64,000 bases of DNA from Sinorhizobium fredii NGR234 (GTDB lineage Bacteria > Pseudomonadota > Alphaproteobacteria > Rhizobiales > Rhizobiaceae). The stretch lies in the NCBI RefSeq assembly GCF_000018545.1, contig NC_012587.1, forward strand, positions 372,001 to 436,000. The letters run 5' to 3'. The stretch's first letter is position 1. Each line of letters begins with the position of its first letter. Both the position numbers and the translations under genes were made by a program. The notes under the pieces were generated by a model that was not told the origin of the DNA, searched no databases, and saw only the letters and a list, made by a program, of their open reading frames with translations. This document shows, in pieces, positions 1 to 64,000 of this stretch.

Positions 1-720
1 CTCGAGAAATTCGCCCAGCGCAAGCCGCATCAGCTGTCCGGCGGCCAGCGGCAGCGGGTGGCGCTCGCCCGATCGCTGGCCAAGCGGCCCAAGGTGCTGC
101 TGCTCGACGAGCCGCTCGGCGCGCTCGACAAGAAGCTGCGCGAGGAAACCCAGTTCGAACTGATGGATCTGCAGCAGGACCTCGGCCTCACCTTCGTCAT
201 CGTCACCCATGACCAGGAAGAGGCGATGACCATGGCCGACCGCATTGCCGTCATGAGTCACGGCAAGGTCGTCCAGGTGGCGACGCCGGCCGAAATCTAC
301 GAGGCGCCGAATTCGCGTTTCGTTGCCGACTTCATCGGCGACGTGAACCTGTTCGATGGAACGGTGACCGCGGCGGAAGGGGCCTTAGTCCGGATCGAGA
401 CGACCGGTGGCATTCCGCTCCGCATGGCGTCGGTGGAGAATCTCGCGAGCGGTGCAAAGGCTGCCGTCGCCATTCGTCCGGAGAAGATCAGGATCAGCCG
501 CCAGCCACCTGCCCACGCACCGATCAATACGGCCGAGGGCGAGATCTGGGATATCGGCTATCTCGGCGACATGACCGTCTTCCATGTCCGCCTCAAGGAC
601 GGCAAGGTCGTCAAGGCGTCGTCGCTCAATGCCGTGCGCGCCGTCGAGGATCCGCTTGGTTACGACCAGCAGATCTGGATCTCGTTCGGCGAAGATGCGG
701 GCGTGGTGTTGAAGGATTGA
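1..720 (+). CDS. potG: Polyamine ABC transporter ATP-binding protein PotG (5' end cut by window)
   Basis: C-terminal part of the ATPase that powers polyamine (putrescine/spermidine) import with the two permeases downstream. The reading frame is open from base 1, so the start and the Walker A lie outside the window. Visible are the ABC signature [15 protein letters not shown], the Walker [13 protein letters not shown], the H-loop VTHDQEEAM, and a C-terminal TOBE-like regulatory domain (about residues 150-239 of the fragment). The gene ends 4 bp before potH, so potG-potH-potI is one operon. The periplasmic binding protein PotF would be expected just upstream. PotG is preferred over PotA from its pairing with PotH/PotI-like permeases; the exact substrate is inferred. 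Confidence 0.9.
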
Positions 721-724
721 AGCC

Positions 725-1636
725 ATGGCGAAACTTGCCTCAGCCCTCGTCAGCCGGCTGGTGATCATCGTCCCCTATGCGTGGCTCCTGTTTTTCTTCC
801 TCATCCCCTTCTTCATCGTGTTCCGCATCTCGCTTTCGCAGACTGCGGTTGCCATGCCGCCCTATACGCCGGTCTTCGATCTGGCCGGGGGGCTGGCCGG
901 CCTTCTGGAGAAGGCCCGCGAATTCTCCGTCGACAACTATGTGTGGCTGACCGACGACGCACTCTATTTCAATGCCTATGTGTCGAGCCTGGTCATCGCC
1001 GCCATCTCGACCTTCCTGACGCTGCTGATCGGCTTCCCGGTCGCCTATGGCATGGCCAAGGCGCCGCGCTCGATCCGGCCGACGCTGCTAATGCTGGTGA
1101 TCCTGCCCTTCTGGACGAGCTTCCTGATCCGCGTCTATGCCTGGATCGCCATCCTGAAGCCGGAAGGGCTGCTCAATCAGTTCCTGATAACGATCGGCAT
1201 CATCGATCAGCCGCTGATCATCCTCAACACCAACACGGCGATCTATATCGGCATCGTCTATTCCTATCTTCCCTTCATGGTGCTGCCGATCTACTCGGCG
1301 CTGGAGAAGATGGACAACGCGCTGATCGAGGCGGCGCAGGACCTCGGCTGCACGCCGACCAGCGCCTTCTGGCGCGTCACCTTCCCGTTGTCGCTGCCCG
1401 GAGTCATTGCCGGCTGCCTGCTCGTCTTCATTCCGGCCGTCGGCGAATTCGTCATTCCCGACCTGCTCGGCGGATCGGAGACACTGATGATCGGCAAGAC
1501 GCTCTGGAACGAGTTCAATGCCAACCGCGACTGGCCGGTGTCTTCGGCGGTGGCGATCATCCTGCTTATGATCCTGGTCATCCCGATCGTCTATTTCCAG
1601 AACGTTCAGGGCAAGGCCGACAGCGAGGGCAAGTAA
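725..1636 (+). CDS. potH: Polyamine ABC transporter permease PotH
   Basis: Inner-membrane permease of the polyamine importer, 303 aa. About six hydrophobic segments are visible; the first follows the short N-terminus (PYAWLLFFFLIPFF). The cytoplasmic EAA loop reads EAAQDLGCTPTSAFWRVTFPLSLPG around residues 200-225, the contact site for the ATPase. The ATG is 4 bp after potG and the next gene starts 3 bp after the stop, so translation is probably coupled. Length and context fit PotH. PotB-type permease of another polyamine system is the alternative. Confidence 0.9.
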   Translation: MAKLASALVSRLVIIVPYAWLLFFFLIPFFIVFRISLSQTAVAMPPYTPVFDLAGGLAGLLEKAREFSVDNYVWLTDDALYFNAYVSSLVIAAISTFLTLLIGFPVAYGMAKAPRSIRPTLLMLVILPFWTSFLIRVYAWIAILKPEGLLNQFLITIGIIDQPLIILNTNTAIYIGIVYSYLPFMVLPIYSALEKMDNALIEAAQDLGCTPTSAFWRVTFPLSLPGVIAGCLLVFIPAVGEFVIPDLLGGSETLMIGKTLWNEFNANRDWPVSSAVAIILLMILVIPIVYFQNVQGKADSEGK

Positions 1637-1639
1637 GAC

Positions 1640-2461
1640 ATGGAAAAATGGTCCCGCTTCAACGTCGCCTCCGTCGTGCTCGGCTTCGGCTTTCTCTACC
1701 TGCCCATCGTGCTGCTGGTGATCTTCTCTTTCAACGAGTCGAAACTCGTCACCGTCTGGGCCGGTTTTTCGACCAAGTGGTACAGCCAGCTTTGGCACAA
1801 CCAGGGCCTCCTCGATGCCGCCTGGGTGACCATTCGCGTCGGGCTGCTGTCAGCCACCTGCGCGACCGTTCTCGGCACATTGGCGGCAATCGCGCTGGTG
1901 CGCTATTCGCGCTTTCGCGGACGCGTACTTTTCTCCGGCATGGTCTACGCGCCGCTGGTCATGCCGGAGGTGATCACCGGCCTGTCGCTGTTGCTGCTGT
2001 TCGTGGCGATCGGGCTCGATCGCGGTTTCTGGACGATCACGCTCGCCCACATCACCTTCACCATGTGCTTCGTGGCGGTCGTCGTGCAGTCGCGCCTGTT
2101 GAGCTTCGACCAGTCCATCGAGGAGGCGGCGCTCGATCTCGGCGCGACCCCGGTCCGGACCTTCTTCGCCATCACCCTGCCGGTGATCGCGCCGGCGGTT
2201 TTCTCAGGGTGGGTCCTGGCTTTCACGCTGTCGCTCGACGACCTCGTCATCTCGAGTTTCACCACTGGGCCGGGTGCGACGACGCTGCCGATGAAGATCT
2301 ACAGCCAGGTGCGCCTCGGCGTGACGCCGGAGATCAATGCGATCTGCACCATCCTGATCGGCGTGGTCGCACTGGGCGTCGTCGTCGCATCGATCGTCAC
2401 CAAGCGGCGGGAAGTTCAGCGTGAAAGGGACGAGCGCGCCGCCATCGCGGCAATCGGCTAG
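1640..2461 (+). CDS. potI: Polyamine ABC transporter permease PotI
   Basis: Second permease of the importer, 273 aa, with about six membrane segments and an EAA loop EAALDLGATPVRTFFAITLPV. It is the last gene of the operon. Its TAG stop coincides with the left edge of a MITE-like repeat: the TA is the presumed target dinucleotide and the G is the first base of the element. The insertion therefore fixed the present end of the protein. The C-terminus (about 20 charged residues after the last helix) may differ slightly from the uninterrupted ancestor. Confidence 0.9.
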   Translation: MEKWSRFNVASVVLGFGFLYLPIVLLVIFSFNESKLVTVWAGFSTKWYSQLWHNQGLLDAAWVTIRVGLLSATCATVLGTLAAIALVRYSRFRGRVLFSGMVYAPLVMPEVITGLSLLLLFVAIGLDRGFWTITLAHITFTMCFVAVVVQSRLLSFDQSIEEAALDLGATPVRTFFAITLPVIAPAVFSGWVLAFTLSLDDLVISSFTTGPGATTLPMKIYSQVRLGVTPEINAICTILIGVVALGVVVASIVTKRREVQRERDERAAIAAIG

Positions 2462-2731
2462 AGCCTTTCCTGGTTAAATTGAAGCATTCTGCCGGAGCAG
2501 GTTTTCGTCAGGGCAGATGCGATTGTCGAAGGTCGTACCCGAAGGTACGGCCGAGGCGATCGCCTCTGAGCATGGCGGAAAGATGCCCGGCCCTTCGGGT
2601 TGGCTGAAGCGGGCGGCCTCTTTGCTCGGCTGGCTTGGCCGTATGCTTTGGCTACGCCGCGCGCCAGCCGAGCAAACATTCCACTCCGCTTGAGCCAACA
2701 GAATGGTTCAATTTAACCAGGAAAGGCTCTA
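2459..2731. mobile_element. MITE-like element, copy 1 (31-bp TIRs, TA flanks)
   Basis: A 273-bp non-coding element bounded by TA on both sides. Its termini are inverted repeats of about 31 bp starting GAGCCTTTCCTGG, with one mismatch. Internal palindromes (for example TTTGCTCGGCTGG against CCAGCCGAGCAAA) suggest a strongly folded RNA. A second, almost identical copy lies at 46650-46921 in the same orientation. No reading frame for a transposase is present, so it would need a transposase in trans. TA duplication resembles IS630/Tc1-type insertion. It separates the convergent genes potI and the AsmA-like gene, ending 5 bp before the stop of the latter. Confidence 0.85.
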
Positions 2732-2736
2732 AGGCG

Positions 2737-4557
2737 CTATTTCGGAGCGACGAGCACGGAGAGCGGCGAGATGACCGCATTCGGCCACGAGCCGCCAACA
2801 AAGAAGAGAACCGGTTGGTTACCGGTGGGTGCCTCGGTTTTGAGCGTCCCGGCAAGTGCCAGGCTGCCGTTGCGATACGGGATGACGCCGGCAACCGATA
2901 ACTGGCCGGAAGGGCCGACGAAGTCGGCGCGGTCGAGTCGCGCCGTGCCGTTGGCAAAGCTTGCCTTTACGGTCGCGGACTGGAAGTCGAAGCTCGCCTC
3001 GTTCGCTTGCGACAGCGAAAAGAACTCGCCCTTGCGAACGAGATCGGCAAAGGCGGGGGCATCGAAGCCGGCGATGCTGCCATTCGCCAGCGAAAAGCTG
3101 AGATTGCCCGAAAAGTCTCCAGAACCGGCTGCCCAGACGGCGCGCTCGGTTCCGATGTCGATGTTGAGAATTCCGCGGCCGGCCGGAATCGGGCCGGCGA
3201 GGCCGAAGCTGGCGAGCACCGCGGCGAAATTGGCGTCCTTGAGGCGCGCCTGCAGCCGGCCGCCGTGTTCGAGCCCTTGATCCGAGAGCACGACGCGGCC
3301 GCTCAGGCTGCCATTGGCGTAATTGCTGTCGCCGATGTCGAGCGACGCGCGCTTCCCATCGATCAACACCCCTGCGGCCACCTCCGTGAGGTGCAAGGGA
3401 CCGGCGAGGACCTCCTGAGAGGAAAGCCGAATGTCCGTGTGCCATGCGCCGACAAAGGTCTCCGCCAGACGCCACAAACGGTCGTCCCTGCCGAACGGCG
3501 TGAGCGCCGCGACAGGAACGCCGTTGAGGTCGATGCGATCGAAGGCAAGCGTTCCCTCGACGCTCGGCGCCTTGCCGTCCTGCAAGGCGATATCCAGCAC
3601 GCCGGTGGCGCTGGCGCCGCCCATCGTGAACGCCAGATCGTCCAGCTTGAGCGTCTTTTCGCCCGTCGTCACTCTGGTGTCGATGCTAAGCCCGCCGGAA
3701 GGCAGCGTCTCAGTCGACGTGCCCTGGTACCACTGAACGAGCGTTGCGAGCGAGGTCGCGGACATCTGCAGGTGACCCGACGCGAAGGGTACGGATGAAA
3801 GATTGCCGACACCCTCGAAAGAGAAGGTCACGGGCGCCGATGTGATCGAGGTCTTGAGGGAGGCGTTCCGTCTCGCGAAAAGAGCGAGTGGCTCCTCGCA
3901 GACGATCGCCCAGGCAATCTCCTCGTCGCGCAGCCGCGCCGACAGTTGCGCGCTCAATCGCTCGGCGAAGGAGGGCCATTTGATCGTGCCGGAAATTCCG
4001 GCAATGTCGACGTCGTTGCCGCCGGCCGTGCGGTCGAGCACGCGCAGCCGGCCATTGACGATGGCGATATCTCCGAAGGCGGTTTCGCGACCCGAAGCGG
4101 GAGCCTCGGGCGGTGCGAGCCAATGCGGCGTTTGCCAATTGGTCGTGCCGTCCGCCCGGCGCTCGATCGTGATGACGGGATCGACAAGGCTGATGTCCTC
4201 GAGCGTTGGATCGCCGAGAAGGGCCGAAAGCGGGCTGAACGATGCGGTAATGCGGCCAATTTCGGCAAGCGGCCGGGGATCGGGGCCGGTCGATTCGATC
4301 GTCGCCGAAGGCAAGGTTAACAGCAGCTTCGGCCAGAATCGGACCTCCGGTTCACCATTGATCCTGCTCTTGCCCCCCGACCAACTGTCGAGCGTCCGCT
4401 CCATCGTGGCGCGCACGCCGGTTGTCGAAACGAGCAGGGGCAGCGCGGCATTGTAGCCCATGGCAAGAAGGACCCCGACTGCGGCAGACCAGACGAAGTG
4501 GCGGCGCCGCAGACGCAGCCTCAGGATGCGCGATATTTTCCGGATAGGTCTGGTCAT
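2737..4557 (-). CDS. AsmA-family protein (outer-envelope biogenesis type)
   Basis: A 606-aa protein with one N-terminal membrane helix (about residues 22-45, AAVGVLLAMGYNAALPLLV) followed by a long periplasmic beta-rich region, as in AsmA/TamB-like proteins thought to move phospholipids between membranes. The C-terminal part contains the AsmA-type pattern GRGILNIDIGTE...DFSGNLSFSLANGSIAGFD. The start chosen is ATG at 4557, before MTRPIRKISRI; a longer frame upstream has poor sequence. It is divergent from the acetoacetyl-CoA synthetase gene and convergent with potI. Family is fairly certain from the pattern; precise role unknown. Confidence 0.75.
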   Translation of the reverse strand: MTRPIRKISRILRLRLRRRHFVWSAAVGVLLAMGYNAALPLLVSTTGVRATMERTLDSWSGGKSRINGEPEVRFWPKLLLTLPSATIESTGPDPRPLAEIGRITASFSPLSALLGDPTLEDISLVDPVITIERRADGTTNWQTPHWLAPPEAPASGRETAFGDIAIVNGRLRVLDRTAGGNDVDIAGISGTIKWPSFAERLSAQLSARLRDEEIAWAIVCEEPLALFARRNASLKTSITSAPVTFSFEGVGNLSSVPFASGHLQMSATSLATLVQWYQGTSTETLPSGGLSIDTRVTTGEKTLKLDDLAFTMGGASATGVLDIALQDGKAPSVEGTLAFDRIDLNGVPVAALTPFGRDDRLWRLAETFVGAWHTDIRLSSQEVLAGPLHLTEVAAGVLIDGKRASLDIGDSNYANGSLSGRVVLSDQGLEHGGRLQARLKDANFAAVLASFGLAGPIPAGRGILNIDIGTERAVWAAGSGDFSGNLSFSLANGSIAGFDAPAFADLVRKGEFFSLSQANEASFDFQSATVKASFANGTARLDRADFVGPSGQLSVAGVIPYRNGSLALAGTLKTEAPTGNQPVLFFVGGSWPNAVISPLSVLVAPK

Positions 4558-4724
4558 TTCGGTCGGGTCGGCATCGCCTCGGTGAAACCGTTTGGATAGG
4601 CCCTGAGGAGGGCAAATGCAACTGACATGGAAATGTCGCCCACGCGGCTGCGGCGCTGCCATGCACGCTGTTTATCTTGCGTTGCAGCATGGTATAGAAC
4701 AGAGCCAGACGAGTGGAGGAACGC

Positions 4725-6677
<1,953 letters not shown>

Positions 6678-6906
6678 GGAGCGTCGGTCCGTTAACCTGT
6701 GCGCCCCTGCGGAATTAACCAAGCAAGCCGAGTTGCCGCTCATTCCCTAAAATTGTCGGGTCTGGCGGTAAGGTCTTGTTTACGTTTGCCGGGGCATGGT
6801 CGAGCCAACTGGAGGCCGGTCCATCAAGGCGCCGGTGCCGCAGCAGCGATGCTGCCACAGACATGACGTCCCGAGTTCTCGAGCATTTGTTGGATAGCAT
6901 GACTTC

Positions 6907-6934
6907 AGAGGCGGCCGCGAGCCGCCTCTTTTTT
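6907..6934 (+). terminator. Rho-independent terminator, far downstream of acsA2
   Basis: Stem AGAGGCGGC / GCCGCCTCT (9 bp, 5-nt loop) followed by TTTTTT on the plus strand. It lies about 230 bp after the acsA2 stop, so it ends either a long 3' UTR or a separate small RNA. It also sits 10 bp beyond the end of the permease gene on the minus strand and could act on both. Confidence 0.8.
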
Positions 6935-6944
6935 GTCTCCGTGC

Positions 6945-8627
6945 CTATGAGCGGCTTTCCAGCGAGCGCGACACCAGAATGACCGGGATCATGCCTGCGA
7001 CGACGATGATCATCGCGGCGACCGAGGCATCCTCGACCTTCGCGCGCGACGCATCCTCGTAGACGAGCGTGGCGAGCGTATTGAAGTTGAACGGCCGCAG
7101 CATGATGGTTGCGGAAAGCTCCTTCATCGTTTCGATGAAGACGAGCAGCGCCGACGTCAGCACGGCCGGACGCATCATCGGCAGAAGCACCGAGCGCAAG
7201 GTCTGGGCGCTGGTGCGGCCCAGCGCCCGTGCGGCCATGTCGAGATGCGGCGAGAGCTTGTGGAAACCGGCCTCCAGCGTCCCCTCGGCCATGGTGAGAA
7301 ACCGCACCGCGCAGGCATAGACGATCGCAAAGCCCGTGCCGCTGAGGACGAGGCCCGTGGAAATGCCGAAGACGTCGCGCATCCGCGCATCCAAGGCATT
7401 GTCGAGCGCTGCGAGCGGAAAGAGCACGCCGATCGCCAGTACCGTGCCCGGCACACCGTAGCCAAACGAGGCGAGCCGTCCGGCGACTTCCGTGATCGGC
7501 GAGCGGCCGGTGCGGGCCGCATAGGCCAGAACGAAGCCCAGGAACACGGCGGCGAGGGCCGTCAGGCTGGAAACCAGGACGCTGTGCAGCAATGCGTCGA
7601 TGAGGCGCGGCGCCAGGAAATGGTCGAGGCGTTTCAGCGCATAGTTGCCGAGGACCAGGAAAGGAACCGCGAATCCCGAGAGAACGGGCAGGAGGCATGC
7701 GAGCGTTGCCGCCCATTTCTTCCAGCCGGAAAGCTCGAGGCGCGCCGCATCGTGGACCGCGGCCGTCGTCTTCTGGCTGGAAAAGCGCTGGCTGCGCCGC
7801 GCGGCGCGCTCGACCATCATCAACGCGACGATGAAGACCAGCATGATGCAGGCGATCTGCGCCGCGCCGGCAAGGCTGCCGCGGTTGAGCCAGGTGTCGA
7901 AGATGGAGAAGGTCAAGGTCTGGACGCCCAGAAACTCGACCGCGCCTATGTCGTTCATCGTCTCCATCGCGACAAGCGTCAGGCCGATCATGATAGCCGG
8001 TCTTGCCATCGGGATCTGGATTTTCATGAAGACCTTGAGCGGCCCGGCGCCCAGCGTGCGCGCCACATCCGCGGCCGCACGGCCCTGCATGAGAAACATC
8101 GAGCGGCAGGCAAGATAGATGTAGGGATAGAGGACCGAGCTCATCACCAGCACCGCGCCGCCGAGCGACCGCACGTCCGGAAACCAGTAGTCCCGGCTCG
8201 TCTGAAAGCCGAAGAGCGCCCGGATCAGCCCCTGGACGGGCCCGGTGAAGGTCAGGAGCTCGCCGAAGGCATAGGCCGCGAGATAGGCGGGTATGGCGAG
8301 CGGCAGCACGAGCGCGGCGGAGAGAAGGCGGCGCAGCGGAAATTCGCAAGTCGCGACCAGCCACGCCGTCAAGATGCCGACGACGGCGGTCGCCGCGCCC
8401 GTCAGCCCCATGAGCATCAGCGTCCTCATGGTGGCACGGGGGATCACGTTCTCGATGAGGTGCGGCCAGTCCGCGCCGCCGCCGGTGACCGCAAGCCAGG
8501 CGATGGCGACGATCGGCATCAGCACGATTGCCGAGGCGAGGCCGGACCAGCTCGCAAGCAGCCGATGTGTCAGACCGGAGCCCGGCTTGGCGTAGTGTCG
8601 CTTGAGGCTTTTGGCGGTGGAGTGCAA
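6945..8627 (-). CDS. fbpB: Ferric iron ABC transporter permease, fused two-domain FbpB/SfuB type
   Basis: A 560-aa inner-membrane protein made of two tandem permease domains (about residues 25-290 and 320-555), each with an EAA-type loop: ARTLGAGPLKVFMKIQIPM and ARALGRTSAQTLRSVLLPM. This duplicated layout is typical of iron(III) permeases (SfuB, FbpB, HitB). A TTG start at 8627 is used because no ATG or GTG lies near; this start is uncertain. It follows cbrA on the same strand with an 81-bp gap. No ATPase is adjacent; the likely binding protein FbpA is encoded 11 kb away at 19364. Confidence 0.8.
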   Translation of the reverse strand: MHSTAKSLKRHYAKPGSGLTHRLLASWSGLASAIVLMPIVAIAWLAVTGGGADWPHLIENVIPRATMRTLMLMGLTGAATAVVGILTAWLVATCEFPLRRLLSAALVLPLAIPAYLAAYAFGELLTFTGPVQGLIRALFGFQTSRDYWFPDVRSLGGAVLVMSSVLYPYIYLACRSMFLMQGRAAADVARTLGAGPLKVFMKIQIPMARPAIMIGLTLVAMETMNDIGAVEFLGVQTLTFSIFDTWLNRGSLAGAAQIACIMLVFIVALMMVERAARRSQRFSSQKTTAAVHDAARLELSGWKKWAATLACLLPVLSGFAVPFLVLGNYALKRLDHFLAPRLIDALLHSVLVSSLTALAAVFLGFVLAYAARTGRSPITEVAGRLASFGYGVPGTVLAIGVLFPLAALDNALDARMRDVFGISTGLVLSGTGFAIVYACAVRFLTMAEGTLEAGFHKLSPHLDMAARALGRTSAQTLRSVLLPMMRPAVLTSALLVFIETMKELSATIMLRPFNFNTLATLVYEDASRAKVEDASVAAMIIVVAGMIPVILVSRSLESRS

Positions 8628-8708
8628 ACGATCCGTTCCGGGGCAAGGTGCTGCTGGCGGGTGCCAAACTGGCTCCCGAAGGTCAACATTTCCTTACAGC
8701 ATCGGCCC

Positions 8709-11700
8709 TCAGTTCGCCAAGACGCGTTGCGACGGGAAGGATATTTCAACCAGCGTTCCCTCGTTCGGCGCGGAGCTGATGCCGAACTGGGCGCGGTTCG
8801 CCTCGGCCATCGCCTTCGTCAGCGGCAGGCCGAGGCCGGTGCCCTCGCCGCGCTTGCGCCCGCCGGTCGTCACCTGGCGGAACGGTTTCATCGCCTGATC
8901 GAGCTCGTTGCGCGTCATGCCGATTCCCGTGTCGCGGATCCTCAGGATGACGCTGCCGTTCGTCTCGTAGGACGTCGACACGACGATCTGCCCGCCGGAA
9001 GGCGTGAAGCGGATGGCGTTCGCCAGGATGTTGAGCGCGATCTGCTTGATCGACCGGCCGTCGGCCACGACCTCCGGCACCGAGCCGGACAGCGAGGTGC
9101 GGATGATGACGCGTTGGCTGTTGGCCTGAGGCTGCACCAGCGAGACCGCTTCGGAAACCGCCTCGTTGAGGTCGACGGCACTGAAATCGAGCTCCATCTC
9201 GCCCGCCTCGATCTTCGAGATGTCGAGCAGGTCGTTGACGATGTCGAGCACGTGCCGACCCGACCGGCCGATGTCGCCGGCATATTCGATGTAGCGCGGG
9301 TTGCCGATCGGCCCGAAATGCTCGCTCGCCATCATGTCGGAAAAGCCGATGATGGCGTTGAGCGGCGTGCGGATCTCGTGGCTCACCCGTGCGAGGAACT
9401 CGGTCTTGTGGGCGTTCGCGGTCTCGGCGGAGCGCTTGGCGTTGCGCAGTTCCTCCTCGGTCCGCTTCCACTGGGTGATGTCGCGGATGACGGCGCAATA
9501 GCCGTTAGAGGAGGAGAGCCGCCCGATGGTCATGAACAGCGGAAGGAAGCCGCCGCCCGCCTCGCGGCCGATCGCTTCCCGGCCGTCGTTGAGCACGCTT
9601 GCCACACCATGTCCGGAAAGGCCTTGAAGGTAGTCGATCACCGCCTTCTGGCTCTCATGGGCGAAGAGGGCGGCAAACGGCTTTCCGCGCATCTCGTCTT
9701 CGTCATAGTTGAAGAGCGCGCTTGCCGAGCCGTTCATCGTGCGGATGTCGCCGTCCTGTCCGAGGACCACCACGCCGTCGGTGGCCGTTTCGAGGATCGA
9801 ACGCAACTCGTCGATTTCCATCCGCAACCGCGCTTCGCCTCCCGCCGAGGCGTCCGCACCGGCCGAAGGCATATCGGCGGCGCGCGCGGCTGCCGGAGCC
9901 AAGGCGAGCATCAGTGCGCTTCTCCCCTCCCACTGGATCGAATGCAGATGGGCGCTGACCGGTGCAAGCGGACCATTGGCGCGCACCAGCGTCATCGTCC
10001 CGTCCGGCTCATGCTCTCCGGATTCGGCACCATAGGCGAAGAGCGCTTCCAGCCCTCCCGCCTGCTGGAAGGCCTCGAGCTTCCGGTAGCCGGTCAGCCG
10101 CAGAAATTCCGGATTGGCGTGCAGCAACTCGTCGCCGTGATGAATAAGGAGGGCGACGGGCAGTCGATCGAGGATTTCGCTGCTCATGCCGACGCCGCCG
10201 CGCGGGGCAGGGGGCGCCTCGTCGCCGGCCCCGGGCATCGTCTCCTCCTGCCGGGCGGCAGTAGCGTCTTCCGACGACAGGCTTTCCATATCGCCGGCAG
10301 CTTCGGCTTGGGACGCCGCGTCAACCGGGCGCTTCCCGTCCTCGTCCGCGGCAGCCGGCGGTGTCGTCTCGCTGAACTGGGCGCCGAGCTGCCGCGCGAT
10401 CTCGCGGAAGGCCGCCTGTTCGCCGCGGGTCAGCGTTCCGGATGACCCCGGCCGGTGCTCGTCGAGATCGATCACCTTGTCGGAAGGCGGCCGCGCCGGT
10501 ATGTCGACGATGCGAAGGGCGGGCCGCTCGCCGGCAAAGGGGTCCTCCGCCGAAGGCGGTTCGGCCTCGCTCCGCGGGGTATCGGTTCCGTCGGAGGCCA
10601 GCGATGCCGGTTCGCGAGGCGCGTCGTCGGACGGTGCTTCGGCGGGCATGCCTTCGTTTCGGGGCGTGTCGATGTGGCCAAGCGATAGCCCGCTCGCCTT
10701 TTCGTCCTCGACCGCGTCGGCGATCCTCACGATGCCGAAGCCGCGAAAGCCGTCGAATTCGCGCGAACGGGAATAGGTCGGTAGCGCTGCGAGATCGACC
10801 GGCACCTTGAGGCTCGTTCCCTCGATCGGCCACAGGATGGTCTTGCCGGACCAGGTGTCGCGTCGATGCAGAAGCGCGTTGACCTTGTTGTCGGGATCGA
10901 GGTCGTAGCGAGCCGCAAGCTCGGAGAAGGTCAGGCCGACCACGTCGGCCGATTTCGGGCCGACGGCGGCCGCAAATTCCTCGGAGATTTCGCTGAAACA
11001 CCCCTCCGCGTCGATTTTCCACACGAAGCGGACAGCCCGGCTACCCGGCGTGAAGGTGAAGCCCGACGCCGCGGCCGCGGCACTGTCGGCATCTGATGTT
11101 GCCACTTCAGGCGCGGGCTCGGCGGCCTCGGCGCTCGGCGCCAAATCTGCCGCTTCGTCGCCGGACCGGAGAGCCAATTCGCCGTGTTCTTCACCAAGGC
11201 TCGGCGCATCGGTCGGCTCATCGGTCGCGGCTGGATCTGTCGTCGCCTCGGCTTCGGATGTATCTTCTCGCAGCGGCGTTTCGGCAGGCTCGTCCAGCGT
11301 GGTCGGCGAAGGCAGCCCGGTCCCGACTTCCGCTGCTGCTGCTGCGATCGCGTCTGGCTCATCCTTCGCGGCCGCTTCTTCGGCATCCGGCGTGTCGAGC
11401 GTGGTTTCCACGGCGAAGAGGAGATGCAGGGCCGGGTGATCGGAAATCTTGCCGATGGCGGCGGGCAACTGCCCCTTCTCGGTCGCGACCAGGCGTTTGA
11501 TCAGCCGGTCCTTTTCGCGCGCCACCGCCGAGACGAGCGTCCGCCGGATGTCGCCCGACAAACCCAAATGCTCGAATCCGGGCGATCGGGCGACGATCTC
11601 GCCATCGTCGTCGAGGACGGCCATGTGGGTGTCCGGTCCGTCCAACCCGGCGATCATTGCGGCGGCGCGTTCTTCCGCCGAAAGCGCCTTGCCGTTGTGC

Positions 11701-12062
11701 GGAGCGGTGAAGAGAACGGCCTCCTCGCCAGGCCGGATGCGGATCATCTCCACGGTCGCGTTGAGCGGCAGCCTGCGAAAGCCGGCCGCTATGCGGATCA
11801 ACAATTGGCGACGGTCGCCGACGGCGGCAAGCTGCTCTGCGGCAGCACGCAACTGGCGCAGGGAGAGATCGGTGGCGCTCAGGGCGCCGTCGATGAAATC
11901 GTAGACCGATGCGACGCCGAACAGTCTGGCGCCTTGATCGTTTGCCCACAGGACGCGCGCCAGATCTTTCGAAAAGAGAACCGCGGCATCCCCCCGGGCA
12001 AAGTGCTCCCGCACCCGTGCATGCACGGCAATGTCGATGAAAGGATACTGTCTCGCGGGCAT
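8709..12062 (-). CDS. cbrA: PAS-domain sensor histidine kinase CbrA
   Basis: A 1117-aa hybrid-free histidine kinase resembling CbrA of S. meliloti, which acts upstream of DivK and CtrA and affects succinoglycan and cell-cycle control. The N-terminal PAS-like region is at about 25-110, followed by a long acidic alanine-rich low-complexity linker (about 225-330), further PAS segments, and the kinase core. The H-box is ARVSHEIRTPLNAIIGF with the phospho-acceptor at about H895, the N-box NILANAIRF, G1 DTGIGM and G2 GTGLGL. There is no transmembrane helix, so it is cytosolic. The ATG at 12062 follows an intergenic region with a CtrA box. Identity as CbrA comes from family features plus gene context. 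Confidence 0.82.
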   Translation of the reverse strand: MPARQYPFIDIAVHARVREHFARGDAAVLFSKDLARVLWANDQGARLFGVASVYDFIDGALSATDLSLRQLRAAAEQLAAVGDRRQLLIRIAAGFRRLPLNATVEMIRIRPGEEAVLFTAPHNGKALSAEERAAAMIAGLDGPDTHMAVLDDDGEIVARSPGFEHLGLSGDIRRTLVSAVAREKDRLIKRLVATEKGQLPAAIGKISDHPALHLLFAVETTLDTPDAEEAAAKDEPDAIAAAAAEVGTGLPSPTTLDEPAETPLREDTSEAEATTDPAATDEPTDAPSLGEEHGELALRSGDEAADLAPSAEAAEPAPEVATSDADSAAAAASGFTFTPGSRAVRFVWKIDAEGCFSEISEEFAAAVGPKSADVVGLTFSELAARYDLDPDNKVNALLHRRDTWSGKTILWPIEGTSLKVPVDLAALPTYSRSREFDGFRGFGIVRIADAVEDEKASGLSLGHIDTPRNEGMPAEAPSDDAPREPASLASDGTDTPRSEAEPPSAEDPFAGERPALRIVDIPARPPSDKVIDLDEHRPGSSGTLTRGEQAAFREIARQLGAQFSETTPPAAADEDGKRPVDAASQAEAAGDMESLSSEDATAARQEETMPGAGDEAPPAPRGGVGMSSEILDRLPVALLIHHGDELLHANPEFLRLTGYRKLEAFQQAGGLEALFAYGAESGEHEPDGTMTLVRANGPLAPVSAHLHSIQWEGRSALMLALAPAAARAADMPSAGADASAGGEARLRMEIDELRSILETATDGVVVLGQDGDIRTMNGSASALFNYDEDEMRGKPFAALFAHESQKAVIDYLQGLSGHGVASVLNDGREAIGREAGGGFLPLFMTIGRLSSSNGYCAVIRDITQWKRTEEELRNAKRSAETANAHKTEFLARVSHEIRTPLNAIIGFSDMMASEHFGPIGNPRYIEYAGDIGRSGRHVLDIVNDLLDISKIEAGEMELDFSAVDLNEAVSEAVSLVQPQANSQRVIIRTSLSGSVPEVVADGRSIKQIALNILANAIRFTPSGGQIVVSTSYETNGSVILRIRDTGIGMTRNELDQAMKPFRQVTTGGRKRGEGTGLGLPLTKAMAEANRAQFGISSAPNEGTLVEISFPSQRVLAN

Positions 12063-12169
12063 GGGCAGGCCTATTGACGGGTCTCTGGTGCCAGGCGTGG
12101 ACGCAAGAAACGTCGCCGCAGCACGTTGAATTCCTTCATGCTTGGTCCTTCGATCGGCTCCGATCCAAG

Positions 12170-12202
12170 GAACACGCGATATCGCGTTAACGTTCCATTA
12201 AT
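12170..12202 (+). promoter_or_regulatory. EcfG-type promoter overlapping a CtrA box and a 14-bp palindrome
   Basis: GGAAC (12170-12174), a 17-nt spacer and CGTT (12192-12195) match the general-stress sigma consensus GGAAC-N16/17-CGTT and point at the phasin gene. Inside the spacer is the perfect palindrome ACGCGATATCGCGT (12175-12188). Overlapping the -10 is TTAACGTTCCATTAA (12188-12202), a perfect TTAA-N7-TTAA CtrA site. The minus strand also reads as a near match (GGAAC-N17-TGTT) toward cbrA. Confidence 0.65.
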
Positions 12203-12276
12203 ACCCGGCGGCCCTGCGAGGGTCCAGCGACGGCTCCCTTTCCGCCCTGCCTTTCGCAGCGCAAGGTTAATGGAAT

Positions 12277-12309
12277 TTGTGCGCTGCACAATTTTGTTGC
12301 AACGCACAA
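12277..12309. promoter_or_regulatory. Inverted repeat upstream of the phasin gene (possible PhaR/AniA operator)
   Basis: TTGTGCG (12277-12283) and CGCACAA (12303-12309) form a perfect inverted repeat flanking CTGCACAA...TTGTTGCAA, itself partly symmetric. Phasin genes are commonly repressed by PhaR, which binds TGC/GCA-rich repeats. The assignment is inference from position and base content. Confidence 0.45.
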
Positions 12310-12381
12310 CGATATCGACTATAAGACCGTCATCACCCACCGAGGCGCCTCTGAAGAGGGCCACACCAAGGAGCGCATATC

Positions 12382-12828
12382 ATGGCTACCAAGAAGACCG
12401 AAGACGCATTCGCCCTTTCCTTTGACCCGGCCAAGTTTGCCGACAGCTTCCGCGACTTCGCCGAAAAGGGCGCCGCGCAGTCGAAGGACGCCTATGCCAA
12501 GATGAAGACCGCCGCCGAAGAGGCAACGAAGACCGTCGAAGCGACGCTCGAAAGCGCCCAGTCCGGCTCCGTCGAGCTCGGCCTCAAGGCCATCAACGCG
12601 CTGCGCACCAATGCTGAGAACTCGCTCTCGCACATGGAAGCGCTGCTCGGCGTGAAGTCGCTCTCCGAACTCGTCGAACTGCAGACCGCCTTCATCCGCA
12701 AGCAGGCTGAACTGGCTGTCGAGCAGGCCAAGACGATGCAGGAAGCCACCCGCAAGGTCGCCGAGAACGTTGCCAAGCCCGGCAAGGAAGCCGCCGAAAA
12801 GGTCGTCTCCACCTTCAAGAAGGCCTGA
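12382..12828 (+). CDS. phaP: Phasin (PHB granule-associated protein)
   Basis: A 148-aa, alanine/lysine/glutamate-rich, all-helical protein with the phasin 2 pattern (SVELGLKAINALRTNAENSLSH, then LVELQTAFIRKQAELA) and the typical lysine-rich tail ending KKA. Phasins coat polyhydroxybutyrate granules in the cytoplasm. A strong ribosome site, AAGGAG, precedes the ATG. An EcfG-type promoter lies 190 bp upstream and a probable PhaR-type inverted repeat 75 bp upstream. It stands alone as a monocistronic unit. Confidence 0.92.
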   Translation: MATKKTEDAFALSFDPAKFADSFRDFAEKGAAQSKDAYAKMKTAAEEATKTVEATLESAQSGSVELGLKAINALRTNAENSLSHMEALLGVKSLSELVELQTAFIRKQAELAVEQAKTMQEATRKVAENVAKPGKEAAEKVVSTFKKA

Positions 12829-12858
12829 TCGGTCCAGCCGCGATCGTTCAAAAATGCG

Positions 12859-12961
12859 CTGCAGCGCCGCGCGTCTAATCAGACGCACGGCGCTGTCGCA
12901 GTTTGAATTGCTGCATATTCTTGTCCTTGAATCGGCGACGATTTAGGGAAACATGCAGCAG
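12859..12961. repeat. RIME-like palindromic repeat, family B, copy 1
   Basis: About 103 bp with two palindromes. The first runs CTGCAGCGCCGCGCGTCT to the CGCTGTCGCAG arm. The second centres on the CCTTGAATCGGCGACGATTTAGGG segment and ends AACATGCAGCAG. It shares layout and much sequence with 31066-31170 and 61685-61787. It sits between phaP and tRNA-His and could serve as a transcription end for phaP. No gene is seen in the rest of this 260-bp gap. Confidence 0.75.
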
Positions 12962-13090
12962 GGACCGGGTGCTTGCCATCCGGTCTTTTTGCTTGATAAT
13001 CTGAAGTTAAGGCTTGCAAAACGGCTGAAGTGACCGTAAGTGAGCCGCCAACGCGACGATCCAAGCGATTTGGGGTCGCGCGTCCCGAGT

Positions 13091-13167
13091 GCGGTTGTAG
13101 CTCAGTTGGTTAGAGCGCAGGTTTGTGGCACCTGAGGTCGGTGGTTCGAGACCACCCAACCGTACCA
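13091..13167 (+). tRNA. tRNA-His (GTG anticodon)
   Basis: Cloverleaf with acceptor arm GCGGTTG pairing CAACCGT, D arm AGCTCAGTTGGTTAGAGC, anticodon loop TTGTGGC (anticodon GTG, 13124 region), T arm GGTGGTTCGAGACCACC and an encoded CCA. Position 1 is G, 72 is U and 73 is A; the usual bacterial G-1:C73 pair is absent. This variant is known from an alphaproteobacterial clade with an unusual histidyl-tRNA synthetase. Confidence 0.95.
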
Positions 13168-13184
13168 TTTCTCTTATCACACAC

Positions 13185-14066
13185 TCACACAAAAATCTGA
13201 TGCTCAGCCGTCAGCAGTTCCTGCAGGAATGAGACGACCGTGCGCACGCGCACCAGTTCGCGGGCGCTTTCGTGATAGGTGGTCCAGTAGGCGCGGCGGA
13301 TCGTCGTGTCGGGCAACAGCCGCGTCAGCTCCGGATAGTGCCGGGCGATGTAGTTGTGCAGGATGCCGACGCCGGCGCTGGAGCGGACCGCCTCGGTCTG
13401 ACCGGTGGCGCTGGAGATCTCGAAGGAAGCGTCCCAGCTGCGCATGATCTCGGCTGAGAAATTGAGCGAGGGCGTAAAGATCAGGTCTTCCACATAACCG
13501 ATGCGGCGATGGTTCTTGAGATCGTCGATCGTCCGCGGCGTGCCGTAGCGGGCAAGATAATCCGCCGATGCGTAGAGCCCCAGTGTATAGTCGGTCAGCT
13601 TGGACGAAACGAGCCGCCCCTGTTCGGGCCGCTCGATGGTGATGGCGATGTCGGCCTCGCGCTGCGACAGCGAGAAGGAGCGTGGAACCGGAACGAGCTG
13701 CAGCTTGAGCTCCGGATGTCGCGCCGTCAACCGCCCGAGCCGCGGCGCCAGGAAGGAGACGCCGAAGCCGTCCGGGGCGCCGATGCGCACCGTGCCGGCG
13801 ATTGCCGTGTCGATCCGCCCGATCTGCGATTGGGCGGCGAGCATTTCGGTTTCCATGCGCTCGGCGGCGGAAAGGAAGATCTCGCCTTCGGCCGTCAGTT
13901 CGCAGCCGTTCGGGCGCCTGACGAGAAGCCGCGTCTTCAGCGTCTCCTCGAGCGCGGTGACGCGCCGGCTCAGCGTCGCGTGATTGATGCCGAGCCTCTT
14001 CGAGGCGGCGAGGATCTGGCCCGTCCGTGCCACTGCGAGAAACACCCTGACGTCGTCCCAGTCCAT
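13185..14066 (-). CDS. LysR-family regulator, probably of mmsA
   Basis: A 293-aa LysR-type regulator with an N-terminal winged helix-turn-helix (about residues 1-60, GQILAASKRLGINHATLSRRV) and a C-terminal substrate-binding domain. It is divergent from mmsA with 131 bp between the starts, the classic layout in which a LysR protein controls its neighbour and itself. AT-rich dyads such as TTGCACAACGGTTGC lie in that gap. It ends 17 bp from tRNA-His. The effector is unknown; a valine/propanal-type semialdehyde or inositol-pathway intermediate is plausible. Confidence 0.85.
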   Translation of the reverse strand: MDWDDVRVFLAVARTGQILAASKRLGINHATLSRRVTALEETLKTRLLVRRPNGCELTAEGEIFLSAAERMETEMLAAQSQIGRIDTAIAGTVRIGAPDGFGVSFLAPRLGRLTARHPELKLQLVPVPRSFSLSQREADIAITIERPEQGRLVSSKLTDYTLGLYASADYLARYGTPRTIDDLKNHRRIGYVEDLIFTPSLNFSAEIMRSWDASFEISSATGQTEAVRSSAGVGILHNYIARHYPELTRLLPDTTIRRAYWTTYHESARELVRVRTVVSFLQELLTAEHQIFV

Positions 14067-14197
14067 GTAATCGCTCCAATGGGCTATAATTTTTGCACAA
14101 CGGTTGCTGAATATCGGAAATTGATTTGTTGAAATCGTAGTGCGATCATGCGCCCAAGATCAAGACCAGCCAAATTCAAAGACCAGGAGGAAGACCC

Positions 14198-15694
14198 ATG
14201 TATGAAGTAGGACATTTCATCGACGGCAAGCGCGTCGCCGGCAAGAGCGGCCGCGTCAGCAACATCTTCAACCCGGCAACGGGGGAAGTTCAGGGCACCG
14301 TGGCGCTCGCCAGCGACGCGGAACTTGCCGCCGCCGTCGAGAGCGCCAAGGCCGCGCAGGTCAAGTGGGCCGCCACCAATCCGCAGCGTCGCGCCCGCGT
14401 TTTCATCAAGTTCGTCCAACTGCTGAACGACAACATGAACGAACTGGCCGAGACGCTGTCGCGCGAGCACGGCAAGACCATCGACGACGCCAAGGGCGAT
14501 ATCGTCCGAGGCCTTGAAGTCTGCGAATTCGTCATCGGCATTCCGCACCTGCAGAAGAGCGAGTTCACCGAAGGCGCCGGCCCGGGCATCGACATGTACT
14601 CGATCCGCCAGCCGGTCGGTGTCGGCGCCGGCATTACCCCGTTCAACTTCCCGGGGATGATCCCGATGTGGATGTTCGCGCCGGCAATCGCCTGCGGCAA
14701 CGCCTTCATCCTGAAGCCGTCCGAACGCGATCCGTCCGTGCCGGTCCGTCTCGCCGAACTGATGATCGAAGCCGGCCTGCCGGCCGGTGTCTTGAACGTC
14801 GTCAACGGCGACAAGGGCGCGGTCGACGCGATCCTGACGCATCCCGACATCGCCGCCGTCTCCTTCGTCGGCTCGACCCCGATCGCCCGCTACGTTTACG
14901 GCACCGCGGCAATGAACGGCAAGCGCGCCCAGTGCTTCGGCGGCGCGAAGAACCACATGATCATCATGCCCGATGCCGATCTCGACCAGGCCGCCAACGC
15001 CCTGATCGGCGCCGGCTACGGCTCGGCCGGTGAGCGCTGCATGGCGATTTCGGTCGCCGTTCCGGTCGGCGAGGAAACCGCCAACCGTCTCATCGACAAG
15101 CTGACGCCGATGGTCGAGAGCCTGCGCATCGGTCCCTATACGGACGAAAAGGCCGACATGGGCCCGGTCGTCACGAAGGAAGCCGAGCAGCGCATCCGGA
15201 GCCTGATCGACAGCGGCATCGAGCAGGGCGCCAAGCTCGTCGTCGACGGCCGCGATTTCAAGCTGCAGGGCTATGAGGATGGCCATTTCATCGGCGGCTG
15301 CCTGTTCGACCACGTGACGCCCGACATGGACATCTACAAGACCGAGATCTTCGGACCGGTTCTCTCGGTCGTGCGCGCCAAGAACTACGAGGATGCCCTG
15401 TCGCTGCCGATGAAGCACGAATATGGCAACGGCGTCGCGATCTATACCCGCGACGGCGACGCTGCGCGCGACTTCGCCTCCCGCATCAACATCGGCATGG
15501 TCGGCGTCAACGTTCCGATCCCGGTTCCGCTCGCCTATCACTCCTTCGGCGGCTGGAAGTCCTCGTCCTTCGGCGATCTCAACCAGCACGGTCCGGACTC
15601 GATCAAGTTCTGGACCCGGACCAAGACCATCACCGAACGTTGGCCCTCCGGCATCAAGGATGGCGCGGAGTTCTCGATCCCGACGATGCGCTAA
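14198..15694 (+). CDS. mmsA: Methylmalonate-semialdehyde dehydrogenase (CoA-acylating)
   Basis: NAD- and CoA-dependent oxidation of methylmalonate or malonate semialdehyde to propionyl- or acetyl-CoA, used in valine and myo-inositol breakdown. 498 aa, the usual length. Features seen: ITPFNFPGMIP nucleotide-binding segment, FVGSTPIARY, the catalytic cysteine at about residue 281 in GERCMAISV, and the conserved TKTITERWP C-terminal pattern. The SD AGGAGG lies 8 bp before the ATG. A terminator follows 25 bp after the stop. No inositol genes are adjacent in the window, so mmsA versus iolA is not settled by context. Confidence 0.93.
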   Translation: MYEVGHFIDGKRVAGKSGRVSNIFNPATGEVQGTVALASDAELAAAVESAKAAQVKWAATNPQRRARVFIKFVQLLNDNMNELAETLSREHGKTIDDAKGDIVRGLEVCEFVIGIPHLQKSEFTEGAGPGIDMYSIRQPVGVGAGITPFNFPGMIPMWMFAPAIACGNAFILKPSERDPSVPVRLAELMIEAGLPAGVLNVVNGDKGAVDAILTHPDIAAVSFVGSTPIARYVYGTAAMNGKRAQCFGGAKNHMIIMPDADLDQAANALIGAGYGSAGERCMAISVAVPVGEETANRLIDKLTPMVESLRIGPYTDEKADMGPVVTKEAEQRIRSLIDSGIEQGAKLVVDGRDFKLQGYEDGHFIGGCLFDHVTPDMDIYKTEIFGPVLSVVRAKNYEDALSLPMKHEYGNGVAIYTRDGDAARDFASRINIGMVGVNVPIPVPLAYHSFGGWKSSSFGDLNQHGPDSIKFWTRTKTITERWPSGIKDGAEFSIPTMR

Positions 15695-15718
15695 AGAAGA
15701 GAAAATCCTCCCCCATTC

Positions 15719-15744
15719 GAGCCTCCTTCGGGAGGCTCTTTTTT
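15719..15744 (+). terminator. Rho-independent terminator of mmsA
   Basis: Stem GAGCCTCC / GGAGGCTC with a TTCG tetraloop followed by six T residues. The IS200-type element begins only about 10-15 bp further on, so insertion left the mmsA terminator intact. Confidence 0.92.
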
Positions 15745-15749
15745 GTAAG

Positions 15750-16365
15750 CAAAATAAACCTCCACCTCCGGTGGAGGACTGGACGCGTTCTACATTGTGA
15801 TTGAGAGACCTCCGTGCTTGGACCGCTAGGCTGGCCGAGACATAGAACGGAGGTTTTATGGATGAACGATCGCAATCACACGCGACGTGGGACTGCAAAT
15901 ACCATGTGGTCTTTTCAAGTAAATACCGAACGAAACGTCTTTACGGTGACTTGCGCCGTGAATTGGGTGACCTTTTGCATCGGCTTGCTCTGCAAAAGGA
16001 TTGCCGGATCGAGGAAGGGCACCTTATGCCCGACCATGTGCATATGCTGATCTCGATCCCGCCGAAGTACTCGGTGTCGCACATTGTGGGCTTCCTGAAG
16101 GGCAAGACAGCCCTTTACGTGGCCAACAAATATGCCCGCAAGCGGCGCTACAAAGGCTATCACTTTTGGGCGCGTGGGTACTTCGTCTCAACGGCTGGCT
16201 ATGATGAGCAGGTCGTCAGACGCTATATCCGTAATCAAGAAAAGGCCGACAAAGCTTCCGACTTTGCCGACCTCTTTAACCGTAGCTACTAACTTATAGC
16301 AAAACCGCTTCTAGCGGTTCAAGCGCAGCGTTTCAAACCTCCACCTCTGGTGGAGGTCGTGACTT
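15750..16365 (+). mobile_element. IS200/IS605-family insertion sequence
   Basis: A single-gene element with no terminal inverted repeats. Subterminal hairpins occur at both ends: CCTCCACC-TCC-GGTGGAGG at 15759-15777 and CCTCCACC-TCT-GGTGGAGG at 16338-16356. A third hairpin, AACCGCT-TCT-AGCGGTT, lies at 16303-16319. This is the organisation of Y1-transposase elements, whose TnpA binds such hairpins on single-stranded DNA. The outer borders are approximate because the cleavage sites cannot be read directly. No tnpB is present. Confidence 0.8.
15858..16292 (+). CDS. tnpA: IS200-type Y1 transposase TnpA
   Basis: A 144-aa single-strand transposase of the HUH superfamily. The metal-binding HUH pair is H60-V-H62 in MPDHVHMLISIP and the catalytic tyrosine is Y123 in RRYIRNQE. 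Length and the N-terminal CKYHVVFSSKYR pattern are standard for IS200-type TnpA, and the gene looks intact. The ATG follows GGAGGT. Base composition is lower in GC than in neighbouring genes, consistent with a mobile origin. Confidence 0.93.
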   Translation: MDERSQSHATWDCKYHVVFSSKYRTKRLYGDLRRELGDLLHRLALQKDCRIEEGHLMPDHVHMLISIPPKYSVSHIVGFLKGKTALYVANKYARKRRYKGYHFWARGYFVSTAGYDEQVVRRYIRNQEKADKASDFADLFNRSY

Positions 16366-16517
16366 GTTGCATTCATCTCATGGATGCAACTAACGTCGGG
16401 CTTGACGGGTGTGGTCGCCGCGCGATTCGCGCATCGGTCGAGTTCGCTGCTGTTGACCAGGTCGGGGGTGATGCGGTTGGCCAGGCAGCTTTGACTTTTT
16501 GATGAGGGGACAGTTTC

Positions 16518-17633
16518 ATGGTTTTGGCTGAACCATTCCCGGCACAGATCGGGCAGGGCAGTTTCGGGCGCTCGGCGCAGGGGGATTACCAGCGCCTCTC
16601 GTTTACCGGCAGCGGCAAAGAATACTTCGGGATCTGGATCGTCAATATCCTGCTGACGATCGTCACGCTCGGCATCTATTCGGCCTGGGCAAAGGTTCGC
16701 CGCAATCGCTATTTCTACGGCAATACAGTGCTGCTCGGCCGCGGCTTCGAGTATCACGCCAGGGGCGGGCAGATTCTGATCGGCCGTCTGATCGTCTTCG
16801 CCTATCTGGTCGTCTACAACATCCTGCTGACCTTCGTGCCGCTCGCCGGCATTGCACTGCTTTTGCTGCTCCTTTGCTTCGTTCCCTGGCTTGTCGCCCG
16901 CGGCTTGCGCTTTAGCGCCCGGGTGACCAGCTACCGCAATGTCCGCTTCGATTTCGTCGGTCGCGCCGGCGGTGCCTTTCTCGCCTTCATCGTCGGGCCG
17001 GTCATCGCGGCGCTGACGCTTGGCATCCTGGCGCCGCTCGCCAGCCGCTGGACCTATCGCTATATAGGCAACAACCTGCGCTACGGGCAGAAGGCCTTTT
17101 CGACCGATCCCTCCATCGGCACGATCTACAAATCCTGGGCGATCTCGGCGGCGATCATCATTCTCGGTCTGCTGATCGTCGGCTTCTTCGCCTTCCTCAA
17201 CTTTGCGGTTTTTGTGACGGCGATCGAGAGCCCCGATCTCATTCCCGCCGAGATGCAGGTGTCGATCGTCGTGCTCGTGGTGCTCGGCTACTTCCTGTTT
17301 TTCGCGATCTTCGGGGTCGCGGCGCTCGTCTACCGCGCCGGCGTGCGCAACGTCGCCTGGTCCGCCGCCACTTTCGACGGCAAGCACCGGCTCCTGAGCG
17401 ATCTCTCGCGCCTGCGCTACACCTGGATTGCCATCTCGAACGTCGTCGTCACCCTTGTTACACTCGGTTTGATGCGGCCGTGGGCCGCCGTCCGGATGGC
17501 GCGCTACGTCAATGAACAAACCGGCGTCCGGTTCGACGGCAATGTCGGCGAGATTTTCTCCGCCATCGCCCAGGAAGGTTCGGCGGTCGGTTCCGAATTC
17601 ATGGATATCGAAGGCTTCGACTTTGGCTTCTGA
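16518..17633 (+). CDS. DUF898 (YjgN-like) polytopic membrane protein
   Basis: A 371-aa integral inner-membrane protein of the DUF898 family, function unknown. About eight hydrophobic helices are visible, with the repeated family signature ILLTIVTLGIYSAWAKVRRNRYFYGNT near residues 50-75 and a related VVVTLVTLGLMRPWAAVRMARY near the C-terminus, which suggests an internal duplication. The ATG follows GAGGGG. The stop overlaps the start of the M48 peptidase gene, implying co-translation. The pair may act together in membrane-protein turnover, but that is inference. Confidence 0.85.
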   Translation: MVLAEPFPAQIGQGSFGRSAQGDYQRLSFTGSGKEYFGIWIVNILLTIVTLGIYSAWAKVRRNRYFYGNTVLLGRGFEYHARGGQILIGRLIVFAYLVVYNILLTFVPLAGIALLLLLLCFVPWLVARGLRFSARVTSYRNVRFDFVGRAGGAFLAFIVGPVIAALTLGILAPLASRWTYRYIGNNLRYGQKAFSTDPSIGTIYKSWAISAAIIILGLLIVGFFAFLNFAVFVTAIESPDLIPAEMQVSIVVLVVLGYFLFFAIFGVAALVYRAGVRNVAWSAATFDGKHRLLSDLSRLRYTWIAISNVVVTLVTLGLMRPWAAVRMARYVNEQTGVRFDGNVGEIFSAIAQEGSAVGSEFMDIEGFDFGF

Positions 17634-18678
17634 TCATCCAGCCATTGCCGTCGGCGAGTGGCACCCGGCAGGATCGAGCCGCTCGGTGCTCAGCGGCCTG
17701 GTGGAGGTCGGAGATCGCCTGATCGTGCGGGACGAGACGGGCGCGGACCTCGCCGGCGGGCGCCTTTCCCTGGTCGAGATTTCCGCGCGGGTCGGCCGTA
17801 TCCCGCGCCGGATTAGCTTTCCGGACGGCTCTCTCTTCGAGACCAATGACAATGAGGCGATGGACCGGTTTCTGGCGGAAAAAGGCCGGGCGGGGGCTGG
17901 GATCGTCCACCGGCTGGAGCGGTTCCACCCACGGCTGATTGCCTTCGTTGCCGCAACGATCCTGCTCGGCGTGCTGATCTACCGTTATGCGTTGCCGGCT
18001 CTCGTGGAAGTTGCGATTGCCGTCACGCCGCCGATTGTGCCCCGCATGATGTCGGCGAGCACGCTCGAAACCATGGACCGGACGCTGCTTGGCGAATCGA
18101 AGCTGGACGAGGCGCGGCGCGGCAAGATTGTCGATGGTTTCCGGCGCATCGCGGCGGTTTCGGCCGCGGGTGAGGCGGCCTATACGCTGAACTTCCGTGA
18201 AGGCGGACCAATGGGCCCCAACGCCTTCGCGTTGCCCGACGGCACCCTGATCCTGACGGACGAACTCGTTGAGCTCGCCGGCGACGACAGCGAGATGATC
18301 GTCGGCGTGCTGGCGCATGAGATCGGCCATGTCCAGCATAAGCACAGTCTGCGGCAGATCTATCGCGCCGCCGGGGTCGCCGCGCTCATCATGCTGATCG
18401 CCGGCGACATCGGCTCCGGGGCCGAGGACGTGCTGGTGGAAGGGGGCGGCTTGCTGGCGCTCTCCTATTCGCGCTCCGCGGAAGCAGAGGCGGATCGCCA
18501 TTCCGTCGAGCTGATGATGAAGGCGGGCCTCGATCCGGCCGCAATCGCCCGGTTCTTCGAGCTGTTGGAGACGAAGCTCGACGATCACTCGGACACGAGC
18601 ATCTTCTCCACCCATCCGGGTACGCCGGAGAGACGCAAGGCAATCACCGATCTGATTGCCGAATTGCGGAAGAACTAG
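17623..18678 (+). CDS. M48-family zinc metalloprotease, membrane-anchored
   Basis: A 351-aa protein with an N-terminal soluble domain of about 100 residues, one membrane helix (about 105-128) and a C-terminal M48 peptidase domain. The zinc motif is HEIGH at 232-236, and the third ligand region is SYSRSAEAEADRHSVELM. A TTG start at 17623 is chosen: it lies 9 bp inside the end of the DUF898 gene, is preceded by GAAGG, and gives MASDHPAIAVGEWHPAG. A longer in-frame ATG at 17512 would overlap the neighbour by over 100 bp with unlikely sequence. The gene converges on the thioesterase gene with a 4-bp overlap. Confidence 0.82.
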   Translation: MASDHPAIAVGEWHPAGSSRSVLSGLVEVGDRLIVRDETGADLAGGRLSLVEISARVGRIPRRISFPDGSLFETNDNEAMDRFLAEKGRAGAGIVHRLERFHPRLIAFVAATILLGVLIYRYALPALVEVAIAVTPPIVPRMMSASTLETMDRTLLGESKLDEARRGKIVDGFRRIAAVSAAGEAAYTLNFREGGPMGPNAFALPDGTLILTDELVELAGDDSEMIVGVLAHEIGHVQHKHSLRQIYRAAGVAALIMLIAGDIGSGAEDVLVEGGGLLALSYSRSAEAEADRHSVELMMKAGLDPAAIARFFELLETKLDDHSDTSIFSTHPGTPERRKAITDLIAELRKN

Positions 18679-19178
18679 TCGTGGCTGGAAGCGGCCGTCG
18701 AGCCTGCCGCCCGGAAACGTTCTTCGAACTCCCGGCGCAGCTCCCGCCTGACCTCGGCGGCGCGGTAACGGCGTTCCCTGACACCGGGCTCCGGCCGGTA
18801 GGGCGGCACGCTCGTCGGCCGTCCTTCCGCATCGACGGCGACCATGGTGAAGTAGCAGGAGTTCGTGTGCCTGCGCTCGCCGCTGCGGATGTTCTCGGCT
18901 TCGACCCGGATGCCGACCTCCATCGACGTCCGGCCGGCAAAGTTGATGGAAGCCCGAAAATGCACCAACTCGCCGACATGGATCGGCTGGCGGAAAACGA
19001 CCTGGTCGACGGACAGCGTCACCGCATATTGCTTCGAGTAGCGCGAGGCGCAGGAGAAGGCGACCCGGTCGAGGAGGTTGAGAAGCGCGCCGCCATGCAC
19101 CTTGCCGCTGAAGTTCGCCATGTCGGGTGTCATCAGCACGACCATCTCGAGCTGGCTCTTGTCATTCGTCTCTTCCAT
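18675..19178 (-). CDS. Acyl-CoA thioesterase (hotdog fold, YciA/BACH-like)
   Basis: A 167-aa hotdog-fold thioesterase that would hydrolyse acyl-CoA to free acid and CoA in the cytoplasm. The pattern MTPDMANFSGKVHGGALLNLLDRVAF holds the expected active-site region (N and G-H-G-G-loop), and LSVDQVVFRQPIHVGELV is the family beta strand pair. The C-terminal 40 residues are charged and probably helical. It overlaps the M48 gene by 4 bp tail to tail. Substrate chain length cannot be read from sequence. Confidence 0.88.
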   Translation of the reverse strand: MEETNDKSQLEMVVLMTPDMANFSGKVHGGALLNLLDRVAFSCASRYSKQYAVTLSVDQVVFRQPIHVGELVHFRASINFAGRTSMEVGIRVEAENIRSGERRHTNSCYFTMVAVDAEGRPTSVPPYRPEPGVRERRYRAAEVRRELRREFEERFRAAGSTAASSHD

Positions 19179-19310
19179 TTCCCCTCCGCATAAGGCCGCT
19201 TCAGGCGCGCGTGAGTTTGGCGCTCAGAATCCTATCCTTGCCCCTGCCCGTCAATGCGCCTTCTTCGTCTCTGCAGTCGTAAAGGGAAATGATCGGTCCC
19301 GCGCATCCCA

Positions 19311-19346
19311 AACAAGAACAGCGGGCTCACGCCCGCTGTTCTTGTT
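19311..19346 (-). terminator. Long hairpin terminator downstream of fbpA
   Basis: A perfect 16-bp stem, AACAAGAACAGCGGGC / GCCCGCTGTTCTTGTT, with a TCAC loop, located 18 bp after the fbpA stop on the minus strand. The stem ends supply the U/A-rich tracts, so it may work in both directions. Confidence 0.8.
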
Positions 19347-19363
19347 GCGCGGCATTCACCGCC

Positions 19364-20407
19364 TTAGTCTTGCGGGCCGTCGTTATAGCCGACCTTGTCG
19401 ACGAGTTCCGAAGCCTTCTTGCGGTTTGCCGCAATCTCGGCAAGCGGCAGGGAGTCCGGCTTGATCGTTCCAAAGGACTTGACGACGTCCGAGGGCTCGG
19501 CGCCCGGCAGCACTGGATATTCGAAGACCTGCTCGGCGTAGATCTTCTGCGCTTCGCCTTCCGACAGGAATTCCATCAGCTTGACGGCATTCTCCTTGTT
19601 CGGGGCGTTCTTCGCGAGCGCCATGCCGGAGATGTTGACGTGCGTGCCACGATCCTTCGCATTCGGGAAGAGGACCTTGATGGCCGAAGCCCATTCCTTC
19701 TGCTGCGGCTCCTTGTCGTTGGTCAGCATGAGACCGACATAGTAGCTGTTGCCGAGCGCGATATCGCATTCGCCGGCAAAGATCGCCTTTGCCTGATCAC
19801 GATCGCCGCCATCGGGCTTCTTGGAGAGATTGTCCCGGAATCCCGTCAGCCACTTCTCCGTCTCCGCCTCGCCGTGATGCGCGATCATCGAGGCGAACAG
19901 GCCGATATTGTAGGAATGCTGGCCATCGCGGGTGCAAAACTTGCCCTTCCATTTCGGGTCGGCAAGTTCTTCATAGGTGATGTCGTTCTGCGGCACGCGT
20001 TCCTTCGAGGCATAGACGACGCGACCGCGCGTCGTCAGGCCGAACCAGTTGCCGTCCGGATCGCGGAAATGCGCCGGGATGTCCTTGTTGATCGTCTCAT
20101 TGACGAGCGGCTGGGTCACGCCGGCGTCCTTCGCCTCGGTCAGGCGGCTGATGTCGACGGTCAAAATGACGTCGGCCGGAGAATTCGCGCCTTCCGCCTG
20201 GATGCGCTCGACCAGCCCCTTGTCGAGGAAGAGCACATTGGCGGCGATGCCGGTCTCCTTGGTGAAGGCATCGAGCAGCGGCTTGATGAGATCGGGCTGG
20301 CGGTAGGAATAGATATTGACCTCGCCCTCGGCCCGGGCAGGCGCGCTGAAAGCAAGGATCGCCGCCGCGACCGACAGGGTGCCGATCAACGTTTTTGAGG
20401 CAAGCAT
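19364..20407 (-). CDS. fbpA: Ferric iron ABC transporter periplasmic binding protein FbpA
   Basis: A 347-aa periplasmic protein with a cleavable signal peptide (cleavage after SAPARA, about residue 26). It belongs to the Fe(III)-binding (FutA/FbpA) family: VNIYSYRQPDLIKPLLDAF at the start of the mature protein and the twin-tyrosine iron site GNSYYVGLM. It is divergent from rirA, the iron regulator. A near match to an iron-responsive operator sits 32 bp before the ATG, so iron repression is expected. Neither the permease nor the ATPase is adjacent; a fused permease lies at 6945-8627. Confidence 0.9.
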   Translation of the reverse strand: MLASKTLIGTLSVAAAILAFSAPARAEGEVNIYSYRQPDLIKPLLDAFTKETGIAANVLFLDKGLVERIQAEGANSPADVILTVDISRLTEAKDAGVTQPLVNETINKDIPAHFRDPDGNWFGLTTRGRVVYASKERVPQNDITYEELADPKWKGKFCTRDGQHSYNIGLFASMIAHHGEAETEKWLTGFRDNLSKKPDGGDRDQAKAIFAGECDIALGNSYYVGLMLTNDKEPQQKEWASAIKVLFPNAKDRGTHVNISGMALAKNAPNKENAVKLMEFLSEGEAQKIYAEQVFEYPVLPGAEPSDVVKSFGTIKPDSLPLAEIAANRKKASELVDKVGYNDGPQD

Positions 20408-20438
20408 GGTGTTCTCTCTCCGTGTGGTGCTTATAAGT

Positions 20439-20453
20439 TAACCGAGTGAGTCA
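20439..20453. promoter_or_regulatory. Possible iron-responsive operator (IRO-like) before fbpA
   Basis: TAA-N9-TCA, one mismatch from the IRO consensus TGA-N9-TCA bound by RirA in rhizobia. It lies 32 bp upstream of the fbpA start. Assignment rests on position and the partial match. Confidence 0.4.
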
Positions 20454-20523
20454 TATTTCTACACCGGAAGAGCGACAGTCAACGGCGAAACGGCGAAGTA
20501 AAGCCTTCGTGAATTTTTCCTCT

Positions 20524-20540
20524 TTTGGAATTGTTCCAAA
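20524..20540. promoter_or_regulatory. 17-bp palindrome before rirA
   Basis: TTTGGAA-TTG-TTCCAAA, a perfect inverted repeat 54 bp upstream of the rirA start. It could be an operator for RirA itself (autoregulation) or another Rrf2-type or redox regulator; the binding protein is not identified. Confidence 0.5.
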
Positions 20541-20593
20541 CTACGTTCCGTCCTATATGAAGGAGGACGAATTTCTCGATCCCGGAGTGAATG

Positions 20594-21058
20594 ATGCGTC
20601 TGACGAAGCAAACAAACTACGCGGTTCGCATGCTGATGTACTGTGCTGCGAATGGCGAGAAGCTCAGCCGCATCCCTGAGATCGCCAAAGCTTACGGCGT
20701 TTCCGAGCTGTTTCTGTTCAAGATCCTGCAGCCCTTGACCAGGGCTGGCCTGGTCGAAACCGTGCGCGGCCGCAATGGCGGCGTGCGACTGCCGAAACCG
20801 GCCTCGGAGATCAGCCTCTTCGACGTGGTCAAGGTGACCGAGGACAGCTTCGCCATGGCGGAATGTTTCGAGGCGGGCGAAATCGATTGCCCCCTGGTCG
20901 ACAGTTGCGGCCTCAACGCCGCCTTGCGCAAGGCGTTGAACGCCTTCTTCGACGTGCTCAAGGGCTATACGATCGACGATCTCGTCAAGGCGCGGCCGCA
21001 GATCAACTTCCTTCTGGGTTTGGAGACCGGCCCGCGGCCGCAGACGTCCGCCGCCTGA
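20594..21058 (+). CDS. rirA: Rhizobial iron regulator RirA (Rrf2 family, Fe-S)
   Basis: A 154-aa Rrf2-family repressor and the main iron regulator in rhizobia; it binds DNA as a [4Fe-4S] form under iron sufficiency. The winged helix-turn-helix is at about 1-65 (LFLFKILQPLTRAGLVETVRG). The three cluster cysteines are C91, C99 and C105 in AECFEAGEIDCPLVDSCG, at the same positions as in characterised RirA. Start: the second of two adjacent ATGs (20594), 6 bp after CGGAG. It is divergent from fbpA and followed by a strong terminator. Confidence 0.95.
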   Translation: MRLTKQTNYAVRMLMYCAANGEKLSRIPEIAKAYGVSELFLFKILQPLTRAGLVETVRGRNGGVRLPKPASEISLFDVVKVTEDSFAMAECFEAGEIDCPLVDSCGLNAALRKALNAFFDVLKGYTIDDLVKARPQINFLLGLETGPRPQTSAA

Positions 21059-21079
21059 GTTTTCAAGTCCAGCAAATGT

Positions 21080-21106
21080 AGCGCGGAGGCCGGTTCTCCG
21101 CGCTTT
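21080..21106 (+). terminator. Rho-independent terminator of rirA
   Basis: Stem AGCGCGGAG / CTCCGCGCT with a 7-nt loop followed by TTTTT. It begins 22 bp after the rirA stop. Confidence 0.92.
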
Positions 21107-21266
21107 TTTGTGTCGTGATTTTTGACCCCGCCGCCGGTTTCGCCGGTGAGGGCGAATCGGCGTGCAATCCGGCTTGGCCGTTGCCCTAGTCGCTGTCGCT
21201 CCGACCCTCTACTTGTGGAAGAATTTTTCGCATAGACAAATTTCTGAAGCGAGTTATTGCATTGCG

Positions 21267-21305
21267 ACGACAAATGTCGTTCCATCCGTCCTTGACCGGA
21301 TGGAA
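21267..21305 (+). promoter_or_regulatory. Tandem inverted repeats in the dppA leader region
   Basis: ACGACAAATGTCGT (21267-21280) is a 14-bp palindrome, directly joined to the hairpin TTCCATCCG / CGGATGGAA (21280-21305, 8-nt loop). The pair lies 58-96 bp before the dppA start, where an operator or a leader RNA structure would be expected. No small gene is seen in the 304-bp gap between rirA and dppA. Confidence 0.5.
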
Positions 21306-21362
21306 AATTTCTCGCGGTCGAAAACAATACGAGAACAAAAAACAAATCTGGGAAGCAAGCTC

Positions 21363-22958
21363 ATGAAAAAGCTCACGACTCTCTTCGCAGCGACGGCGCT
21401 TGCCACGCTGATGGCCGGCACTGCCTGGTCGAAAACGTTCGTTTATTGCTCGGAAGGCTCGCCGGAGGGTTTTGACCCGGGCCTCTATACGGCCGGTACC
21501 ACGTTCGACGCTGCCGCGCACACCGTCTATAGCCGCCTGCTCGAATTCAAGAAGGGCACGACCGAAACCGAGCCCGGGCTTGCCGAAAGCTGGACGATTT
21601 CCGACGACGGCCTCGAATACACGTTCAAGCTCCGTCCCGGCGTCAAGTTCCAGACGACCGAGTTCTTCACGCCGACCCGCGAATTGAACGCCGACGACGT
21701 CATCTTCTCGCTGGAGCGCCAGTGGAAGTCCGACAATGCGTGGCACGGCTATGTGACCGGTGGTTCCTGGGAATACTTCGCCGGCATGGGGCTGCCGGAA
21801 CTGCTCGAGTCGATCGAGAAGGTCGACGACATGACGGTGAAGATCAAGCTAAAGCGCAAGGAAGCGCCGTTCCTCGCGAACCTCGCCATGCCCTTCGCTT
21901 CGATCATGTCAAAGGAATATGCCGACAAGCTGCAGGCCGAAGGCAAGATGAACCAGCTGAACCAGATGCCGCTCGGCACCGGTCCCTTTGCCTTTGTCGG
22001 CTATCAGCAGGATGCGGTCATCCGTTACAAGGCTCATCCGGACTATTGGGGCGGAAAGCAGAAGATCGACGATCTGGTCTTCTCGATCACCACCGATGCT
22101 GCCGTCCGGTTCCAGAAGCTCCAGGCCGGCGAATGCCACCTGATGCCCTATCCGAACGCGGCGGACGTCGAGGCGATGAAGGCTGATCCGAACCTCAAGG
22201 TGATGGAACAGGCCGGCCTCAACGTCGCCTATCTCGCCTATAACACCACGCAGGCTCCCTTCGACAAGCCCGAGGTCCGCAAGGCGCTGAACAAGGCGAT
22301 CAACAAGCAGGCGATCGTGGACGCCGTCTTCCAGGGGCAGGCGACGCCGGCGACGAACCCGATTCCGCCGACGATGTGGTCCTACGATGACACGGTCGCA
22401 GACGACACCTACGAGCCGGAAGTGGCGAAGAAGATGCTCGAGGACGCCGGCGTCAAGGACCTGTCGATGAAGGTCTGGGCAATGCCGGTCGCGCGGCCCT
22501 ACATGCTCAACGCACGTCGCGCCGCCGAGCTGATGCAGGCCGACTTCGCCAAGGTCGGTGTGAAGGTCGAGATCGTCTCCTACGAATGGGCCGAATATCT
22601 CGAGAAGTCCAAGGACAAGGCCCGCGATGGTGCGGTGATCCTCGGCTGGACCGGCGACAATGGCGACCCGGACAACTTCCTCGACACGCTGCTCGGCTGC
22701 GATGCCGTCGGCGGCAACAACCGCGCCCAGTGGTGCAACAAGGAGTTCGACGATCTGGTCACCAAGGCCAAGGAAGCCTCCGACGTTGCAGAGCGCACCA
22801 AGCTCTACCAACAGGCTCAGGCCGTGTTCAAGAAGGAGGCGCCCTGGGCAACGCTGGACCACTCGCTCTCGATCGTGCCGATGCGCAAGAATGTCGAAGG
22901 CTTCGTACAGAGCCCGCTCGGCGACTTTGCTTTCGACGGCGTTGATATTGTAGAGTAA
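21363..22958 (+). CDS. dppA: Dipeptide ABC transporter substrate-binding protein DppA
   Basis: A 531-aa periplasmic binding protein of the SBP_bac_5 family, with a signal peptide MKKLTTLFAATALATLMAGTA (cleavage near residue 23). Mature sequence patterns KTFVYCSEGSPEGFDPGLY and GDNGDPDNFLDTLLGCDAV match DppA; the latter lies near the ligand alpha-amino site. In rhizobia this system also takes up delta-aminolevulinic acid, a haem precursor. Start chosen at the ATG that gives the signal peptide. It heads the dppABCDF operon; a hairpin after the stop likely raises dppA expression relative to the rest. Confidence 0.93.
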   Translation: MKKLTTLFAATALATLMAGTAWSKTFVYCSEGSPEGFDPGLYTAGTTFDAAAHTVYSRLLEFKKGTTETEPGLAESWTISDDGLEYTFKLRPGVKFQTTEFFTPTRELNADDVIFSLERQWKSDNAWHGYVTGGSWEYFAGMGLPELLESIEKVDDMTVKIKLKRKEAPFLANLAMPFASIMSKEYADKLQAEGKMNQLNQMPLGTGPFAFVGYQQDAVIRYKAHPDYWGGKQKIDDLVFSITTDAAVRFQKLQAGECHLMPYPNAADVEAMKADPNLKVMEQAGLNVAYLAYNTTQAPFDKPEVRKALNKAINKQAIVDAVFQGQATPATNPIPPTMWSYDDTVADDTYEPEVAKKMLEDAGVKDLSMKVWAMPVARPYMLNARRAAELMQADFAKVGVKVEIVSYEWAEYLEKSKDKARDGAVILGWTGDNGDPDNFLDTLLGCDAVGGNNRAQWCNKEFDDLVTKAKEASDVAERTKLYQQAQAVFKKEAPWATLDHSLSIVPMRKNVEGFVQSPLGDFAFDGVDIVE

Positions 22959-22978
22959 TCTTACCGACTGACCCGAAG

Positions 22979-23017
22979 GGGGCGTTTGCCGTTGGGCGAG
23001 CGCCCCTCTTCCTTTTT
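22979..23017 (+). terminator. Intercistronic hairpin between dppA and dppB (attenuator)
   Basis: Stem GGGGCG / CGCCCC enclosing 16 nt, followed by TCTTCCTTTTTG. The stem is modest and the operon continues, so partial termination or RNA processing is likely. That would give excess binding protein over membrane components. Confidence 0.55.
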
Positions 23018-23067
23018 GCCAGTGCTGCAGCAACGAGGCCGCAGCGAGGATGGCATGAGGTTTGACT

Positions 23068-24072
23068 ATGTTTCGATTCCTGCTGGGGCGCTTGGCAGTG
23101 CTGATCCCGACCTTTATCGGGGTCTCGATCATTGCCTTCTCCTTCATCCGCCTGCTCCCGGGCGATCCCGTGGCGCTGCTGTCCGGCGAACGGGTCATGT
23201 CGCCGGAGCGGCATGCCGAGATTTCCCACCAGCTCGGCTTTGACCGGCACATCGTCGTGCAATACCTGGATTATCTCTGGGGTGTTCTTCAGGGCGATTT
23301 CGGCATATCGATCGTCACCAAGAAGCCGGTGATCGATCAGTTCCTGGAGCTCTTCCCGGCAACCGTCGAGCTTTCGCTGTGCGCCATCATCTTCGCCGTC
23401 GTCGTCGGTATTCCGGCCGGCGTGATTGCGGCGATCAAGCGGGGATCGATCCTCGACCAGCTGATCATGGGCACCGCGCTCGTCGGCTTTTCCATGCCGA
23501 TCTTCTGGTGGGGCCTGCTGCTGATCATCGTCGTCTCCGGCATATTGCAATGGACTCCGGTGTCCGGGCGCATCTCGCTGATGTTCTTCTTTCCCTCGGT
23601 TACCGGCTTCATGCTGATCGATTCGCTGCTGTCGGGACAGGACGGGGCGTTCAGGTCCGCCTTCAGCCATCTGATCCTGCCGACCATCGTGCTCGGCACC
23701 ATTCCGCTTGCCGTCATTGCGCGCCAGACCCGTTCGGCGATGCTCGAGGTGCTTTCGGAGGACTATGTCCGCACTGCGCGTGCTAAGGGGCTTCCCACCT
23801 TCCGCGTGGTCGGCATCCATGCCCTGCGCAACGCGATGATACCGGTCGTCACCACGATCGGCCTGCAGATCGGCGTGATGCTGGCAGGCGCCATCCTGAC
23901 GGAAACGATCTTCTCCTGGCCGGGCATCGGCAAATGGATGGTCGATTCCGTGTTCCGGCGCGACTACGCCGTCATCCAGGGCGGCCTGCTGATCATCGCC
24001 GCCGTCATCATGCTGGTGAACCTTGCCGTCGATCTGCTCTACGGGCTGATCAACCCCCGCATCCGGCATTGA
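23068..24072 (+). CDS. dppB: Dipeptide ABC transporter permease DppB
   Basis: A 334-aa inner-membrane permease with six helices. The N-terminal MFRFLLGRLAVLIPTFIGVS and the region LLPGDPVALLSGERVMSPE are typical of DppB/OppB, as is the EAA-type loop VRTARAKGLPTFRVVGIHALRN. The ATG at 23068 is used rather than a TTG two codons upstream. dppC starts 10 bp after the stop. Confidence 0.93.
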   Translation: MFRFLLGRLAVLIPTFIGVSIIAFSFIRLLPGDPVALLSGERVMSPERHAEISHQLGFDRHIVVQYLDYLWGVLQGDFGISIVTKKPVIDQFLELFPATVELSLCAIIFAVVVGIPAGVIAAIKRGSILDQLIMGTALVGFSMPIFWWGLLLIIVVSGILQWTPVSGRISLMFFFPSVTGFMLIDSLLSGQDGAFRSAFSHLILPTIVLGTIPLAVIARQTRSAMLEVLSEDYVRTARAKGLPTFRVVGIHALRNAMIPVVTTIGLQIGVMLAGAILTETIFSWPGIGKWMVDSVFRRDYAVIQGGLLIIAAVIMLVNLAVDLLYGLINPRIRH

Positions 24073-24082
24073 GGAGGGCGAT

Positions 24083-24991
24083 ATGACCGAAGTTACCGCA
24101 ACAAGCCCCATATCGACCGATCCGTCCCGCCGGGCGCGTCTCGCCGAGTTCTGGTACTATTTCTCGGAGAACCGCGGCGCCGTCATCGGCCTCTTCTTCT
24201 TCCTGTTCCTGGTCGTACTTGCTCTATGCGCGCCGCTCGTGGCACCGCACGACCCGACCGTCCAGTTCCGTGAGGCGGTATTGCTGCCGCCGTTCTGGCA
24301 GGAGGGTGGCCGCCTCGAATTTCTGCTCGGAACCGATGCGGTGGGCCGCGACATGCTGTCCCGCCTTATCTACGGCACGCGTTTCTCGCTGTTCGTCGGC
24401 GTGATCGTCACCACATTGTCGCTGGTCGGCGGCATCCTGGTCGGCGTTGTCGCCGGTTACTTCCGCGGATGGGTCGATACCTTCATCATGCGGATCATGG
24501 ATATCATCCTGGCCTTCCCGTCGCTGCTCCTGGCGCTTGTCCTGGTCGCGGTGCTCGGGCCGGGCCTCACAAATGCGATGATCGCCATCGCACTGGTCTT
24601 CCAGCCGCACTTCGTTCGCCTGACGCGAGCGGCCGTGATGACGGAGAAGACCCGGGACTACGTCGTCGCGGCGAAGGTCGCCGGAGCAGGGCACCTGCGG
24701 CTGATGTTCAGGACGATCCTGCCGAACTGCATGGCACCGCTCATCGTCCAGGCGACGCTTTCCTTTTCAAGCGCCATTCTCGACGCCGCGGCGCTCGGTT
24801 TCCTTGGCATGGGCGCGCAACCGCCGACGCCGGAATGGGGAACGATGCTGGCGGAGGCCCGCGAATTCATTCTTCGCGCCTGGTGGGTGGTGACGCTTCC
24901 AGGTCTCGCGATCCTGTTGACCGTGCTGGCAATCAACCTGATGGGCGATGGACTGCGTGATGCTCTCGACCCCAAGCTGAAGAGGTCCTGA
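24083..24991 (+). CDS. dppC: Dipeptide ABC transporter permease DppC
   Basis: A 302-aa second permease. It carries a cytoplasmic N-terminus, a first helix at about 32-52 (GLFFFLFLVVLALCAPLVAPHDP), the characteristic GTDAVGRDMLSRLIYGTRFSL segment, and the loop VVAAKVAGAGHLRLMFRTILPNCMAP. It follows dppB by 10 bp and precedes dppD by 1 bp. Confidence 0.93.
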   Translation: MTEVTATSPISTDPSRRARLAEFWYYFSENRGAVIGLFFFLFLVVLALCAPLVAPHDPTVQFREAVLLPPFWQEGGRLEFLLGTDAVGRDMLSRLIYGTRFSLFVGVIVTTLSLVGGILVGVVAGYFRGWVDTFIMRIMDIILAFPSLLLALVLVAVLGPGLTNAMIAIALVFQPHFVRLTRAAVMTEKTRDYVVAAKVAGAGHLRLMFRTILPNCMAPLIVQATLSFSSAILDAAALGFLGMGAQPPTPEWGTMLAEAREFILRAWWVVTLPGLAILLTVLAINLMGDGLRDALDPKLKRS

Positions 24992-24992
24992 C

Positions 24993-25847
24993 ATGGCGCT
25001 TCTTGAAATCGAAAATCTCGTCGTCGAATTCCAGACGGCAACGGGCCCCTTCCGGGCCGTCGACGGCGTATCGCTCAAGGTTCATGAGGGCGAGGTCCTG
25101 GCGATCGTCGGGGAGTCCGGCTCCGGCAAGTCCGTGTCCATGCTTGCGGCGATGGGGCTTCTGCCCTGGACCGCGAAGGTGACGGCCGACAAGCTCGCCT
25201 TCAACGGCCGTGACCTCTTGAAGATGCCGGCGGCCGAGCGCCGCAAGATCGTCGGCAAGGACATTGCGATGATCTTCCAGGAGCCGATCGCCAGCCTCAA
25301 TCCGTGCTTCACGGTCGGCTTTCAGATCGAGGAAGTGCTGCGCATCCACATGGGCCTCAACCGGGCGGCGCGGCGCAGGCGGGCGATCGAGCTCTTCCAG
25401 GCCGTCGGCATACCCGATCCGGCCGAGCGGCTCGGGCATTATCCGCACCAGATGTCGGGCGGGCAATGCCAGCGCGTGATGATCGCGATCGCCCTTGCCT
25501 GCAACCCGAAGCTCCTCATTGCCGACGAGCCGACGACGGCGCTCGACGTGACGATCCAGAAGCAGATCCTCGACCTCCTGATGAAGCTGCAGCAGGAATA
25601 CCGCATGGGCCTGATCATGATCACCCACAATATGGGCGTCGTCGCGGAAACGGCCGATCGCGTCGTCGTCCAGTACAAGGGCCGCAAGATCGAGGAGGCG
25701 GACGTGTTGTCGCTGTTCGAGGCGCCGAAGAGCAACTACACCCGGGCGCTTCTCGCGGCGCTGCCGGAAAATGCGACGGGCGACCGGTTGCCGACGATCT
25801 CCGAACTTTTCAATGAGCAGCAGACGCTCGAGGGAGCCGCTCGATGA
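24993..25847 (+). CDS. dppD: Dipeptide ABC transporter ATPase DppD
   Basis: A 284-aa ATPase with Walker A GESGSGKS, signature [15 protein letters not shown], Walker [13 protein letters not shown] and the H-loop [11 protein letters not shown]. It is shorter than the E. coli homologue at the C-terminus, as is common in rhizobial copies, and much of the Oligo_HPY tail is lacking. It overlaps dppF by 4 bp (ATGA), implying coupling. Confidence 0.92.
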
Positions 25848-26671
25848 CCCATGTTCTCGAAGCCCGCAACCTGGTGCGAGACTATCACATTCCCGGCAGC
25901 CTGTTTCGCAAGGCGCGCACCGTTCATGCGCTGAAGGGCGTCAGCTTTGCCGTCGACGAGGGCAAGACGCTGGCTATCGTCGGCGAAAGCGGCTGCGGCA
26001 AGTCGACGCTCGGACGCATCATCACGCTCATCGACCCGGCCACAGCCGGGGAACTGCTGATCGATGGCAAGAAAGTCGATATCGCCAGGGACGGCCTGAC
26101 CTCGGAGATGCGCCGCAAGGTACAGATCGTCTTCCAGAATCCCTACGGCTCCCTCAATCCGCGCCAGAAGATCGGCGATATCCTTGCGGAACCGCTCGTG
26201 ATCAACACCAAGGTTCCCGCCGGCGAGCGCCGCGACCGGGCGATGACGATGCTGAAGAAGGTCGGCCTCGAGGAGAAGCACTACAACCGCTATCCTCACA
26301 TGTTCTCGGGCGGCCAGCGGCAGCGCATCGCCATCGCCCGCGCCCTGATGCTGAACCCGAAGCTGCTCGTGCTGGACGAACCCGTTTCGGCGCTCGATCT
26401 CTCCGTCCAGGCCCAGGTGCTGAACCTGCTCGCCGATCTGCAGGACGAGTTCAAGCTGACCTATGTCTTCATCAGCCACGACCTCTCGGTGGTGCGCTAC
26501 ATCGCCGACGACGTGATGGTGATGTATTACGGCGAGGCCGTCGAGTATGGCAGCCGGGATGAGGTGTTTTCCAATCCGCAGCACAGCTATACGAAGACGC
26601 TGTTTGCCGCCACGCCACGGGCCGATGTTGCGAGTATCAAGGCCCGCCTCGCCCGCAGGAACGCCGCCTAG
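25844..26671 (+). CDS. dppF: Dipeptide ABC transporter ATPase DppF
   Basis: A 275-aa ATPase, last gene of the dpp operon. Walker A is GESGCGKST, the signature FSGGQRQRIAIARAL, Walker B LLVLDEPVSALD, H-loop FISHDLSVVRY. DppD and DppF together form the ATPase heterodimer. A 179-bp gap without visible gene separates it from ridA. Confidence 0.92.
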   Translation: MTHVLEARNLVRDYHIPGSLFRKARTVHALKGVSFAVDEGKTLAIVGESGCGKSTLGRIITLIDPATAGELLIDGKKVDIARDGLTSEMRRKVQIVFQNPYGSLNPRQKIGDILAEPLVINTKVPAGERRDRAMTMLKKVGLEEKHYNRYPHMFSGGQRQRIAIARALMLNPKLLVLDEPVSALDLSVQAQVLNLLADLQDEFKLTYVFISHDLSVVRYIADDVMVMYYGEAVEYGSRDEVFSNPQHSYTKTLFAATPRADVASIKARLARRNAA

Positions 26672-26850
26672 ACGGCGCGACGACCCGGCGGAATTCCCAC
26701 AAGCTGCGTCGCTCGCGCGAGTGCGGCTGGTTGGAGTTCCCGTCCCGATCGTGTAGAGCATCTGCCGCCGCTATTTGCGTTTTGGCCCTGGCGGCGGGCA
26801 GCCGAATTGGCCGGCAATCCCTTGTTCGGCCCAACACCAGGATGACGAAT

Positions 26851-27195
26851 ATGGAAATCAAGCGCTTCGAGACCGGTCCGCGGATGAGCCAGGCCGTGGT
26901 CTACAACAACACGGTCTATCTGGCCGGCCAGGTGGGCAACGCCGGAGACGATGTCGTCACGCAGACCAAGCAGGCGCTCGCCGAGGTCGACCGCCTGCTT
27001 GCGCTCGCCGGTACAGACAAGACGCGTATCCTCTCCGCCACAGTCTGGCTCGCCGATATGGCGGATTTCGCCAAGATGAACTCGGTCTGGGATGCCTGGG
27101 CGCCGCAGGGTCACACGCCCGCGCGCGCCACCGGCGAAGCCAAGCTGGCAACGCCTGAATACCTCGTCGAGGTCATCGTGACGGCAGCCGTCTAG
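26851..27195 (+). CDS. ridA: RidA/YjgF-family reactive-intermediate deaminase
   Basis: A 114-aa RidA-superfamily protein that would hydrolyse reactive enamine/imine intermediates from PLP enzymes such as threonine dehydratase. The fold signatures VYLAGQVG and the helix QALAEVDRLLALAGTDKTRILSATVWLADM are present. The active-site arginine expected in true RidA (R105) aligns with the ARATGEAKLATPEYLVEV region, where an arginine is present. Start ATG 26851 has AGGA 8 bp upstream; an in-frame ATG at 26842 sits on top of that site. Confidence 0.88.
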   Translation: MEIKRFETGPRMSQAVVYNNTVYLAGQVGNAGDDVVTQTKQALAEVDRLLALAGTDKTRILSATVWLADMADFAKMNSVWDAWAPQGHTPARATGEAKLATPEYLVEVIVTAAV

Positions 27196-27279
27196 GCGCT
27201 GCGTCAGGCAACGTTGTTTCTCCGCTCGAACGCCGCCGGCCGAAAGGCCTGGCGGCGTCTTGCTGCTGGCTCCCGAATA

Positions 27280-27304
27280 GGAACGATTCGCTTTTCGAAG
27301 CGTT
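27280..27304 (+). promoter_or_regulatory. EcfG/RpoE2-type promoter (perfect consensus)
   Basis: GGAAC (27280-27284), 16-nt spacer, CGTT (27301-27304). It lies 34 bp before the ATG of the 56-aa membrane protein, the right spacing for a short leader, and 2.5 kb from rsiA2/rsiB2, which act on this sigma factor class. Confidence 0.78.
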
Positions 27305-27337
27305 TATCGATCGTTCCCGTACGTGGAGGAATTGCCC

Positions 27338-27508
27338 ATGCTCTATTGGCTGCCGCGGCTCTGTTTGCTGCTGATCGCCGGTGTGGTTTTGGGCTTTGGC
27401 CTTTTCCCGCGGACGTCCGAGGACGTAGCTTATACGTTGTTGATAATCCTTGTGGGGCTGGGGCTGCTTTCCGTGACGCTCCACATATTTCCGCCAGAAG
27501 AGCATTGA
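27338..27508 (+). CDS. Small two-helix membrane protein, stress-regulated
   Basis: A 56-aa protein with two hydrophobic segments (about 3-20 and 32-50, LLIILVGLGLLSVTLHIF) and a short acidic tail PPEEH. I do not recognise a named family; similar short hypothetical membrane proteins occur in rhizobia, sometimes annotated as DUF1328-like. The GGAGGA site at 27325 is 7 bp before the ATG. An in-frame upstream GTG at 27323 overlaps that site and is rejected. A perfect EcfG-type promoter upstream suggests induction in stationary phase, heat or osmotic stress. Confidence 0.75.
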   Translation: MLYWLPRLCLLLIAGVVLGFGLFPRTSEDVAYTLLIILVGLGLLSVTLHIFPPEEH

Positions 27509-27662
27509 CCGGGGGCCGCTGCGATCACGGGCGGAGAACCGCCCAAGCCTTCCTCTCAACGGCCTCCGTGGGTGCCGACGCGCGGCGCGTGGCCGGCGGT
27601 TCATGGCGCTGCCAAGAACAAGGCTGCCAGGCGCAGGCAGAGCGGTTTGAAGAGGCGTGTCG

Positions 27663-28787
27663 ATGGACAGCAAAGTTGTAGCGGCTGTCCGTAGCCGCAA
27701 GCGCAGCGCCGAAAAGGAACTCGCCCTGGCACAGGCGACGACGGCGGCGCGAAAGCGCGACGGCATGGATCTCGTCGTCGCCTGGAGCGTCGTCGGGTTG
27801 TTCGTCGTCGCTTGCTCGGCGGTCGTTTACGCGATGGCGGCAATTCTGATGCCCATTGCGTTTGCCATCGTCGTCGGGATCGTGCTCGGCAGGGCAGCCG
27901 ACGAACTGGCGCGTTTCGGTCTTCCGCCGATGCTGGGTGGTCTTTTGCTGGCGCTCTTCTTCGTGCTCGGCCTATCGTCGCTCGTCAACACACTCCTGGG
28001 GCCGATCACCGAGCTCGCCCGCGAGGCCCCGAAACTCGCCGAAAGCGTCGTGGAGCGCGTGCTGCCTTTCATCGAACGCTTCGAGTGGGGCAGGATTGCG
28101 CTCGCGCGAAGCGTGGGGGCCGACGCTTTCGCAGACGTCGTCGTCAAGAATGCGGGCCCGATCCTCGGCGCGGCCGCCGCGAGCGTGACGCCGGCACTAA
28201 TCCAGACGCTGATCTTCCTGGCGGCGCTCGTCCTGTTCCTCCTCGGCCGCGTCCAGTTGCGCAGCACGATCATCCTAGCTTTCCCCAGTCGCGACGGCCG
28301 CCTGAGCGCGATCCGGATCATGAACGCCATCGAAGACGGGCTGACGCGCTATTTCTCGACGGCCAGCCTGATCTACCTGGCGCTCGGCGGCTTCACCATG
28401 ATGATCGCGCTGGTCGGCGGGCTGCCGATGCCGCCGCTCTGGGGGCTTTTCGCCTTCGTCTCGAGTTTCATTCCCTATCTCGGCGTCACCTTCATGACGC
28501 TGTCGCTGCTCGTCGGGGGCCTTATGACCCACGAAGCGCTGGTCGTGGCGCTCGCGCCGGCGACCGCCTTCTTCCTCATTCATCTGGCCATGGAGAACCT
28601 CGTCGTCCCGGCGATCCTGGGGCGACGCTTTGAGGTCAACCCCTTCCTGATCTTCGTCGCCATCCTGTTCTGGACGTGGATGTGGGGCGCGGTCGGGGCG
28701 ATCCTCGCCATGCCGCTGTCGCTGATCGCGATGACCATCTTCGAGCAGCTGCGCGAGCCTCCGCCCGAACCGCAATTGCCCGGATGA
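27663..28787 (+). CDS. AI-2E family transporter (PerM-like membrane protein)
   Basis: A 374-aa integral membrane protein of the AI-2E/PerM family, with about eight hydrophobic helices, a basic cytoplasmic N-terminus and the family patterns LYLALGGFTMMIALVGGLPMPPLWGLFAF and FIPYLGVTFMTL. Some members export small molecules or Na+/H+; function here is not predictable. ATG 27663 has GAGG 7 bp upstream. It converges on rsiB2 with a 4-bp gap. Confidence 0.87.
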   Translation: MDSKVVAAVRSRKRSAEKELALAQATTAARKRDGMDLVVAWSVVGLFVVACSAVVYAMAAILMPIAFAIVVGIVLGRAADELARFGLPPMLGGLLLALFFVLGLSSLVNTLLGPITELAREAPKLAESVVERVLPFIERFEWGRIALARSVGADAFADVVVKNAGPILGAAAASVTPALIQTLIFLAALVLFLLGRVQLRSTIILAFPSRDGRLSAIRIMNAIEDGLTRYFSTASLIYLALGGFTMMIALVGGLPMPPLWGLFAFVSSFIPYLGVTFMTLSLLVGGLMTHEALVVALAPATAFFLIHLAMENLVVPAILGRRFEVNPFLIFVAILFWTWMWGAVGAILAMPLSLIAMTIFEQLREPPPEPQLPG

Positions 28788-28791
28788 CGGC

Positions 28792-29589
28792 TCAGCGACT
28801 TGCCGCGTGCGCTTGTTCGTCGAAGAACAACGCCTGGCTGATCAGCGCCTTGACCATCTCCGGATTGAAGGGCTTCGTCACCAGGAAGGCCGGCTCCGGC
28901 TTGTTGCCCGTCAGCAGCCGTTCGGGGAAAGCGGTGATGAAGATCACCGGCACGGCCGCCTGCGTCAGGATGTCGTTGACCGCGTCGATGCCGGAACTCC
29001 CGTCGGCGAGCTGGATATCCGCGAGAACCATCTTGGGGGATGTCTGCCGGTAGATATCGATCGCCTCGCGATGCGTGCGGGCAATGCCGGTGACCCGGTG
29101 TCCCAGGCTCGTCACCATATCCTCGATATCCATGGCGATGAGCGGCTCGTCTTCGATGATCATGATGTCGGTGGCAACCTGGCGCGAAATCTCTTCCGAA
29201 GCACTGGACAGAAGCTTGGCAAACGCGCCCTGGTCGATCGACATGATTTCCGCCGCTTCGCCGCTTGAAAACCCCTCGACAGAGATCAGCAGGAAAGCCT
29301 GCCGGGGCGTTGGCGCGATCAGCGACAGGTTGGCGGCGGCTCTCTTCTCCCACGCGAAGGGCGAGCTCAAATGGGACCGATCGACCTTGAGCTTGTCGAA
29401 GAGGGAGCAGAACAGCTTGTACAGGCTTATGCGATCGTTCGATGCCGAGGGGAACAGGCTGATGTCTTCGATCAACGCCTCCAAGACGGCGGCGACATAG
29501 GCATCGCCTGCCGCTTGCGACCCTGTGACGGCGCGGGCATAACGCCTAAGATAAGGAAGATGCGGCGCAATCCTGGTGGAAAGTGACAT
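28792..29589 (-). CDS. rsiB2: PhyR-type response regulator, anti-anti-sigma RsiB2
   Basis: A 265-aa regulator of the general stress response. The N-terminal half (about 1-135) is an ECF-sigma-like domain that mimics sigma factor; the C-terminal half (about 141-262) is a receiver domain with D147, phospho-acceptor D191 (VLADIQL), T219 (FITAFPERLLTG) and K239 (VTKPF). On phosphorylation the sigma-like domain binds the NepR anti-sigma and frees EcfG. It is divergent from the NepR-type gene, as at the rpoE2 locus. Naming as the second paralogue follows from the dpp-ridA-perM context and absence of rpoE2 here. Confidence 0.9.
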   Translation of the reverse strand: MSLSTRIAPHLPYLRRYARAVTGSQAAGDAYVAAVLEALIEDISLFPSASNDRISLYKLFCSLFDKLKVDRSHLSSPFAWEKRAAANLSLIAPTPRQAFLLISVEGFSSGEAAEIMSIDQGAFAKLLSSASEEISRQVATDIMIIEDEPLIAMDIEDMVTSLGHRVTGIARTHREAIDIYRQTSPKMVLADIQLADGSSGIDAVNDILTQAAVPVIFITAFPERLLTGNKPEPAFLVTKPFNPEMVKALISQALFFDEQAHAASR

Positions 29590-29761
29590 TTAGGCCTTCC
29601 TAAACTATTGTGCGTAGCGTCGCACTTATGGGCGGTGGCGTGACGCAGGATACGTCAATGTCGTGCGCACGTCTTGCGAATTCAGGAAACAGTTTGCCGA
29701 CGACGACATACGAATGGAAAACAGCCGGGGGATTTGAGCCTTCGGTACGTGGAATTGAAAA

Positions 29762-29953
29762 ATGAACGATCGGTCCGACGGGCGCGCGCGAGGCATATCG
29801 GCTGCTGGCGCCAGGAAAAATGATGCCAATGGCGTAATAGCCTCCCGGTTGAGAGCACTTTACCAGGCGATCGAGTCCGAGCCTGTGCCGCAGCAGTTCA
29901 TCGATCTTCTCCGGCGCCTCGACGAGGCCGAGAGGGCGCAATCGGGCGATTGA
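29762..29953 (+). CDS. rsiA2: NepR-type anti-sigma factor RsiA2
   Basis: A 63-aa protein with the NepR core ASRLRALYQAIESEPVPQQ followed by FIDLLRRLDEAE (about residues 26-58), two short helices that clamp EcfG-type sigma or the sigma-like domain of PhyR. The flanks are disordered and basic (N) or acidic (C). It is divergent from rsiB2 with a 172-bp gap. Unlike the primary locus, no ecfG/rpoE2 gene follows: the next 100 bp hold no gene. Confidence 0.88.
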   Translation: MNDRSDGRARGISAAGARKNDANGVIASRLRALYQAIESEPVPQQFIDLLRRLDEAERAQSGD

Positions 29954-30057
29954 CAAGGGATATCCTGGCCCTCCCGGCCGGGGAGGGCCGTGTGCCTCAC
30001 TGGAACGCTAGCGAAGCTATCGAGGCGACCTCGAATCCGCCTTGGCGAAGGCCGCAA

Positions 30058-30306
30058 TCAGCAGCGCGCGGTGTAGCGGCGGCCGTAGCGGTCGCGGTAG
30101 ACGCAATAGCCGGGCTCGCTCGCGCGGCCGATCAGGGCGCCGGCAACGCCACCGACAGCCGCTCCAACCGCGGCGCCCCGGACATCGTTCGAAATTGCCC
30201 CTCCGATGATGCCGCCCGAAGCGGCGCCGATCGCTGCACCCTTTTCCGTTTGCGTGCACGCGGCGAGGGGAAGAATTACGCTGACGACGAGAAGGATCTT
30301 CTTCAT
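30058..30306 (-). CDS. Glycine-zipper lipoprotein
   Basis: An 82-aa predicted lipoprotein: signal peptide MKKILLVVSVILPLAAC with the lipobox LAAC (C17), then two glycine-zipper stretches (GAAIGAASGGIIGGAIS and GAAVGAAVGGVAGALIG) typical of the YMGG/SlyB-like envelope families. It probably sits in the inner leaflet of the outer membrane. A minus-strand EcfG-type promoter lies 208 bp upstream, which makes it a candidate stress gene though the leader would be long. The C-terminus carries a cysteine pair (YCVYRDRYGRRYTARC). Confidence 0.8.
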   Translation of the reverse strand: MKKILLVVSVILPLAACTQTEKGAAIGAASGGIIGGAISNDVRGAAVGAAVGGVAGALIGRASEPGYCVYRDRYGRRYTARC

Positions 30307-30513
30307 GGTGCTTTCCTATTCGAGGTTGATTGACCGAGGTGGGCAGGGGGCGTCGAAATGGGCCGGCCGAAATGAAGATTGCGAGGAGATATTTGAAGCG
30401 GTCGGCATGGCAAGCCGGCTTCTGCCGGAACCATCAAAACAGGCGCAGCGAAGGGTGGCAATTCCCGACTCCCTTGTATCAGCCGCCGCTACGGCGCGCG
30501 CTATCGTTGTCAG

Positions 30514-30538
30514 AACGCCGATTTCCGCCTTTTGTTCC
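30514..30538 (-). promoter_or_regulatory. EcfG/RpoE2-type promoter on minus strand
   Basis: Read on the minus strand: GGAAC (30538-30534), 16-nt spacer, CGTT (30517-30514), a perfect consensus. It faces the glycine-zipper lipoprotein gene 208 bp away. No convincing gene lies between; a long leader or a small RNA is possible. The 372-bp gap 30307-30678 otherwise holds only the partial RIME at its right end. Confidence 0.6.
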
Positions 30539-30623
30539 GCGCCGGCCCGAGGTGCCACGCCCGGTTGTTGCCGCCGGCGCCGCCCGACGCCGCAATCTTA
30601 CCTGCTTGGGAGAATGACGGGAC

Positions 30624-30680
30624 CTTGTTTTTGTGCATGTCGTTGTCCCAAAACCGCACACGCTTTCCTCATCCCGCTCT
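30624..30680. repeat. Partial RIME-like mosaic repeat
   Basis: Contains AAAACCGCACACGC-TTTCCTCATCCCGCTCT, the same block that ends the RIME1-like copies at 33253-33360 and 46922-46970, preceded by an unrelated palindromic-looking block TTTTGTGCATGTCGTTGTCC. Its last bases supply the stop codon of the neighbouring 64-aa reading frame. Confidence 0.65.
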
Positions 30681-30873
30681 AGTCGCGAAGTCTGCGTTCG
30701 GACTGTTCCAGGTTGTCGAGCAGCACCTGCAGACGCTCGTTGCGCTTTTCTTCCGTGTGCATCTCGAGATCGCGCAAGGTTCTGCCGATGTGCAGATTAT
30801 GAATGCTCACATCCGCCTCGCGCCGGCCGATCTCCGTCACCGTCTTGAGAATATGTCGCGAAGGCATCTTCAT
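30679..30873 (-). CDS. Small charged helical protein, uncharacterised
   Basis: A 64-aa, highly charged, probably helical protein (IGRTLRDLEMHTEEKRNERLQVLLDNLEQ, shown over two stretches in the frame) with no membrane segment. I do not recognise a family. Support for it being real: a perfect EcfG-type promoter 33 bp upstream on the same strand, sensible amphipathic composition, and an ATG with a short leader. The ribosome site is weak. Its stop codon falls in the edge of a RIME-like repeat, so the C-terminus may have been set by repeat insertion. Confidence 0.55.
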   Translation of the reverse strand: MKMPSRHILKTVTEIGRREADVSIHNLHIGRTLRDLEMHTEEKRNERLQVLLDNLEQSERRLRD

Positions 30874-30905
30874 TTCTTACCCGAGAGGAATTCTGTTTCC
30901 GGGAG

Positions 30906-30930
30906 AACGCCAAGCCGTGGCGAAGGTTCC
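30906..30930 (-). promoter_or_regulatory. EcfG/RpoE2-type promoter of the 64-aa gene
   Basis: Minus strand: GGAAC (30930-30926), 16-nt spacer, CGTT (30909-30906). Predicted transcription start about 30900, giving a leader near 26 nt. It is back to back with another EcfG-type promoter at 31027. Confidence 0.7.
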
Positions 30931-31026
30931 TGCCACCGTCGCCCCCTTCGCAATTGCGGATTGATTTCCCTTCCCATGGTTGAATACATGGTTTCCGCCT
31001 GGTTAACGGCGTTCGGGTCGAAACCC

Positions 31027-31052
31027 GGAACAAAGCCTGGAGGCAGAGCGTT
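31027..31052 (+). promoter_or_regulatory. EcfG/RpoE2-type promoter of the UPF0391 gene
   Basis: GGAAC (31027-31031), 17-nt spacer, CGTT (31049-31052). Next gene downstream is the 54-aa UPF0391 protein at 31186; a RIME-B repeat occupies most of the predicted leader. Confidence 0.72.
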
Positions 31053-31065
31053 TGAAATTCGGTTC

Positions 31066-31170
31066 CTGCAGCGCCCTGCGTCTTTCCGGCGCACAAGTTC
31101 GCTGTAGCACTTCGAATTACTCCATGTTTTTCTCCTTAAATCGGTTCCGACTTAAGGAAACATGCAGTAG
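31066..31170. repeat. RIME-like palindromic repeat, family B, copy 2
   Basis: Starts CTGCAGCGCCCTGCGTCT and ends AACATGCAGTAG; the two halves are each palindromic (CCTTAAATCGG...CCGACTTAAGG in the right half). It lies entirely between an EcfG-type promoter and the ribosome site of the UPF0391 gene, so it would be transcribed as structured 5' leader. Confidence 0.78.
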
Positions 31171-31185
31171 GCAAGGAGATAGCAA

Positions 31186-31350
31186 ATGCTCTACTATGCC
31201 CTCATCTTTCTTGTGGTCGCCATCATAGCCGGCGTTCTCGGCTTCGGCGGCATCGCCGGCACCTCGGCGGGAATCGCCCAGATCCTGTTCTTCCTGTTCC
31301 TGATCTTCCTGGTGGTCTCTCTCGTTATGGGGCTCTTCCGCCGCACCTGA
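31186..31350 (+). CDS. UPF0391/DUF1328 small membrane protein
   Basis: A 54-aa protein, nearly all hydrophobic, with two helices ([17 protein letters not shown] and [21 protein letters not shown]), the standard DUF1328 (UPF0391, YtjA-like) pattern. Members are often induced by stress; function is unknown. The AGGAG site is 8 bp before the ATG. Expression is likely under the EcfG-type promoter at 31027, across the RIME-B repeat. Confidence 0.88.
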
Positions 31351-31570
31351 CGAATAAACCCTGACTTGCGGAGCGGATCGACCTTCGCTCCGCTCCGAAC
31401 TCCCAAACATTCTTTTTCCTTTGTAGGGGTGAGGCTTTCAGCTTCGCCCCTTTCTCGTGACGGCTTCGTCCCTTGCCCCGTCTGGTTTGCTTGGCTATTC
31501 ATGCGCGTATCCTCGAACGAGGAAGACGTGACGCGTCGATCCATCGAGGCGAAAGAACGGGGCATCGTCT

Positions 31571-32824
31571 ATGAAAACTGACGTAGTGGTATTGGGTGCG
31601 GGGATCGTCGGCATTTCGAGCGCCATCCATCTGGCGCGGCGCGGCAAATCGGTGGTGCTTCTCGATCGCCGCGGGGCGGGCGAGGAGACGTCCTACGGCA
31701 ATGCCGGTCTCATTCAGCGCGAAGGTGTTTTTCCCTATGGTTTCCCGCATGATTTCGGGGCGCTCTTCCGCTACGCGCTGAACAATACCATCGATGCGAG
31801 CTATCACTTCCGCGCGCTGCCGAGTCTGGTGCCGTTCCTGGCGCGGTATTGGTGGCACTCCGGTTTCACCCGGCACCAGCGGATCGCCCATCTCTACGCC
31901 CCGCTGATCGAGAATTCGATCGCCGAGCACAGCGACCTGATCGACGCGTCCGGCGCCGGGGACCTTGTCCGCAAGGACGGCTGGATGAAGGTGTTCCGCA
32001 CCGAGAAGGAACGCGACGCCGCCTACAAGGACGCCGAAAAGCTCTCGGCCGGCTTCGGCGTCAACCACCAGAAGCTTTCGACCAGCGAGTTGAAGGCCAT
32101 CGAGCCTTCGATCCAAGTGGAACTGGCCGGCGGCTTGCGCTGGAGCGATCCCTGGTCGATTCGCGACCCGCACAGCCTGAACAAGGCCTATCTCGGCTAT
32201 TTCCAGTCGCTTGGCGGACGGCTTGTTTCGGGCGACGCGGCAACGCTCGAGCATATACTGGAAGGACCCGGCTGGCGCGTCGCGACGCCGGATGGTCCGC
32301 TGGAAACCCGCGAGGTGGTGGTCGCCCTCGGCCCGTGGGCCGACACGGTAACACGCAAGCTCGGCTATCATTTCCCGCTCGCGGTCAAACGCGGCTATCA
32401 CATGCATTACGGCACCAAGGACGGTGCACAGTTGAACAATTGGGTGCTGGACGAGGAAATGGGCTATTTCCTGGCCCCGATGCTGCGCGGCATCCGCCTG
32501 ACGACAGGGGCCGAATTCGCGCTGCGCGACGCCCCGAAAACGCCGGTGCAGTTGACCCGCGCGGAGCGCGTCGCCCGCGAATTCTTCCCGCTCGCCGAGC
32601 GGCGCGACGACGAACCGTGGCTCGGCGCGCGGCCCTGCACGCCGGACATGATGCCGATCATCGGCAAGGCGCCCAGGCATGAGGGCCTGTGGTTCGCCTT
32701 CGGCCACGCCCACCACGGCATGACCCTCGGACCGGTCACCGGCCGGGCGCTGGCGGAAGCGATGACGGGCGAAAAGACCGTGATCGATCTTGCGCCCTAC
32801 CGGCCGCACCGCTTCCTCGCTTGA
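31571..32824 (+). CDS. dadA: D-amino-acid dehydrogenase-like FAD oxidoreductase
   Basis: A 417-aa DAO-family flavoenzyme: N-terminal dinucleotide motif VVVLGAGIVGISSAIHLARRG (shown as GxGxxG at residues 9-14), the motif ETSYGNAG that contacts FAD, and the C-terminal GLWFAFGHAHHGMTLGPVTG. It would oxidise a D-amino acid or sarcosine-like amine to the keto acid, passing electrons to the membrane. The D-amino acid assignment is the usual family annotation; substrate is not provable. It stands alone; the preceding 220 bp show no gene. Confidence 0.82.
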   Translation: MKTDVVVLGAGIVGISSAIHLARRGKSVVLLDRRGAGEETSYGNAGLIQREGVFPYGFPHDFGALFRYALNNTIDASYHFRALPSLVPFLARYWWHSGFTRHQRIAHLYAPLIENSIAEHSDLIDASGAGDLVRKDGWMKVFRTEKERDAAYKDAEKLSAGFGVNHQKLSTSELKAIEPSIQVELAGGLRWSDPWSIRDPHSLNKAYLGYFQSLGGRLVSGDAATLEHILEGPGWRVATPDGPLETREVVVALGPWADTVTRKLGYHFPLAVKRGYHMHYGTKDGAQLNNWVLDEEMGYFLAPMLRGIRLTTGAEFALRDAPKTPVQLTRAERVAREFFPLAERRDDEPWLGARPCTPDMMPIIGKAPRHEGLWFAFGHAHHGMTLGPVTGRALAEAMTGEKTVIDLAPYRPHRFLA

Positions 32825-32862
32825 GGCCCTCGGTCTTACGGGGCGAATTTTTTCGCGTCGGC

Positions 32863-32887
32863 GGAACCAAAACAGCCGAGAGGTGTT
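32863..32887 (+). promoter_or_regulatory. EcfG-type promoter (one mismatch) before an 81-aa gene
   Basis: GGAAC (32863-32867), 16-nt spacer, TGTT (32884-32887) in place of CGTT. It lies 92 bp upstream of the ATG at 32979. Confidence 0.5.
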
Positions 32888-32978
32888 TTTCTCGCGGCTG
32901 AAGACGAGGATTCGGTGCGGTTGTGCTTTGCCTTGCAGCCGGTCGCCCACTGCGGGCGGCGAGGGAGGAGCCCATTCC

Positions 32979-33224
32979 ATGAACAGGCAGACGATCGAAT
33001 TCGCCGGCGAGGCCGTGGGCGCGCTGATGCCCGACAATGGGCAATTGCGTTTTGTCGCCGTCAAATACAGCGTGTGGTCGCTCGACGGCCGGATCTTTTC
33101 GACAGCCGAGGAGGCGCTTCGGGCCGTCGCCGCGCTGCATGTCCTGCGGCAGAGGGGACCGGTCGGAGCAGCACCGGTGCCGACCGGGCCTGACGAAGCC
33201 TTCATCTCTGCCGGATCGGCTTGA
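32979..33224 (+). CDS. Uncharacterised 81-aa protein
   Basis: An 81-aa soluble protein (N-terminal MNRQTIEFAGEAVGALMP; centre FVAVKYSVWSLDGRIFSTAEEALRAVA) with mixed strand/helix character and no signal peptide. I do not recognise a family. A strong GAGGGAGGAG site is 9 bp before the ATG, which argues that it is expressed, and an EcfG-like promoter lies upstream. A RIME1-like repeat follows 28 bp after the stop. Confidence 0.6.
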   Translation: MNRQTIEFAGEAVGALMPDNGQLRFVAVKYSVWSLDGRIFSTAEEALRAVAALHVLRQRGPVGAAPVPTGPDEAFISAGSA

Positions 33225-33252
33225 CCCGTTCCACCCGTCTTGGACAGGCACC

Positions 33253-33360
33253 AGAGCGGGATGAGGAAAAGTGTAAGCGGTTTTCCGCCCGCATCTCGCT
33301 CTAACTCATTAGAATCGATCACGATGATTTTGGATCAATCGACCCAAAATCATCGTGATC
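33253..33360. repeat. RIME1-like mosaic repeat, intact (108 bp)
   Basis: Two adjoining palindromic blocks: AGAGCGGGATGAGGAAAAG...CGCATCTCGCTCT (33253-33302) and GATCACGATGATTTTGG...CCCAAAATCATCGTGATC (33317-33360). Length 108 bp and two large palindromes agree with the published description of RIME1 as I recall it. It supplies the empty-site reference (TA at 33302-33303) for the MITE insertion at 46650. Confidence 0.8.
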
Positions 33361-33398
33361 TAAGCGCTCTCGGCATGGCCCCCAGGGCGCGGGTATCT

Positions 33399-33962
33399 TC
33401 ATCGGCTCCCGTCATCCGACCCTGCCGGCGCCCCGGGCGCAGGGTGGCGGCCCGTTTCCCGGGCGCCGTTCCCTTCACCTTCGGGCTCCTTCCACTGCAA
33501 CGCCACCTCCATCCGGCCGAGGATGAAGAGAACGATGAGACTGGCCACGGCGGCGAAAGTGGCGATCATCCAGAAGCCGAAACCCACTGAAATGCCGACG
33601 GCCCCAGCAAGCCACATGCCGGCGCCCGTCGTCAGGCCTTTCACCTCGCCCTTCGAAAACACGATCATGCCGGCGGCAAGGAAGGCGACCCCTGCGGTCA
33701 CCGCTTCGACGACACGGATCGGGTCGATGCGGACTTCGGGGCCCGACAGGCTCGTCATATGGACGCTCTCGACCGCAACCACCGCGAAGATCGCCGAAGC
33801 TAGGCTCACCAGGATGTGCGTCCTGAGGCCCGCCGGGCGCTGGCGCTTCTCCCTCTCGATGCCGATGAGGGCGCCGAGAACGATCGCACCGCACAAACGC
33901 GCGAATATCACCGGATAGGGCGTCCGCGTCGAAACAAGGATGTCGGCAAGGATCTGGTCCAT
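33399..33962 (-). CDS. MgtC/SapB-family membrane protein
   Basis: A 187-aa protein with about four to five helices and the family signature LCGAIVLGALIGIEREKRQRPAGLRTHILV near the N-terminus (key residues G, E, R). MgtC proteins are linked to growth at low Mg2+ and acid or intracellular survival. The typical MgtC regulatory C-terminal domain is lacking; the tail is a short charged disordered stretch. It lies downstream of the proline-rich membrane protein on the same strand (gap 93 bp). Confidence 0.88.
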   Translation of the reverse strand: MDQILADILVSTRTPYPVIFARLCGAIVLGALIGIEREKRQRPAGLRTHILVSLASAIFAVVAVESVHMTSLSGPEVRIDPIRVVEAVTAGVAFLAAGMIVFSKGEVKGLTTGAGMWLAGAVGISVGFGFWMIATFAAVASLIVLFILGRMEVALQWKEPEGEGNGARETGRHPAPGAPAGSDDGSR

Positions 33963-34055
33963 GAAGGTGCTGATAGGGATGGAATGGACTGACGCAACTC
34001 AAGGCATCCTTTCAGGGCGGAGAGGCGCCTCTCCGCCCGAAGGGCTACTTCCCGC

Positions 34056-34466
34056 TCACTGCGCCGGAGGAGTCTGCGGCTGCGGCGCCGTTCCTTCCGG
34101 TGCCGGCGCCGGCGGTGTCGGCTGAGGCTGTGTTTCAGGCGCGGCCGGGGCCGGCTCCTGCGTCGTTCCTCCAGCCGGTGGCGTCGCTTCGGTGCCTGTG
34201 GCCGGCTCATCGGTCGCGGGTTGTGTTGTCGTCGTCGACGAGGTGGGAGTATCCTCCGCGTCTCGGGTGAGTTCGGCCGGCAGCCAGGCGATCAGCGCCA
34301 GCACCAGGCCGGCGAGAAGGATGACCAGCAGCGGCCACGAACTGCGGCTCGCGCGCGCTTCATGTACTTCGGGGGGCGGCGCCGGCTGTCCGGTGACCGG
34401 ATCGACTGGCGGCCTTTCCTTCAACTGGTCCTGTGGGTCCATGGCAGTAACATCCTTTCTGGCCAT
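34056..34466 (-). CDS. Proline/threonine-rich single-pass membrane protein
   Basis: A 136-aa protein: cytoplasmic N-terminus (residues 1-43), one helix (about 44-63, LLVILLAGLVLALIAWLP) and an extended Pro/Thr/Glu/Gln tail of about 70 residues with repeats such as PPAPAPEGTAPQPQTPP. It looks like a periplasmic spacer or cell-wall-facing tail. No family recognised. Start is ATG 34466 (AAGGGA upstream); ATG 34442 (AAAGGA upstream) is an equal alternative. A minus-strand EcfG-type promoter lies about 130 bp upstream. Confidence 0.65.
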   Translation of the reverse strand: MARKDVTAMDPQDQLKERPPVDPVTGQPAPPPEVHEARASRSSWPLLVILLAGLVLALIAWLPAELTRDAEDTPTSSTTTTQPATDEPATGTEATPPAGGTTQEPAPAAPETQPQPTPPAPAPEGTAPQPQTPPAQ

Positions 34467-34593
34467 CGTCCCTTCGCTGCCAGCATTTGGCGTCACGATT
34501 CCCTAAATCAGCGACGACTTAAGGACGGACGTTCGACCATCACAAGTATAATTTCAGCCTCGCCACGGCAGATGGAGAGGCGCTGAAATATTA

Positions 34594-34618
34594 AACGCGC
34601 AAGATATTGCAAGGTTCC
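34594..34618 (-). promoter_or_regulatory. EcfG/RpoE2-type promoter on minus strand
   Basis: Minus strand: GGAAC (34618-34614), 16-nt spacer, CGTT (34597-34594). Faces the proline-rich membrane protein gene and possibly mgtC behind it. The leader crosses a half RIME-B-like palindrome at 34497-34525. Confidence 0.68.
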
Positions 34619-34733
34619 GTTGCAGCCCTTCCGGAACACACCTGCGCCGATAGAAGGTGCTTTACAGGGCGGCGGTCCGACTGCAAGAACTGAAAGGGAA
34701 GACGACGGAACGCTACAGCGGGGAGGGATGAAA

Positions 34734-35873
34734 ATGACCACGGCCTATGAAACCGGAACCTTTGTCGGACGGGCGTGGCGCCCGGACGTCGAGGGACCGA
34801 GCCTGGTGACCGTCCGGGACGGCGAATTGATCGACATCACCTCGAAGCGGGTGCCGACGATGCGCGACCTCCTCGATCTTTCCGATCCCGTCGCTCATGC
34901 CCGTTCGGCTTCCGGAGAGGCGATTGCCTCCGTCGATGCCGTCATGGCCAGGCCGGCGGGGGGCAGCGACGAGGTCCATCTTCTTGCCCCTTGCGACCTC
35001 CAGGCGGTCAAGGCCTGCGGCGTCACCTTCGCCCGCTCGATGATCGAGCGCGTCATCGAGGAGCGCGCCGCCGGCGACGCGACACGCGCCGAGACGATCC
35101 GCGCCCGGATGACGGCGATCATCGGCGACAGCCTGAGAAACCTGAAGGCGGGTTCGCCGGAAGCTGCCGGCGTCAAGGCCGCCCTGATCGACGAGGGCGT
35201 CTGGTCGCAATATCTCGAAGTCGGCATCGGGCCTGACGCCGAGGTCTTCACCAAGGCCCAGCCGCTCTCGTCGGTAGGCTGGGGCGCCGCGGTCGGCCTG
35301 CATCCGATTTCGCGCTGGAACAACCCGGAGCCGGAGATCGTCCTTGCGGTTTCCGCCGACGGGCGCATCAAGGGCGCGACGCTCGGCAACGATGTCAACC
35401 TGCGCGATGTCGAGGGGCGCTCGGCGCTGCTGCTCGGCAAGGCCAAGGACAACAATGCGTCCTGCGCGATCGGCCCCTTCATCCGCCTCTTCGACGAGAC
35501 CTACTCGATCGACGACGTGCGCCATGCGGACCTCGATCTCCTGATCGAAGGCCCGGATGGCTTTCACCTGAAGGGGGCGAGCACCATGCGCGAGATCAGC
35601 CGCGACCCCCTCGACCTCGTCGCCCAGACGATCGGATCGCATCACCAGTACCCGGACGGGCTGATGCTCTTCATGGGAACGCTCTTCGCGCCCGTCGAGG
35701 ACCGCGGCGAGCCGGGCCAGGGCTTTACCCACAAGATCGGCGACGTGGTGACCATTTCCAGCCCCGCCCTCGGCAGTCTCGTCAACACGGTGCGCCTGTC
35801 CACCGATTGCCCGCCCTGGACCTTCGGCACCGCGGCGCTGATGCGCAATCTCGCCAAACGCGGGCTGCTGTAG
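34734..35873 (+). CDS. Fumarylacetoacetate hydrolase family protein
   Basis: A 379-aa FAH-superfamily enzyme. The metal-binding region includes HPISRWNNPEPEIVLAVS (acidic ligands E..E) and the conserved GNDVNLRDVEGRSALLLGKAKDNNASCAIGP stretch (residue range about 220-250). The long N-terminal domain and this pattern resemble the subgroup annotated as sugar-acid dehydratases/hydrolases (for example 2-keto-3-deoxy-arabonate dehydratase-like). Reaction not certain. ATG 34734 has GGAGGG 6 bp upstream; ATG 34728 abuts that site. Confidence 0.82.
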   Translation: MTTAYETGTFVGRAWRPDVEGPSLVTVRDGELIDITSKRVPTMRDLLDLSDPVAHARSASGEAIASVDAVMARPAGGSDEVHLLAPCDLQAVKACGVTFARSMIERVIEERAAGDATRAETIRARMTAIIGDSLRNLKAGSPEAAGVKAALIDEGVWSQYLEVGIGPDAEVFTKAQPLSSVGWGAAVGLHPISRWNNPEPEIVLAVSADGRIKGATLGNDVNLRDVEGRSALLLGKAKDNNASCAIGPFIRLFDETYSIDDVRHADLDLLIEGPDGFHLKGASTMREISRDPLDLVAQTIGSHHQYPDGLMLFMGTLFAPVEDRGEPGQGFTHKIGDVVTISSPALGSLVNTVRLSTDCPPWTFGTAALMRNLAKRGLL

Positions 35874-35960
35874 GCGCGAGGAAATCGGACGGATTGCATC
35901 CGTGCGCCGTTCGTCGCAATCTCAGGCGGCTGGATGGATCGTCGGGGGCTGGGGGTCGAA

Positions 35961-36326
35961 ATGAAAGTCGCTATCGGGTTGGCCGCCGCCAGCCTGTTCG
36001 TTGCAGTCGCGGCGCATCCGCTGCGGGCAGAACCGTTGCGGAGCGTCGATGAAGTCAGCGAAGCACTCGGCAAGTGCTGGACGCCGCCCGCCGGCATCAA
36101 GGGCTCCTTCGTCACCCTGAAATTCGGCTTCCGAGGCAACGGCACCCTGATGGGCCCGCCCCAGCCGACGGCGATCCGCGTCACCGGCGATGCGGACCAG
36201 CGCGAGGCCTTCGTCGCCGCCGCGACCGAGGCTCTCGAGAAGTGCATGCCGCTTGAATTTACACAGGAGCTTGCCGGCGAAATCGCCGGCAATGTCTTCA
36301 CGCTGCAGTTCTTTTCGGCGGACTGA
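35961..36326 (+). CDS. Secreted hypothetical protein with TonB-C-like fold pattern
   Basis: A 121-aa exported protein: signal peptide MKVAIGLAAASLFVAVAAHPLRA (cleavage near residue 23), then a mature domain with two cysteines (C39-region KCWTPP and LEKCMPLEF) and alternating strand pattern VTLKFGFRGNGTLMGP...FTLQFFSAD. This resembles periplasmic TolA/TonB C-terminal-like domains, but that is tentative. An upstream in-frame ATG at 35934 would destroy the signal peptide. Confidence 0.72.
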   Translation: MKVAIGLAAASLFVAVAAHPLRAEPLRSVDEVSEALGKCWTPPAGIKGSFVTLKFGFRGNGTLMGPPQPTAIRVTGDADQREAFVAAATEALEKCMPLEFTQELAGEIAGNVFTLQFFSAD

Positions 36327-36526
36327 CGCGGCGACCACCGGAATCCGAGCGCCGGCGCCACACTGAAACGTTCATGCGTTTGGCCTTCCGCCCATTCCAT
36401 CGCAGGCGCCGCGGTACAACCTGAAGATTGCGGCCCTGTTCCCGCAGGAACAACTCCTGGCTCTCCCACCGACTAGCAATTTGCTCACGCCAGATCGGCG
36501 TAGCAACCGCAACTCACGAGGAAGCC

Positions 36527-39484
36527 ATGAGCAAGAAAGTGAAGTCCATAGCGCCGCCTCAGGCGTCGCTCGCGCTTGATCCGCTGGCCGCCGCCTACAC
36601 CATACCCGGCGTCGGCGATCAGACGGTCAACGGCGACGACGCCAGCAATTCCATCAGCACCGGCTCCGGTCTCGACACGATCAATGGCGGCCTCGGCGCC
36701 GACACGATCAGGGCCGGCACCGGCGACGACGAAATCCTGAACATGAACGTCGAGGCCCTGGTGGGCGACCAGATCGACGGCGGTCTCGGCTTCGACGAAC
36801 TCGGCATCGATTTCAGCGGTTCAAGCAAGGGGGTCTCCTTTACCGCCTTCGACCCGATTGTCTCGAAGGCGGTCCTCGGTGCCACCATCGTCAATGTCGA
36901 GCGATTCGAACTGGAGGGCAGCAATTTCGCCGACAGCTTCACCGGCGGTCGCTGGGACGACTGGTTCGAAGGCGGCGCCGGCGATGACGTTCTGAACGGC
37001 GGCATCGGCAAGGACTGGCTTTCAGGGGACGGCGGCAGCGACAGGATCTATGGCGGCAACGGCGGCGATTCCGTGCTGGGAGGTGCCGGCGACGACTACC
37101 TCTCCGGCGGGTATGGAGTGGACTGGCTTTCTGCCGACGAGGGCAACGACACCCTGCTCGGCGGCGCCGGCGGCGACTACCTCTACGGTCATTCCGGCAA
37201 CGACAACATCAAGGGCGAGAGCGGCACGGATACGATTTCCGGCGGCTCGGGTCGCGATACCATCGATGGCGGGTCGGAGGACGACTATCTTGCCGGCGAC
37301 GGCGACAATGACACCGTCCTCGGTGGCGCAGGCAACGATACGATCCGGCACAACATGGAAAGCTGGGCAAACGACGGCAAGGACGTGCTCGACGGCGGCA
37401 TCGGCCACGATGAAGTCGTCCTGGTCGGCCTTTCCGGCACCTTCACCGCCAAGTCCTCCGCGACCAAGCAGACGCTTTCCAACGGCACCACCATCGTCAA
37501 TTTTGAAGCCTATACGATCAATGGTTCGGAAACGGCCGACAGGTTCACCGGCTGGACTGGCGCAGATACACTCTCCGGATACTCCGGCAACGACACGCTC
37601 ATTGGCCTCGCCGGCAACGATCATCTCGACGGCGGCCTCGGCAGCGACATTCTCGACGGCGGCGACGGCAACGACCTGCTGATCGTCGGCAGCGGCGGAA
37701 AGGACGTGATCAAGGGCGGCACCGGCTATGACACGATCTGGATCGATCGTTCCGATGGCACCACTGGCCTGACCTTCACCGTCTCCGGCACCACCGCCAA
37801 GCTTTCCGACGGCACCGTCGTCACCGATGGCGAAAGCTTCAGGATAGAGACTGGCAGCGGCAGCGACATCATTTCCGCCGGTACGGCGGGCTATCTCAGC
37901 ATCGACGCCGGAAGCGGCAATAACCGGCTGACCGGTGGCAAGGGCGGCGACAGCTTCTACAGCACGAGCGGCAGCGACACGGTCTCAGGCGGAGACGGCG
38001 ACGACCGCATCGCCGACTACGGCGGCGGCACCAACAAGCTCGATGGCGGCAACGGGAACGACTCTGTTTCCGCGGAAACGGAGACGGGGACGGCGCTGAC
38101 CACGATGCTCGGAGGTGCGGGCAGCGACAGCCTGAGCGTCAACTACGGCGGTGGATCCACTGCAGGCCGCTTCTCCGTCGACGGTGGATCGGGGACCGAC
38201 ACGCTCTGGATAAGCCGGTATGACAGCACCAAGAACCTCACCTTCGTGCTGTCCGCGAACGCGACGCTCGTCAACGGCGACGTCACGGTGAAAAACATCG
38301 AGAAGATCAACTTCACCTCCGGCCAAGGGCACGACACGCTGACGGCGGGCAGCCTTGATGACGACCTCAACGGCATGGGCGGCAACGACACGCTCAAGGG
38401 TCTTGGCGGTGACGACGACCTGACCGGCTGGACGGGCGCCGACACGCTCTATGGCGGGGATGGCAACGACGGGCTTTGGGGCAGCGGTGGCATCAAGGAC
38501 ACCAGCGCCGACAGGCTGCACGGCGAAAAGGGCAACGACGTTCTCAACGTGAATGCAGGGGACTATGCTTCCGGCGGCGATGGCTTCGACCGCCTTGTCA
38601 TCGAGTTCGGCGAAGAGACGTTCGACGTGTCCTTCGTCTTCGGCAACGGCCTCGTCAAGGTGAACGCCAACACGTCCTTCACCGGGATGGAAGCGCTCGA
38701 ATACGTGGGCGGCTCAGGCAAGGACGCGGTGACCGGTAGCGCGCAGATCGACTATCTCGACGGCGGGCTCGGAAACGATACGCTCAGGGGCGGCGGCGGC
38801 AATGACTATCTGATCGACGGAAGAGGGAACGACAGGCTCTATGGCGATGCTGGCAATGACACGTTCGACCGCTTCAGCGATGGGACCGGCACCGACCATT
38901 TCGACGGCGGCTCGGGTGTCGACACGCTCGAATTCGACATCATCTCCGATCAGTCGGTCATCGTCGACCTGGAAAACAGTGCCAGAAACGGCGGTGTCGC
39001 GACCGGTCTGACGCTTGTGAGCATAGAAAACGTGGTTGGCCAGAATACCGACGACACGATCCTTGGCAACGGCGTCGCCAATACACTGAAGGGTGGAATG
39101 GGCGACGACCGGCTCGATGGCCGCGCCGGCAACGACAAGCTTGAAGGCGGCGCCCACGGCGACTTGCTGACCGGCGGGACCGGCGCGGACCAGTTCATCT
39201 ATGCCTCCGGGGATGCGATCGGCTCCGGCGACCAGATCACCGACTTCAAGCGTGGCGAGGACAAGCTCGTTATCGACAAGGGCGTGTTCCACTTCTCCAA
39301 TCTCGTGCTCTATTCCGGAACCGACCTGAAGGCGACAGGCACGGCCGCCCAGTTCTTCTTCGAGAAGGACAACGGCCGCCTCTGGTACGACGCCGACGGC
39401 ACCGGCAACGAGGCCGACGCAGTGCTGGTCGCGACGCTGGACAAGGTCACGTCGCTTGCGACGACCGACTTCCTGTTGACCTAG
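36527..39484 (+). CDS. RTX calcium-binding secreted protein
   Basis: A 985-aa repeats-in-toxin protein. Dozens of nonapeptides of form GGxGxDxLx (for example GGAGDDVLNGG, GGNGDDRL-like runs) form calcium-binding beta rolls in several blocks. Between the blocks are five non-RTX modules of about 45 residues (near residues 90-140, 300-345, 405-450, 560-610 and 700-750), each with a strand pattern like LTFTVSGTTAKL...VVTDGESFRI. There is no N-terminal signal peptide; the C-terminus ends LATTDFLLT, a typical type I secretion signal. Start ATG 36527 has GAGGAA upstream. No type I transporter genes are adjacent, so secretion would use one encoded elsewhere. Adhesion or biofilm role is inference. Confidence 0.87.
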   Translation: MSKKVKSIAPPQASLALDPLAAAYTIPGVGDQTVNGDDASNSISTGSGLDTINGGLGADTIRAGTGDDEILNMNVEALVGDQIDGGLGFDELGIDFSGSSKGVSFTAFDPIVSKAVLGATIVNVERFELEGSNFADSFTGGRWDDWFEGGAGDDVLNGGIGKDWLSGDGGSDRIYGGNGGDSVLGGAGDDYLSGGYGVDWLSADEGNDTLLGGAGGDYLYGHSGNDNIKGESGTDTISGGSGRDTIDGGSEDDYLAGDGDNDTVLGGAGNDTIRHNMESWANDGKDVLDGGIGHDEVVLVGLSGTFTAKSSATKQTLSNGTTIVNFEAYTINGSETADRFTGWTGADTLSGYSGNDTLIGLAGNDHLDGGLGSDILDGGDGNDLLIVGSGGKDVIKGGTGYDTIWIDRSDGTTGLTFTVSGTTAKLSDGTVVTDGESFRIETGSGSDIISAGTAGYLSIDAGSGNNRLTGGKGGDSFYSTSGSDTVSGGDGDDRIADYGGGTNKLDGGNGNDSVSAETETGTALTTMLGGAGSDSLSVNYGGGSTAGRFSVDGGSGTDTLWISRYDSTKNLTFVLSANATLVNGDVTVKNIEKINFTSGQGHDTLTAGSLDDDLNGMGGNDTLKGLGGDDDLTGWTGADTLYGGDGNDGLWGSGGIKDTSADRLHGEKGNDVLNVNAGDYASGGDGFDRLVIEFGEETFDVSFVFGNGLVKVNANTSFTGMEALEYVGGSGKDAVTGSAQIDYLDGGLGNDTLRGGGGNDYLIDGRGNDRLYGDAGNDTFDRFSDGTGTDHFDGGSGVDTLEFDIISDQSVIVDLENSARNGGVATGLTLVSIENVVGQNTDDTILGNGVANTLKGGMGDDRLDGRAGNDKLEGGAHGDLLTGGTGADQFIYASGDAIGSGDQITDFKRGEDKLVIDKGVFHFSNLVLYSGTDLKATGTAAQFFFEKDNGRLWYDADGTGNEADAVLVATLDKVTSLATTDFLLT

Positions 39485-39566
39485 TCGCGGCAGGGGCCGC
39501 CGGCCATAGCTCGGCGGCCCTCATTGTCGATGCGCTGCTGACAGCCGCCACCGCGAAAACGGCGCA

Positions 39567-39875
39567 TCAGGACCGGCATGCGGGTCTTCGCTGGCCGGAG
39601 ATCAGCCTCAGCCAGGGCGCCGAATGGAAGGCGCTCATCAGCACGTACATCGGAACCATGCCGGTGATGGCTGGCGCGTCACCCGCGGACGAACAGAGCA
39701 TGTCCGCCGGACCGCCGAGAACGCCGGCAAGCAGCGCCATGATAGCAAAAGTCGGCGCCGCCGCGAGGGACAGCCAGTCGGCGGCGACGTCTGTGGCGGT
39801 GATGCCAGCCGGGGCAGCGTCGGATACGCTGCCTGCGGCCGGCGTCCCCTTCGAGTTGTCGGCGTGGCGCAACAT
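39567..39875 (-). CDS. Small membrane protein next to DUF899 gene
   Basis: A 102-aa protein with a polar N-terminal third, then hydrophobic segments (about 36-55 and 70-86), including TGMVPMYVLMSAFHSAPWLRLI. Similar short hypothetical proteins occur in rhizobia; no function known. It begins 6 bp after the DUF899 gene on the same strand, so the two are probably co-transcribed. Confidence 0.65.
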   Translation of the reverse strand: MLRHADNSKGTPAAGSVSDAAPAGITATDVAADWLSLAAAPTFAIMALLAGVLGGPADMLCSSAGDAPAITGMVPMYVLMSAFHSAPWLRLISGQRRPACRS

Positions 39876-39881
39876 GGAGCT

Positions 39882-40679
39882 TCAGCCTTGGCCATATTCG
39901 TCGTTGCGGCGCCACCAGACACCGGTCTCGTTGCGTCCCAACGGGGCCCGGTCGAGCCACTGGTACATGCCCCATAGGCCGTCCAGCCCACGCGCATAGC
40001 TGGAATAGCTGTGATAGACGACGCCGTCGTCGAGCACGAAGGCGCTGAGGCCCGGCCGGTCGCGGGTATAGGTGGCGACGTCCGTCCCGGTCATCGCCGC
40101 GATCTGGGCGACCGGTCCTTCGCTGCCGCGCAACTGCCATTCCTGCACGGTCTTTCCTGCAAGTGGCTCGGGTGCCGGCGGCTCGCGGCGGAAGTTGTAC
40201 TCGATGCGGCCCTGGCGCTGCTCGTCTGCGGTGAACCAGACGCTGAAGTCGCGGTTGAAGTCGCCGTCGTTCGAGGACGCCCAGGGAAAGCTCCAGCCCA
40301 TCCGCCGCTTGTAGGCCTCGAGCTTGTCGAGCGGCGCGCGGGATATCGCCGAGAAGGCGACGTCGTGGTTTTCCAGATGGACGACGATGCCGTCGAACCC
40401 GTCGGCAATCGCGGAGCAGGACGGGCACCCGGCCGTGTAATCAGGCCCGAACATGAAGTGATAGACGAGCAGCTGCGAGCGCCCTCGGAAGAGCTCCCTG
40501 AGCGAGGCGCTCCCCGCGTCGGTCTCGAACCGGTAATCCTTGTCGATCCTCACCCACGGCAAGGCCTGGCGCTGCCGCGCCAGCGCATCGCTCCGGCGTG
40601 TCAGCTCCTTCTCGGCCTCCAGCAGTTCCAGCCGCGCTGCCAGCCATTCTTCCCGTGTCCCGGTCCTGTGTTCCGTCAT
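39882..40679 (-). CDS. DUF899 thioredoxin-like protein
   Basis: A 265-aa DUF899-family protein with a thioredoxin-like fold. The characteristic stretch LLVYHFMFGPDYTAGCPSCSAIADGFDG holds a CPSC-type cysteine pair at about residues 84-87, and GLSAFVLDDGVVYHSYSSYARG is the C-terminal family signature. Probably a cytosolic disulphide or peroxide-related protein; reaction unknown. Divergent from a helix-turn-helix gene 94 bp away. Confidence 0.87.
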   Translation of the reverse strand: MTEHRTGTREEWLAARLELLEAEKELTRRSDALARQRQALPWVRIDKDYRFETDAGSASLRELFRGRSQLLVYHFMFGPDYTAGCPSCSAIADGFDGIVVHLENHDVAFSAISRAPLDKLEAYKRRMGWSFPWASSNDGDFNRDFSVWFTADEQRQGRIEYNFRREPPAPEPLAGKTVQEWQLRGSEGPVAQIAAMTGTDVATYTRDRPGLSAFVLDDGVVYHSYSSYARGLDGLWGMYQWLDRAPLGRNETGVWWRRNDEYGQG

Positions 40680-40773
40680 CGCACTTTTCTCCTTCTTTCG
40701 GCTCGATGGTTCACGCGATAGAGTTAACGCCGGATGTGGAAGGGGCGGGAGTTACAAGTATGACGGGATTTCG

Positions 40774-41991
40774 ATGGATTCGCTGATCACCGCGGCGGCC
40801 CGCGCGCTGGCGACAGGCGATCCGCTCGGCGCCCTGAAGCGGGTTGCGCTGCGCGACGACCCACCGGCGCTGGCGCTGAGAGGCATCGCCATGGCGCAGC
40901 TCGGCGACTTCGCCCGGGCCAAGGTCCTCCTCAAGAATGCCACTCGCGCCTTCGGCCCGAAAGAGGCGGTGGCGCGCGCCAGATGCGTCGTCGCCGAGGC
41001 AGAAATCGCCCTCGTCTCGCGCGATCTCTCCTTTCCCGCCAAGGCGCTCGACGCGGCGCTGGCGACGCTTGAAAAACACCGCGACTGGGTGAATGCCGCG
41101 CATGCGCGCAATCTCGAGGTGCGGCGCCTGCTGCTGGTCGGCCGGCTCGACGGGGCCGAGCGCGCCCTCGCCGACATCGACCCCGCACCGCTTCCGCCCG
41201 CCTCGCGGGCCGCCTACGAGCTGGCGGTTGCCGGAATTGCAATCCGGCGCCTCAGGACGAAGGCAGCCCGGGCCGCACTTGCGCGCGCCGGACAAGCCGC
41301 GCGCGAGGCCAACATCCCCGCACTGGCGGCGGAGGTCGAAAGCGCGTCTCTCGTGCTTGAGACGCCTGCGGCACGGCTGATCGCGCAGGGCGAGGCGCGT
41401 CCCCTCCTGCTCGAGGAGGTCGAAGCGCTGCTGGCGTCGCAAGCGCTTGTCGTTGACGCCTGCCGCCATGTGCTGCGGGGCGAAGGCACCGTGGTGTCGC
41501 TCGAGACGCGGCCGGTCCTGTTCGCCTTGGCCCGCGCGCTCGCCGAAGCCTGGCCCGGTGACGTGCCGAGAGGCACGCTCGTCGCGCGCGCCTTCCGGGC
41601 GAAACATGCCGATGAATCGCATCGCGCGCGCTTGCGCGTCGAGATCGGCCGGCTGCGGGCGGAGCTTGCGACGCTGGCGGAGGTGAGGGCGACGAAGCGC
41701 GGCTTTGCCCTTGCGCCGCGGGCCGGCGAGGTCGTCGTGCTGGCGCCGCCCGTCGAAGGGCAGCATGCGGCGGTGCTCGCTCTTCTTGCCGATGGCGAGG
41801 CATGGTCGAGTTCGGCGCTGGCGATTGCCCTTGGCGCCAGCCCGCGGACGGTGCAGCGGGCGCTGGAAGCGCTGGCGGCCTCCGACCAGGTCCGGTCATT
41901 CGGCCTCGGCCGGGCGCGTCGCTGGATGACCCCGCCGGTGCCGGCATTCCCGACAATCTTGTTACTCCCCGGTCCGCTGCCGGGCGACTAG
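40774..41991 (+). CDS. Helix-turn-helix regulator with helical N-terminal domain
   Basis: A 405-aa alanine/arginine-rich protein. The first 240 residues look like TPR-type helices (LAATGDPLGALKRVALRDDPPALALRG style pattern); the middle (about 270-330) resembles an OmpR/BTAD-like winged region, LVARAFRAKHADESHRARLRVEIGRLR; a C-terminal winged helix at about 350-395 has SSALAIALGASPRTVQRALEALAAS. Start ATG 40774 is chosen from protein quality; the frame stays open further upstream. It is divergent from the DUF899 gene, which it may regulate. Confidence 0.7.
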   Translation: MDSLITAAARALATGDPLGALKRVALRDDPPALALRGIAMAQLGDFARAKVLLKNATRAFGPKEAVARARCVVAEAEIALVSRDLSFPAKALDAALATLEKHRDWVNAAHARNLEVRRLLLVGRLDGAERALADIDPAPLPPASRAAYELAVAGIAIRRLRTKAARAALARAGQAAREANIPALAAEVESASLVLETPAARLIAQGEARPLLLEEVEALLASQALVVDACRHVLRGEGTVVSLETRPVLFALARALAEAWPGDVPRGTLVARAFRAKHADESHRARLRVEIGRLRAELATLAEVRATKRGFALAPRAGEVVVLAPPVEGQHAAVLALLADGEAWSSSALAIALGASPRTVQRALEALAASDQVRSFGLGRARRWMTPPVPAFPTILLLPGPLPGD

Positions 41992-42033
41992 GATCTGCGC
42001 ATCAAACGATCTTCTGAAACGAGGGCTGCACGC

Positions 42034-42666
42034 ATGAAATATTCCCAGGCCGAAATTCTCCGCGAATATGGACCCTTTCCGGGTGCCGACAACGTGCATG
42101 GCGTCACTTTCGACGGCGAGCACGTCTGGTTCGCATCCGGCGACAAGCTCAACGCCTTCGACCCGGCGACCGGCGAGACGGTGCGCGCGATCGATGTCGC
42201 CGCCCATGCCGGCACGGCCTTCGACGGGCGGCACCTCTATCAAATCGCCGAGGACCGCATCCAGAAGATCGACCCGAAGACCGGCCGCGTGCTTTCGACT
42301 ATCCCGGCGCCCGGCGCCGGCGGCGACTCGGGGCTTACCTGGGCCGAAGGAACGCTCTGGGTCGGCCAGCATCGCGGCCGCAAAATCCACCAGATCGACC
42401 CCGAAACCGGGGCCATTCTCCGCACCATCGAGTCCAACCGCGTCGTCACCGGCGTCACCTGGATCGACGGCGAGCTCTGGCACGGCACCTGGGAGGACGA
42501 CGCGAGCGAGGTGAGAAGGGTCGATCCGGCAACCGGCAAGGTGCTGGAGACGCTCGAAATGCCGGAGGGAATCGGTGTATCGGGCCTCGAATCCGACGGC
42601 GGCGACCGGCTCTTCTGCGGCGGCGGAAAGAGCGGCAAGGTGAGGGTGGTGAAGAAGCCGAGGTGA
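42034..42666 (+). CDS. YncE/glutaminyl-cyclotransferase-like beta-propeller protein
   Basis: A 210-aa protein built of about five repeats of the type GVTFDGEHVWFASGDKLNAFDPATG and GLTWAEGTLWVGQHRGRKIHQIDPETG, each a beta-propeller blade. It has no signal peptide, unlike periplasmic YncE. Function unknown. Start ATG 42034 is well placed 42 bp after the preceding regulator gene, so it may be in that transcript. Confidence 0.75.
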   Translation: MKYSQAEILREYGPFPGADNVHGVTFDGEHVWFASGDKLNAFDPATGETVRAIDVAAHAGTAFDGRHLYQIAEDRIQKIDPKTGRVLSTIPAPGAGGDSGLTWAEGTLWVGQHRGRKIHQIDPETGAILRTIESNRVVTGVTWIDGELWHGTWEDDASEVRRVDPATGKVLETLEMPEGIGVSGLESDGGDRLFCGGGKSGKVRVVKKPR

Positions 42667-42785
42667 GCTCGTCGCGGTTTGCCGACAGCTCGATAGTGGC
42701 GGTACGTCGGTTATCGTCGTATGGTCGGTTGCCAGTTCCTCTTTACGAGCTGTGAAAGTGCAGCACGTCCAAACGGAGTCCCATA

Positions 42786-43268
42786 TTGAGCGTTGCCTTC
42801 ACCAAGGAAGAAAGCGCCGAAACGGCATCGGAAACTCTGCTGCCTGACCGCCCGATTTCACCACACCCGAACCTTGTGACGAAAGCGGGATTGAAGGCTT
42901 TGGAATCGCAGCTCCGACAGGCTCGCGAGGGTTATTCTGCTGCAAGCGCGATCGAAGACGCGAACGAGCGACGGCGGCAAGCTGCCGGGCCGCTGCGTGA
43001 TCTGCGCTACTTTGCCGAAAGAGTCCGCACGGCTCAGCTCGTCCCCGATCCGACCTCAGGCGAAACTGTGGCTTTTGGCAGCACCGTGACCTTCAGCCGT
43101 GATGATGGGCGGGTGCAGACCTATCGCATCGTCGGAGAAGACGAAGCGGACCCGAAGCTCGGGTCCATTTCCTATGTGTCCCCGGTCGCGAGGATTCTCC
43201 TGGGCAAAGCGAACGGCGAAGTCGTGAGCATAGGCGATCAAGAGCTCGAGATTGTGGCAATCTCTTAA
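42786..43268 (+). CDS. GreA/GreB-family protein lacking the acidic coiled-coil tip
   Basis: A 160-aa Gre-like protein: N-terminal extension (about 1-32), a coiled coil (about 33-85) and a C-terminal FKBP-like RNA-polymerase-binding domain (about 90-160, with ETVAFGSTVTFSRDDGRVQTYRIVGEDEADPKLGSISYVSP). In true GreA the coil tip reads GDLKENAEYH with two catalytic acidic residues; here that segment is ANERRRQAAGPLRDL. Transcript-cleavage activity is therefore doubtful. A TTG start is used, with GGAG 8 bp upstream. Confidence 0.8.
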   Translation: MSVAFTKEESAETASETLLPDRPISPHPNLVTKAGLKALESQLRQAREGYSAASAIEDANERRRQAAGPLRDLRYFAERVRTAQLVPDPTSGETVAFGSTVTFSRDDGRVQTYRIVGEDEADPKLGSISYVSPVARILLGKANGEVVSIGDQELEIVAIS

Positions 43269-43367
43269 AGCACCCTTCGGGCTCGTCAGCGCCCTTTGAG
43301 GAGGGCGAGTCGCGTGACTCCGTGCGCCGTCGAGACTGGACAACGAATTCAATCAAAAGCAGGAAAG

Positions 43368-43441
43368 TGGCTGGGGAACCTGGATTCGAACCAGGACTAA
43401 CGGAGTCAGAGTCCGCTGGTCTACCGTTAACCTATTCCCCA
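43368..43441 (-). tRNA. tRNA-Gln (CTG anticodon)
   Basis: Minus strand: acceptor TGGGGAA pairing TTCCCCA, anticodon loop CTCTGAC (CTG), T arm with GGTTCGAATCC, discriminator G73 and encoded CCA. U1:A72 and G73 are typical glutamine identity features. The following 293 bp (43442-43734) hold no recognised feature. Confidence 0.95.
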
Positions 43442-43743
43442 AGGCCCGCCGGCGGTGTGGTCGCCCGCGTCGGTGTGGCGGGCTTATAAACAAAACAACC
43501 GCCGATGCAAATACCCTTTGGCAAAAAAATGCGGCCTCCCTGTGGTGAAGGCCAGCTGCGTTTCGCTGAGGCGGATGCGGGGCGCCGATTTTCGGGCCGC
43601 CGAGGCGGCTCGGAGGCGGGCGAATCCGCGCCTTAAAAAAAGTTTGGCGAAAAAGGGCGGCGCTGGTACAGTCGCGCCAACGCAAAATCGAGAGAGCGCC
43701 TTGAGCGGCCGGAAGGCTTCGCGCGGCGCGATGGTTGAGACAA

Positions 43744-45312
43744 GTGAAAGACCCCGAACACGGCGCAAAGCCGTCTGAATCCGGGGCGTCGGCAGCAGGT
43801 CGTGGCGAGGCGCATAAGCTTGTGCCGCGCGGCGGCAAGGGGAAACGGAGGCGGCGCAAGCCGTCCGGTTCGCCGTCTGCAATTGCCAGCCGATCCGGGC
43901 TTCCCGGAGAAGCAGGGCGTCCCGCAGCACTGGACGAAGCGGAGCCGGCGCGCAAGCGCAAGCGGCGCCGCCGTTCGAAGGCCGCAAGGCCGCAAGGCCA
44001 GGTGCCCGCTGCCGCTTCCGGCGCAGCCGCGGCCCACGAGACATCGATCACCGACAAGAAGGGCCAGAAGCGCAGCAAGAAGGCGCGCCAGCGGCGCGGC
44101 CTGCAGGGACGGCCGCTGACATCCGGCGGCAAGCCGCTTGCGGCCGAGCGGCCCGCCGACAGCCAGCGCCTGCGCGAGACATCGGTCGCGCCGCAACCGC
44201 CGCGCAAGGATGACGTGCGGGCTCCTTATCTGGCGCCGAGCGAACCGCCCGTGCCGCTCTATGCGGCCCTCGACCTCGGCACCAACAATTGCCGGCTGCT
44301 GGTCGCGCAGCCGACCCGGCCGGGGCAGTTCCGCGTCGTCGATGCCTTTTCCCGCATCGTCCGGCTCGGCGAGGGCCTCGGCGCCAGCGGCAGGCTTTCC
44401 GACGATGCGATGGAGCGCTCCGTCGAGGCGCTGAAGATCTGCGCCGGCAAGCTCAACGCCCGCTCGATCCGCCGCCGCCGGCTGATCGCCACCGAGGCGG
44501 CGCGCGCCGCCGAAAATGGCGCGATCTTCATGAAGCGCGTCGCCGAGGAGACCGGCCTCGATCTCGAAATCATCGACCGCGAGACCGAGGCGCGCCTTGC
44601 CGTTTCCGGCTGCTCGTCGCTCGTCGACCGCGAGACCAAGTCGGTCGTGCTCTTCGACATCGGCGGCGGTTCGTCGGAAATCGCCGTGATCCGCATCGGC
44701 GACAACCGCTCGAGCCGGCTTGCCAACCACATCACCCATTGGACCTCGCTGCCCGTCGGCGTCGTCACCCTTTCCGAGCGCCATGGCGGCGAGCATGTCA
44801 CGCCGCAGAGCTTCGAGACGATGGTGCGCGAGGTCGAAGGCATGCTGGACCGCTTCGACGGCCCGTCGGTCGAAGCGCTGGAAAGCGCTTCCGGCAGCGG
44901 CTTCCATCTGATTGGCACGTCGGGCACCGTGACGACGCTTGCCGGCGTCCATCTCGATCTGCCGCGCTACGATCGCCGCCGCGTCGATGGGCTCTGGCTC
45001 TCCGACGACGAGGTCTCGGCCATGCAGGCGCGTCTGCTCTCCTGGGATTTCGCGGCACGCGCCGCCAATCCCTGCATCGGCCCGGATCGCGCCGATCTGG
45101 TGCTCGCCGGCTGCGCGATCCTCGAGGCGATCCGCCGCCGCTGGCCGTCGACGCGGATGCGCGTCGCCGACCGCGGACTGCGCGAGGGCCTGCTTACCGA
45201 CATGATGGCCGACGACGGTGCCTGGCGCCGGGGACGGCCGCGCCGTCACCAGCGCGGCTCCACCCAGGCCGGCGATGAGCGGCAGCGGTCCCACGAAGGG
45301 AACAAGGCATGA
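43744..45312 (+). CDS. ppx: Ppx/GppA-family phosphatase with long basic N-terminal extension
   Basis: A 522-aa exopolyphosphatase/guanosine-pentaphosphatase family protein of the ASKHA fold. The catalytic region starts about residue 172 with [15 protein letters not shown] (phosphate-1 loop) and continues with [16 protein letters not shown] (phosphate-2) and [14 protein letters not shown] (adenosine-type). The first 170 residues are a disordered, Lys/Arg-rich stretch with runs such as KRRRRK and [10 protein letters not shown]. Start GTG 43744 is preferred; TTG 43735 is possible. The last codons overlap rlmE by 4 bp. Confidence 0.85.
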
Positions 45313-46046
45313 CGAAATCCCCGATCGGCGGCAACCGCAGCGGCCGCAAGCTCGGCCAGAAGGTCAAGAAGGGCAAGCTCAAGGCGTCGTCGCGCCGCTG
45401 GCTGGAGCGGCACATCAACGATCCCTACGTGCAGCGCGCCCAGCTCGAAGGCTATCGCGCCCGGGCGGCCTTCAAGCTGCTGGAGATCGACGAGAAGCAC
45501 AAGATTCTCGCCGGCGCCCGCCGCATCATCGATCTCGGCGCCGCACCCGGAAGCTGGTCGCAGATCGCCGCCAAGGTGACGAACTCGACCGACGCGGACC
45601 CGCGTGTGGCGGCGATCGACTTTCTCGAGATGGACCCGATCCCGGGCGTCCGCTTCCTGCAGCTGGATTTCCTCGATCCTGAGGCGCCGGAAAAGCTGAA
45701 GGAAGCGATCGGCGGGACGCCCGACCTCGTCCTCTCCGACATGGCGGCGCCGACCACCGGCCACCGCCAGACCGACCATCTGCGCACCATGCATCTCTGC
45801 GAGGTGGCGGCGCATTTCGCCGTCGACGTGCTGGCCAAGGGCGGGCACTTTCTCGCAAAAACCTTCCAGGGCGGCACGGAACGCGACCTTCTCAACATGC
45901 TGAAGCAGAATTTCAGCCAGGTCATCCACGTGAAGCCCGCCTCGTCGCGCACCGAATCGGTCGAGATGTTCCTGCTCGCCAAGGGGTTCAAGGGGCGCCG
46001 GAAGGCTGAAACCGAAGAGCCGGCGGAAGACGCCGCGGCGGAGTAG
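45309..46046 (+). CDS. rlmE: 23S rRNA 2'-O-methyltransferase RlmE (FtsJ/RrmJ)
   Basis: A 245-aa SAM-dependent methyltransferase that modifies the A-loop of 23S rRNA (Um2552 in E. coli). The SAM site is [17 protein letters not shown]; the K-D-K-E catalytic tetrad is visible as K in [10 protein letters not shown] in [10 protein letters not shown] in FLAKTFQGG and E in SRTESVEMF. The N-terminus is basic (about 40 residues) and the C-terminus acidic. It overlaps ppx by ATGA, and a VOC gene starts 3 bp after its stop. Confidence 0.95.
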
Positions 46047-46049
46047 TCG

Positions 46050-46433
46050 ATGCTGCTTTACGTGACGGTCGGCACCAACGATTTAGAACGCGCTGGCGCG
46101 TTCTATGATGCCGTGCTTCCGACCCTTGGCTACCGCCGCCAGCGGCAGGACGAAACCGAGATCGGCTACGGCGCAGACGGCGATGTGCGCGTCCGCTTCT
46201 GGGTGGTCACCCCGTTCAACCGCGAGCCTGCCACCTATGGCAACGGCGTGAGCATCGCGCTCGCGGCCGAGACGCGGGGCGCCGTCGATGCCTTCCATGC
46301 GGCGGCGCTGGCTGCCGGCGGTGCCGACGAGGGCGCGCCGGGGTTGCGGCCGTTCCACGCGCATTTTTATGGCGCCTGGGTCCGCGATCTCGACGGCAAC
46401 AAGATTGCCGCCGTCTGCGAGCGCCCGGAATAG
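46050..46433 (+). CDS. VOC-family (glyoxalase/bleomycin-resistance-like) protein
   Basis: A 127-aa vicinal-oxygen-chelate fold protein. It has the paired module pattern VTVGTNDLERAGAFYDAVLPTLGYRR and AHFYGAWVRDLDGNKIAAVCE with a metal-type H/E layout. Substrate unknown. It starts 3 bp after rlmE and is probably translated from the same message. Confidence 0.85.
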   Translation: MLLYVTVGTNDLERAGAFYDAVLPTLGYRRQRQDETEIGYGADGDVRVRFWVVTPFNREPATYGNGVSIALAAETRGAVDAFHAAALAAGGADEGAPGLRPFHAHFYGAWVRDLDGNKIAAVCERPE

Positions 46434-46477
46434 AGCACGATGCTGCCCGGGCGGCTTTGTGAGGGCGGTTGGCGGAG

Positions 46478-46530
46478 CCCACCCCCCTCTGCCCTGCCGG
46501 GCATCTCCCCCACAAGGAGGGAGATCGACT
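46478..46530. repeat. REP-like intergenic palindrome
   Basis: Contains CCCTGCCGGGCATCTCCC and a facing GGGAGAT arm (ATCTCCC / GGGAGAT). Blocks like this are common between rhizobial genes. It opens the 545-bp gene-free interval 46434-46978, which is made almost entirely of repeats. Confidence 0.6.
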
Positions 46531-46589
46531 CGCGGCGACCCCCTCGTTCCTGCATTGGCTTTGCAGCACTACGGCATCCGCGGCCTTAC

Positions 46590-46970
46590 ATCACGATGAT
46601 TTTAGGTCAGACCGACCTAAAATCATGAACGTGATCGATTCCAACAGGTTAGAGCCTTTCCTGGTTAAATTGAAGCATTCTGCCGAGCAGGTTTTCGTCA
46701 GGGCAGAGGCGATTGTCGAAGGTCGTACCCGAAGGTACGGCCGAGGCGATCGCCTCTGATCCTGGCGGAAAGATGCCCGGCCCTTCGGGTTGGCTGAAGC
46801 GGGCGGCCTGTTTGCTCGGCTGGCTTGGCCGTATGCGTTGGCTACGCCGCGCGCCAGCCGAGCAAACATTCCACTCCGCTTAAGCCAACAGAATGGTTCA
46901 ATTTAACCAGGAAAGGCTCTAGAGCGGGATGCGGGCGGAAAACCGCACACACTTTTCCTCATCCCGCTCT
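46590..46970. repeat. RIME1-like repeat split by the MITE-like element
   Basis: In reverse orientation to the copy at 33253. The block ATCACGATGATTTTAGG...CGTGATCGATTC (46590-46649) is followed by the MITE and then by GAGCGGGATGCGGGCGG...CATCCCGCTCT (46922-46970). Removing the MITE and one TA restores a near-normal RIME1-like unit. Confidence 0.8.
46650..46921. mobile_element. MITE-like element, copy 2
   Basis: A 272-bp element with the same TIRs and internal sequence as 2459-2731, differing at a few positions and by one base deletion near the left TIR (CTGCCGAGC versus CTGCCGGAGC). Flanked by TA at both ends within a RIME1-like repeat. High identity between copies implies recent movement. 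Confidence 0.88.
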
Positions 46971-46978
46971 ATTGAACG

Positions 46979-48388
46979 TCACTTACCCGCGGTCGCCTCG
47001 GCTTCCCTGAGCGCCTTTCGATGGCCGGAGACGGAAGCGCCGGCATTCTTCGCCATGGTCAGAAAGGGGATCGCCGCCAGCACGTTGGCGACCGCGATGA
47101 TCATGAAGGCGATGTGGAAATCTTCAAGCGCCAGTGGCCCGCCGCCGATCGCCGTCTGGATTTCCAGGATCGCGCCCGCCACCGCCACGCCCAAAGCGAG
47201 ACTGATCTGCTGCAGCACGGCGCTCATCGATGTCGCCTTGCTGGCGTCCGCGTCGTCGATATCGGCGAAGGAGAGCGCGTTGACACTGGTGAAGAAGAAG
47301 GAGCGGGCGAAACCGGCGATAAGCAGGATCGAGATCATGACGAGGTAAGGCGTCGCCGGCGTGAAGAAGCCGTTGGTGAACGTGGTGGCGGCGGCGATGA
47401 CGGCGGCAATGATCAGCGTCGTGCGGAAGCCGGCAAAGGCGAGAACGCGGCGGGCGAGGAATTTTGTGGTAATGGCGCCGACGGCGCCGATGAAGGTGAT
47501 CAGCCCCGACTGGAACGGATTGAGTCCGAAACCGATCTGCAGCATCAGCGGCATCAGGAACGGCACGGCGCCGACGGAAATGCGGAAGACCGTGCCGCCG
47601 ATCGAGGCGGCGCGGAAGGCGCTGTCGCGAAACAGCCGGAGGTCGAGCACCGGGGCGGCATGGCGGCGGGCGTGGAAGATGTAAAGGAAGGTCGCTGCGA
47701 CGCCGGCCGAGACGGAGGCGATGCCGACCGCCGGCGGCAGGGCCGGCAGGCTGATGACGGAAAGGCCGAAGACGATCCCCGACGCGGCGATGCCGCCGAG
47801 CAGGAAGCCGAGAATATCGACCGGCGGCGGGTTATGTCGCTCCATCTCGGGCAGGTAGATGCCCGAGAGCACATAGCCGGCAATACCGACCGGCACATTG
47901 ATCAAGAAGATCCAGTGCCAGGAGAAATAGGTGGTGATGAAGCCGCCGAGCGGCGGGCCGGCCAGCGGGCCGACAAGGGCCGGGATGGTGAGCAGCGCCA
48001 TGGCCGAGACGAGCTCGCTGCGCGGCGTGCCGCGCACCAGCACGAGGCGCGCCACCGGCGTCATCATCGCGCCGCCCATGCCCTGAAGAAAGCGTGAGAG
48101 AACGAAGGACAGCAGGCTGTCGGCGGCGGCACAGAAGACAGAGCCGGCGATGAAGACGAGCATCGCCGCGCGGAAGATGCGCTTGGCACCGAAGCGGTCG
48201 GCCATCCAGCCGCTCAAGGGAATGAAGATCGCGAGCGCCACCATGTAGGCGGTGAGCGCCAGTTTCAGCGTGATCGGCCCGACGCCGATATCATGCGCGA
48301 TCGCCGGCAGCGACGTCGAAATGACGGTGGAATCCATCTGCTCCATGAAGAGAGCGACAGCGAGGATCATCGGGACGATGCGATTCAT
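46979..48388 (-). CDS. MFS drug:H+ antiporter (DHA2 type)
   Basis: A 469-aa exporter of the EmrB/QacA (14-helix) DHA2 group. The N-terminal helix reads IVPMILAVALFMEQMDSTVISTSLP with the conserved D and T residues; motif A is GWMADRFGAKRIF; motif C-like sequence is VGPLAGPPLGGFITTYFSWHWIFLINVPVG. Start at ATG 48388; a longer frame upstream has no transporter features. It is divergent from the MBL-fold gene. Substrate unknown. Confidence 0.88.
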   Translation of the reverse strand: MNRIVPMILAVALFMEQMDSTVISTSLPAIAHDIGVGPITLKLALTAYMVALAIFIPLSGWMADRFGAKRIFRAAMLVFIAGSVFCAAADSLLSFVLSRFLQGMGGAMMTPVARLVLVRGTPRSELVSAMALLTIPALVGPLAGPPLGGFITTYFSWHWIFLINVPVGIAGYVLSGIYLPEMERHNPPPVDILGFLLGGIAASGIVFGLSVISLPALPPAVGIASVSAGVAATFLYIFHARRHAAPVLDLRLFRDSAFRAASIGGTVFRISVGAVPFLMPLMLQIGFGLNPFQSGLITFIGAVGAITTKFLARRVLAFAGFRTTLIIAAVIAAATTFTNGFFTPATPYLVMISILLIAGFARSFFFTSVNALSFADIDDADASKATSMSAVLQQISLALGVAVAGAILEIQTAIGGGPLALEDFHIAFMIIAVANVLAAIPFLTMAKNAGASVSGHRKALREAEATAGK

Positions 48389-48565
48389 GAGAGGCTCTGG
48401 ATGCGGGGTCGGCGTCCGGTAGACGGTTCCGGTGGCTTTGTCGGGGCAAAACCGGCGATTGCAGATCAAAAGCCTGTGATCCGGCTGACCTTTTCTGTCA
48501 AGGCCGCTACTTCTTGCCTGCCGGCGCACGACAGTAGGGGCAGCGCCAATCAACAGGAGCGATCA

Positions 48566-49549
48566 ATGATCACACAGAACCTGAAGCGCCGAACCTTGTT
48601 CGGGGCAGGGGCGGCTGCCTTGGCGGCGCCGGGCCTCTTGACCGGAATTGCGAATGCGCAGGAAAGTGCAGAAAAGGACGCCATGACCAAGGATGCGGCT
48701 TTGAAGACGTTCAGGCTCGGTACCTTTAAGGTGACGGTGATCAGCGACGGCACGCGCGCCTCGGACAATCCGCACGAGACCTACGGCACCAATCAGCCGG
48801 CGGAAGCCGTCACCGCGCTGCTCGAACAGAACTTTTTGCCGGGCAGCGGATTCATCAACGGCTTTTCCCCGGTCCTGGTCGATACCGGGTCGGAGATCGT
48901 GTTGTTCGACACCGGGCTCGGCGAAGGCGGTCGGGCGGCCGGGACCGGAAAACTCGCGGACGGCATCCGCGCCGCCGGTTACACGCCCGAGCAGGTCTCG
49001 GTCATCGTCATCACCCACATGCATGGCGATCATATCGGCGGCCTCACGGAAGGCGGCAAGCCGGCCTTCGCGAACGCCCGCTATGTGACCGGCCAAGTCG
49101 AGTTCGACTTCTGGAAGGATGCGGCCCGCGTCGGCACGCCGGCCGAGAACGGCCACAAGGCGGTGCTTGCCAAGGTCGCGCCGCTGGCGGAAAAGACCAC
49201 GTTCATCGCCGACGGTGTCGAGGTCGTGCCGGGGATCGCGGCCATCGCCGCCTTCGGCCATTCCCCGGGACATATGATCTACCGCCTCGAATCCGAGGGC
49301 AAGGCGCTGATCCTGACCGCGGATACGGCCAACCACTACGTCCTGTCGCTGCAGCGGCCGGATTGGGAGGTCCGCTTCGACATGGACAAGGCCGCGGCGA
49401 GCGCGACACGGCGCAAGGTCTTCGACATGATCGCAACCGATCGGCTGCCCTTCATCGGCTATCACATGCCGTTCCCGGCCGTCGGCTTCGTCGAGCGGCA
49501 GGACCAGGGTTACCGCTTCGTGCCGGCGACCTACCAGTTCGACATCTGA
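48566..49549 (+). CDS. MBL-fold hydrolase with Tat signal peptide
   Basis: A 327-aa metallo-beta-lactamase-fold enzyme with a twin-arginine leader (KRRTLFGAGAAALAAPGLLTG, cleavage near residue 30). The metal motif is THMHGDHIGGL; a second histidine follows in FGHSPGHMIY and an aspartate in LTADTANHY. Family members include quorum-quenching lactonases and phosphodiesterases, so substrate is open. ATG 48566 has AGGAG 7 bp upstream. It ends in a 49588-49611 hairpin. Confidence 0.87.
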   Translation: MITQNLKRRTLFGAGAAALAAPGLLTGIANAQESAEKDAMTKDAALKTFRLGTFKVTVISDGTRASDNPHETYGTNQPAEAVTALLEQNFLPGSGFINGFSPVLVDTGSEIVLFDTGLGEGGRAAGTGKLADGIRAAGYTPEQVSVIVITHMHGDHIGGLTEGGKPAFANARYVTGQVEFDFWKDAARVGTPAENGHKAVLAKVAPLAEKTTFIADGVEVVPGIAAIAAFGHSPGHMIYRLESEGKALILTADTANHYVLSLQRPDWEVRFDMDKAAASATRRKVFDMIATDRLPFIGYHMPFPAVGFVERQDQGYRFVPATYQFDI

Positions 49550-49587
49550 TTTCAGCATCTTGTTGCGCTGCAGCAACAAATTTGCGG

Positions 49588-49611
49588 GGCCCGGGAGAAT
49601 TCCGGGCCTTA
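49588..49611 (+). terminator. Probable terminator after the MBL-fold gene
   Basis: Stem GGCCCGG / CCGGGCC followed by TTAACTATTTT. A second dyad TTGTTGC / GCAACAA lies just before it (49561-49580). Confidence 0.6.
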
Positions 49612-49673
49612 ACTATTTTCATTCTGACATATCCGTGTTACGAGCCCTCGCCAACTTCCAAGACAAGCTTTGA

Positions 49674-51242
<1,569 letters not shown>

Positions 51243-51323
51243 TACCTTAAGTGGGACGCCGTCCGGCGTCCCACTTCCGTCCTCTGTCCCTTATCCCATC
51301 TGAGAATTTGAAGCGGAGCACCG

Positions 51324-51740
51324 ATGTCGGGGTTCGAGATCTTCTGGCCCGTGGTCGCCCATGTCGGGCTCGTCTTCATGCTCTATGCGCTTCTCTCGCT
51401 GCGCCGGTCTGCGGTGGTCCGCGCCGGCAAGGCGGAGGCGTCGCAGTTTCGCGAAAACCGCGGAGAGCCGAGCGAGAGCCTGGTCGTGCGCAACAGCATC
51501 GCCAACCAGTTCGAACTGCCGACGCTTTTCCATGTGTGCTGCGTTCTCTGCTTCGTCACCGAAGCCGACAGCCTTCTGGCGGTGGGTCTCGCCTGGATTT
51601 TCGTCGGCTTCCGCTACGCGCACGCCTTCGTGCACGTGACCAGCAATCGGCTTCGGTATCGTGGCCCTCTCTTCCTGGCCGGCTTTGTGACGCTCGGCGC
51701 CATGTGGGCTTGGCTTGCCCTCTGGATGGCGATGAACTGA
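51324..51740 (+). CDS. MAPEG-family membrane protein
   Basis: A 138-aa protein with four helices and the family signature RNSIANQFELPTLFH followed by FVGFRYAHAFVHVTSNRLRYRG, as in microsomal GST-like (MAPEG) proteins. It may conjugate or reduce lipid-derived electrophiles; substrate unknown. It follows guaB by 81 bp. Confidence 0.88.
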   Translation: MSGFEIFWPVVAHVGLVFMLYALLSLRRSAVVRAGKAEASQFRENRGEPSESLVVRNSIANQFELPTLFHVCCVLCFVTEADSLLAVGLAWIFVGFRYAHAFVHVTSNRLRYRGPLFLAGFVTLGAMWAWLALWMAMN

Positions 51741-51769
51741 CGATCGCCTGCCGTTTGCCGGCGTCAATG

Positions 51770-51785
51770 TCTCAGTTCTGAGACG
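51770..51785. promoter_or_regulatory. 16-bp palindrome before the alcohol dehydrogenase gene
   Basis: GTCTCAG-TT-CTGAGAC, a perfect inverted repeat about 100 bp upstream of the adh start, where an activator such as an AcoR-type protein could bind. The regulator is not known. Confidence 0.45.
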
Positions 51786-51884
51786 ATCTCCCTGCCGAAC
51801 CGCCGCATCTTGATGGAGGTCAAGGGATTGTGGCGCGCACCGCCGCTAGACTTCCTTCGTCGACCATCGGAGGAGGAGATCGAT

Positions 51885-52910
51885 ATGACCGGAACAATGA
51901 AAGCCGCCGTCGTGCGCGAGTTCGGCAAGCCGCTCGTGATCGAGGAATTGCCGATACCGCAGCCGGGACCGGGGCAGGTCCTCATCAAATACGAGGCCAC
52001 GGGCGTGTGCCACACCGACCTGCACGCTGCAAAGGGCGACTGGCCGGTGAGGCCCAATCCGCCCTTCATTCCCGGCCACGAAGGGGTCGGCTACGTCGCC
52101 AAGCTCGGCGCCGGCGTGACGCGGCTGAAGGAGGGCGATCGGGTCGGGGTGCCATGGCTGCATACCGCCTGCGGCTGCTGCACGCCATGCCGCACCGGCT
52201 GGGAGACGCTGTGCGGCAGCCAGCAGAACACCGGCTATTCGGTCGACGGCACCTTCGCCCAATACGGCCTGGCGGATCCGGATTTCGTCGGCACGCTGCC
52301 CGCCAAGCTGGAGTTCGGCCCGGCCGCGCCGGTACTTTGCGCCGGCGTCACCGTCTACAAGGGCCTGAAGGAGACGGAGGTGAGACCCGGCGAATGGGTG
52401 CTCGTCTCCGGCATCGGCGGACTCGGCCACATGGCCGTGCAATATGCCAAGGCCATGGGCATGCATGTCGCCGCGGCCGACATCTTCCCCGACAAGCTGG
52501 CGCTCGCCGAGAAGCTCGGCGCCGACCTTGTCGTCGATGCAAAGGCGGCGGACGCTATCGAGGAGGTGCAAAAGCGGACCGGCGGTGTCCACGGGGCGCT
52601 TGTCACGGCGGTCTCGCCAAAGGCGATGGAGCAGGCCTACCGTATGCTGCGTTCGAAGGGCACCATGGCCCTCGTCGGTTTGCCGCCGAGCCAGATCTGC
52701 CTGCCCGTCTTCGACACGGTGCTGAAGCGCATCACGGTGCGCGGCTCGATCGTCGGCACCCGCCAGGATCTGGAGGAGGCGTTGGAATTTGCCGGCGAGG
52801 GCAAGGTCGGGGCTCACTTCTCCTGGGACAAGATCGAAAACATCAACGCCATCTTCGAGCGCATGGAAGAAGGCAAGATCGACGGTCGCATCGTTCTCGA
52901 TCTGAACTGA
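51885..52910 (+). CDS. adhP: Zinc-dependent alcohol dehydrogenase
   Basis: A 341-aa medium-chain dehydrogenase. The catalytic zinc ligands are C and H in GVCHTDLHAAKG and the GHEGVGYV region; the structural-zinc cysteines lie in CGCCTPCRTGWETLC. The NAD site is SGIGGLGHMAVQYAK. It interconverts primary alcohols and aldehydes. ATG 51885 with a perfect GGAGGAGG site; a longer frame from 51810 is rejected. AdhP-like (ethanol-preferring) by length. Confidence 0.92.
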   Translation: MTGTMKAAVVREFGKPLVIEELPIPQPGPGQVLIKYEATGVCHTDLHAAKGDWPVRPNPPFIPGHEGVGYVAKLGAGVTRLKEGDRVGVPWLHTACGCCTPCRTGWETLCGSQQNTGYSVDGTFAQYGLADPDFVGTLPAKLEFGPAAPVLCAGVTVYKGLKETEVRPGEWVLVSGIGGLGHMAVQYAKAMGMHVAAADIFPDKLALAEKLGADLVVDAKAADAIEEVQKRTGGVHGALVTAVSPKAMEQAYRMLRSKGTMALVGLPPSQICLPVFDTVLKRITVRGSIVGTRQDLEEALEFAGEGKVGAHFSWDKIENINAIFERMEEGKIDGRIVLDLN

Positions 52911-53033
52911 AAGGCTCTGGATCACGACAAGTAACGCAGTTTTGACGCGTGCCTGCCGCCCGCTGACCTATCCTGTCGGCGGGCGGTGCGGCCATCGCCG
53001 CGCCGCCTTCGGAAAACGCCGAAGGAGAGCGTC

Positions 53034-53909
53034 ATGAACAAGCCTGTGATCACTCAGGCAATGATCGATGCCTATGACGAATACACGCATCTGACCCTGG
53101 ATCGCCGCCGCTTCATGGAGAGGCTGACGGCGCTCGCCGGCACGGCGGCGGCCGCCGCGGCAATCGCCCCTTTGCTCGCCGCCAACAGCGCCAAGGCCGA
53201 AATGGTCGCCGCGACGGACGAACGGATCAAGGGGGAGGACATCACCTATCCGGGTGCCGACGGCGAGATGAAGGGCTATCTGGTCAAGCCCGCCAATGCA
53301 TCCGGCAAGCTTCCGGCGGTGATCGTCATCCACGAGAACCGCGGCCTCAATCCGCATATCAAGGACGTCGCGCGTCGCGTCGCGCTCGACGGATTCGTCG
53401 CCCTCGCTCCCGATTTCCTGTCGCCCGATGGCGGCACGCCTGAAGACGAGGACAAGGCGCGCGAGATGATCAGCGCGCTCGACGCCGGTGAAACCAACGC
53501 CAATGCGGTCGCCACCGTCGCCTTCCTCAAGGGTCATGCGGAAAGCACCGGCAATGTCGGCGCGATCGGCTTTTGCTGGGGTGGCGGCATGGTCAATCGT
53601 CTTGCGGTCAATTCTCCCGATCTGAAGGCCGGCGTCGCCTATTACGGCTCCCAGCCGAAGGCCGAGGACGTGCCGAAGATCAAGGCCGCCATGCTGCTCC
53701 ACTATGCGGGGCTCGACGAGCGCATCAATGCCGGCATCGATGCTTACCGCAAGGCACTGACGGAGAACGGCAAGGACGCCACGATCTATGTCTATGACGG
53801 CGTCAACCATGCCTTCAACAACGATACTTCGGCCGCCCGCTACGACAAGGCGGCAGCCGAACTCGCCTGGGGACGGACCGTCGAGTTCCTGAAGACAAAA
53901 CTTGCCTGA
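53034..53909 (+). CDS. Dienelactone hydrolase family protein, Tat-type leader
   Basis: A 291-aa alpha/beta hydrolase. The catalytic triad is visible: cysteine in GFCWGGGM, aspartate in AGLDERIN and histidine in GVNHAFNN, the DLH signature. An N-terminal extension (about 55 residues) holds DRRRFMERLTALAG and a hydrophobic stretch, resembling a Tat signal. The chlorocatechol pathway genes are absent, so a broader esterase role is more likely. Confidence 0.85.
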   Translation: MNKPVITQAMIDAYDEYTHLTLDRRRFMERLTALAGTAAAAAAIAPLLAANSAKAEMVAATDERIKGEDITYPGADGEMKGYLVKPANASGKLPAVIVIHENRGLNPHIKDVARRVALDGFVALAPDFLSPDGGTPEDEDKAREMISALDAGETNANAVATVAFLKGHAESTGNVGAIGFCWGGGMVNRLAVNSPDLKAGVAYYGSQPKAEDVPKIKAAMLLHYAGLDERINAGIDAYRKALTENGKDATIYVYDGVNHAFNNDTSAARYDKAAAELAWGRTVEFLKTKLA

Positions 53910-53949
53910 CGGACGACGAATAGCGGCAGAGGGACCACTATGCGCGATC

Positions 53950-54861
53950 CTACCGCTCGGCCCCCTTTAGGATCGAGCGGGCACAATCGACGATCGCTTC
54001 GCCCAGCGCCTCCATATCGCGCCGGCGCGGATTGCTGCGGCGCCAGATGAGCCCGATCTCGCGTGCCGGCCCGGGCTCGGCAAAGGGCACGATGCGGATG
54101 GCGTTGCGCGCCGCCTCGCTCGGGATGGCGATCTCCGGAATGAGCGTCATGCCCATGCCGTTCGCGACCATCTGCAGAAGTGTCGCCATGGAGGTGGCGC
54201 CGAAGCTCATCAGCTGCCGCTTGCCGGCGCTGTTGCAGACGGCCAGCGCCTGATCGCGCAGGCAATGGCCTTCTTCGAGCAGGAGCAGTTGCGAGATATC
54301 GACCTGCGCCTCGGTCAGCGGCGACATCAGCACCTTCCGGTCGTTGTCTGCGACCGCCATGAAGAAGCGGTCCGAAAACAGCGGGCGCGCGGCGATGCCG
54401 TCTGCATCGATCGGCAACGCGGCGACGACCGCGTCGAGCCGGCCGTCACCGAGGTCGGCGATCAGCCTGTCGGTCAGCGATTCCTTGAGCTCGATCTCGA
54501 TCGCCGCATATCGCGCCCGAAGATATGGGATGAGCTGCGGCACCAGATAGGGGGCCAGCGTCGGGATGACCCCAAGGCGGACGCGTCCGTCGAGCGTCCC
54601 GGAATTGGCACGGGCGCTTTCCTCGAGCCGGTCGACATCGGCGAGGATGGCCCGGACCCGCGTCAGCACGTCCTCGCCCTTGGCGGTCAGGAACACGCCG
54701 CCGCGGCTCCTTTCGACGAGCTTGACGCCGAGATGCTCTTCCATCTCCATGATCTGCGCCGAAAGGGCCGGCTGGCTGACATGGGCGAGCTCTGCGGCGC
54801 GGCCGAAATGGCGGGCGGTCGCGAGAGCATCGAAATAGCGCATCTGTCGAAGCGTGAGCAT
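53950..54861 (-). CDS. oxyR: LysR-family peroxide regulator OxyR
   Basis: A 303-aa LysR-type regulator with the redox cysteines C200 and C209 in GHCLRDQALAVCN, spacing identical to OxyR C199/C208, which form a disulphide on H2O2 exposure. HTH at about 1-60 (HFGRAAELAHVSQPALSAQI). In S. meliloti oxyR lies divergently beside the catalase gene katA; here the upstream neighbour is another LysR gene, and no catalase is visible in the window. Confidence 0.92.
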   Translation of the reverse strand: MLTLRQMRYFDALATARHFGRAAELAHVSQPALSAQIMEMEEHLGVKLVERSRGGVFLTAKGEDVLTRVRAILADVDRLEESARANSGTLDGRVRLGVIPTLAPYLVPQLIPYLRARYAAIEIELKESLTDRLIADLGDGRLDAVVAALPIDADGIAARPLFSDRFFMAVADNDRKVLMSPLTEAQVDISQLLLLEEGHCLRDQALAVCNSAGKRQLMSFGATSMATLLQMVANGMGMTLIPEIAIPSEAARNAIRIVPFAEPGPAREIGLIWRRSNPRRRDMEALGEAIVDCARSILKGAER

Positions 54862-54978
54862 GATAGGAAACGCTTATTGATAATGCGAATGGAATGCAAC
54901 CGGAGACTATCGCGCAGGCCGGCGCTGCGACCGGTCAAGCCTCGATCAGCGGAGCCGCGGAAAGCTGCCGCAAAGGGC

Positions 54979-55011
54979 GAAGGCCACGCTCTGGGAAGAG
55001 GCGTGACCTTC
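54979..55011 (-). terminator. Hairpin after the LysR gene
   Basis: On the minus strand GAAGGTCACGC / GCGTGGCCTTC with one mismatch and an 11-nt loop, 22 bp after the LysR stop, followed by a GCCCTTT tract. Confidence 0.5.
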
Positions 55012-55032
55012 GTCGTTCTGCCTGTAACGGGC

Positions 55033-55983
55033 TTACCAGCCCGGCAACATATGGCTCTGCCTGAGACGCGGATAGCGCGGAAAGCCCTTGATATCGTTGT
55101 CGAGGTCGTCGTTGACGGCGATCGGCGTGATGTTGTCGAGGCAGGCGGTGATGTGGTTGGTGATGGCGTTCGACAGCGACGGCGAAAGGCCGGGGCGCTT
55201 CATGATGCCGATCTGCACGGGTGCGAGCGCCGGGAACCCGTCCGCAAGCGTCAGTACCTTCATGCCAGGACGCAACGCCGACTCCGGCAAGACCGAGACG
55301 GCCATACCGGCGAGCACGGCGGCGGCGACGACCGTCGACGACCAGCTTGTAAACAGGATCTGATACTCGCGGCCCGTCGCATCCAGCGCGGCACAGGCCG
55401 CCTGCCGCCACAGACAGTCGCGGCGTCCGACGGCGAGCGGGATCGGCGCGTTTTCCGGAAGCGGATGGTTGATCGAACTGACCCAGCAGAGCGGCTCGGT
55501 TCTGACCACGTCGGATGCCCGCACCCGCGGATTGTGGGTGACGAGCGCGATGTCGAGGTCGCCCTTGGCCATCTTCTCGGCGAGATCGGCCGAAGGCTCG
55601 CAGACGATGTAGAGCTCGACATTCGGATGCGTCTTCGCGAATCGGACGATGATCTCGGGCATGTAGCGGTCGGCATAGTCGTCGGGCGTGCCGATCCGGA
55701 GCGTGCCTTCGAGCCTGTTGTCGTCGAAGGAGGCGATCGCCTCATTGTTGAGGCGGAGCATCCTGCGGGCGAAATTCAACAGCCTGTCGCCCTCGACCGT
55801 CAACCGATTGCCGCGCCCGTCCTTGATGAACAACGGCTTGCCGATCCGCTCCTCCAGCCGGCGCATCTGCATCGACACGGCCGACTGAGTCTTGAAGACG
55901 CGATCGGCCGCCTTGGTGAAGCTGCCCGTATCGGCGATGGCGACGAAGGTTTGCAACTGATCGATATCGAGCGGTGCGGACAT
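55033..55983 (-). CDS. LysR-family regulator (LrhA/HexA-like)
   Basis: A 316-aa LysR-type regulator with HTH LQTFVAIADTGSFTKAADRVFKTQSAVSMQM near the N-terminus and a substrate-binding domain of about 190 residues (EGTLRIGTPDDYADRYMPEI at its start). Start ATG 55983 removes a poor N-terminal addition. LrhA-type proteins control motility or surface polysaccharide in other bacteria; target here not known. It lies between oxyR and the DUF1127 gene. Confidence 0.85.
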   Translation of the reverse strand: MSAPLDIDQLQTFVAIADTGSFTKAADRVFKTQSAVSMQMRRLEERIGKPLFIKDGRGNRLTVEGDRLLNFARRMLRLNNEAIASFDDNRLEGTLRIGTPDDYADRYMPEIIVRFAKTHPNVELYIVCEPSADLAEKMAKGDLDIALVTHNPRVRASDVVRTEPLCWVSSINHPLPENAPIPLAVGRRDCLWRQAACAALDATGREYQILFTSWSSTVVAAAVLAGMAVSVLPESALRPGMKVLTLADGFPALAPVQIGIMKRPGLSPSLSNAITNHITACLDNITPIAVNDDLDNDIKGFPRYPRLRQSHMLPGW

Positions 55984-56187
55984 GGCCGAATACCCATAAA
56001 ATTGTTTGATGGATATCATTAGAAACATTCGTTGGACTGATCAATAAGGATTTGCGATTCATAGCGTGCAAATCACGTCAATCCCTCGGCGACCACACCG
56101 CCGATCAACCAAACCTTACCCGCTTGCCCCCTGCGTATACCTCCCCGCAGGGGCGGGTTTCTTCGTGCCTGAAAAAGGAGTTCCGCC

Positions 56188-56484
56188 ATGCGCACGACCC
56201 AACACGCCCTCGATCTCGACCTCGCTGCAGGCAAGCCGTCGCTTGCGTCCCGCACGGCAGGTGTCATCGGCGTGCTGACGGCTGTCTGGCGCCTGTACCG
56301 AAGCCGCTGCCAGATTGCGCGTCTCCACGATCTCGACGATCGGCAACTGCTCGACATGGGGTTGAAACGCGAAGACCTGCACGAGGCCATGACCTCGTCC
56401 TTCTTCGAGAACCCGGGCAGCTTCCTGACGCGCGCATCGCGAAACCGGGCGAACCACTTCTACAGGGGTGTCCGCCACGATTGA
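56188..56484 (+). CDS. DUF1127 protein
   Basis: A 98-aa protein with the C-terminal DUF1127 motif RCQIARLHDLDDRQLLDMGLKREDL (residue range about 40-64). Short DUF1127 proteins of this order influence RNA turnover and phosphate or carbon homeostasis in Agrobacterium and Rhodobacter. ATG 56188 with AAGGAG 7 bp upstream. Divergent from the LysR gene. Confidence 0.88.
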   Translation: MRTTQHALDLDLAAGKPSLASRTAGVIGVLTAVWRLYRSRCQIARLHDLDDRQLLDMGLKREDLHEAMTSSFFENPGSFLTRASRNRANHFYRGVRHD

Positions 56485-56645
56485 TGATCCCCATGGCGCG
56501 TCCCCCGCCTGGATGCGTCATTTGCGGCATGATCCGGCGAAAGCTTGCCGCCATTGCACGGATCATGCCGCGAATTTCCAGTTACGGTGACGCTTATCAC
56601 CAATCCGTTCCCCGCAGGGTATGAGCCAATAGACCCTGCTGCTTG

Positions 56646-56680
56646 CCCGGTACATGCCAAGACATGTACCGGGGTTTTTT
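56646..56680 (+). terminator. Strong Rho-independent terminator
   Basis: Stem CCCGGTACATG / CATGTACCGGG (11 bp, CCAAGA loop) followed by G and TTTTTT. It lies 162 bp after the DUF1127 stop, so it ends a long 3' region or a separate small RNA. Confidence 0.9.
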
Positions 56681-56715
56681 GTGATTCCTTGAAGACCGCC
56701 GCGTAGTAGCGAGAA

Positions 56716-56850
56716 CGGCCCTCATCCGGCCTGCCGGCCACCTTCTCCCCGCAAGCGGGGCGAAGGGACATGCCGCGCCGCCTCAGTCCCCTCTCCCCGC
56801 TGGCGGGGAGAGGGCCAGTCCTCGGGTTAAACCCGAGGAGAGGGGCAATC
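56716..56850. repeat. REP-like intergenic repeat cluster
   Basis: GC-rich palindromes: CTTCTCCCCGC...GCGGGGCGAAG (56752 region), CCCTCTCCCCGC / GCGGGGAGAGGG and CCTCGGGTTAAACCCGAGG. This type of block is frequent downstream of rhizobial genes; here it follows the DUF937 gene on the minus strand. No gene is seen in 56485-56856 besides these elements. Confidence 0.7.
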
Positions 56851-56856
56851 GCCGCG

Positions 56857-57675
56857 CTAACCCTTGCCGCCGGAACCACTCTTGTAGCTCTCAAACAGCG
56901 CGTCGATGTTCTTCTGATATTCCTTCTGCATCCCCAGGCCGGTGTCGAACATGTTGTTCATCATCTGGGAGAACTGCGCGAAGGCGGGGTTTTCCTGAGG
57001 CGGCTTCTCGGTCGCCGCACTGCTGCCGCGCATCATGTCCTGGTAGGCCTTGAAGAAGGGATTGCCGGCGAAAAAATCAGGCGTTTTCGGTGTCTCCTGG
57101 CTCCTGCCCGCACCGAAGAATCCCTGCATCGCCTGGGTGAAGGGATTCTCGAACGGGTTGGGCGCAGGCTCGGGCTTCTTGGCGAGACCGGTCGCCTCCA
57201 TCCATTGCCGCATCAGCGTCATCATCGGATTGCTGGCGAGCGCTTCGTTCACCTGGTTGGTGGTCTCCTTGAAGAGGCCGCCCATCAGCGTGCTCGCCAT
57301 CACCGGCAGCATCTGCTTGTAGACTTCCTGGCCGATGCCGGTCATCTGTGCCGCCTGTGCCGCGACCGCCCTCGACATCTCCTTCGAGCCGAACAACTGA
57401 CCGAGGATATCGTTGCCGTCAGACACGCCCTCAGGCGTGAAGGCCTGCCTCATATCCTCGAAATATTTCACGTAATTGCCGGTCGAGAGGGCCGTCAGCA
57501 GCGCACCGAAGTCATAGGGATTGGCGGTGTTGCGCTTGAAGCCCGTGGAAAAGGCCGGCATCAGCGCCGCTGTCGCCTTCGCCATCTGGTCCTGGGCCAG
57601 GCCGAACTGCTTTGCCATCAGCTCGATCGCCTGGCCATTCTGCGCTTGTGCGAACATGTCAAAAAGCGGTGCCAT
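56857..57675 (-). CDS. DUF937 domain-containing protein
   Basis: A 272-aa soluble protein rich in Ala, Gln, Met and Phe. Its N-terminal 150 residues match the DUF937 pattern (LFDMFAQAQNGQAIELMAKQFGL, DILGQLFGSKEMSRAVAAQAAQMTG). The C-terminal part is Pro/Asn/Phe-rich with repeated NPF-type segments (APNPFENPFTQAM, AGNPFFKAYQDMM), probably disordered. It looks phasin-like in composition, but family membership there is not supported. Confidence 0.8.
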   Translation of the reverse strand: MAPLFDMFAQAQNGQAIELMAKQFGLAQDQMAKATAALMPAFSTGFKRNTANPYDFGALLTALSTGNYVKYFEDMRQAFTPEGVSDGNDILGQLFGSKEMSRAVAAQAAQMTGIGQEVYKQMLPVMASTLMGGLFKETTNQVNEALASNPMMTLMRQWMEATGLAKKPEPAPNPFENPFTQAMQGFFGAGRSQETPKTPDFFAGNPFFKAYQDMMRGSSAATEKPPQENPAFAQFSQMMNNMFDTGLGMQKEYQKNIDALFESYKSGSGGKG

Positions 57676-57775
57676 GGCGATTCCTTCCCGGGCGAGTGAC
57701 GCATGTCATTGCACTATAACGGGAATCGAAAGGCTGGAAACCGCTTTTTGCTCGGGCGTGAACGCGTTCCGCGCC

Positions 57776-59149
57776 TCAGTATTGGTATTCCGTAAACACC
57801 GGGTCGACGGACCGGTTCCAGCGGCCGTCGTAGAGGGCCAGCAGATCCTCGGCGAGCGTCGCCTTCTTCGCCAGAACTTCGCCGAGCGGTTCCAGGAACT
57901 GGCTCTCGTCGATACCATCGCCGTTCAGACGGTTGCGCCGTTTCAACCCGGCGCGTGAAATCGCCAGCACCTCGCGGGCGATGTCGAACAGCGAGGTTGT
58001 CCTGAACTTCGCGGCCAGCCCCTCGGCGGGAACTGCGTCCCGGAGTGCTTGGACCTCGTCGTAGCTCCAGTCGCGGGTCAACGTCTCGGCATCCGCCAAC
58101 GCCTGGTCGTCGTAGAGCAGGCCGACCCAGAAGGCGGGCAGCGCGCAGATCCGCCGCCACGGTCCGCCGTCGGCGCCGCGCATCTCAAGGAAGCGCTTCA
58201 GCCGGACGTCGGGGAAGAGAGTCGAGAGATGATTGGTCCAGTCGCCCATGTTGGGCTGCCATTCGGCGATCTCTCCCTTCAGCGCCCCGTTCATGAACTG
58301 GCGGAAGGTGACATGGGTGCAGTCATGATAATGGCCGTCGCGCACGACGAAATACATCGGCACGTCGAGCGCCCATTCGACGTAGTCGGCAAAGCCGAAG
58401 TCCGGCCTGAAGGAGGCCGGCAGGAGACCCGCGCGTCGGTTGTCGGTGTCGCGCCAGATCTCTCCCCGCCACGAGAGCAGGCCGTTCGGCTTGCCGTCGG
58501 TGAAAGGCGAGCTGGCGAAGAGGGCAGTGGCGAGCGATTGCAGTTTCATCGATACCTGCATCTTGCGCCGCATGTCCTCCTCGGAGGAGAAGTCGAGATT
58601 CACCTGGATCGTGCACGTGCGGTACATCATGTCGAGGCCGTGAGTCCCGACCTTCGGCATGTAGCGCGACATGATCGCGTAGCGCGATTTCGGCATGCGC
58701 GGCGTTTCTTCGAAGGTCCATTTCGGGCTGCCGCCGATGCCGAGGAAGCGGATGCCGAGCGGCTCGGCGATCTCGCGGAGCACGGCCAGGTGCTGGTTCG
58801 ATTCCTTGCAGGTCTGATGCAGGTTCTCGAGCGGCGCTCCGGAAAGCTCGAACTGGCCGCCGGGCTCCAGCGAGATCGCGCCGTTGCCGTCCCGTTCGGC
58901 CAGGCCGATGATATTGCCCTCGTCGACGATCGGCTCCCAGCCATTCCGCTCGGCCATGCCTTTCAAGAGCGCCTGGATGCTGGCTTCGCCGAAATAGGGA
59001 ACGGGGCTGTTGTCGGCTTTGAAGAAGGCGAATTTCTCGTGCTCCGTCCCGATCCGGAACCTCTCTTTCGGCTTCGATCCGGACGCGAGGTAGGCGGTCA
59101 GTTCGGCAACGGAGGTGACCGGCGTCTGGTCGGTGGTGTCTCGGGCCAT
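57776..59149 (-). CDS. gshA: Glutamate-cysteine ligase (plant/proteobacterial type)
   Basis: A 457-aa enzyme for the first step of glutathione synthesis (gamma-glutamylcysteine formation). Patterns: GTEHEKFAFFKADNSPVPYFG, the substrate region SLEPGGQFELSGAPL, and CTIQVNLDFSSEEDM. This is the GCS2/plant-like class used in rhizobia. Start ATG 59149 (MARDTTDQT). Downstream of rsmE on the same strand with a 184-bp gap that holds a half RIME-B repeat, so separate transcription is possible. Confidence 0.94.
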   Translation of the reverse strand: MARDTTDQTPVTSVAELTAYLASGSKPKERFRIGTEHEKFAFFKADNSPVPYFGEASIQALLKGMAERNGWEPIVDEGNIIGLAERDGNGAISLEPGGQFELSGAPLENLHQTCKESNQHLAVLREIAEPLGIRFLGIGGSPKWTFEETPRMPKSRYAIMSRYMPKVGTHGLDMMYRTCTIQVNLDFSSEEDMRRKMQVSMKLQSLATALFASSPFTDGKPNGLLSWRGEIWRDTDNRRAGLLPASFRPDFGFADYVEWALDVPMYFVVRDGHYHDCTHVTFRQFMNGALKGEIAEWQPNMGDWTNHLSTLFPDVRLKRFLEMRGADGGPWRRICALPAFWVGLLYDDQALADAETLTRDWSYDEVQALRDAVPAEGLAAKFRTTSLFDIAREVLAISRAGLKRRNRLNGDGIDESQFLEPLGEVLAKKATLAEDLLALYDGRWNRSVDPVFTEYQY

Positions 59150-59333
59150 ATTCGTCTTCTTCACATGTGCGGGGTCCCGCCAGCAGCAGGATTGGATGGA
59201 GGGTGCTTGAACCGTAATCAAGTGCGGTGCAAGTCAATTTCTTTCAAGATGCCGTCAAAAAAACTCCGCGCAAAGCCCCTCCAGCGCCGCGCTTCCTGTC
59301 AGACGCGGCACGGCCGCCTGCCCGATCGACGGC

Positions 59334-60071
59334 TCACCGCCAGTCGCCGAGCGTTGCCTGAATGAGTGCCAGCGCGGCCACCGCCGCCGTATCGGCGCGC
59401 AGGATGCGTGGACCGAGCGGGACTGCGGTGACGAAATCGAGGCTGTGCAAGAGCACCCGCTCGGCTTCCGAGAAGCCTCCTTCCGGGCCGATCAGCAGGG
59501 CGAGGCGGCGCTCGCTGATCCCGCCGAGGATCGGCAGCGGATTCTGGCTCTCATTGCCCTCGTCGCAGAAGATGATGCGCCGCTCGCGCGGCCAGTTCGC
59601 CAGCAGTTCTTCGAGTTTTCGGGGCGTCTCCACCGAGGGAATGCCGAGAACCCCGCATTGCTCCGCGGCCTCGGTGACATTGGCGCGCAGGCGGTCGAGA
59701 TTGCCGAGCTTGCCTTGCACATGCTGGGTCATCACCGGCTGCAGCACGCCGGCGCCCATCTCGACGGCCTTCTGAACGAGGTAGTCGAGCCGCCCAGTCT
59801 TGAGCGGGGCAAACAGATAGACGAGGTCTGAGGGAGCCGGCTGCGGACGGGTCTGCTCGACTGCCGTGAGCACCAGCTGCTTTCGGGAAGGAAGAGACAA
59901 TTCCGCACGCCATTCGCCGTCTCGTCCATTGAAGACCAGGATCGACGAACCCTCGCCGAAGCGCAGCACGTTGATGAGATAGTTGAACTGATCCTTCGTC
60001 GCCTCGTGCCTTGCCCCGGCGTGAAGCGGGCTTTCGACGAACAATCGCTGCATGCGGAAATTGGCGCGCAT
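59334..60071 (-). CDS. rsmE: 16S rRNA m3U1498 methyltransferase RsmE
   Basis: A 245-aa SPOUT-class methyltransferase acting on U1498 of 16S rRNA. C-terminal knot motifs [13 protein letters not shown] and [17 protein letters not shown] bind SAM. N-terminal PUA-like domain begins [10 protein letters not shown]. Start at ATG 60071 (MRANFRMQ); 10 bp after the pit stop, so the two are one operon. Confidence 0.94.
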
Positions 60072-60081
60072 TCGGTCACTC

Positions 60082-61590
60082 TCACAGAAACAGGCCGGCA
60101 AGCAGCCGGTAGACGAGCGCCGAGAGCAGCGCCGAGGCAGGAAGCGTGATCACCCAGGCGGCGACGATCGTCAGGAAATAGGAGCGGCGCACCAGCCGGC
60201 GGCGGCGTACCTCGGCGAAATTCGTTTCGATGGCCTCGCCCATGAAGCCGGTTTGGCCGGTCCTCCGCCGGATATACTCCAGCCGTCGCCGCGAATGGCG
60301 TATGTACCATTCGCGGAAAAAACCGACGCCGAAGACGGCACCGACCGCCGTGTGCGTGGAACTGATCGGCAGCCCCAGCGCCGATGCCAGGAGGACGGTG
60401 ACCGCCGTCGCCAGCGCCACGCAGAAGGCGCGCATCGGATTGAGGCGGGTGATTTCCTCGCCGACGACGCGGATCAGGATCGGCCCGTAGAGAAGCAGGC
60501 CCATCGAGATGCCGAGAGCGCCGATGAGCAGCACCCAGAAGGGTGCCTCCGACCGCGCCGTCGAAATCGTGCCGTTCACGGCCGAGACGATCGCCGACAG
60601 CGGTCCGATGGCGTTCGACACGTCATTGGCGCCGTGCGCGAAGGAGAGCAGCGCGGCGGAGAAGATGAGCGGCAGGCGGAACAGCTTGCGAAGCGACTGG
60701 TTGCGGTTTTCGAGTCCCGCCGATTGGCGATGAATCCACGGCTTGCACAGCCCGTAGCACGCAATGCCGGCAAGGGTGCCGATGAGAAGGCCCGTCCCCA
60801 GCGAAATCACCTGCAGATGGACGAGCGCGGAGACCGCCACATAGGCGGTGAAAGAGCCTGCCGTGACGCCGAGCACGATCGGCATCCAGTAGCGCGCCGC
60901 CGCGATCTTGTCGTTGCGGTAGATGACGAATTCCTTGAGAAATGCCAGGAACAGGGCGGCAATCGCGCCGCCGAGCAGGGGAGAGACCGACCAGCTCGCG
61001 GTGATCCCGGCGATCGCCCACCATTTGACGCTGGCGAAGCCCTCGGCCGCCATGCCGGCGCCGATGATGCCGCCGACGATGGAGTGGGTTGTCGAGACCG
61101 GGGCGCGCGCGTATGTGGCGATGTTGATCCAGACGGCCGAAGACAAGAGCGCCGCCATCATCACCCAGACGAGAACGTCGAGGCTGACCAGTTGCGCGCC
61201 GTCGACGATGCCGGCCTCGATGGTAAGCGTCACCTTTCGCCCGGCAATCACGGCTCCGGCAATTTCGAAGACGGCGGCAATGCCAAGCGCCGTCGCCATC
61301 GTCATGGCCTTGGCGCCGACCGCGGCTCCGACATTGTTGGTGACGTCGTTTGCGCCGATGTTCATCGCCATGTAGGCGGCAATTGCGGCCCCCGCCACGA
61401 CGATGGCCATGCCGGACGCGCCCGTGAAATAGCTGGCTGCGAATGCCATGCTGAGGATCAGAAAGAGCAGGCCGAGGCCCGGGGCGGCAAGCCCGCGCAT
61501 CACATGTTGCGACGCTTCCTCGGCACGGCTGACCTTGTCGAGATCCTTGTCGATCGTCAGCTTTTCGAGGCGCAGTCGCGGCTTGGACAC
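60082..61590 (-). CDS. pit: Inorganic phosphate transporter Pit (PiT family)
   Basis: A 502-aa low-affinity phosphate symporter with about 11 helices. The duplicated PiT signatures are [14 protein letters not shown] and [14 protein letters not shown], and a [13 protein letters not shown] segment follows. Start GTG 61590 ([10 protein letters not shown]) with GGAGAAA 8 bp upstream is preferred to a TTG at 61644. It is co-transcribed with rsmE. Confidence 0.92.
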
Positions 61591-61684
61591 AAATATTTCT
61601 CCATTGTCATATTCGCCAGTAGCGGTCCGCGACGGCGTATTCAAGCGCTGTTGGATGGTAGGCGGGAAGGCGGGCCTAGTGGGT

Positions 61685-61787
61685 CTACAGCGCCGCGCGT
61701 CTTATCAGACGCGCAAAGGTCGCTGTAGCACCTTGAATTGCTGCATGTTTCCCTAAATCGGCTACGATTTAGGGAAACATGCAGTAG
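61685..61787. repeat. RIME-like palindromic repeat, family B, copy 3
   Basis: CTACAGCGCCGCGCGTCT ... AGACGCGC arm, then CCCTAAATCGG...CGATTTAGGG and AACATGCAGTAG. Lies between pit and the Nudix gene, 95 bp upstream of the pit start. It is the best-preserved copy of the family in the window. Confidence 0.8.
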
Positions 61788-61801
61788 GCCACCAACGACC
61801 G

Positions 61802-62308
61802 TCAGCCTTCGGAGGCCGCGGGCTCCGGCGGCTGGGCGGCGGCCATTCGCTTGCCGAAACCGAGGATCAGTTCTTTCAGCGAAGGCTCGGCGACACGCCG
61901 GGCGGCCTCCGCGTAGTCGACCCACTCGAGCTTTCGCTCGCCCTTCTCGGGAAAATTTTTGCAGAGATTGTCAACTTCGAGGGCGTGGACCTGAACTTTG
62001 CAGGGAATCTTCAACCCGTGGTCCATGCGCTTCTGATAGACATAGGAGCCGATCGCAGCCTTCTGCGCCTTGCCTTTCACGCCGGCCTCTTCATAGGCCT
62101 CGCGTTCGGCGACCTCATGGGCCCACTTTCCCTGCATCGGCCATCCCTTGGGAATGACCCAGCGGCCCGTGTCACGGCTGGTGAGCAGGAGGATTTCCGG
62201 AGACACCGTTTTCTTGCGGATGCGGTAGCACAGCGCGGCATATTGCATGCGCGCCGGTCGACGCATCATCAAATGCACGTCAGAAGCTAGCCGGTGCAAG
62301 AAGTTCAA
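61802..62308 (-). CDS. Nudix hydrolase (diphosphoinositol-polyphosphatase-like)
   Basis: A 168-aa Nudix protein. The Nudix box GWPMQGKWAHEVAEREAYEEAG (G, E, REAYEE residues) is complete at about 55-76. Members of this subgroup clean up nucleotide-diphosphate or inositol pyrophosphate compounds. A TTG start at 62308 with AGGAG about 11 bp upstream is chosen; ATG 62269 is the alternative. 253 bp upstream (62309-62561) carry no gene, only a small dyad GTTCCG/CGGAAC. Confidence 0.82.
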   Translation of the reverse strand: MNFLHRLASDVHLMMRRPARMQYAALCYRIRKKTVSPEILLLTSRDTGRWVIPKGWPMQGKWAHEVAEREAYEEAGVKGKAQKAAIGSYVYQKRMDHGLKIPCKVQVHALEVDNLCKNFPEKGERKLEWVDYAEAARRVAEPSLKELILGFGKRMAAAQPPEPAASEG

Positions 62309-62561
62309 GGGAATCGATACTCCTGTATGCGAATCATATTCAGAAATCAGTCATTCGAAATTATGGCGCGTCTTCCTTGCGTGTAAATGACGCCAGCCGA
62401 TCAATAACTGATAAGAAGCGTTGCGGTTCCGTGAGCGGAACACTGTTGTGGAATACATGTAGTGCTTCCCCACCAGGCTTGCCAGGAAGCGACATCGTCG
62501 GCCGTATTCAGCGGCTGGATCACGAACCTCCGGGCGAGGGTGCGGCCAGAGATGCCCCGCT

Positions 62562-63353
62562 CTATGAACCGGCGCGGTCGCGCTGCTTGAGGCGCAGTCG
62601 CGCGATGCGGGCCCACTCGCCGCTGCGCTCCGCATCGCGCGCCGCGGCGGCGACGAAGTCGATATGGCTTTGTGCGGCCGCCTTGGCGGTCGTGGGGTCG
62701 CGCGCCATGATGGCGGCATAGATCGCCTCGTGCTGGGCAAGCAGCCGGTCGCGTGCGCCCGGTGCGCCGAAGACCGAGCTGCGATGAAAAAAGATGCCCT
62801 GGGTCAGGAGCCGGTAGCAGGCCCTCAGCGTGTGCAGCAGAATGATGTTGTGGGCGCTTTCGCCGATCGCATTGTGCAATTCGACGTCCGCTTCGAGCTC
62901 GTCGTCGAAATTGCCGCTGCGGTGTGCCTCGCGCATCCGCTCGATGACGCGGGTGAGGAGATCGCGGTCGAAGTCGGTGGCGCGTGTCGCGGCGAGTTCC
63001 GCCGTCAGCCCTTCGAGCTCGCGCCGGTATTCGAGGTAATCCTGTGTCGCCTTGTGGTGACGGCCGATGAGCTCGATCAGTGGTTTCGAGAAGATCTGGC
63101 CGACGACGTCGGCGACGAAGGTGCCGCCTCCGTGGCGGCTTTCGAGCAATCCCCGGGTTTCCAGTTCCTTCAACGCCTCGCGCAGGATCGGTCGCGACAC
63201 GTCGAGCCTTTTCGAGAGATCCCGCTCGCCCGGCAGCCGGTCTCCGTCGCGCAGCACGCCCTCCAGAATCAGCAGCTCGATCTGCTGGACAACCTCGTCC
63301 GCCGTGCGGCTGTGGCTGATGCGCGCATAGAGATCGCCCTGGTCTTCGGTCAC
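62562..63353 (-). CDS. FadR-family (GntR) transcription regulator
   Basis: A 263-aa GntR/FadR-type regulator: winged helix at about 15-75 (LERDLSKRLDVSRPILREALKEL-type pattern) and an all-helical FCD effector domain with metal-site histidines (for example D..H.AIGESAHN). Start GTG 63353 is preferred (GGGAG 9 bp upstream); longer in-frame starts at 63401 and 63404 lack ribosome sites. Effector probably a small carboxylate. Confidence 0.85.
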   Translation of the reverse strand: MTEDQGDLYARISHSRTADEVVQQIELLILEGVLRDGDRLPGERDLSKRLDVSRPILREALKELETRGLLESRHGGGTFVADVVGQIFSKPLIELIGRHHKATQDYLEYRRELEGLTAELAATRATDFDRDLLTRVIERMREAHRSGNFDDELEADVELHNAIGESAHNIILLHTLRACYRLLTQGIFFHRSSVFGAPGARDRLLAQHEAIYAAIMARDPTTAKAAAQSHIDFVAAAARDAERSGEWARIARLRLKQRDRAGS

Positions 63354-63428
63354 TACCCATCTCCCACCGACGGAAAGCGTAACGGCTCTTGCTGTTTCCA
63401 TCATCGGCGGCAATCTAGCAGGACCGAT

Positions 63429-63455
63429 CAAGTGGTCAAATCGATTGTCCACTTG
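63429..63455. promoter_or_regulatory. Inverted repeat upstream of the FadR-type gene
   Basis: CAAGTGG (63429-63435) and CCACTTG (63449-63455) around TCAAATCGATTGT, with the core GGTC...GTCC. The position 76-102 bp before the GTG fits an autoregulatory operator; it may also serve the DUF3422 gene on the other side. Confidence 0.5.
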
Positions 63456-63563
63456 CCGATGTGCGGCTGATAAAAGTCAAGCTGCGTCAATGCGTCCTGT
63501 TCATTTTGCGCCGCTGGTTGATAAGAAAACGATGATGAACGCGTGAGGGGGATGAAGCGCTTC

Positions 63564-64000
63564 ATGGCGAAGGCAAGTTTTGGATTTCCTGCAGCGCCCT
63601 TGCGCGCCCAGGTACTCGGAGAAATTCACTCCCGGCCCTATGCGCTGGTAACGACGCCGCGCGTCATCTTTCAGCTCGCCTTCATTACCGAAGGCGGTTC
63701 GATCGTTGACCATGCGGTGCTTTCGGAATTGTCCCGCTCGCGCGGCATCGCGCCGCCCAGTCGCGATGCCAACCACCACGCCATGGCGTGGGGGCAGGGG
63801 ACGTTGCGCTGGGAGCGGCACACCGAATTTTCCACCTATTTCTGGGACGCGCCGGCGCCGGAACAGTTCGGCGGCGAGGTGCCGATCCATCCTTTCGGCG
63901 ACGGATTCTCTCCGCCGGGTCTGCTGATTTCCGGTATCCGCCTTGAAATCCGTCCGGATACGCCGGAAGCCCGCGAGGCGATCAAGGCCTTCGATCCGAC
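63564..64000 (+). CDS. DUF3422 family protein (3' end beyond window)
   Basis: The first 145 residues of a DUF3422 membrane-protein family member. Patterns GEIHSRPYALVTTPRVIFQLAF and WGQGTLRWERHTEFSTYFWD are characteristic. The C-terminal membrane helices lie beyond the window. Start ATG 63564 is used; ATG 63552 is possible. Divergent from the FadR-type regulator. Confidence 0.85.
   Translation, partial: MAKASFGFPAAPLRAQVLGEIHSRPYALVTTPRVIFQLAFITEGGSIVDHAVLSELSRSRGIAPPSRDANHHAMAWGQGTLRWERHTEFSTYFWDAPAPEQFGGEVPIHPFGDGFSPPGLLISGIRLEIRPDTPEAREAIKAFDP

What the first reader, a model, noticed from the sequence alone, without database searches (positions are those of the whole stretch)
46590..46970. 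A MITE-like element has split a RIME1-like repeat exactly at TA, with an empty site in the same window
Sequence shows: an intact RIME1-like unit at 33253-33360 reads (minus strand) GATTCTAATGAGT-TA-GAGCGAG. The disrupted unit reads GATTCCAACAGGT-TA, then the 272-bp element, then TA-GAGCGGG. Excising the element plus one TA restores the RIME1 unit. The element has 31-bp terminal inverted repeats with one mismatch. Established knowledge: IS630/Tc1-type elements and their MITEs duplicate a TA target. Inference: this is a mobile, non-autonomous element, and one mosaic repeat family nests inside another.
Basis: partly seen in the sequence, partly recalled or inferred. Interest (0 to 1): 0.75.

Follow-up and report, generated by a model that had tools for sequence, protein, structure and literature searches.

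The report
Mobile DNA hairpin at gene ends
A 272-letter piece of DNA without a gene has jumped into another repeat in a nodule bacterium; many of its relatives in other rhizobia sit exactly on the stop codons of genes, where the protein stays unchanged because the piece itself begins with a stop codon.

Summary
A 272-bp element (46650-46921, both TAs counted; 33-bp inverted ends, one mismatch) splits a RIME1-like unit at TTAG. Joining the flanks with one TA gives a unit that aligns without a break to all 30 RIME1 copies fetched. The element is a MITE, a non-autonomous transposon, of IS630 type: five full copies in this genome (one more in the window, 2459-2731), relatives in Sinorhizobium and Rhizobium. 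Of 73 copies, 68 have C/T before and A/G after the ends (target YTAR). Strains of S. fredii and close relatives in the R. leguminosarum group show empty sites with a single TA. A group of ~1,050-bp IS630 elements shares its ends (up to 23 of 25 bases) and target. Beyond the finding: (1) 38 of 72 sites, against 163 of 955 control sites, are native stop codons, mostly between convergent genes; the MITE's leading TAG restores the stop. (2) Nesting goes both ways: RIME-like two-hairpin repeats also sit inside MITE copies. (3) The element has a conserved branched fold with paired changes. Not found: an empty allele of this very site, or a close partner transposase in this genome.

The parts
46650..46921 (+). 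MITE copy, 272 bp counting the TA at each end
   Evidence: one of five full copies in the genome, identical over 272 bp to C3:1304292-1304563
46650..46682 (+). left terminal inverted repeat (with TA)
   Evidence: resembles IS630-group ends, best 22/25
46889..46921 (-). right terminal inverted repeat (with TA)
46682..46781 (+). first internal hairpin arm of the conserved fold
   Evidence: helices 2 and 3; window positions derived from alignment columns 35-139
46782..46788 (+). short hairpin at the junction; in other lineages this slot holds a two-hairpin insert of about 80-105 bp
46789..46889 (+). second internal hairpin arm, changed on both strands together between lineages
   Evidence: helices 5 and 6
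46588..46649 (+). left part of the split RIME1-like unit
46920..46971 (+). right part of the split RIME1-like unit (begins with the duplicated TA)
33253..33360 (-). intact RIME1-like unit, two palindromes, with TTAG at the place where the other unit is split
2459..2731 (+). second MITE copy in the window (97%), target CTAA
1640..2461 (+). open frame whose stop codon TAG is the first three bases of the second MITE copy
2737..4662 (-). open frame converging on the second MITE copy
46050..46433 (+). open frame to the left, pointing towards the RIME1-MITE block
   Evidence: its 3' part is conserved in relatives
46979..48553 (-). open frame to the right, pointing towards the RIME1-MITE block (convergent)
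   Evidence: its 3' part is conserved in relatives

Best explanation
The element is a MITE: a short non-autonomous transposon with no transposase of its own. It is moved in trans by transposases of a group of roughly 1,050-bp IS630-family elements whose ends also begin TAGAGC. By analogy with ISY100, the transposase cuts it out, its 3' ends attack the TA inside a YTAR sequence, and the TA is duplicated. In this genome one copy went into the TTAG built into a RIME1 repeat. Because YTAR contains TAR and the MITE begins with TAG, an insertion into the stop codon of a gene leaves the protein unchanged. Copies are therefore found at stop codons, mostly between convergent genes, while insertions that break genes or promoters are lost. 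Shown by sequence: target, duplication, empty sites, ends shared with the IS group, stop-codon and convergent bias. Inferred: trans-mobilisation, cut-and-paste, and selection as the cause of the bias.
For: Target and duplication: TA at both ends in 59 of 73 copies, C/T before and A/G after in 68 of 73, against YTAR in 9.3% of 870 TAs of the window. Empty sites with a single TA: S. fredii CCBAU 45436 filled, CCBAU 25509, SMH12 and CCBAU 83666 empty; R. leguminosarum Tp73_4 filled, R. indicum JKLM 12A2 and WSM1325 empty; R. leguminosarum Ta6 filled, R. indigoferae CIP 108029, R. leguminosarum Norway and R. beringeri TP6 empty. Recent spread: two copies in this genome identical over 272 bp; in G009, 22 of 23 copies are 97.5-99.6% identical to their consensus. 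Partner: an IS630 copy in G009 (L125, 979-2028; main frame NF033545 159 bits, cut-off 100; DDE_3) has a left end TAGAGCGTTTCCGGGTTTGATTGAA; 23/25 to the R. leguminosarum MITE end; the window copy's end has 22/25 to another group member (L231); the best of 1,740 TA-anchored 25-mers of the window other than the MITE ends is 14/25. IS copies of that group: C/T before and A/G after in 56 of 56 with both flanks readable. Stop codons: 38 of 72 independent sites against 163 of 955 control YTAR sites outside genes, OR 5.4; Mantel-Haenszel OR 4.3 over target tetramers; placebo phases 3 and 1 of 72; same C-terminus with and without the MITE in two genes. Inside coding-like frames: 0 of 73 against 164 of 1,119 control sites.
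Against: The window's genome holds no close relative of the partner transposase: its best near-full-length matches are 49% identical, plus a 131-residue stretch at 64%, and the end that I could locate of its six-copy IS630 differs (TAAAGCGTGTCG...). G009's own MITE ends match the IS ends less well than other lineages do (best 19/25 over 122 IS ends). No empty allele of this locus was found. Fourteen of 73 copies lack TA on one or both sides. A cruder count put 19 of 73 joined sites in open frames of 200 codons or more, and up to four coding-like runs reach the junction out of phase, so a few copies may disturb genes; in BIHB 1217 (L053) an annotated hydrolase gene runs 19 bases into the MITE. 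The 73 copies were chosen mostly for full length, and the control comes from two genomes only. No transposition was tested.
Confidence: 0.87

Rival explanations
1. The nest at 46650 arose by recombination between repeats that share TAGAGC (the second RIME1 palindrome and the MITE both start with it), not by transposition.
For: RIME1 reads TTAGAGC at the junction and the MITE begins TAGAGC, so a crossover in the shared bases would give the same join. The R. leguminosarum Tp73_4 site likewise reads TAGAGCATG when empty.
Against: By inspection only 3 of 73 right flanks begin GAGC and 1 of 73 left flanks ends GCTC, and the S. fredii and Ta6 sites duplicate only TA in other DNA. Recombination also does not explain terminal repeats shared with an IS630 group.
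Confidence: 0.05
2. The element is mainly a structured RNA or DNA domain kept for a host function (for example a terminator or processing site between convergent genes), and mobility is only its means of spread.
For: Fold -192 kcal/mol, z -17. Consensus of 107 pairs, 24 with changes on both sides, 128 such cells against a mean of 36 in shuffles. Thirty-seven of 72 sites lie between convergent frames against 124 of 955 control sites.
Against: Thirteen of the 24 doubly changed pairs lie in the terminal repeats, where transposase binding alone would keep the two ends alike. Arm-to-arm correction of imperfect palindromes could explain the rest (recalled mechanism). The convergent bias is the same in the IS group (17 of 31 classified) and in the recent G009 copies (12 of 21), so it needs no special MITE function. 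Presence differs between strains. No Rfam family matched above its gathering score.
Confidence: 0.2
3. The copies are old, vertically inherited repeats with no movement in living lineages.
For: Many copies are diverged, 14 of 73 lack a TA, and the family spans two genera.
Against: Presence/absence within S. fredii, identical copies at unlinked sites, and the G009 burst.
Confidence: 0.02

Closest known systems
RUP of Streptococcus pneumoniae with IS630-Spn1 (passages read in PMC2229807)
   Same: short intergenic repeat with terminal repeats like those of an IS630-family element and insertion at TA
   Different: 107 bp and pneumococcal; here 272 bp, rhizobial, with a branched fold and a bias to stop codons between convergent genes (whether RUP has such a bias was not looked at)
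ISY100 and the Tc1/mariner/IS630 family (passages read in PMC2170065)
   Same: TA target and TA duplication; used here as the model for the chemistry
   Different: ISY100 is autonomous; it was not compared by sequence here
IS630-group elements of rhizobia and relatives (L125, L131; 60 of the 80 loci L159-L238 with ends located)
   Same: ends beginning TAGAGC in nearly all, target YTAR
   Different: ~1,050 bp, encode a transposase in two frames (L125), ends unequal; no ISfinder name was looked up
RIME1 (Osteras et al. 1995, J Bacteriol; cited within PMC2573895; the paper itself not seen, its description recalled)
   Same: host of this insertion; two palindromes, about 108 bp
   Different: a different repeat family; the MITE is not a RIME
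BIME/REP mosaics (PMC2817692, seen in a search listing only)
   Same: palindromic repeats mixed in intergenic DNA
   Different: mobilised, where known, by RAYT transposases without TA duplication (recalled)

Membership tests
IS630-type MITE | short element with terminal inverted repeats and too short to hold a transposase | tested here: met
   272 bp, 33-bp ends at 97%; lengths 235-375 bp over 73 copies
IS630-type MITE | TA target duplication | tested here: met
   one TA in empty sites, two in filled sites; 59 of 73 copies with TA at both ends
IS630-type MITE | ends shared with an autonomous IS630 element | tested here: met
   up to 23/25 bases, median 17-18 over 122 IS ends; null maximum 14/25; main transposase frame matches NF033545 and PF13358 above cut-off, the first frame NF033545 below it
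IS630-type MITE | many dispersed copies, polymorphic between strains | tested here: met
   match at E<=0.001 in 28 of 33 Sinorhizobium genomes, some only fragments; 211 of 72,556 plasmid records, 115 with 80% or more of the element; empty sites
IS630-type MITE | moved by that transposase in trans | not testable with these tools
   needs a transposition assay
RIME1 (for the host repeat) | about 108 bp with two large palindromes, many copies in rhizobia | tested here: met
   108 bp, two palindromes; 40 of 89 candidate places scored in this genome, a few of them partial; other rhizobia not searched with it
RIME1 (for the host repeat) | sequence match to the published RIME1 | not tested
Rfam RNA family | match above gathering score | tested here: not met
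   in 46000-47500 the best match has 26 bits against a cut-off of 90

The most novel reading that the evidence does not exclude
This is a mobile 3' end for genes. The MITE family (and less strongly its IS630 parents) settles in native stop codons of convergent gene pairs because its first codon is TAG, so the protein is untouched. It then gives both genes a very stable branched hairpin that may end or process their transcripts, with a slot in which other palindromic repeats are exchanged. Such elements would be building the intergenic mosaic of rhizobial genomes at gene ends rather than only littering it.
Probability: 0.2. Interest if true: 0.7.

Novelty: new member of a known kind. Interest (0 to 1): 0.5.

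Why it matters
It gives a likely mechanism and mobiliser for one layer of the intergenic mosaic repeats of rhizobia. It also shows a simple rule with possible wide reach: an element that begins with TAG and targets YTAR can enter stop codons without changing proteins. Filled and empty alleles in sister strains make the effect of a large hairpin at gene ends directly testable.

Tried and rejected
Orthologous empty allele of 46650: six relatives were aligned; none shows the RIME1, so they do not show the site before insertion. Partner search by TIR pairs at IS distance: in the matches listed (one search is a capped list) I saw no such pair other than between MITE copies; the partner was found through the IS630 transposase family instead (30 loci examined of 38 matches). 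The lone TIR at C2:1938445: no second end seen; its open frames were listed but not scanned against families. Rfam: nothing above cut-off.

Excision footprint: R. leguminosarum ATCC 14479 (L121) reads CGCGC-TC-TAGTCC where R. leguminosarum Norway and R. beringeri TP6 read CGCGC-TAGTCC and the filled strain ends ...GGCTCTAGTCC. It could be a two-base remnant of the MITE, but it is a single case, it lacks the first TA expected for a classical footprint, and a slip at the shared GC would do the same.

Preference for repeats beyond their targets: not significant. RIME1 3 of 72 against 15 of 1,119, p 0.09; two-hairpin repeat 8 of 72 against 60 of 1,119, p 0.06, all eight in G009. One search, with another score limit, also gave three RIME1 cases, but with L052 in place of L099. 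Stop-codon preference of the IS group alone: 13 stop, 32 other, 1 inside of 46 (14 more dropped for short flanks), p 0.07 against control. A first count with a simpler coding rule gave 40 of 73 MITE copies, 9 of 71 YTAR sites of the window and 10 of 46 IS copies at stops.

Literature: searches listed no paper that I recognised as describing this family. The library lacks most subscription papers; passages of PMC2573895 mention Sm, RIME and ABC repeats of S. meliloti and even unannotated ones, whose sequences I did not see, so the family may have been noted before.

Dropped rows and faults: L073 as a duplicate of site L070; 19 of 80 IS loci without a located TIR pair and one false pair, L222; control YTAR sites at MITE-type ends dropped but not. 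In one search the right end of L125 was cut two bases off, so only its left end is cited. The join left out the TA; hold the right one.

Full report
What is there. The window is G000:C3:372001-436000 of a 6,891,900-base, three-contig genome. By recall, the contig sizes are those of Sinorhizobium fredii NGR234; no call names it. At 46650-46921 lies a 272-bp element with 33-bp inverted ends (97%, TA included). It interrupts a RIME1-like repeat at TTAG. The two flanks joined with one TA align in one segment across the junction to all 30 RIME1 copies fetched from this genome, and 28 of these have TTAG at the very point of insertion. A second copy of the element lies at 2459-2731.

Family. The genome holds five full copies (97-100% to the window copy) and one solitary end. 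The window copy and the one at C3:1304292 are identical over 272 bp. Matches occur in 28 of 33 genomes of the genus, some only as fragments, and in 211 of 72,556 plasmid records, 151 Rhizobium, 59 Sinorhizobium and one Agrobacterium. I collected 73 copies with flanks from fetched loci, chosen mostly for full length, 23 of them from G009. Fifty-nine have TA at both ends. Sixty-eight have C or T before and A or G after, whereas 9.3% of the 870 TAs of the window are YTAR.

Mobility. At three sites related strains show the DNA without the element and with a single TA. S. fredii CCBAU 45436 is filled and CCBAU 25509, SMH12 and CCBAU 83666 are empty. R. leguminosarum Tp73_4 is filled and R. indicum JKLM 12A2 and WSM1325 are empty. 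R. leguminosarum Ta6 is filled and R. indigoferae CIP 108029, R. leguminosarum Norway and R. beringeri TP6 are empty. Two further fetched relatives of the last site (L157, L158) are too diverged at the junction to judge, and ATCC 14479 (L121) carries two extra bases, a possible but single excision footprint. Of the 23 copies in G009, 22 are 97.5-99.6% identical to their consensus and one is 82%, which I read as a recent burst. At the finding's own locus no such allele was found: six relatives lack the RIME1 as well.

Mobiliser. Among 30 loci of IS630-type transposases from six Sinorhizobium genomes (38 matches), the G009 copies L125 and L131 have TA-anchored ends beginning TAGAGCGTTTC, and an IS630 in G022 has ends TAGAGCACG/TAGAGCGCG. 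The L125 transposase is read in two overlapping frames with a run of A where they meet (frameshifting is inferred). The main frame matches IS630 and DDE_3 models above cut-off; the first frame matches the IS630 model below cut-off. A scan of genome contigs returned 80 relatives (582 confirmed, best 80 kept). In 60 of the 80, TA-anchored ends starting TAG were located, mostly about 1,050 bp apart, nearly all beginning TAGAGC. Fifty-six of 56 with both flanks readable have C/T before and A/G after. The MITE ends match this group at up to 23 of 25 bases (R. leguminosarum MITE against L125 left end) and 22 of 25 for the window copy; the median over 122 IS ends is 17-18. The best of 1,740 TA-anchored 25-mers in the window other than the MITE ends is 14. 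The window's own genome has no member closer than about 49% over most of the length, apart from a 64% stretch of 131 residues, so its copies are probably stranded or were moved by a partner since lost (inference). The chemistry is taken from ISY100, where cut-and-paste into TA with TA duplication was shown in vitro (passages read, PMC2170065).

Landing on stop codons. YTAR contains TAR, which is a stop codon in one frame on each strand, and the MITE begins with TAG. The LacI-type gene beside the Tp73_4 copy ends ...PRS* with the MITE and in WSM1325 without it; the alpha-L-fucosidase gene beside the Ta6 copy ends ...GIQD* with the MITE and in two empty strains, where the stop is TAA in one and TAG in the other. 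In the window, the open frame 1640-2461 ends in the first TAG of the second MITE copy. With a codon model trained on 159,686 codons from 800 kb of G009 and G000, 38 of 72 independent MITE sites are native stop codons of coding-like frames and 34 are other non-coding sites. Of 1,119 control YTAR sites, 163 are stops, 792 other and 164 inside genes. The odds ratio for stop against other is 5.4, p 5e-11, and 4.3 when stratified by target tetramer, p 4e-9. Within G009 alone it is 8 of 23 against 81 of 533, OR 3.0, p 0.02. Twelve settings of the cut-offs keep the odds ratio between 6.0 and 9.1 against all control targets, genes included. A placebo with the reading phase moved by one or two bases finds 3 and 1 of 72 MITE sites (157 and 202 of 1,111 control sites). 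The gene may lie at either end of the MITE (15 left, 19 right, 4 both). Against a perfect rule: a cruder count placed 19 of 73 joined sites in open frames of 200 codons or more without a coding test, and an annotated hydrolase gene runs into one copy (L053).

Convergent genes. Thirty-seven of 72 sites lie between convergent coding-like frames, 23 between tandem and 4 between divergent ones, 8 unclear; control sites outside genes give 124, 464, 168 and 199. The G009 burst (12 of 21 classified) and the IS group (17 of 31 classified, 15 unclear) show the same bias. The stop-codon share is lower in the G009 burst (8 of 23) than in the other copies (30 of 49; p 0.045) and in the IS group (13 of 45 outside genes). 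I read this as selection that removes insertions harming genes, promoters and operons, with stop codons of convergent genes as the safest places; targeting cannot be excluded, and the equal convergent bias in recent copies speaks for fast selection or for targeting. The finding's own site also lies between convergent open frames (46050-46433 + and 46979-48553 -).

Structure and modules. The element folds at -192 kcal/mol, z -17. In 31 aligned copies, 97.8% of cells of a 107-pair consensus are paired, and 24 pairs have changes on both sides (128 cells against a mean of 36 in shuffles and 8-17 in slid controls). Thirteen of those pairs are in the terminal repeats and 11 inside. Transposase binding could explain the first, and either selection on the fold or arm-to-arm correction the second; the data do not decide. 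Where most copies have the short hairpin CCCTTCGGG or a close variant, copies in G024 and G011 carry a two-hairpin insert of about 100 bp, and three Rhizobium copies carry a different two-hairpin insert of about 80 bp; one of these (strain 23B) is at the same site as the Ta6 copy without it. The first insert is itself an abundant repeat: 41-47 matches in each of six genomes, with only 40 of 109-557 candidates scored in each. In S. fredii CCBAU 25509 an insert that looks like its reverse complement sits at another point of the MITE (by eye). Conversely, eight G009 MITEs touch such repeats. So nesting goes both ways.

Verdict. A well-supported IS630-type MITE family, closest in kind to RUP of pneumococcus. 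The event described is ordinary transposition into an inbuilt target. The wider pattern, residence at stop codons of convergent genes, is the point of interest.

Noticed in passing
L110:633-740 and many places in G000, G009, G011, G016, G022, G024: An abundant two-hairpin repeat of about 105 bp with a linker like that of RIME1 (CAATTCAAAG against CGATTCTAAT); possibly one superfamily of two-palindrome repeats. The likeness of the linkers was judged by eye.
   Followed up: partly
L124 (R. johnstonii TP5), about 875-1733: An IS5-family element has gone into the CTAG at the right junction of a MITE copy, with CTAG on both sides, so MITE junctions serve as targets for other elements.
   Followed up: partly
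L055 (S. medicae ml18), left of 1501: The end of a multicopy element annotated as IS630 in other records lies at the left TA of the MITE copy.
   Followed up: no
L108 and L109: Two 235/236-bp copies have lost the tip of the first internal hairpin arm (by eye).
   Followed up: no
window 46480-46520: An inverted copy of this stretch is found further along in G010 and G021, where the window has the RIME1-MITE block (by eye); the block seems to have replaced part of another palindromic repeat.
   Followed up: partly
L121:595-606: Two extra bases at an otherwise empty site, a possible excision footprint.
   Followed up: partly
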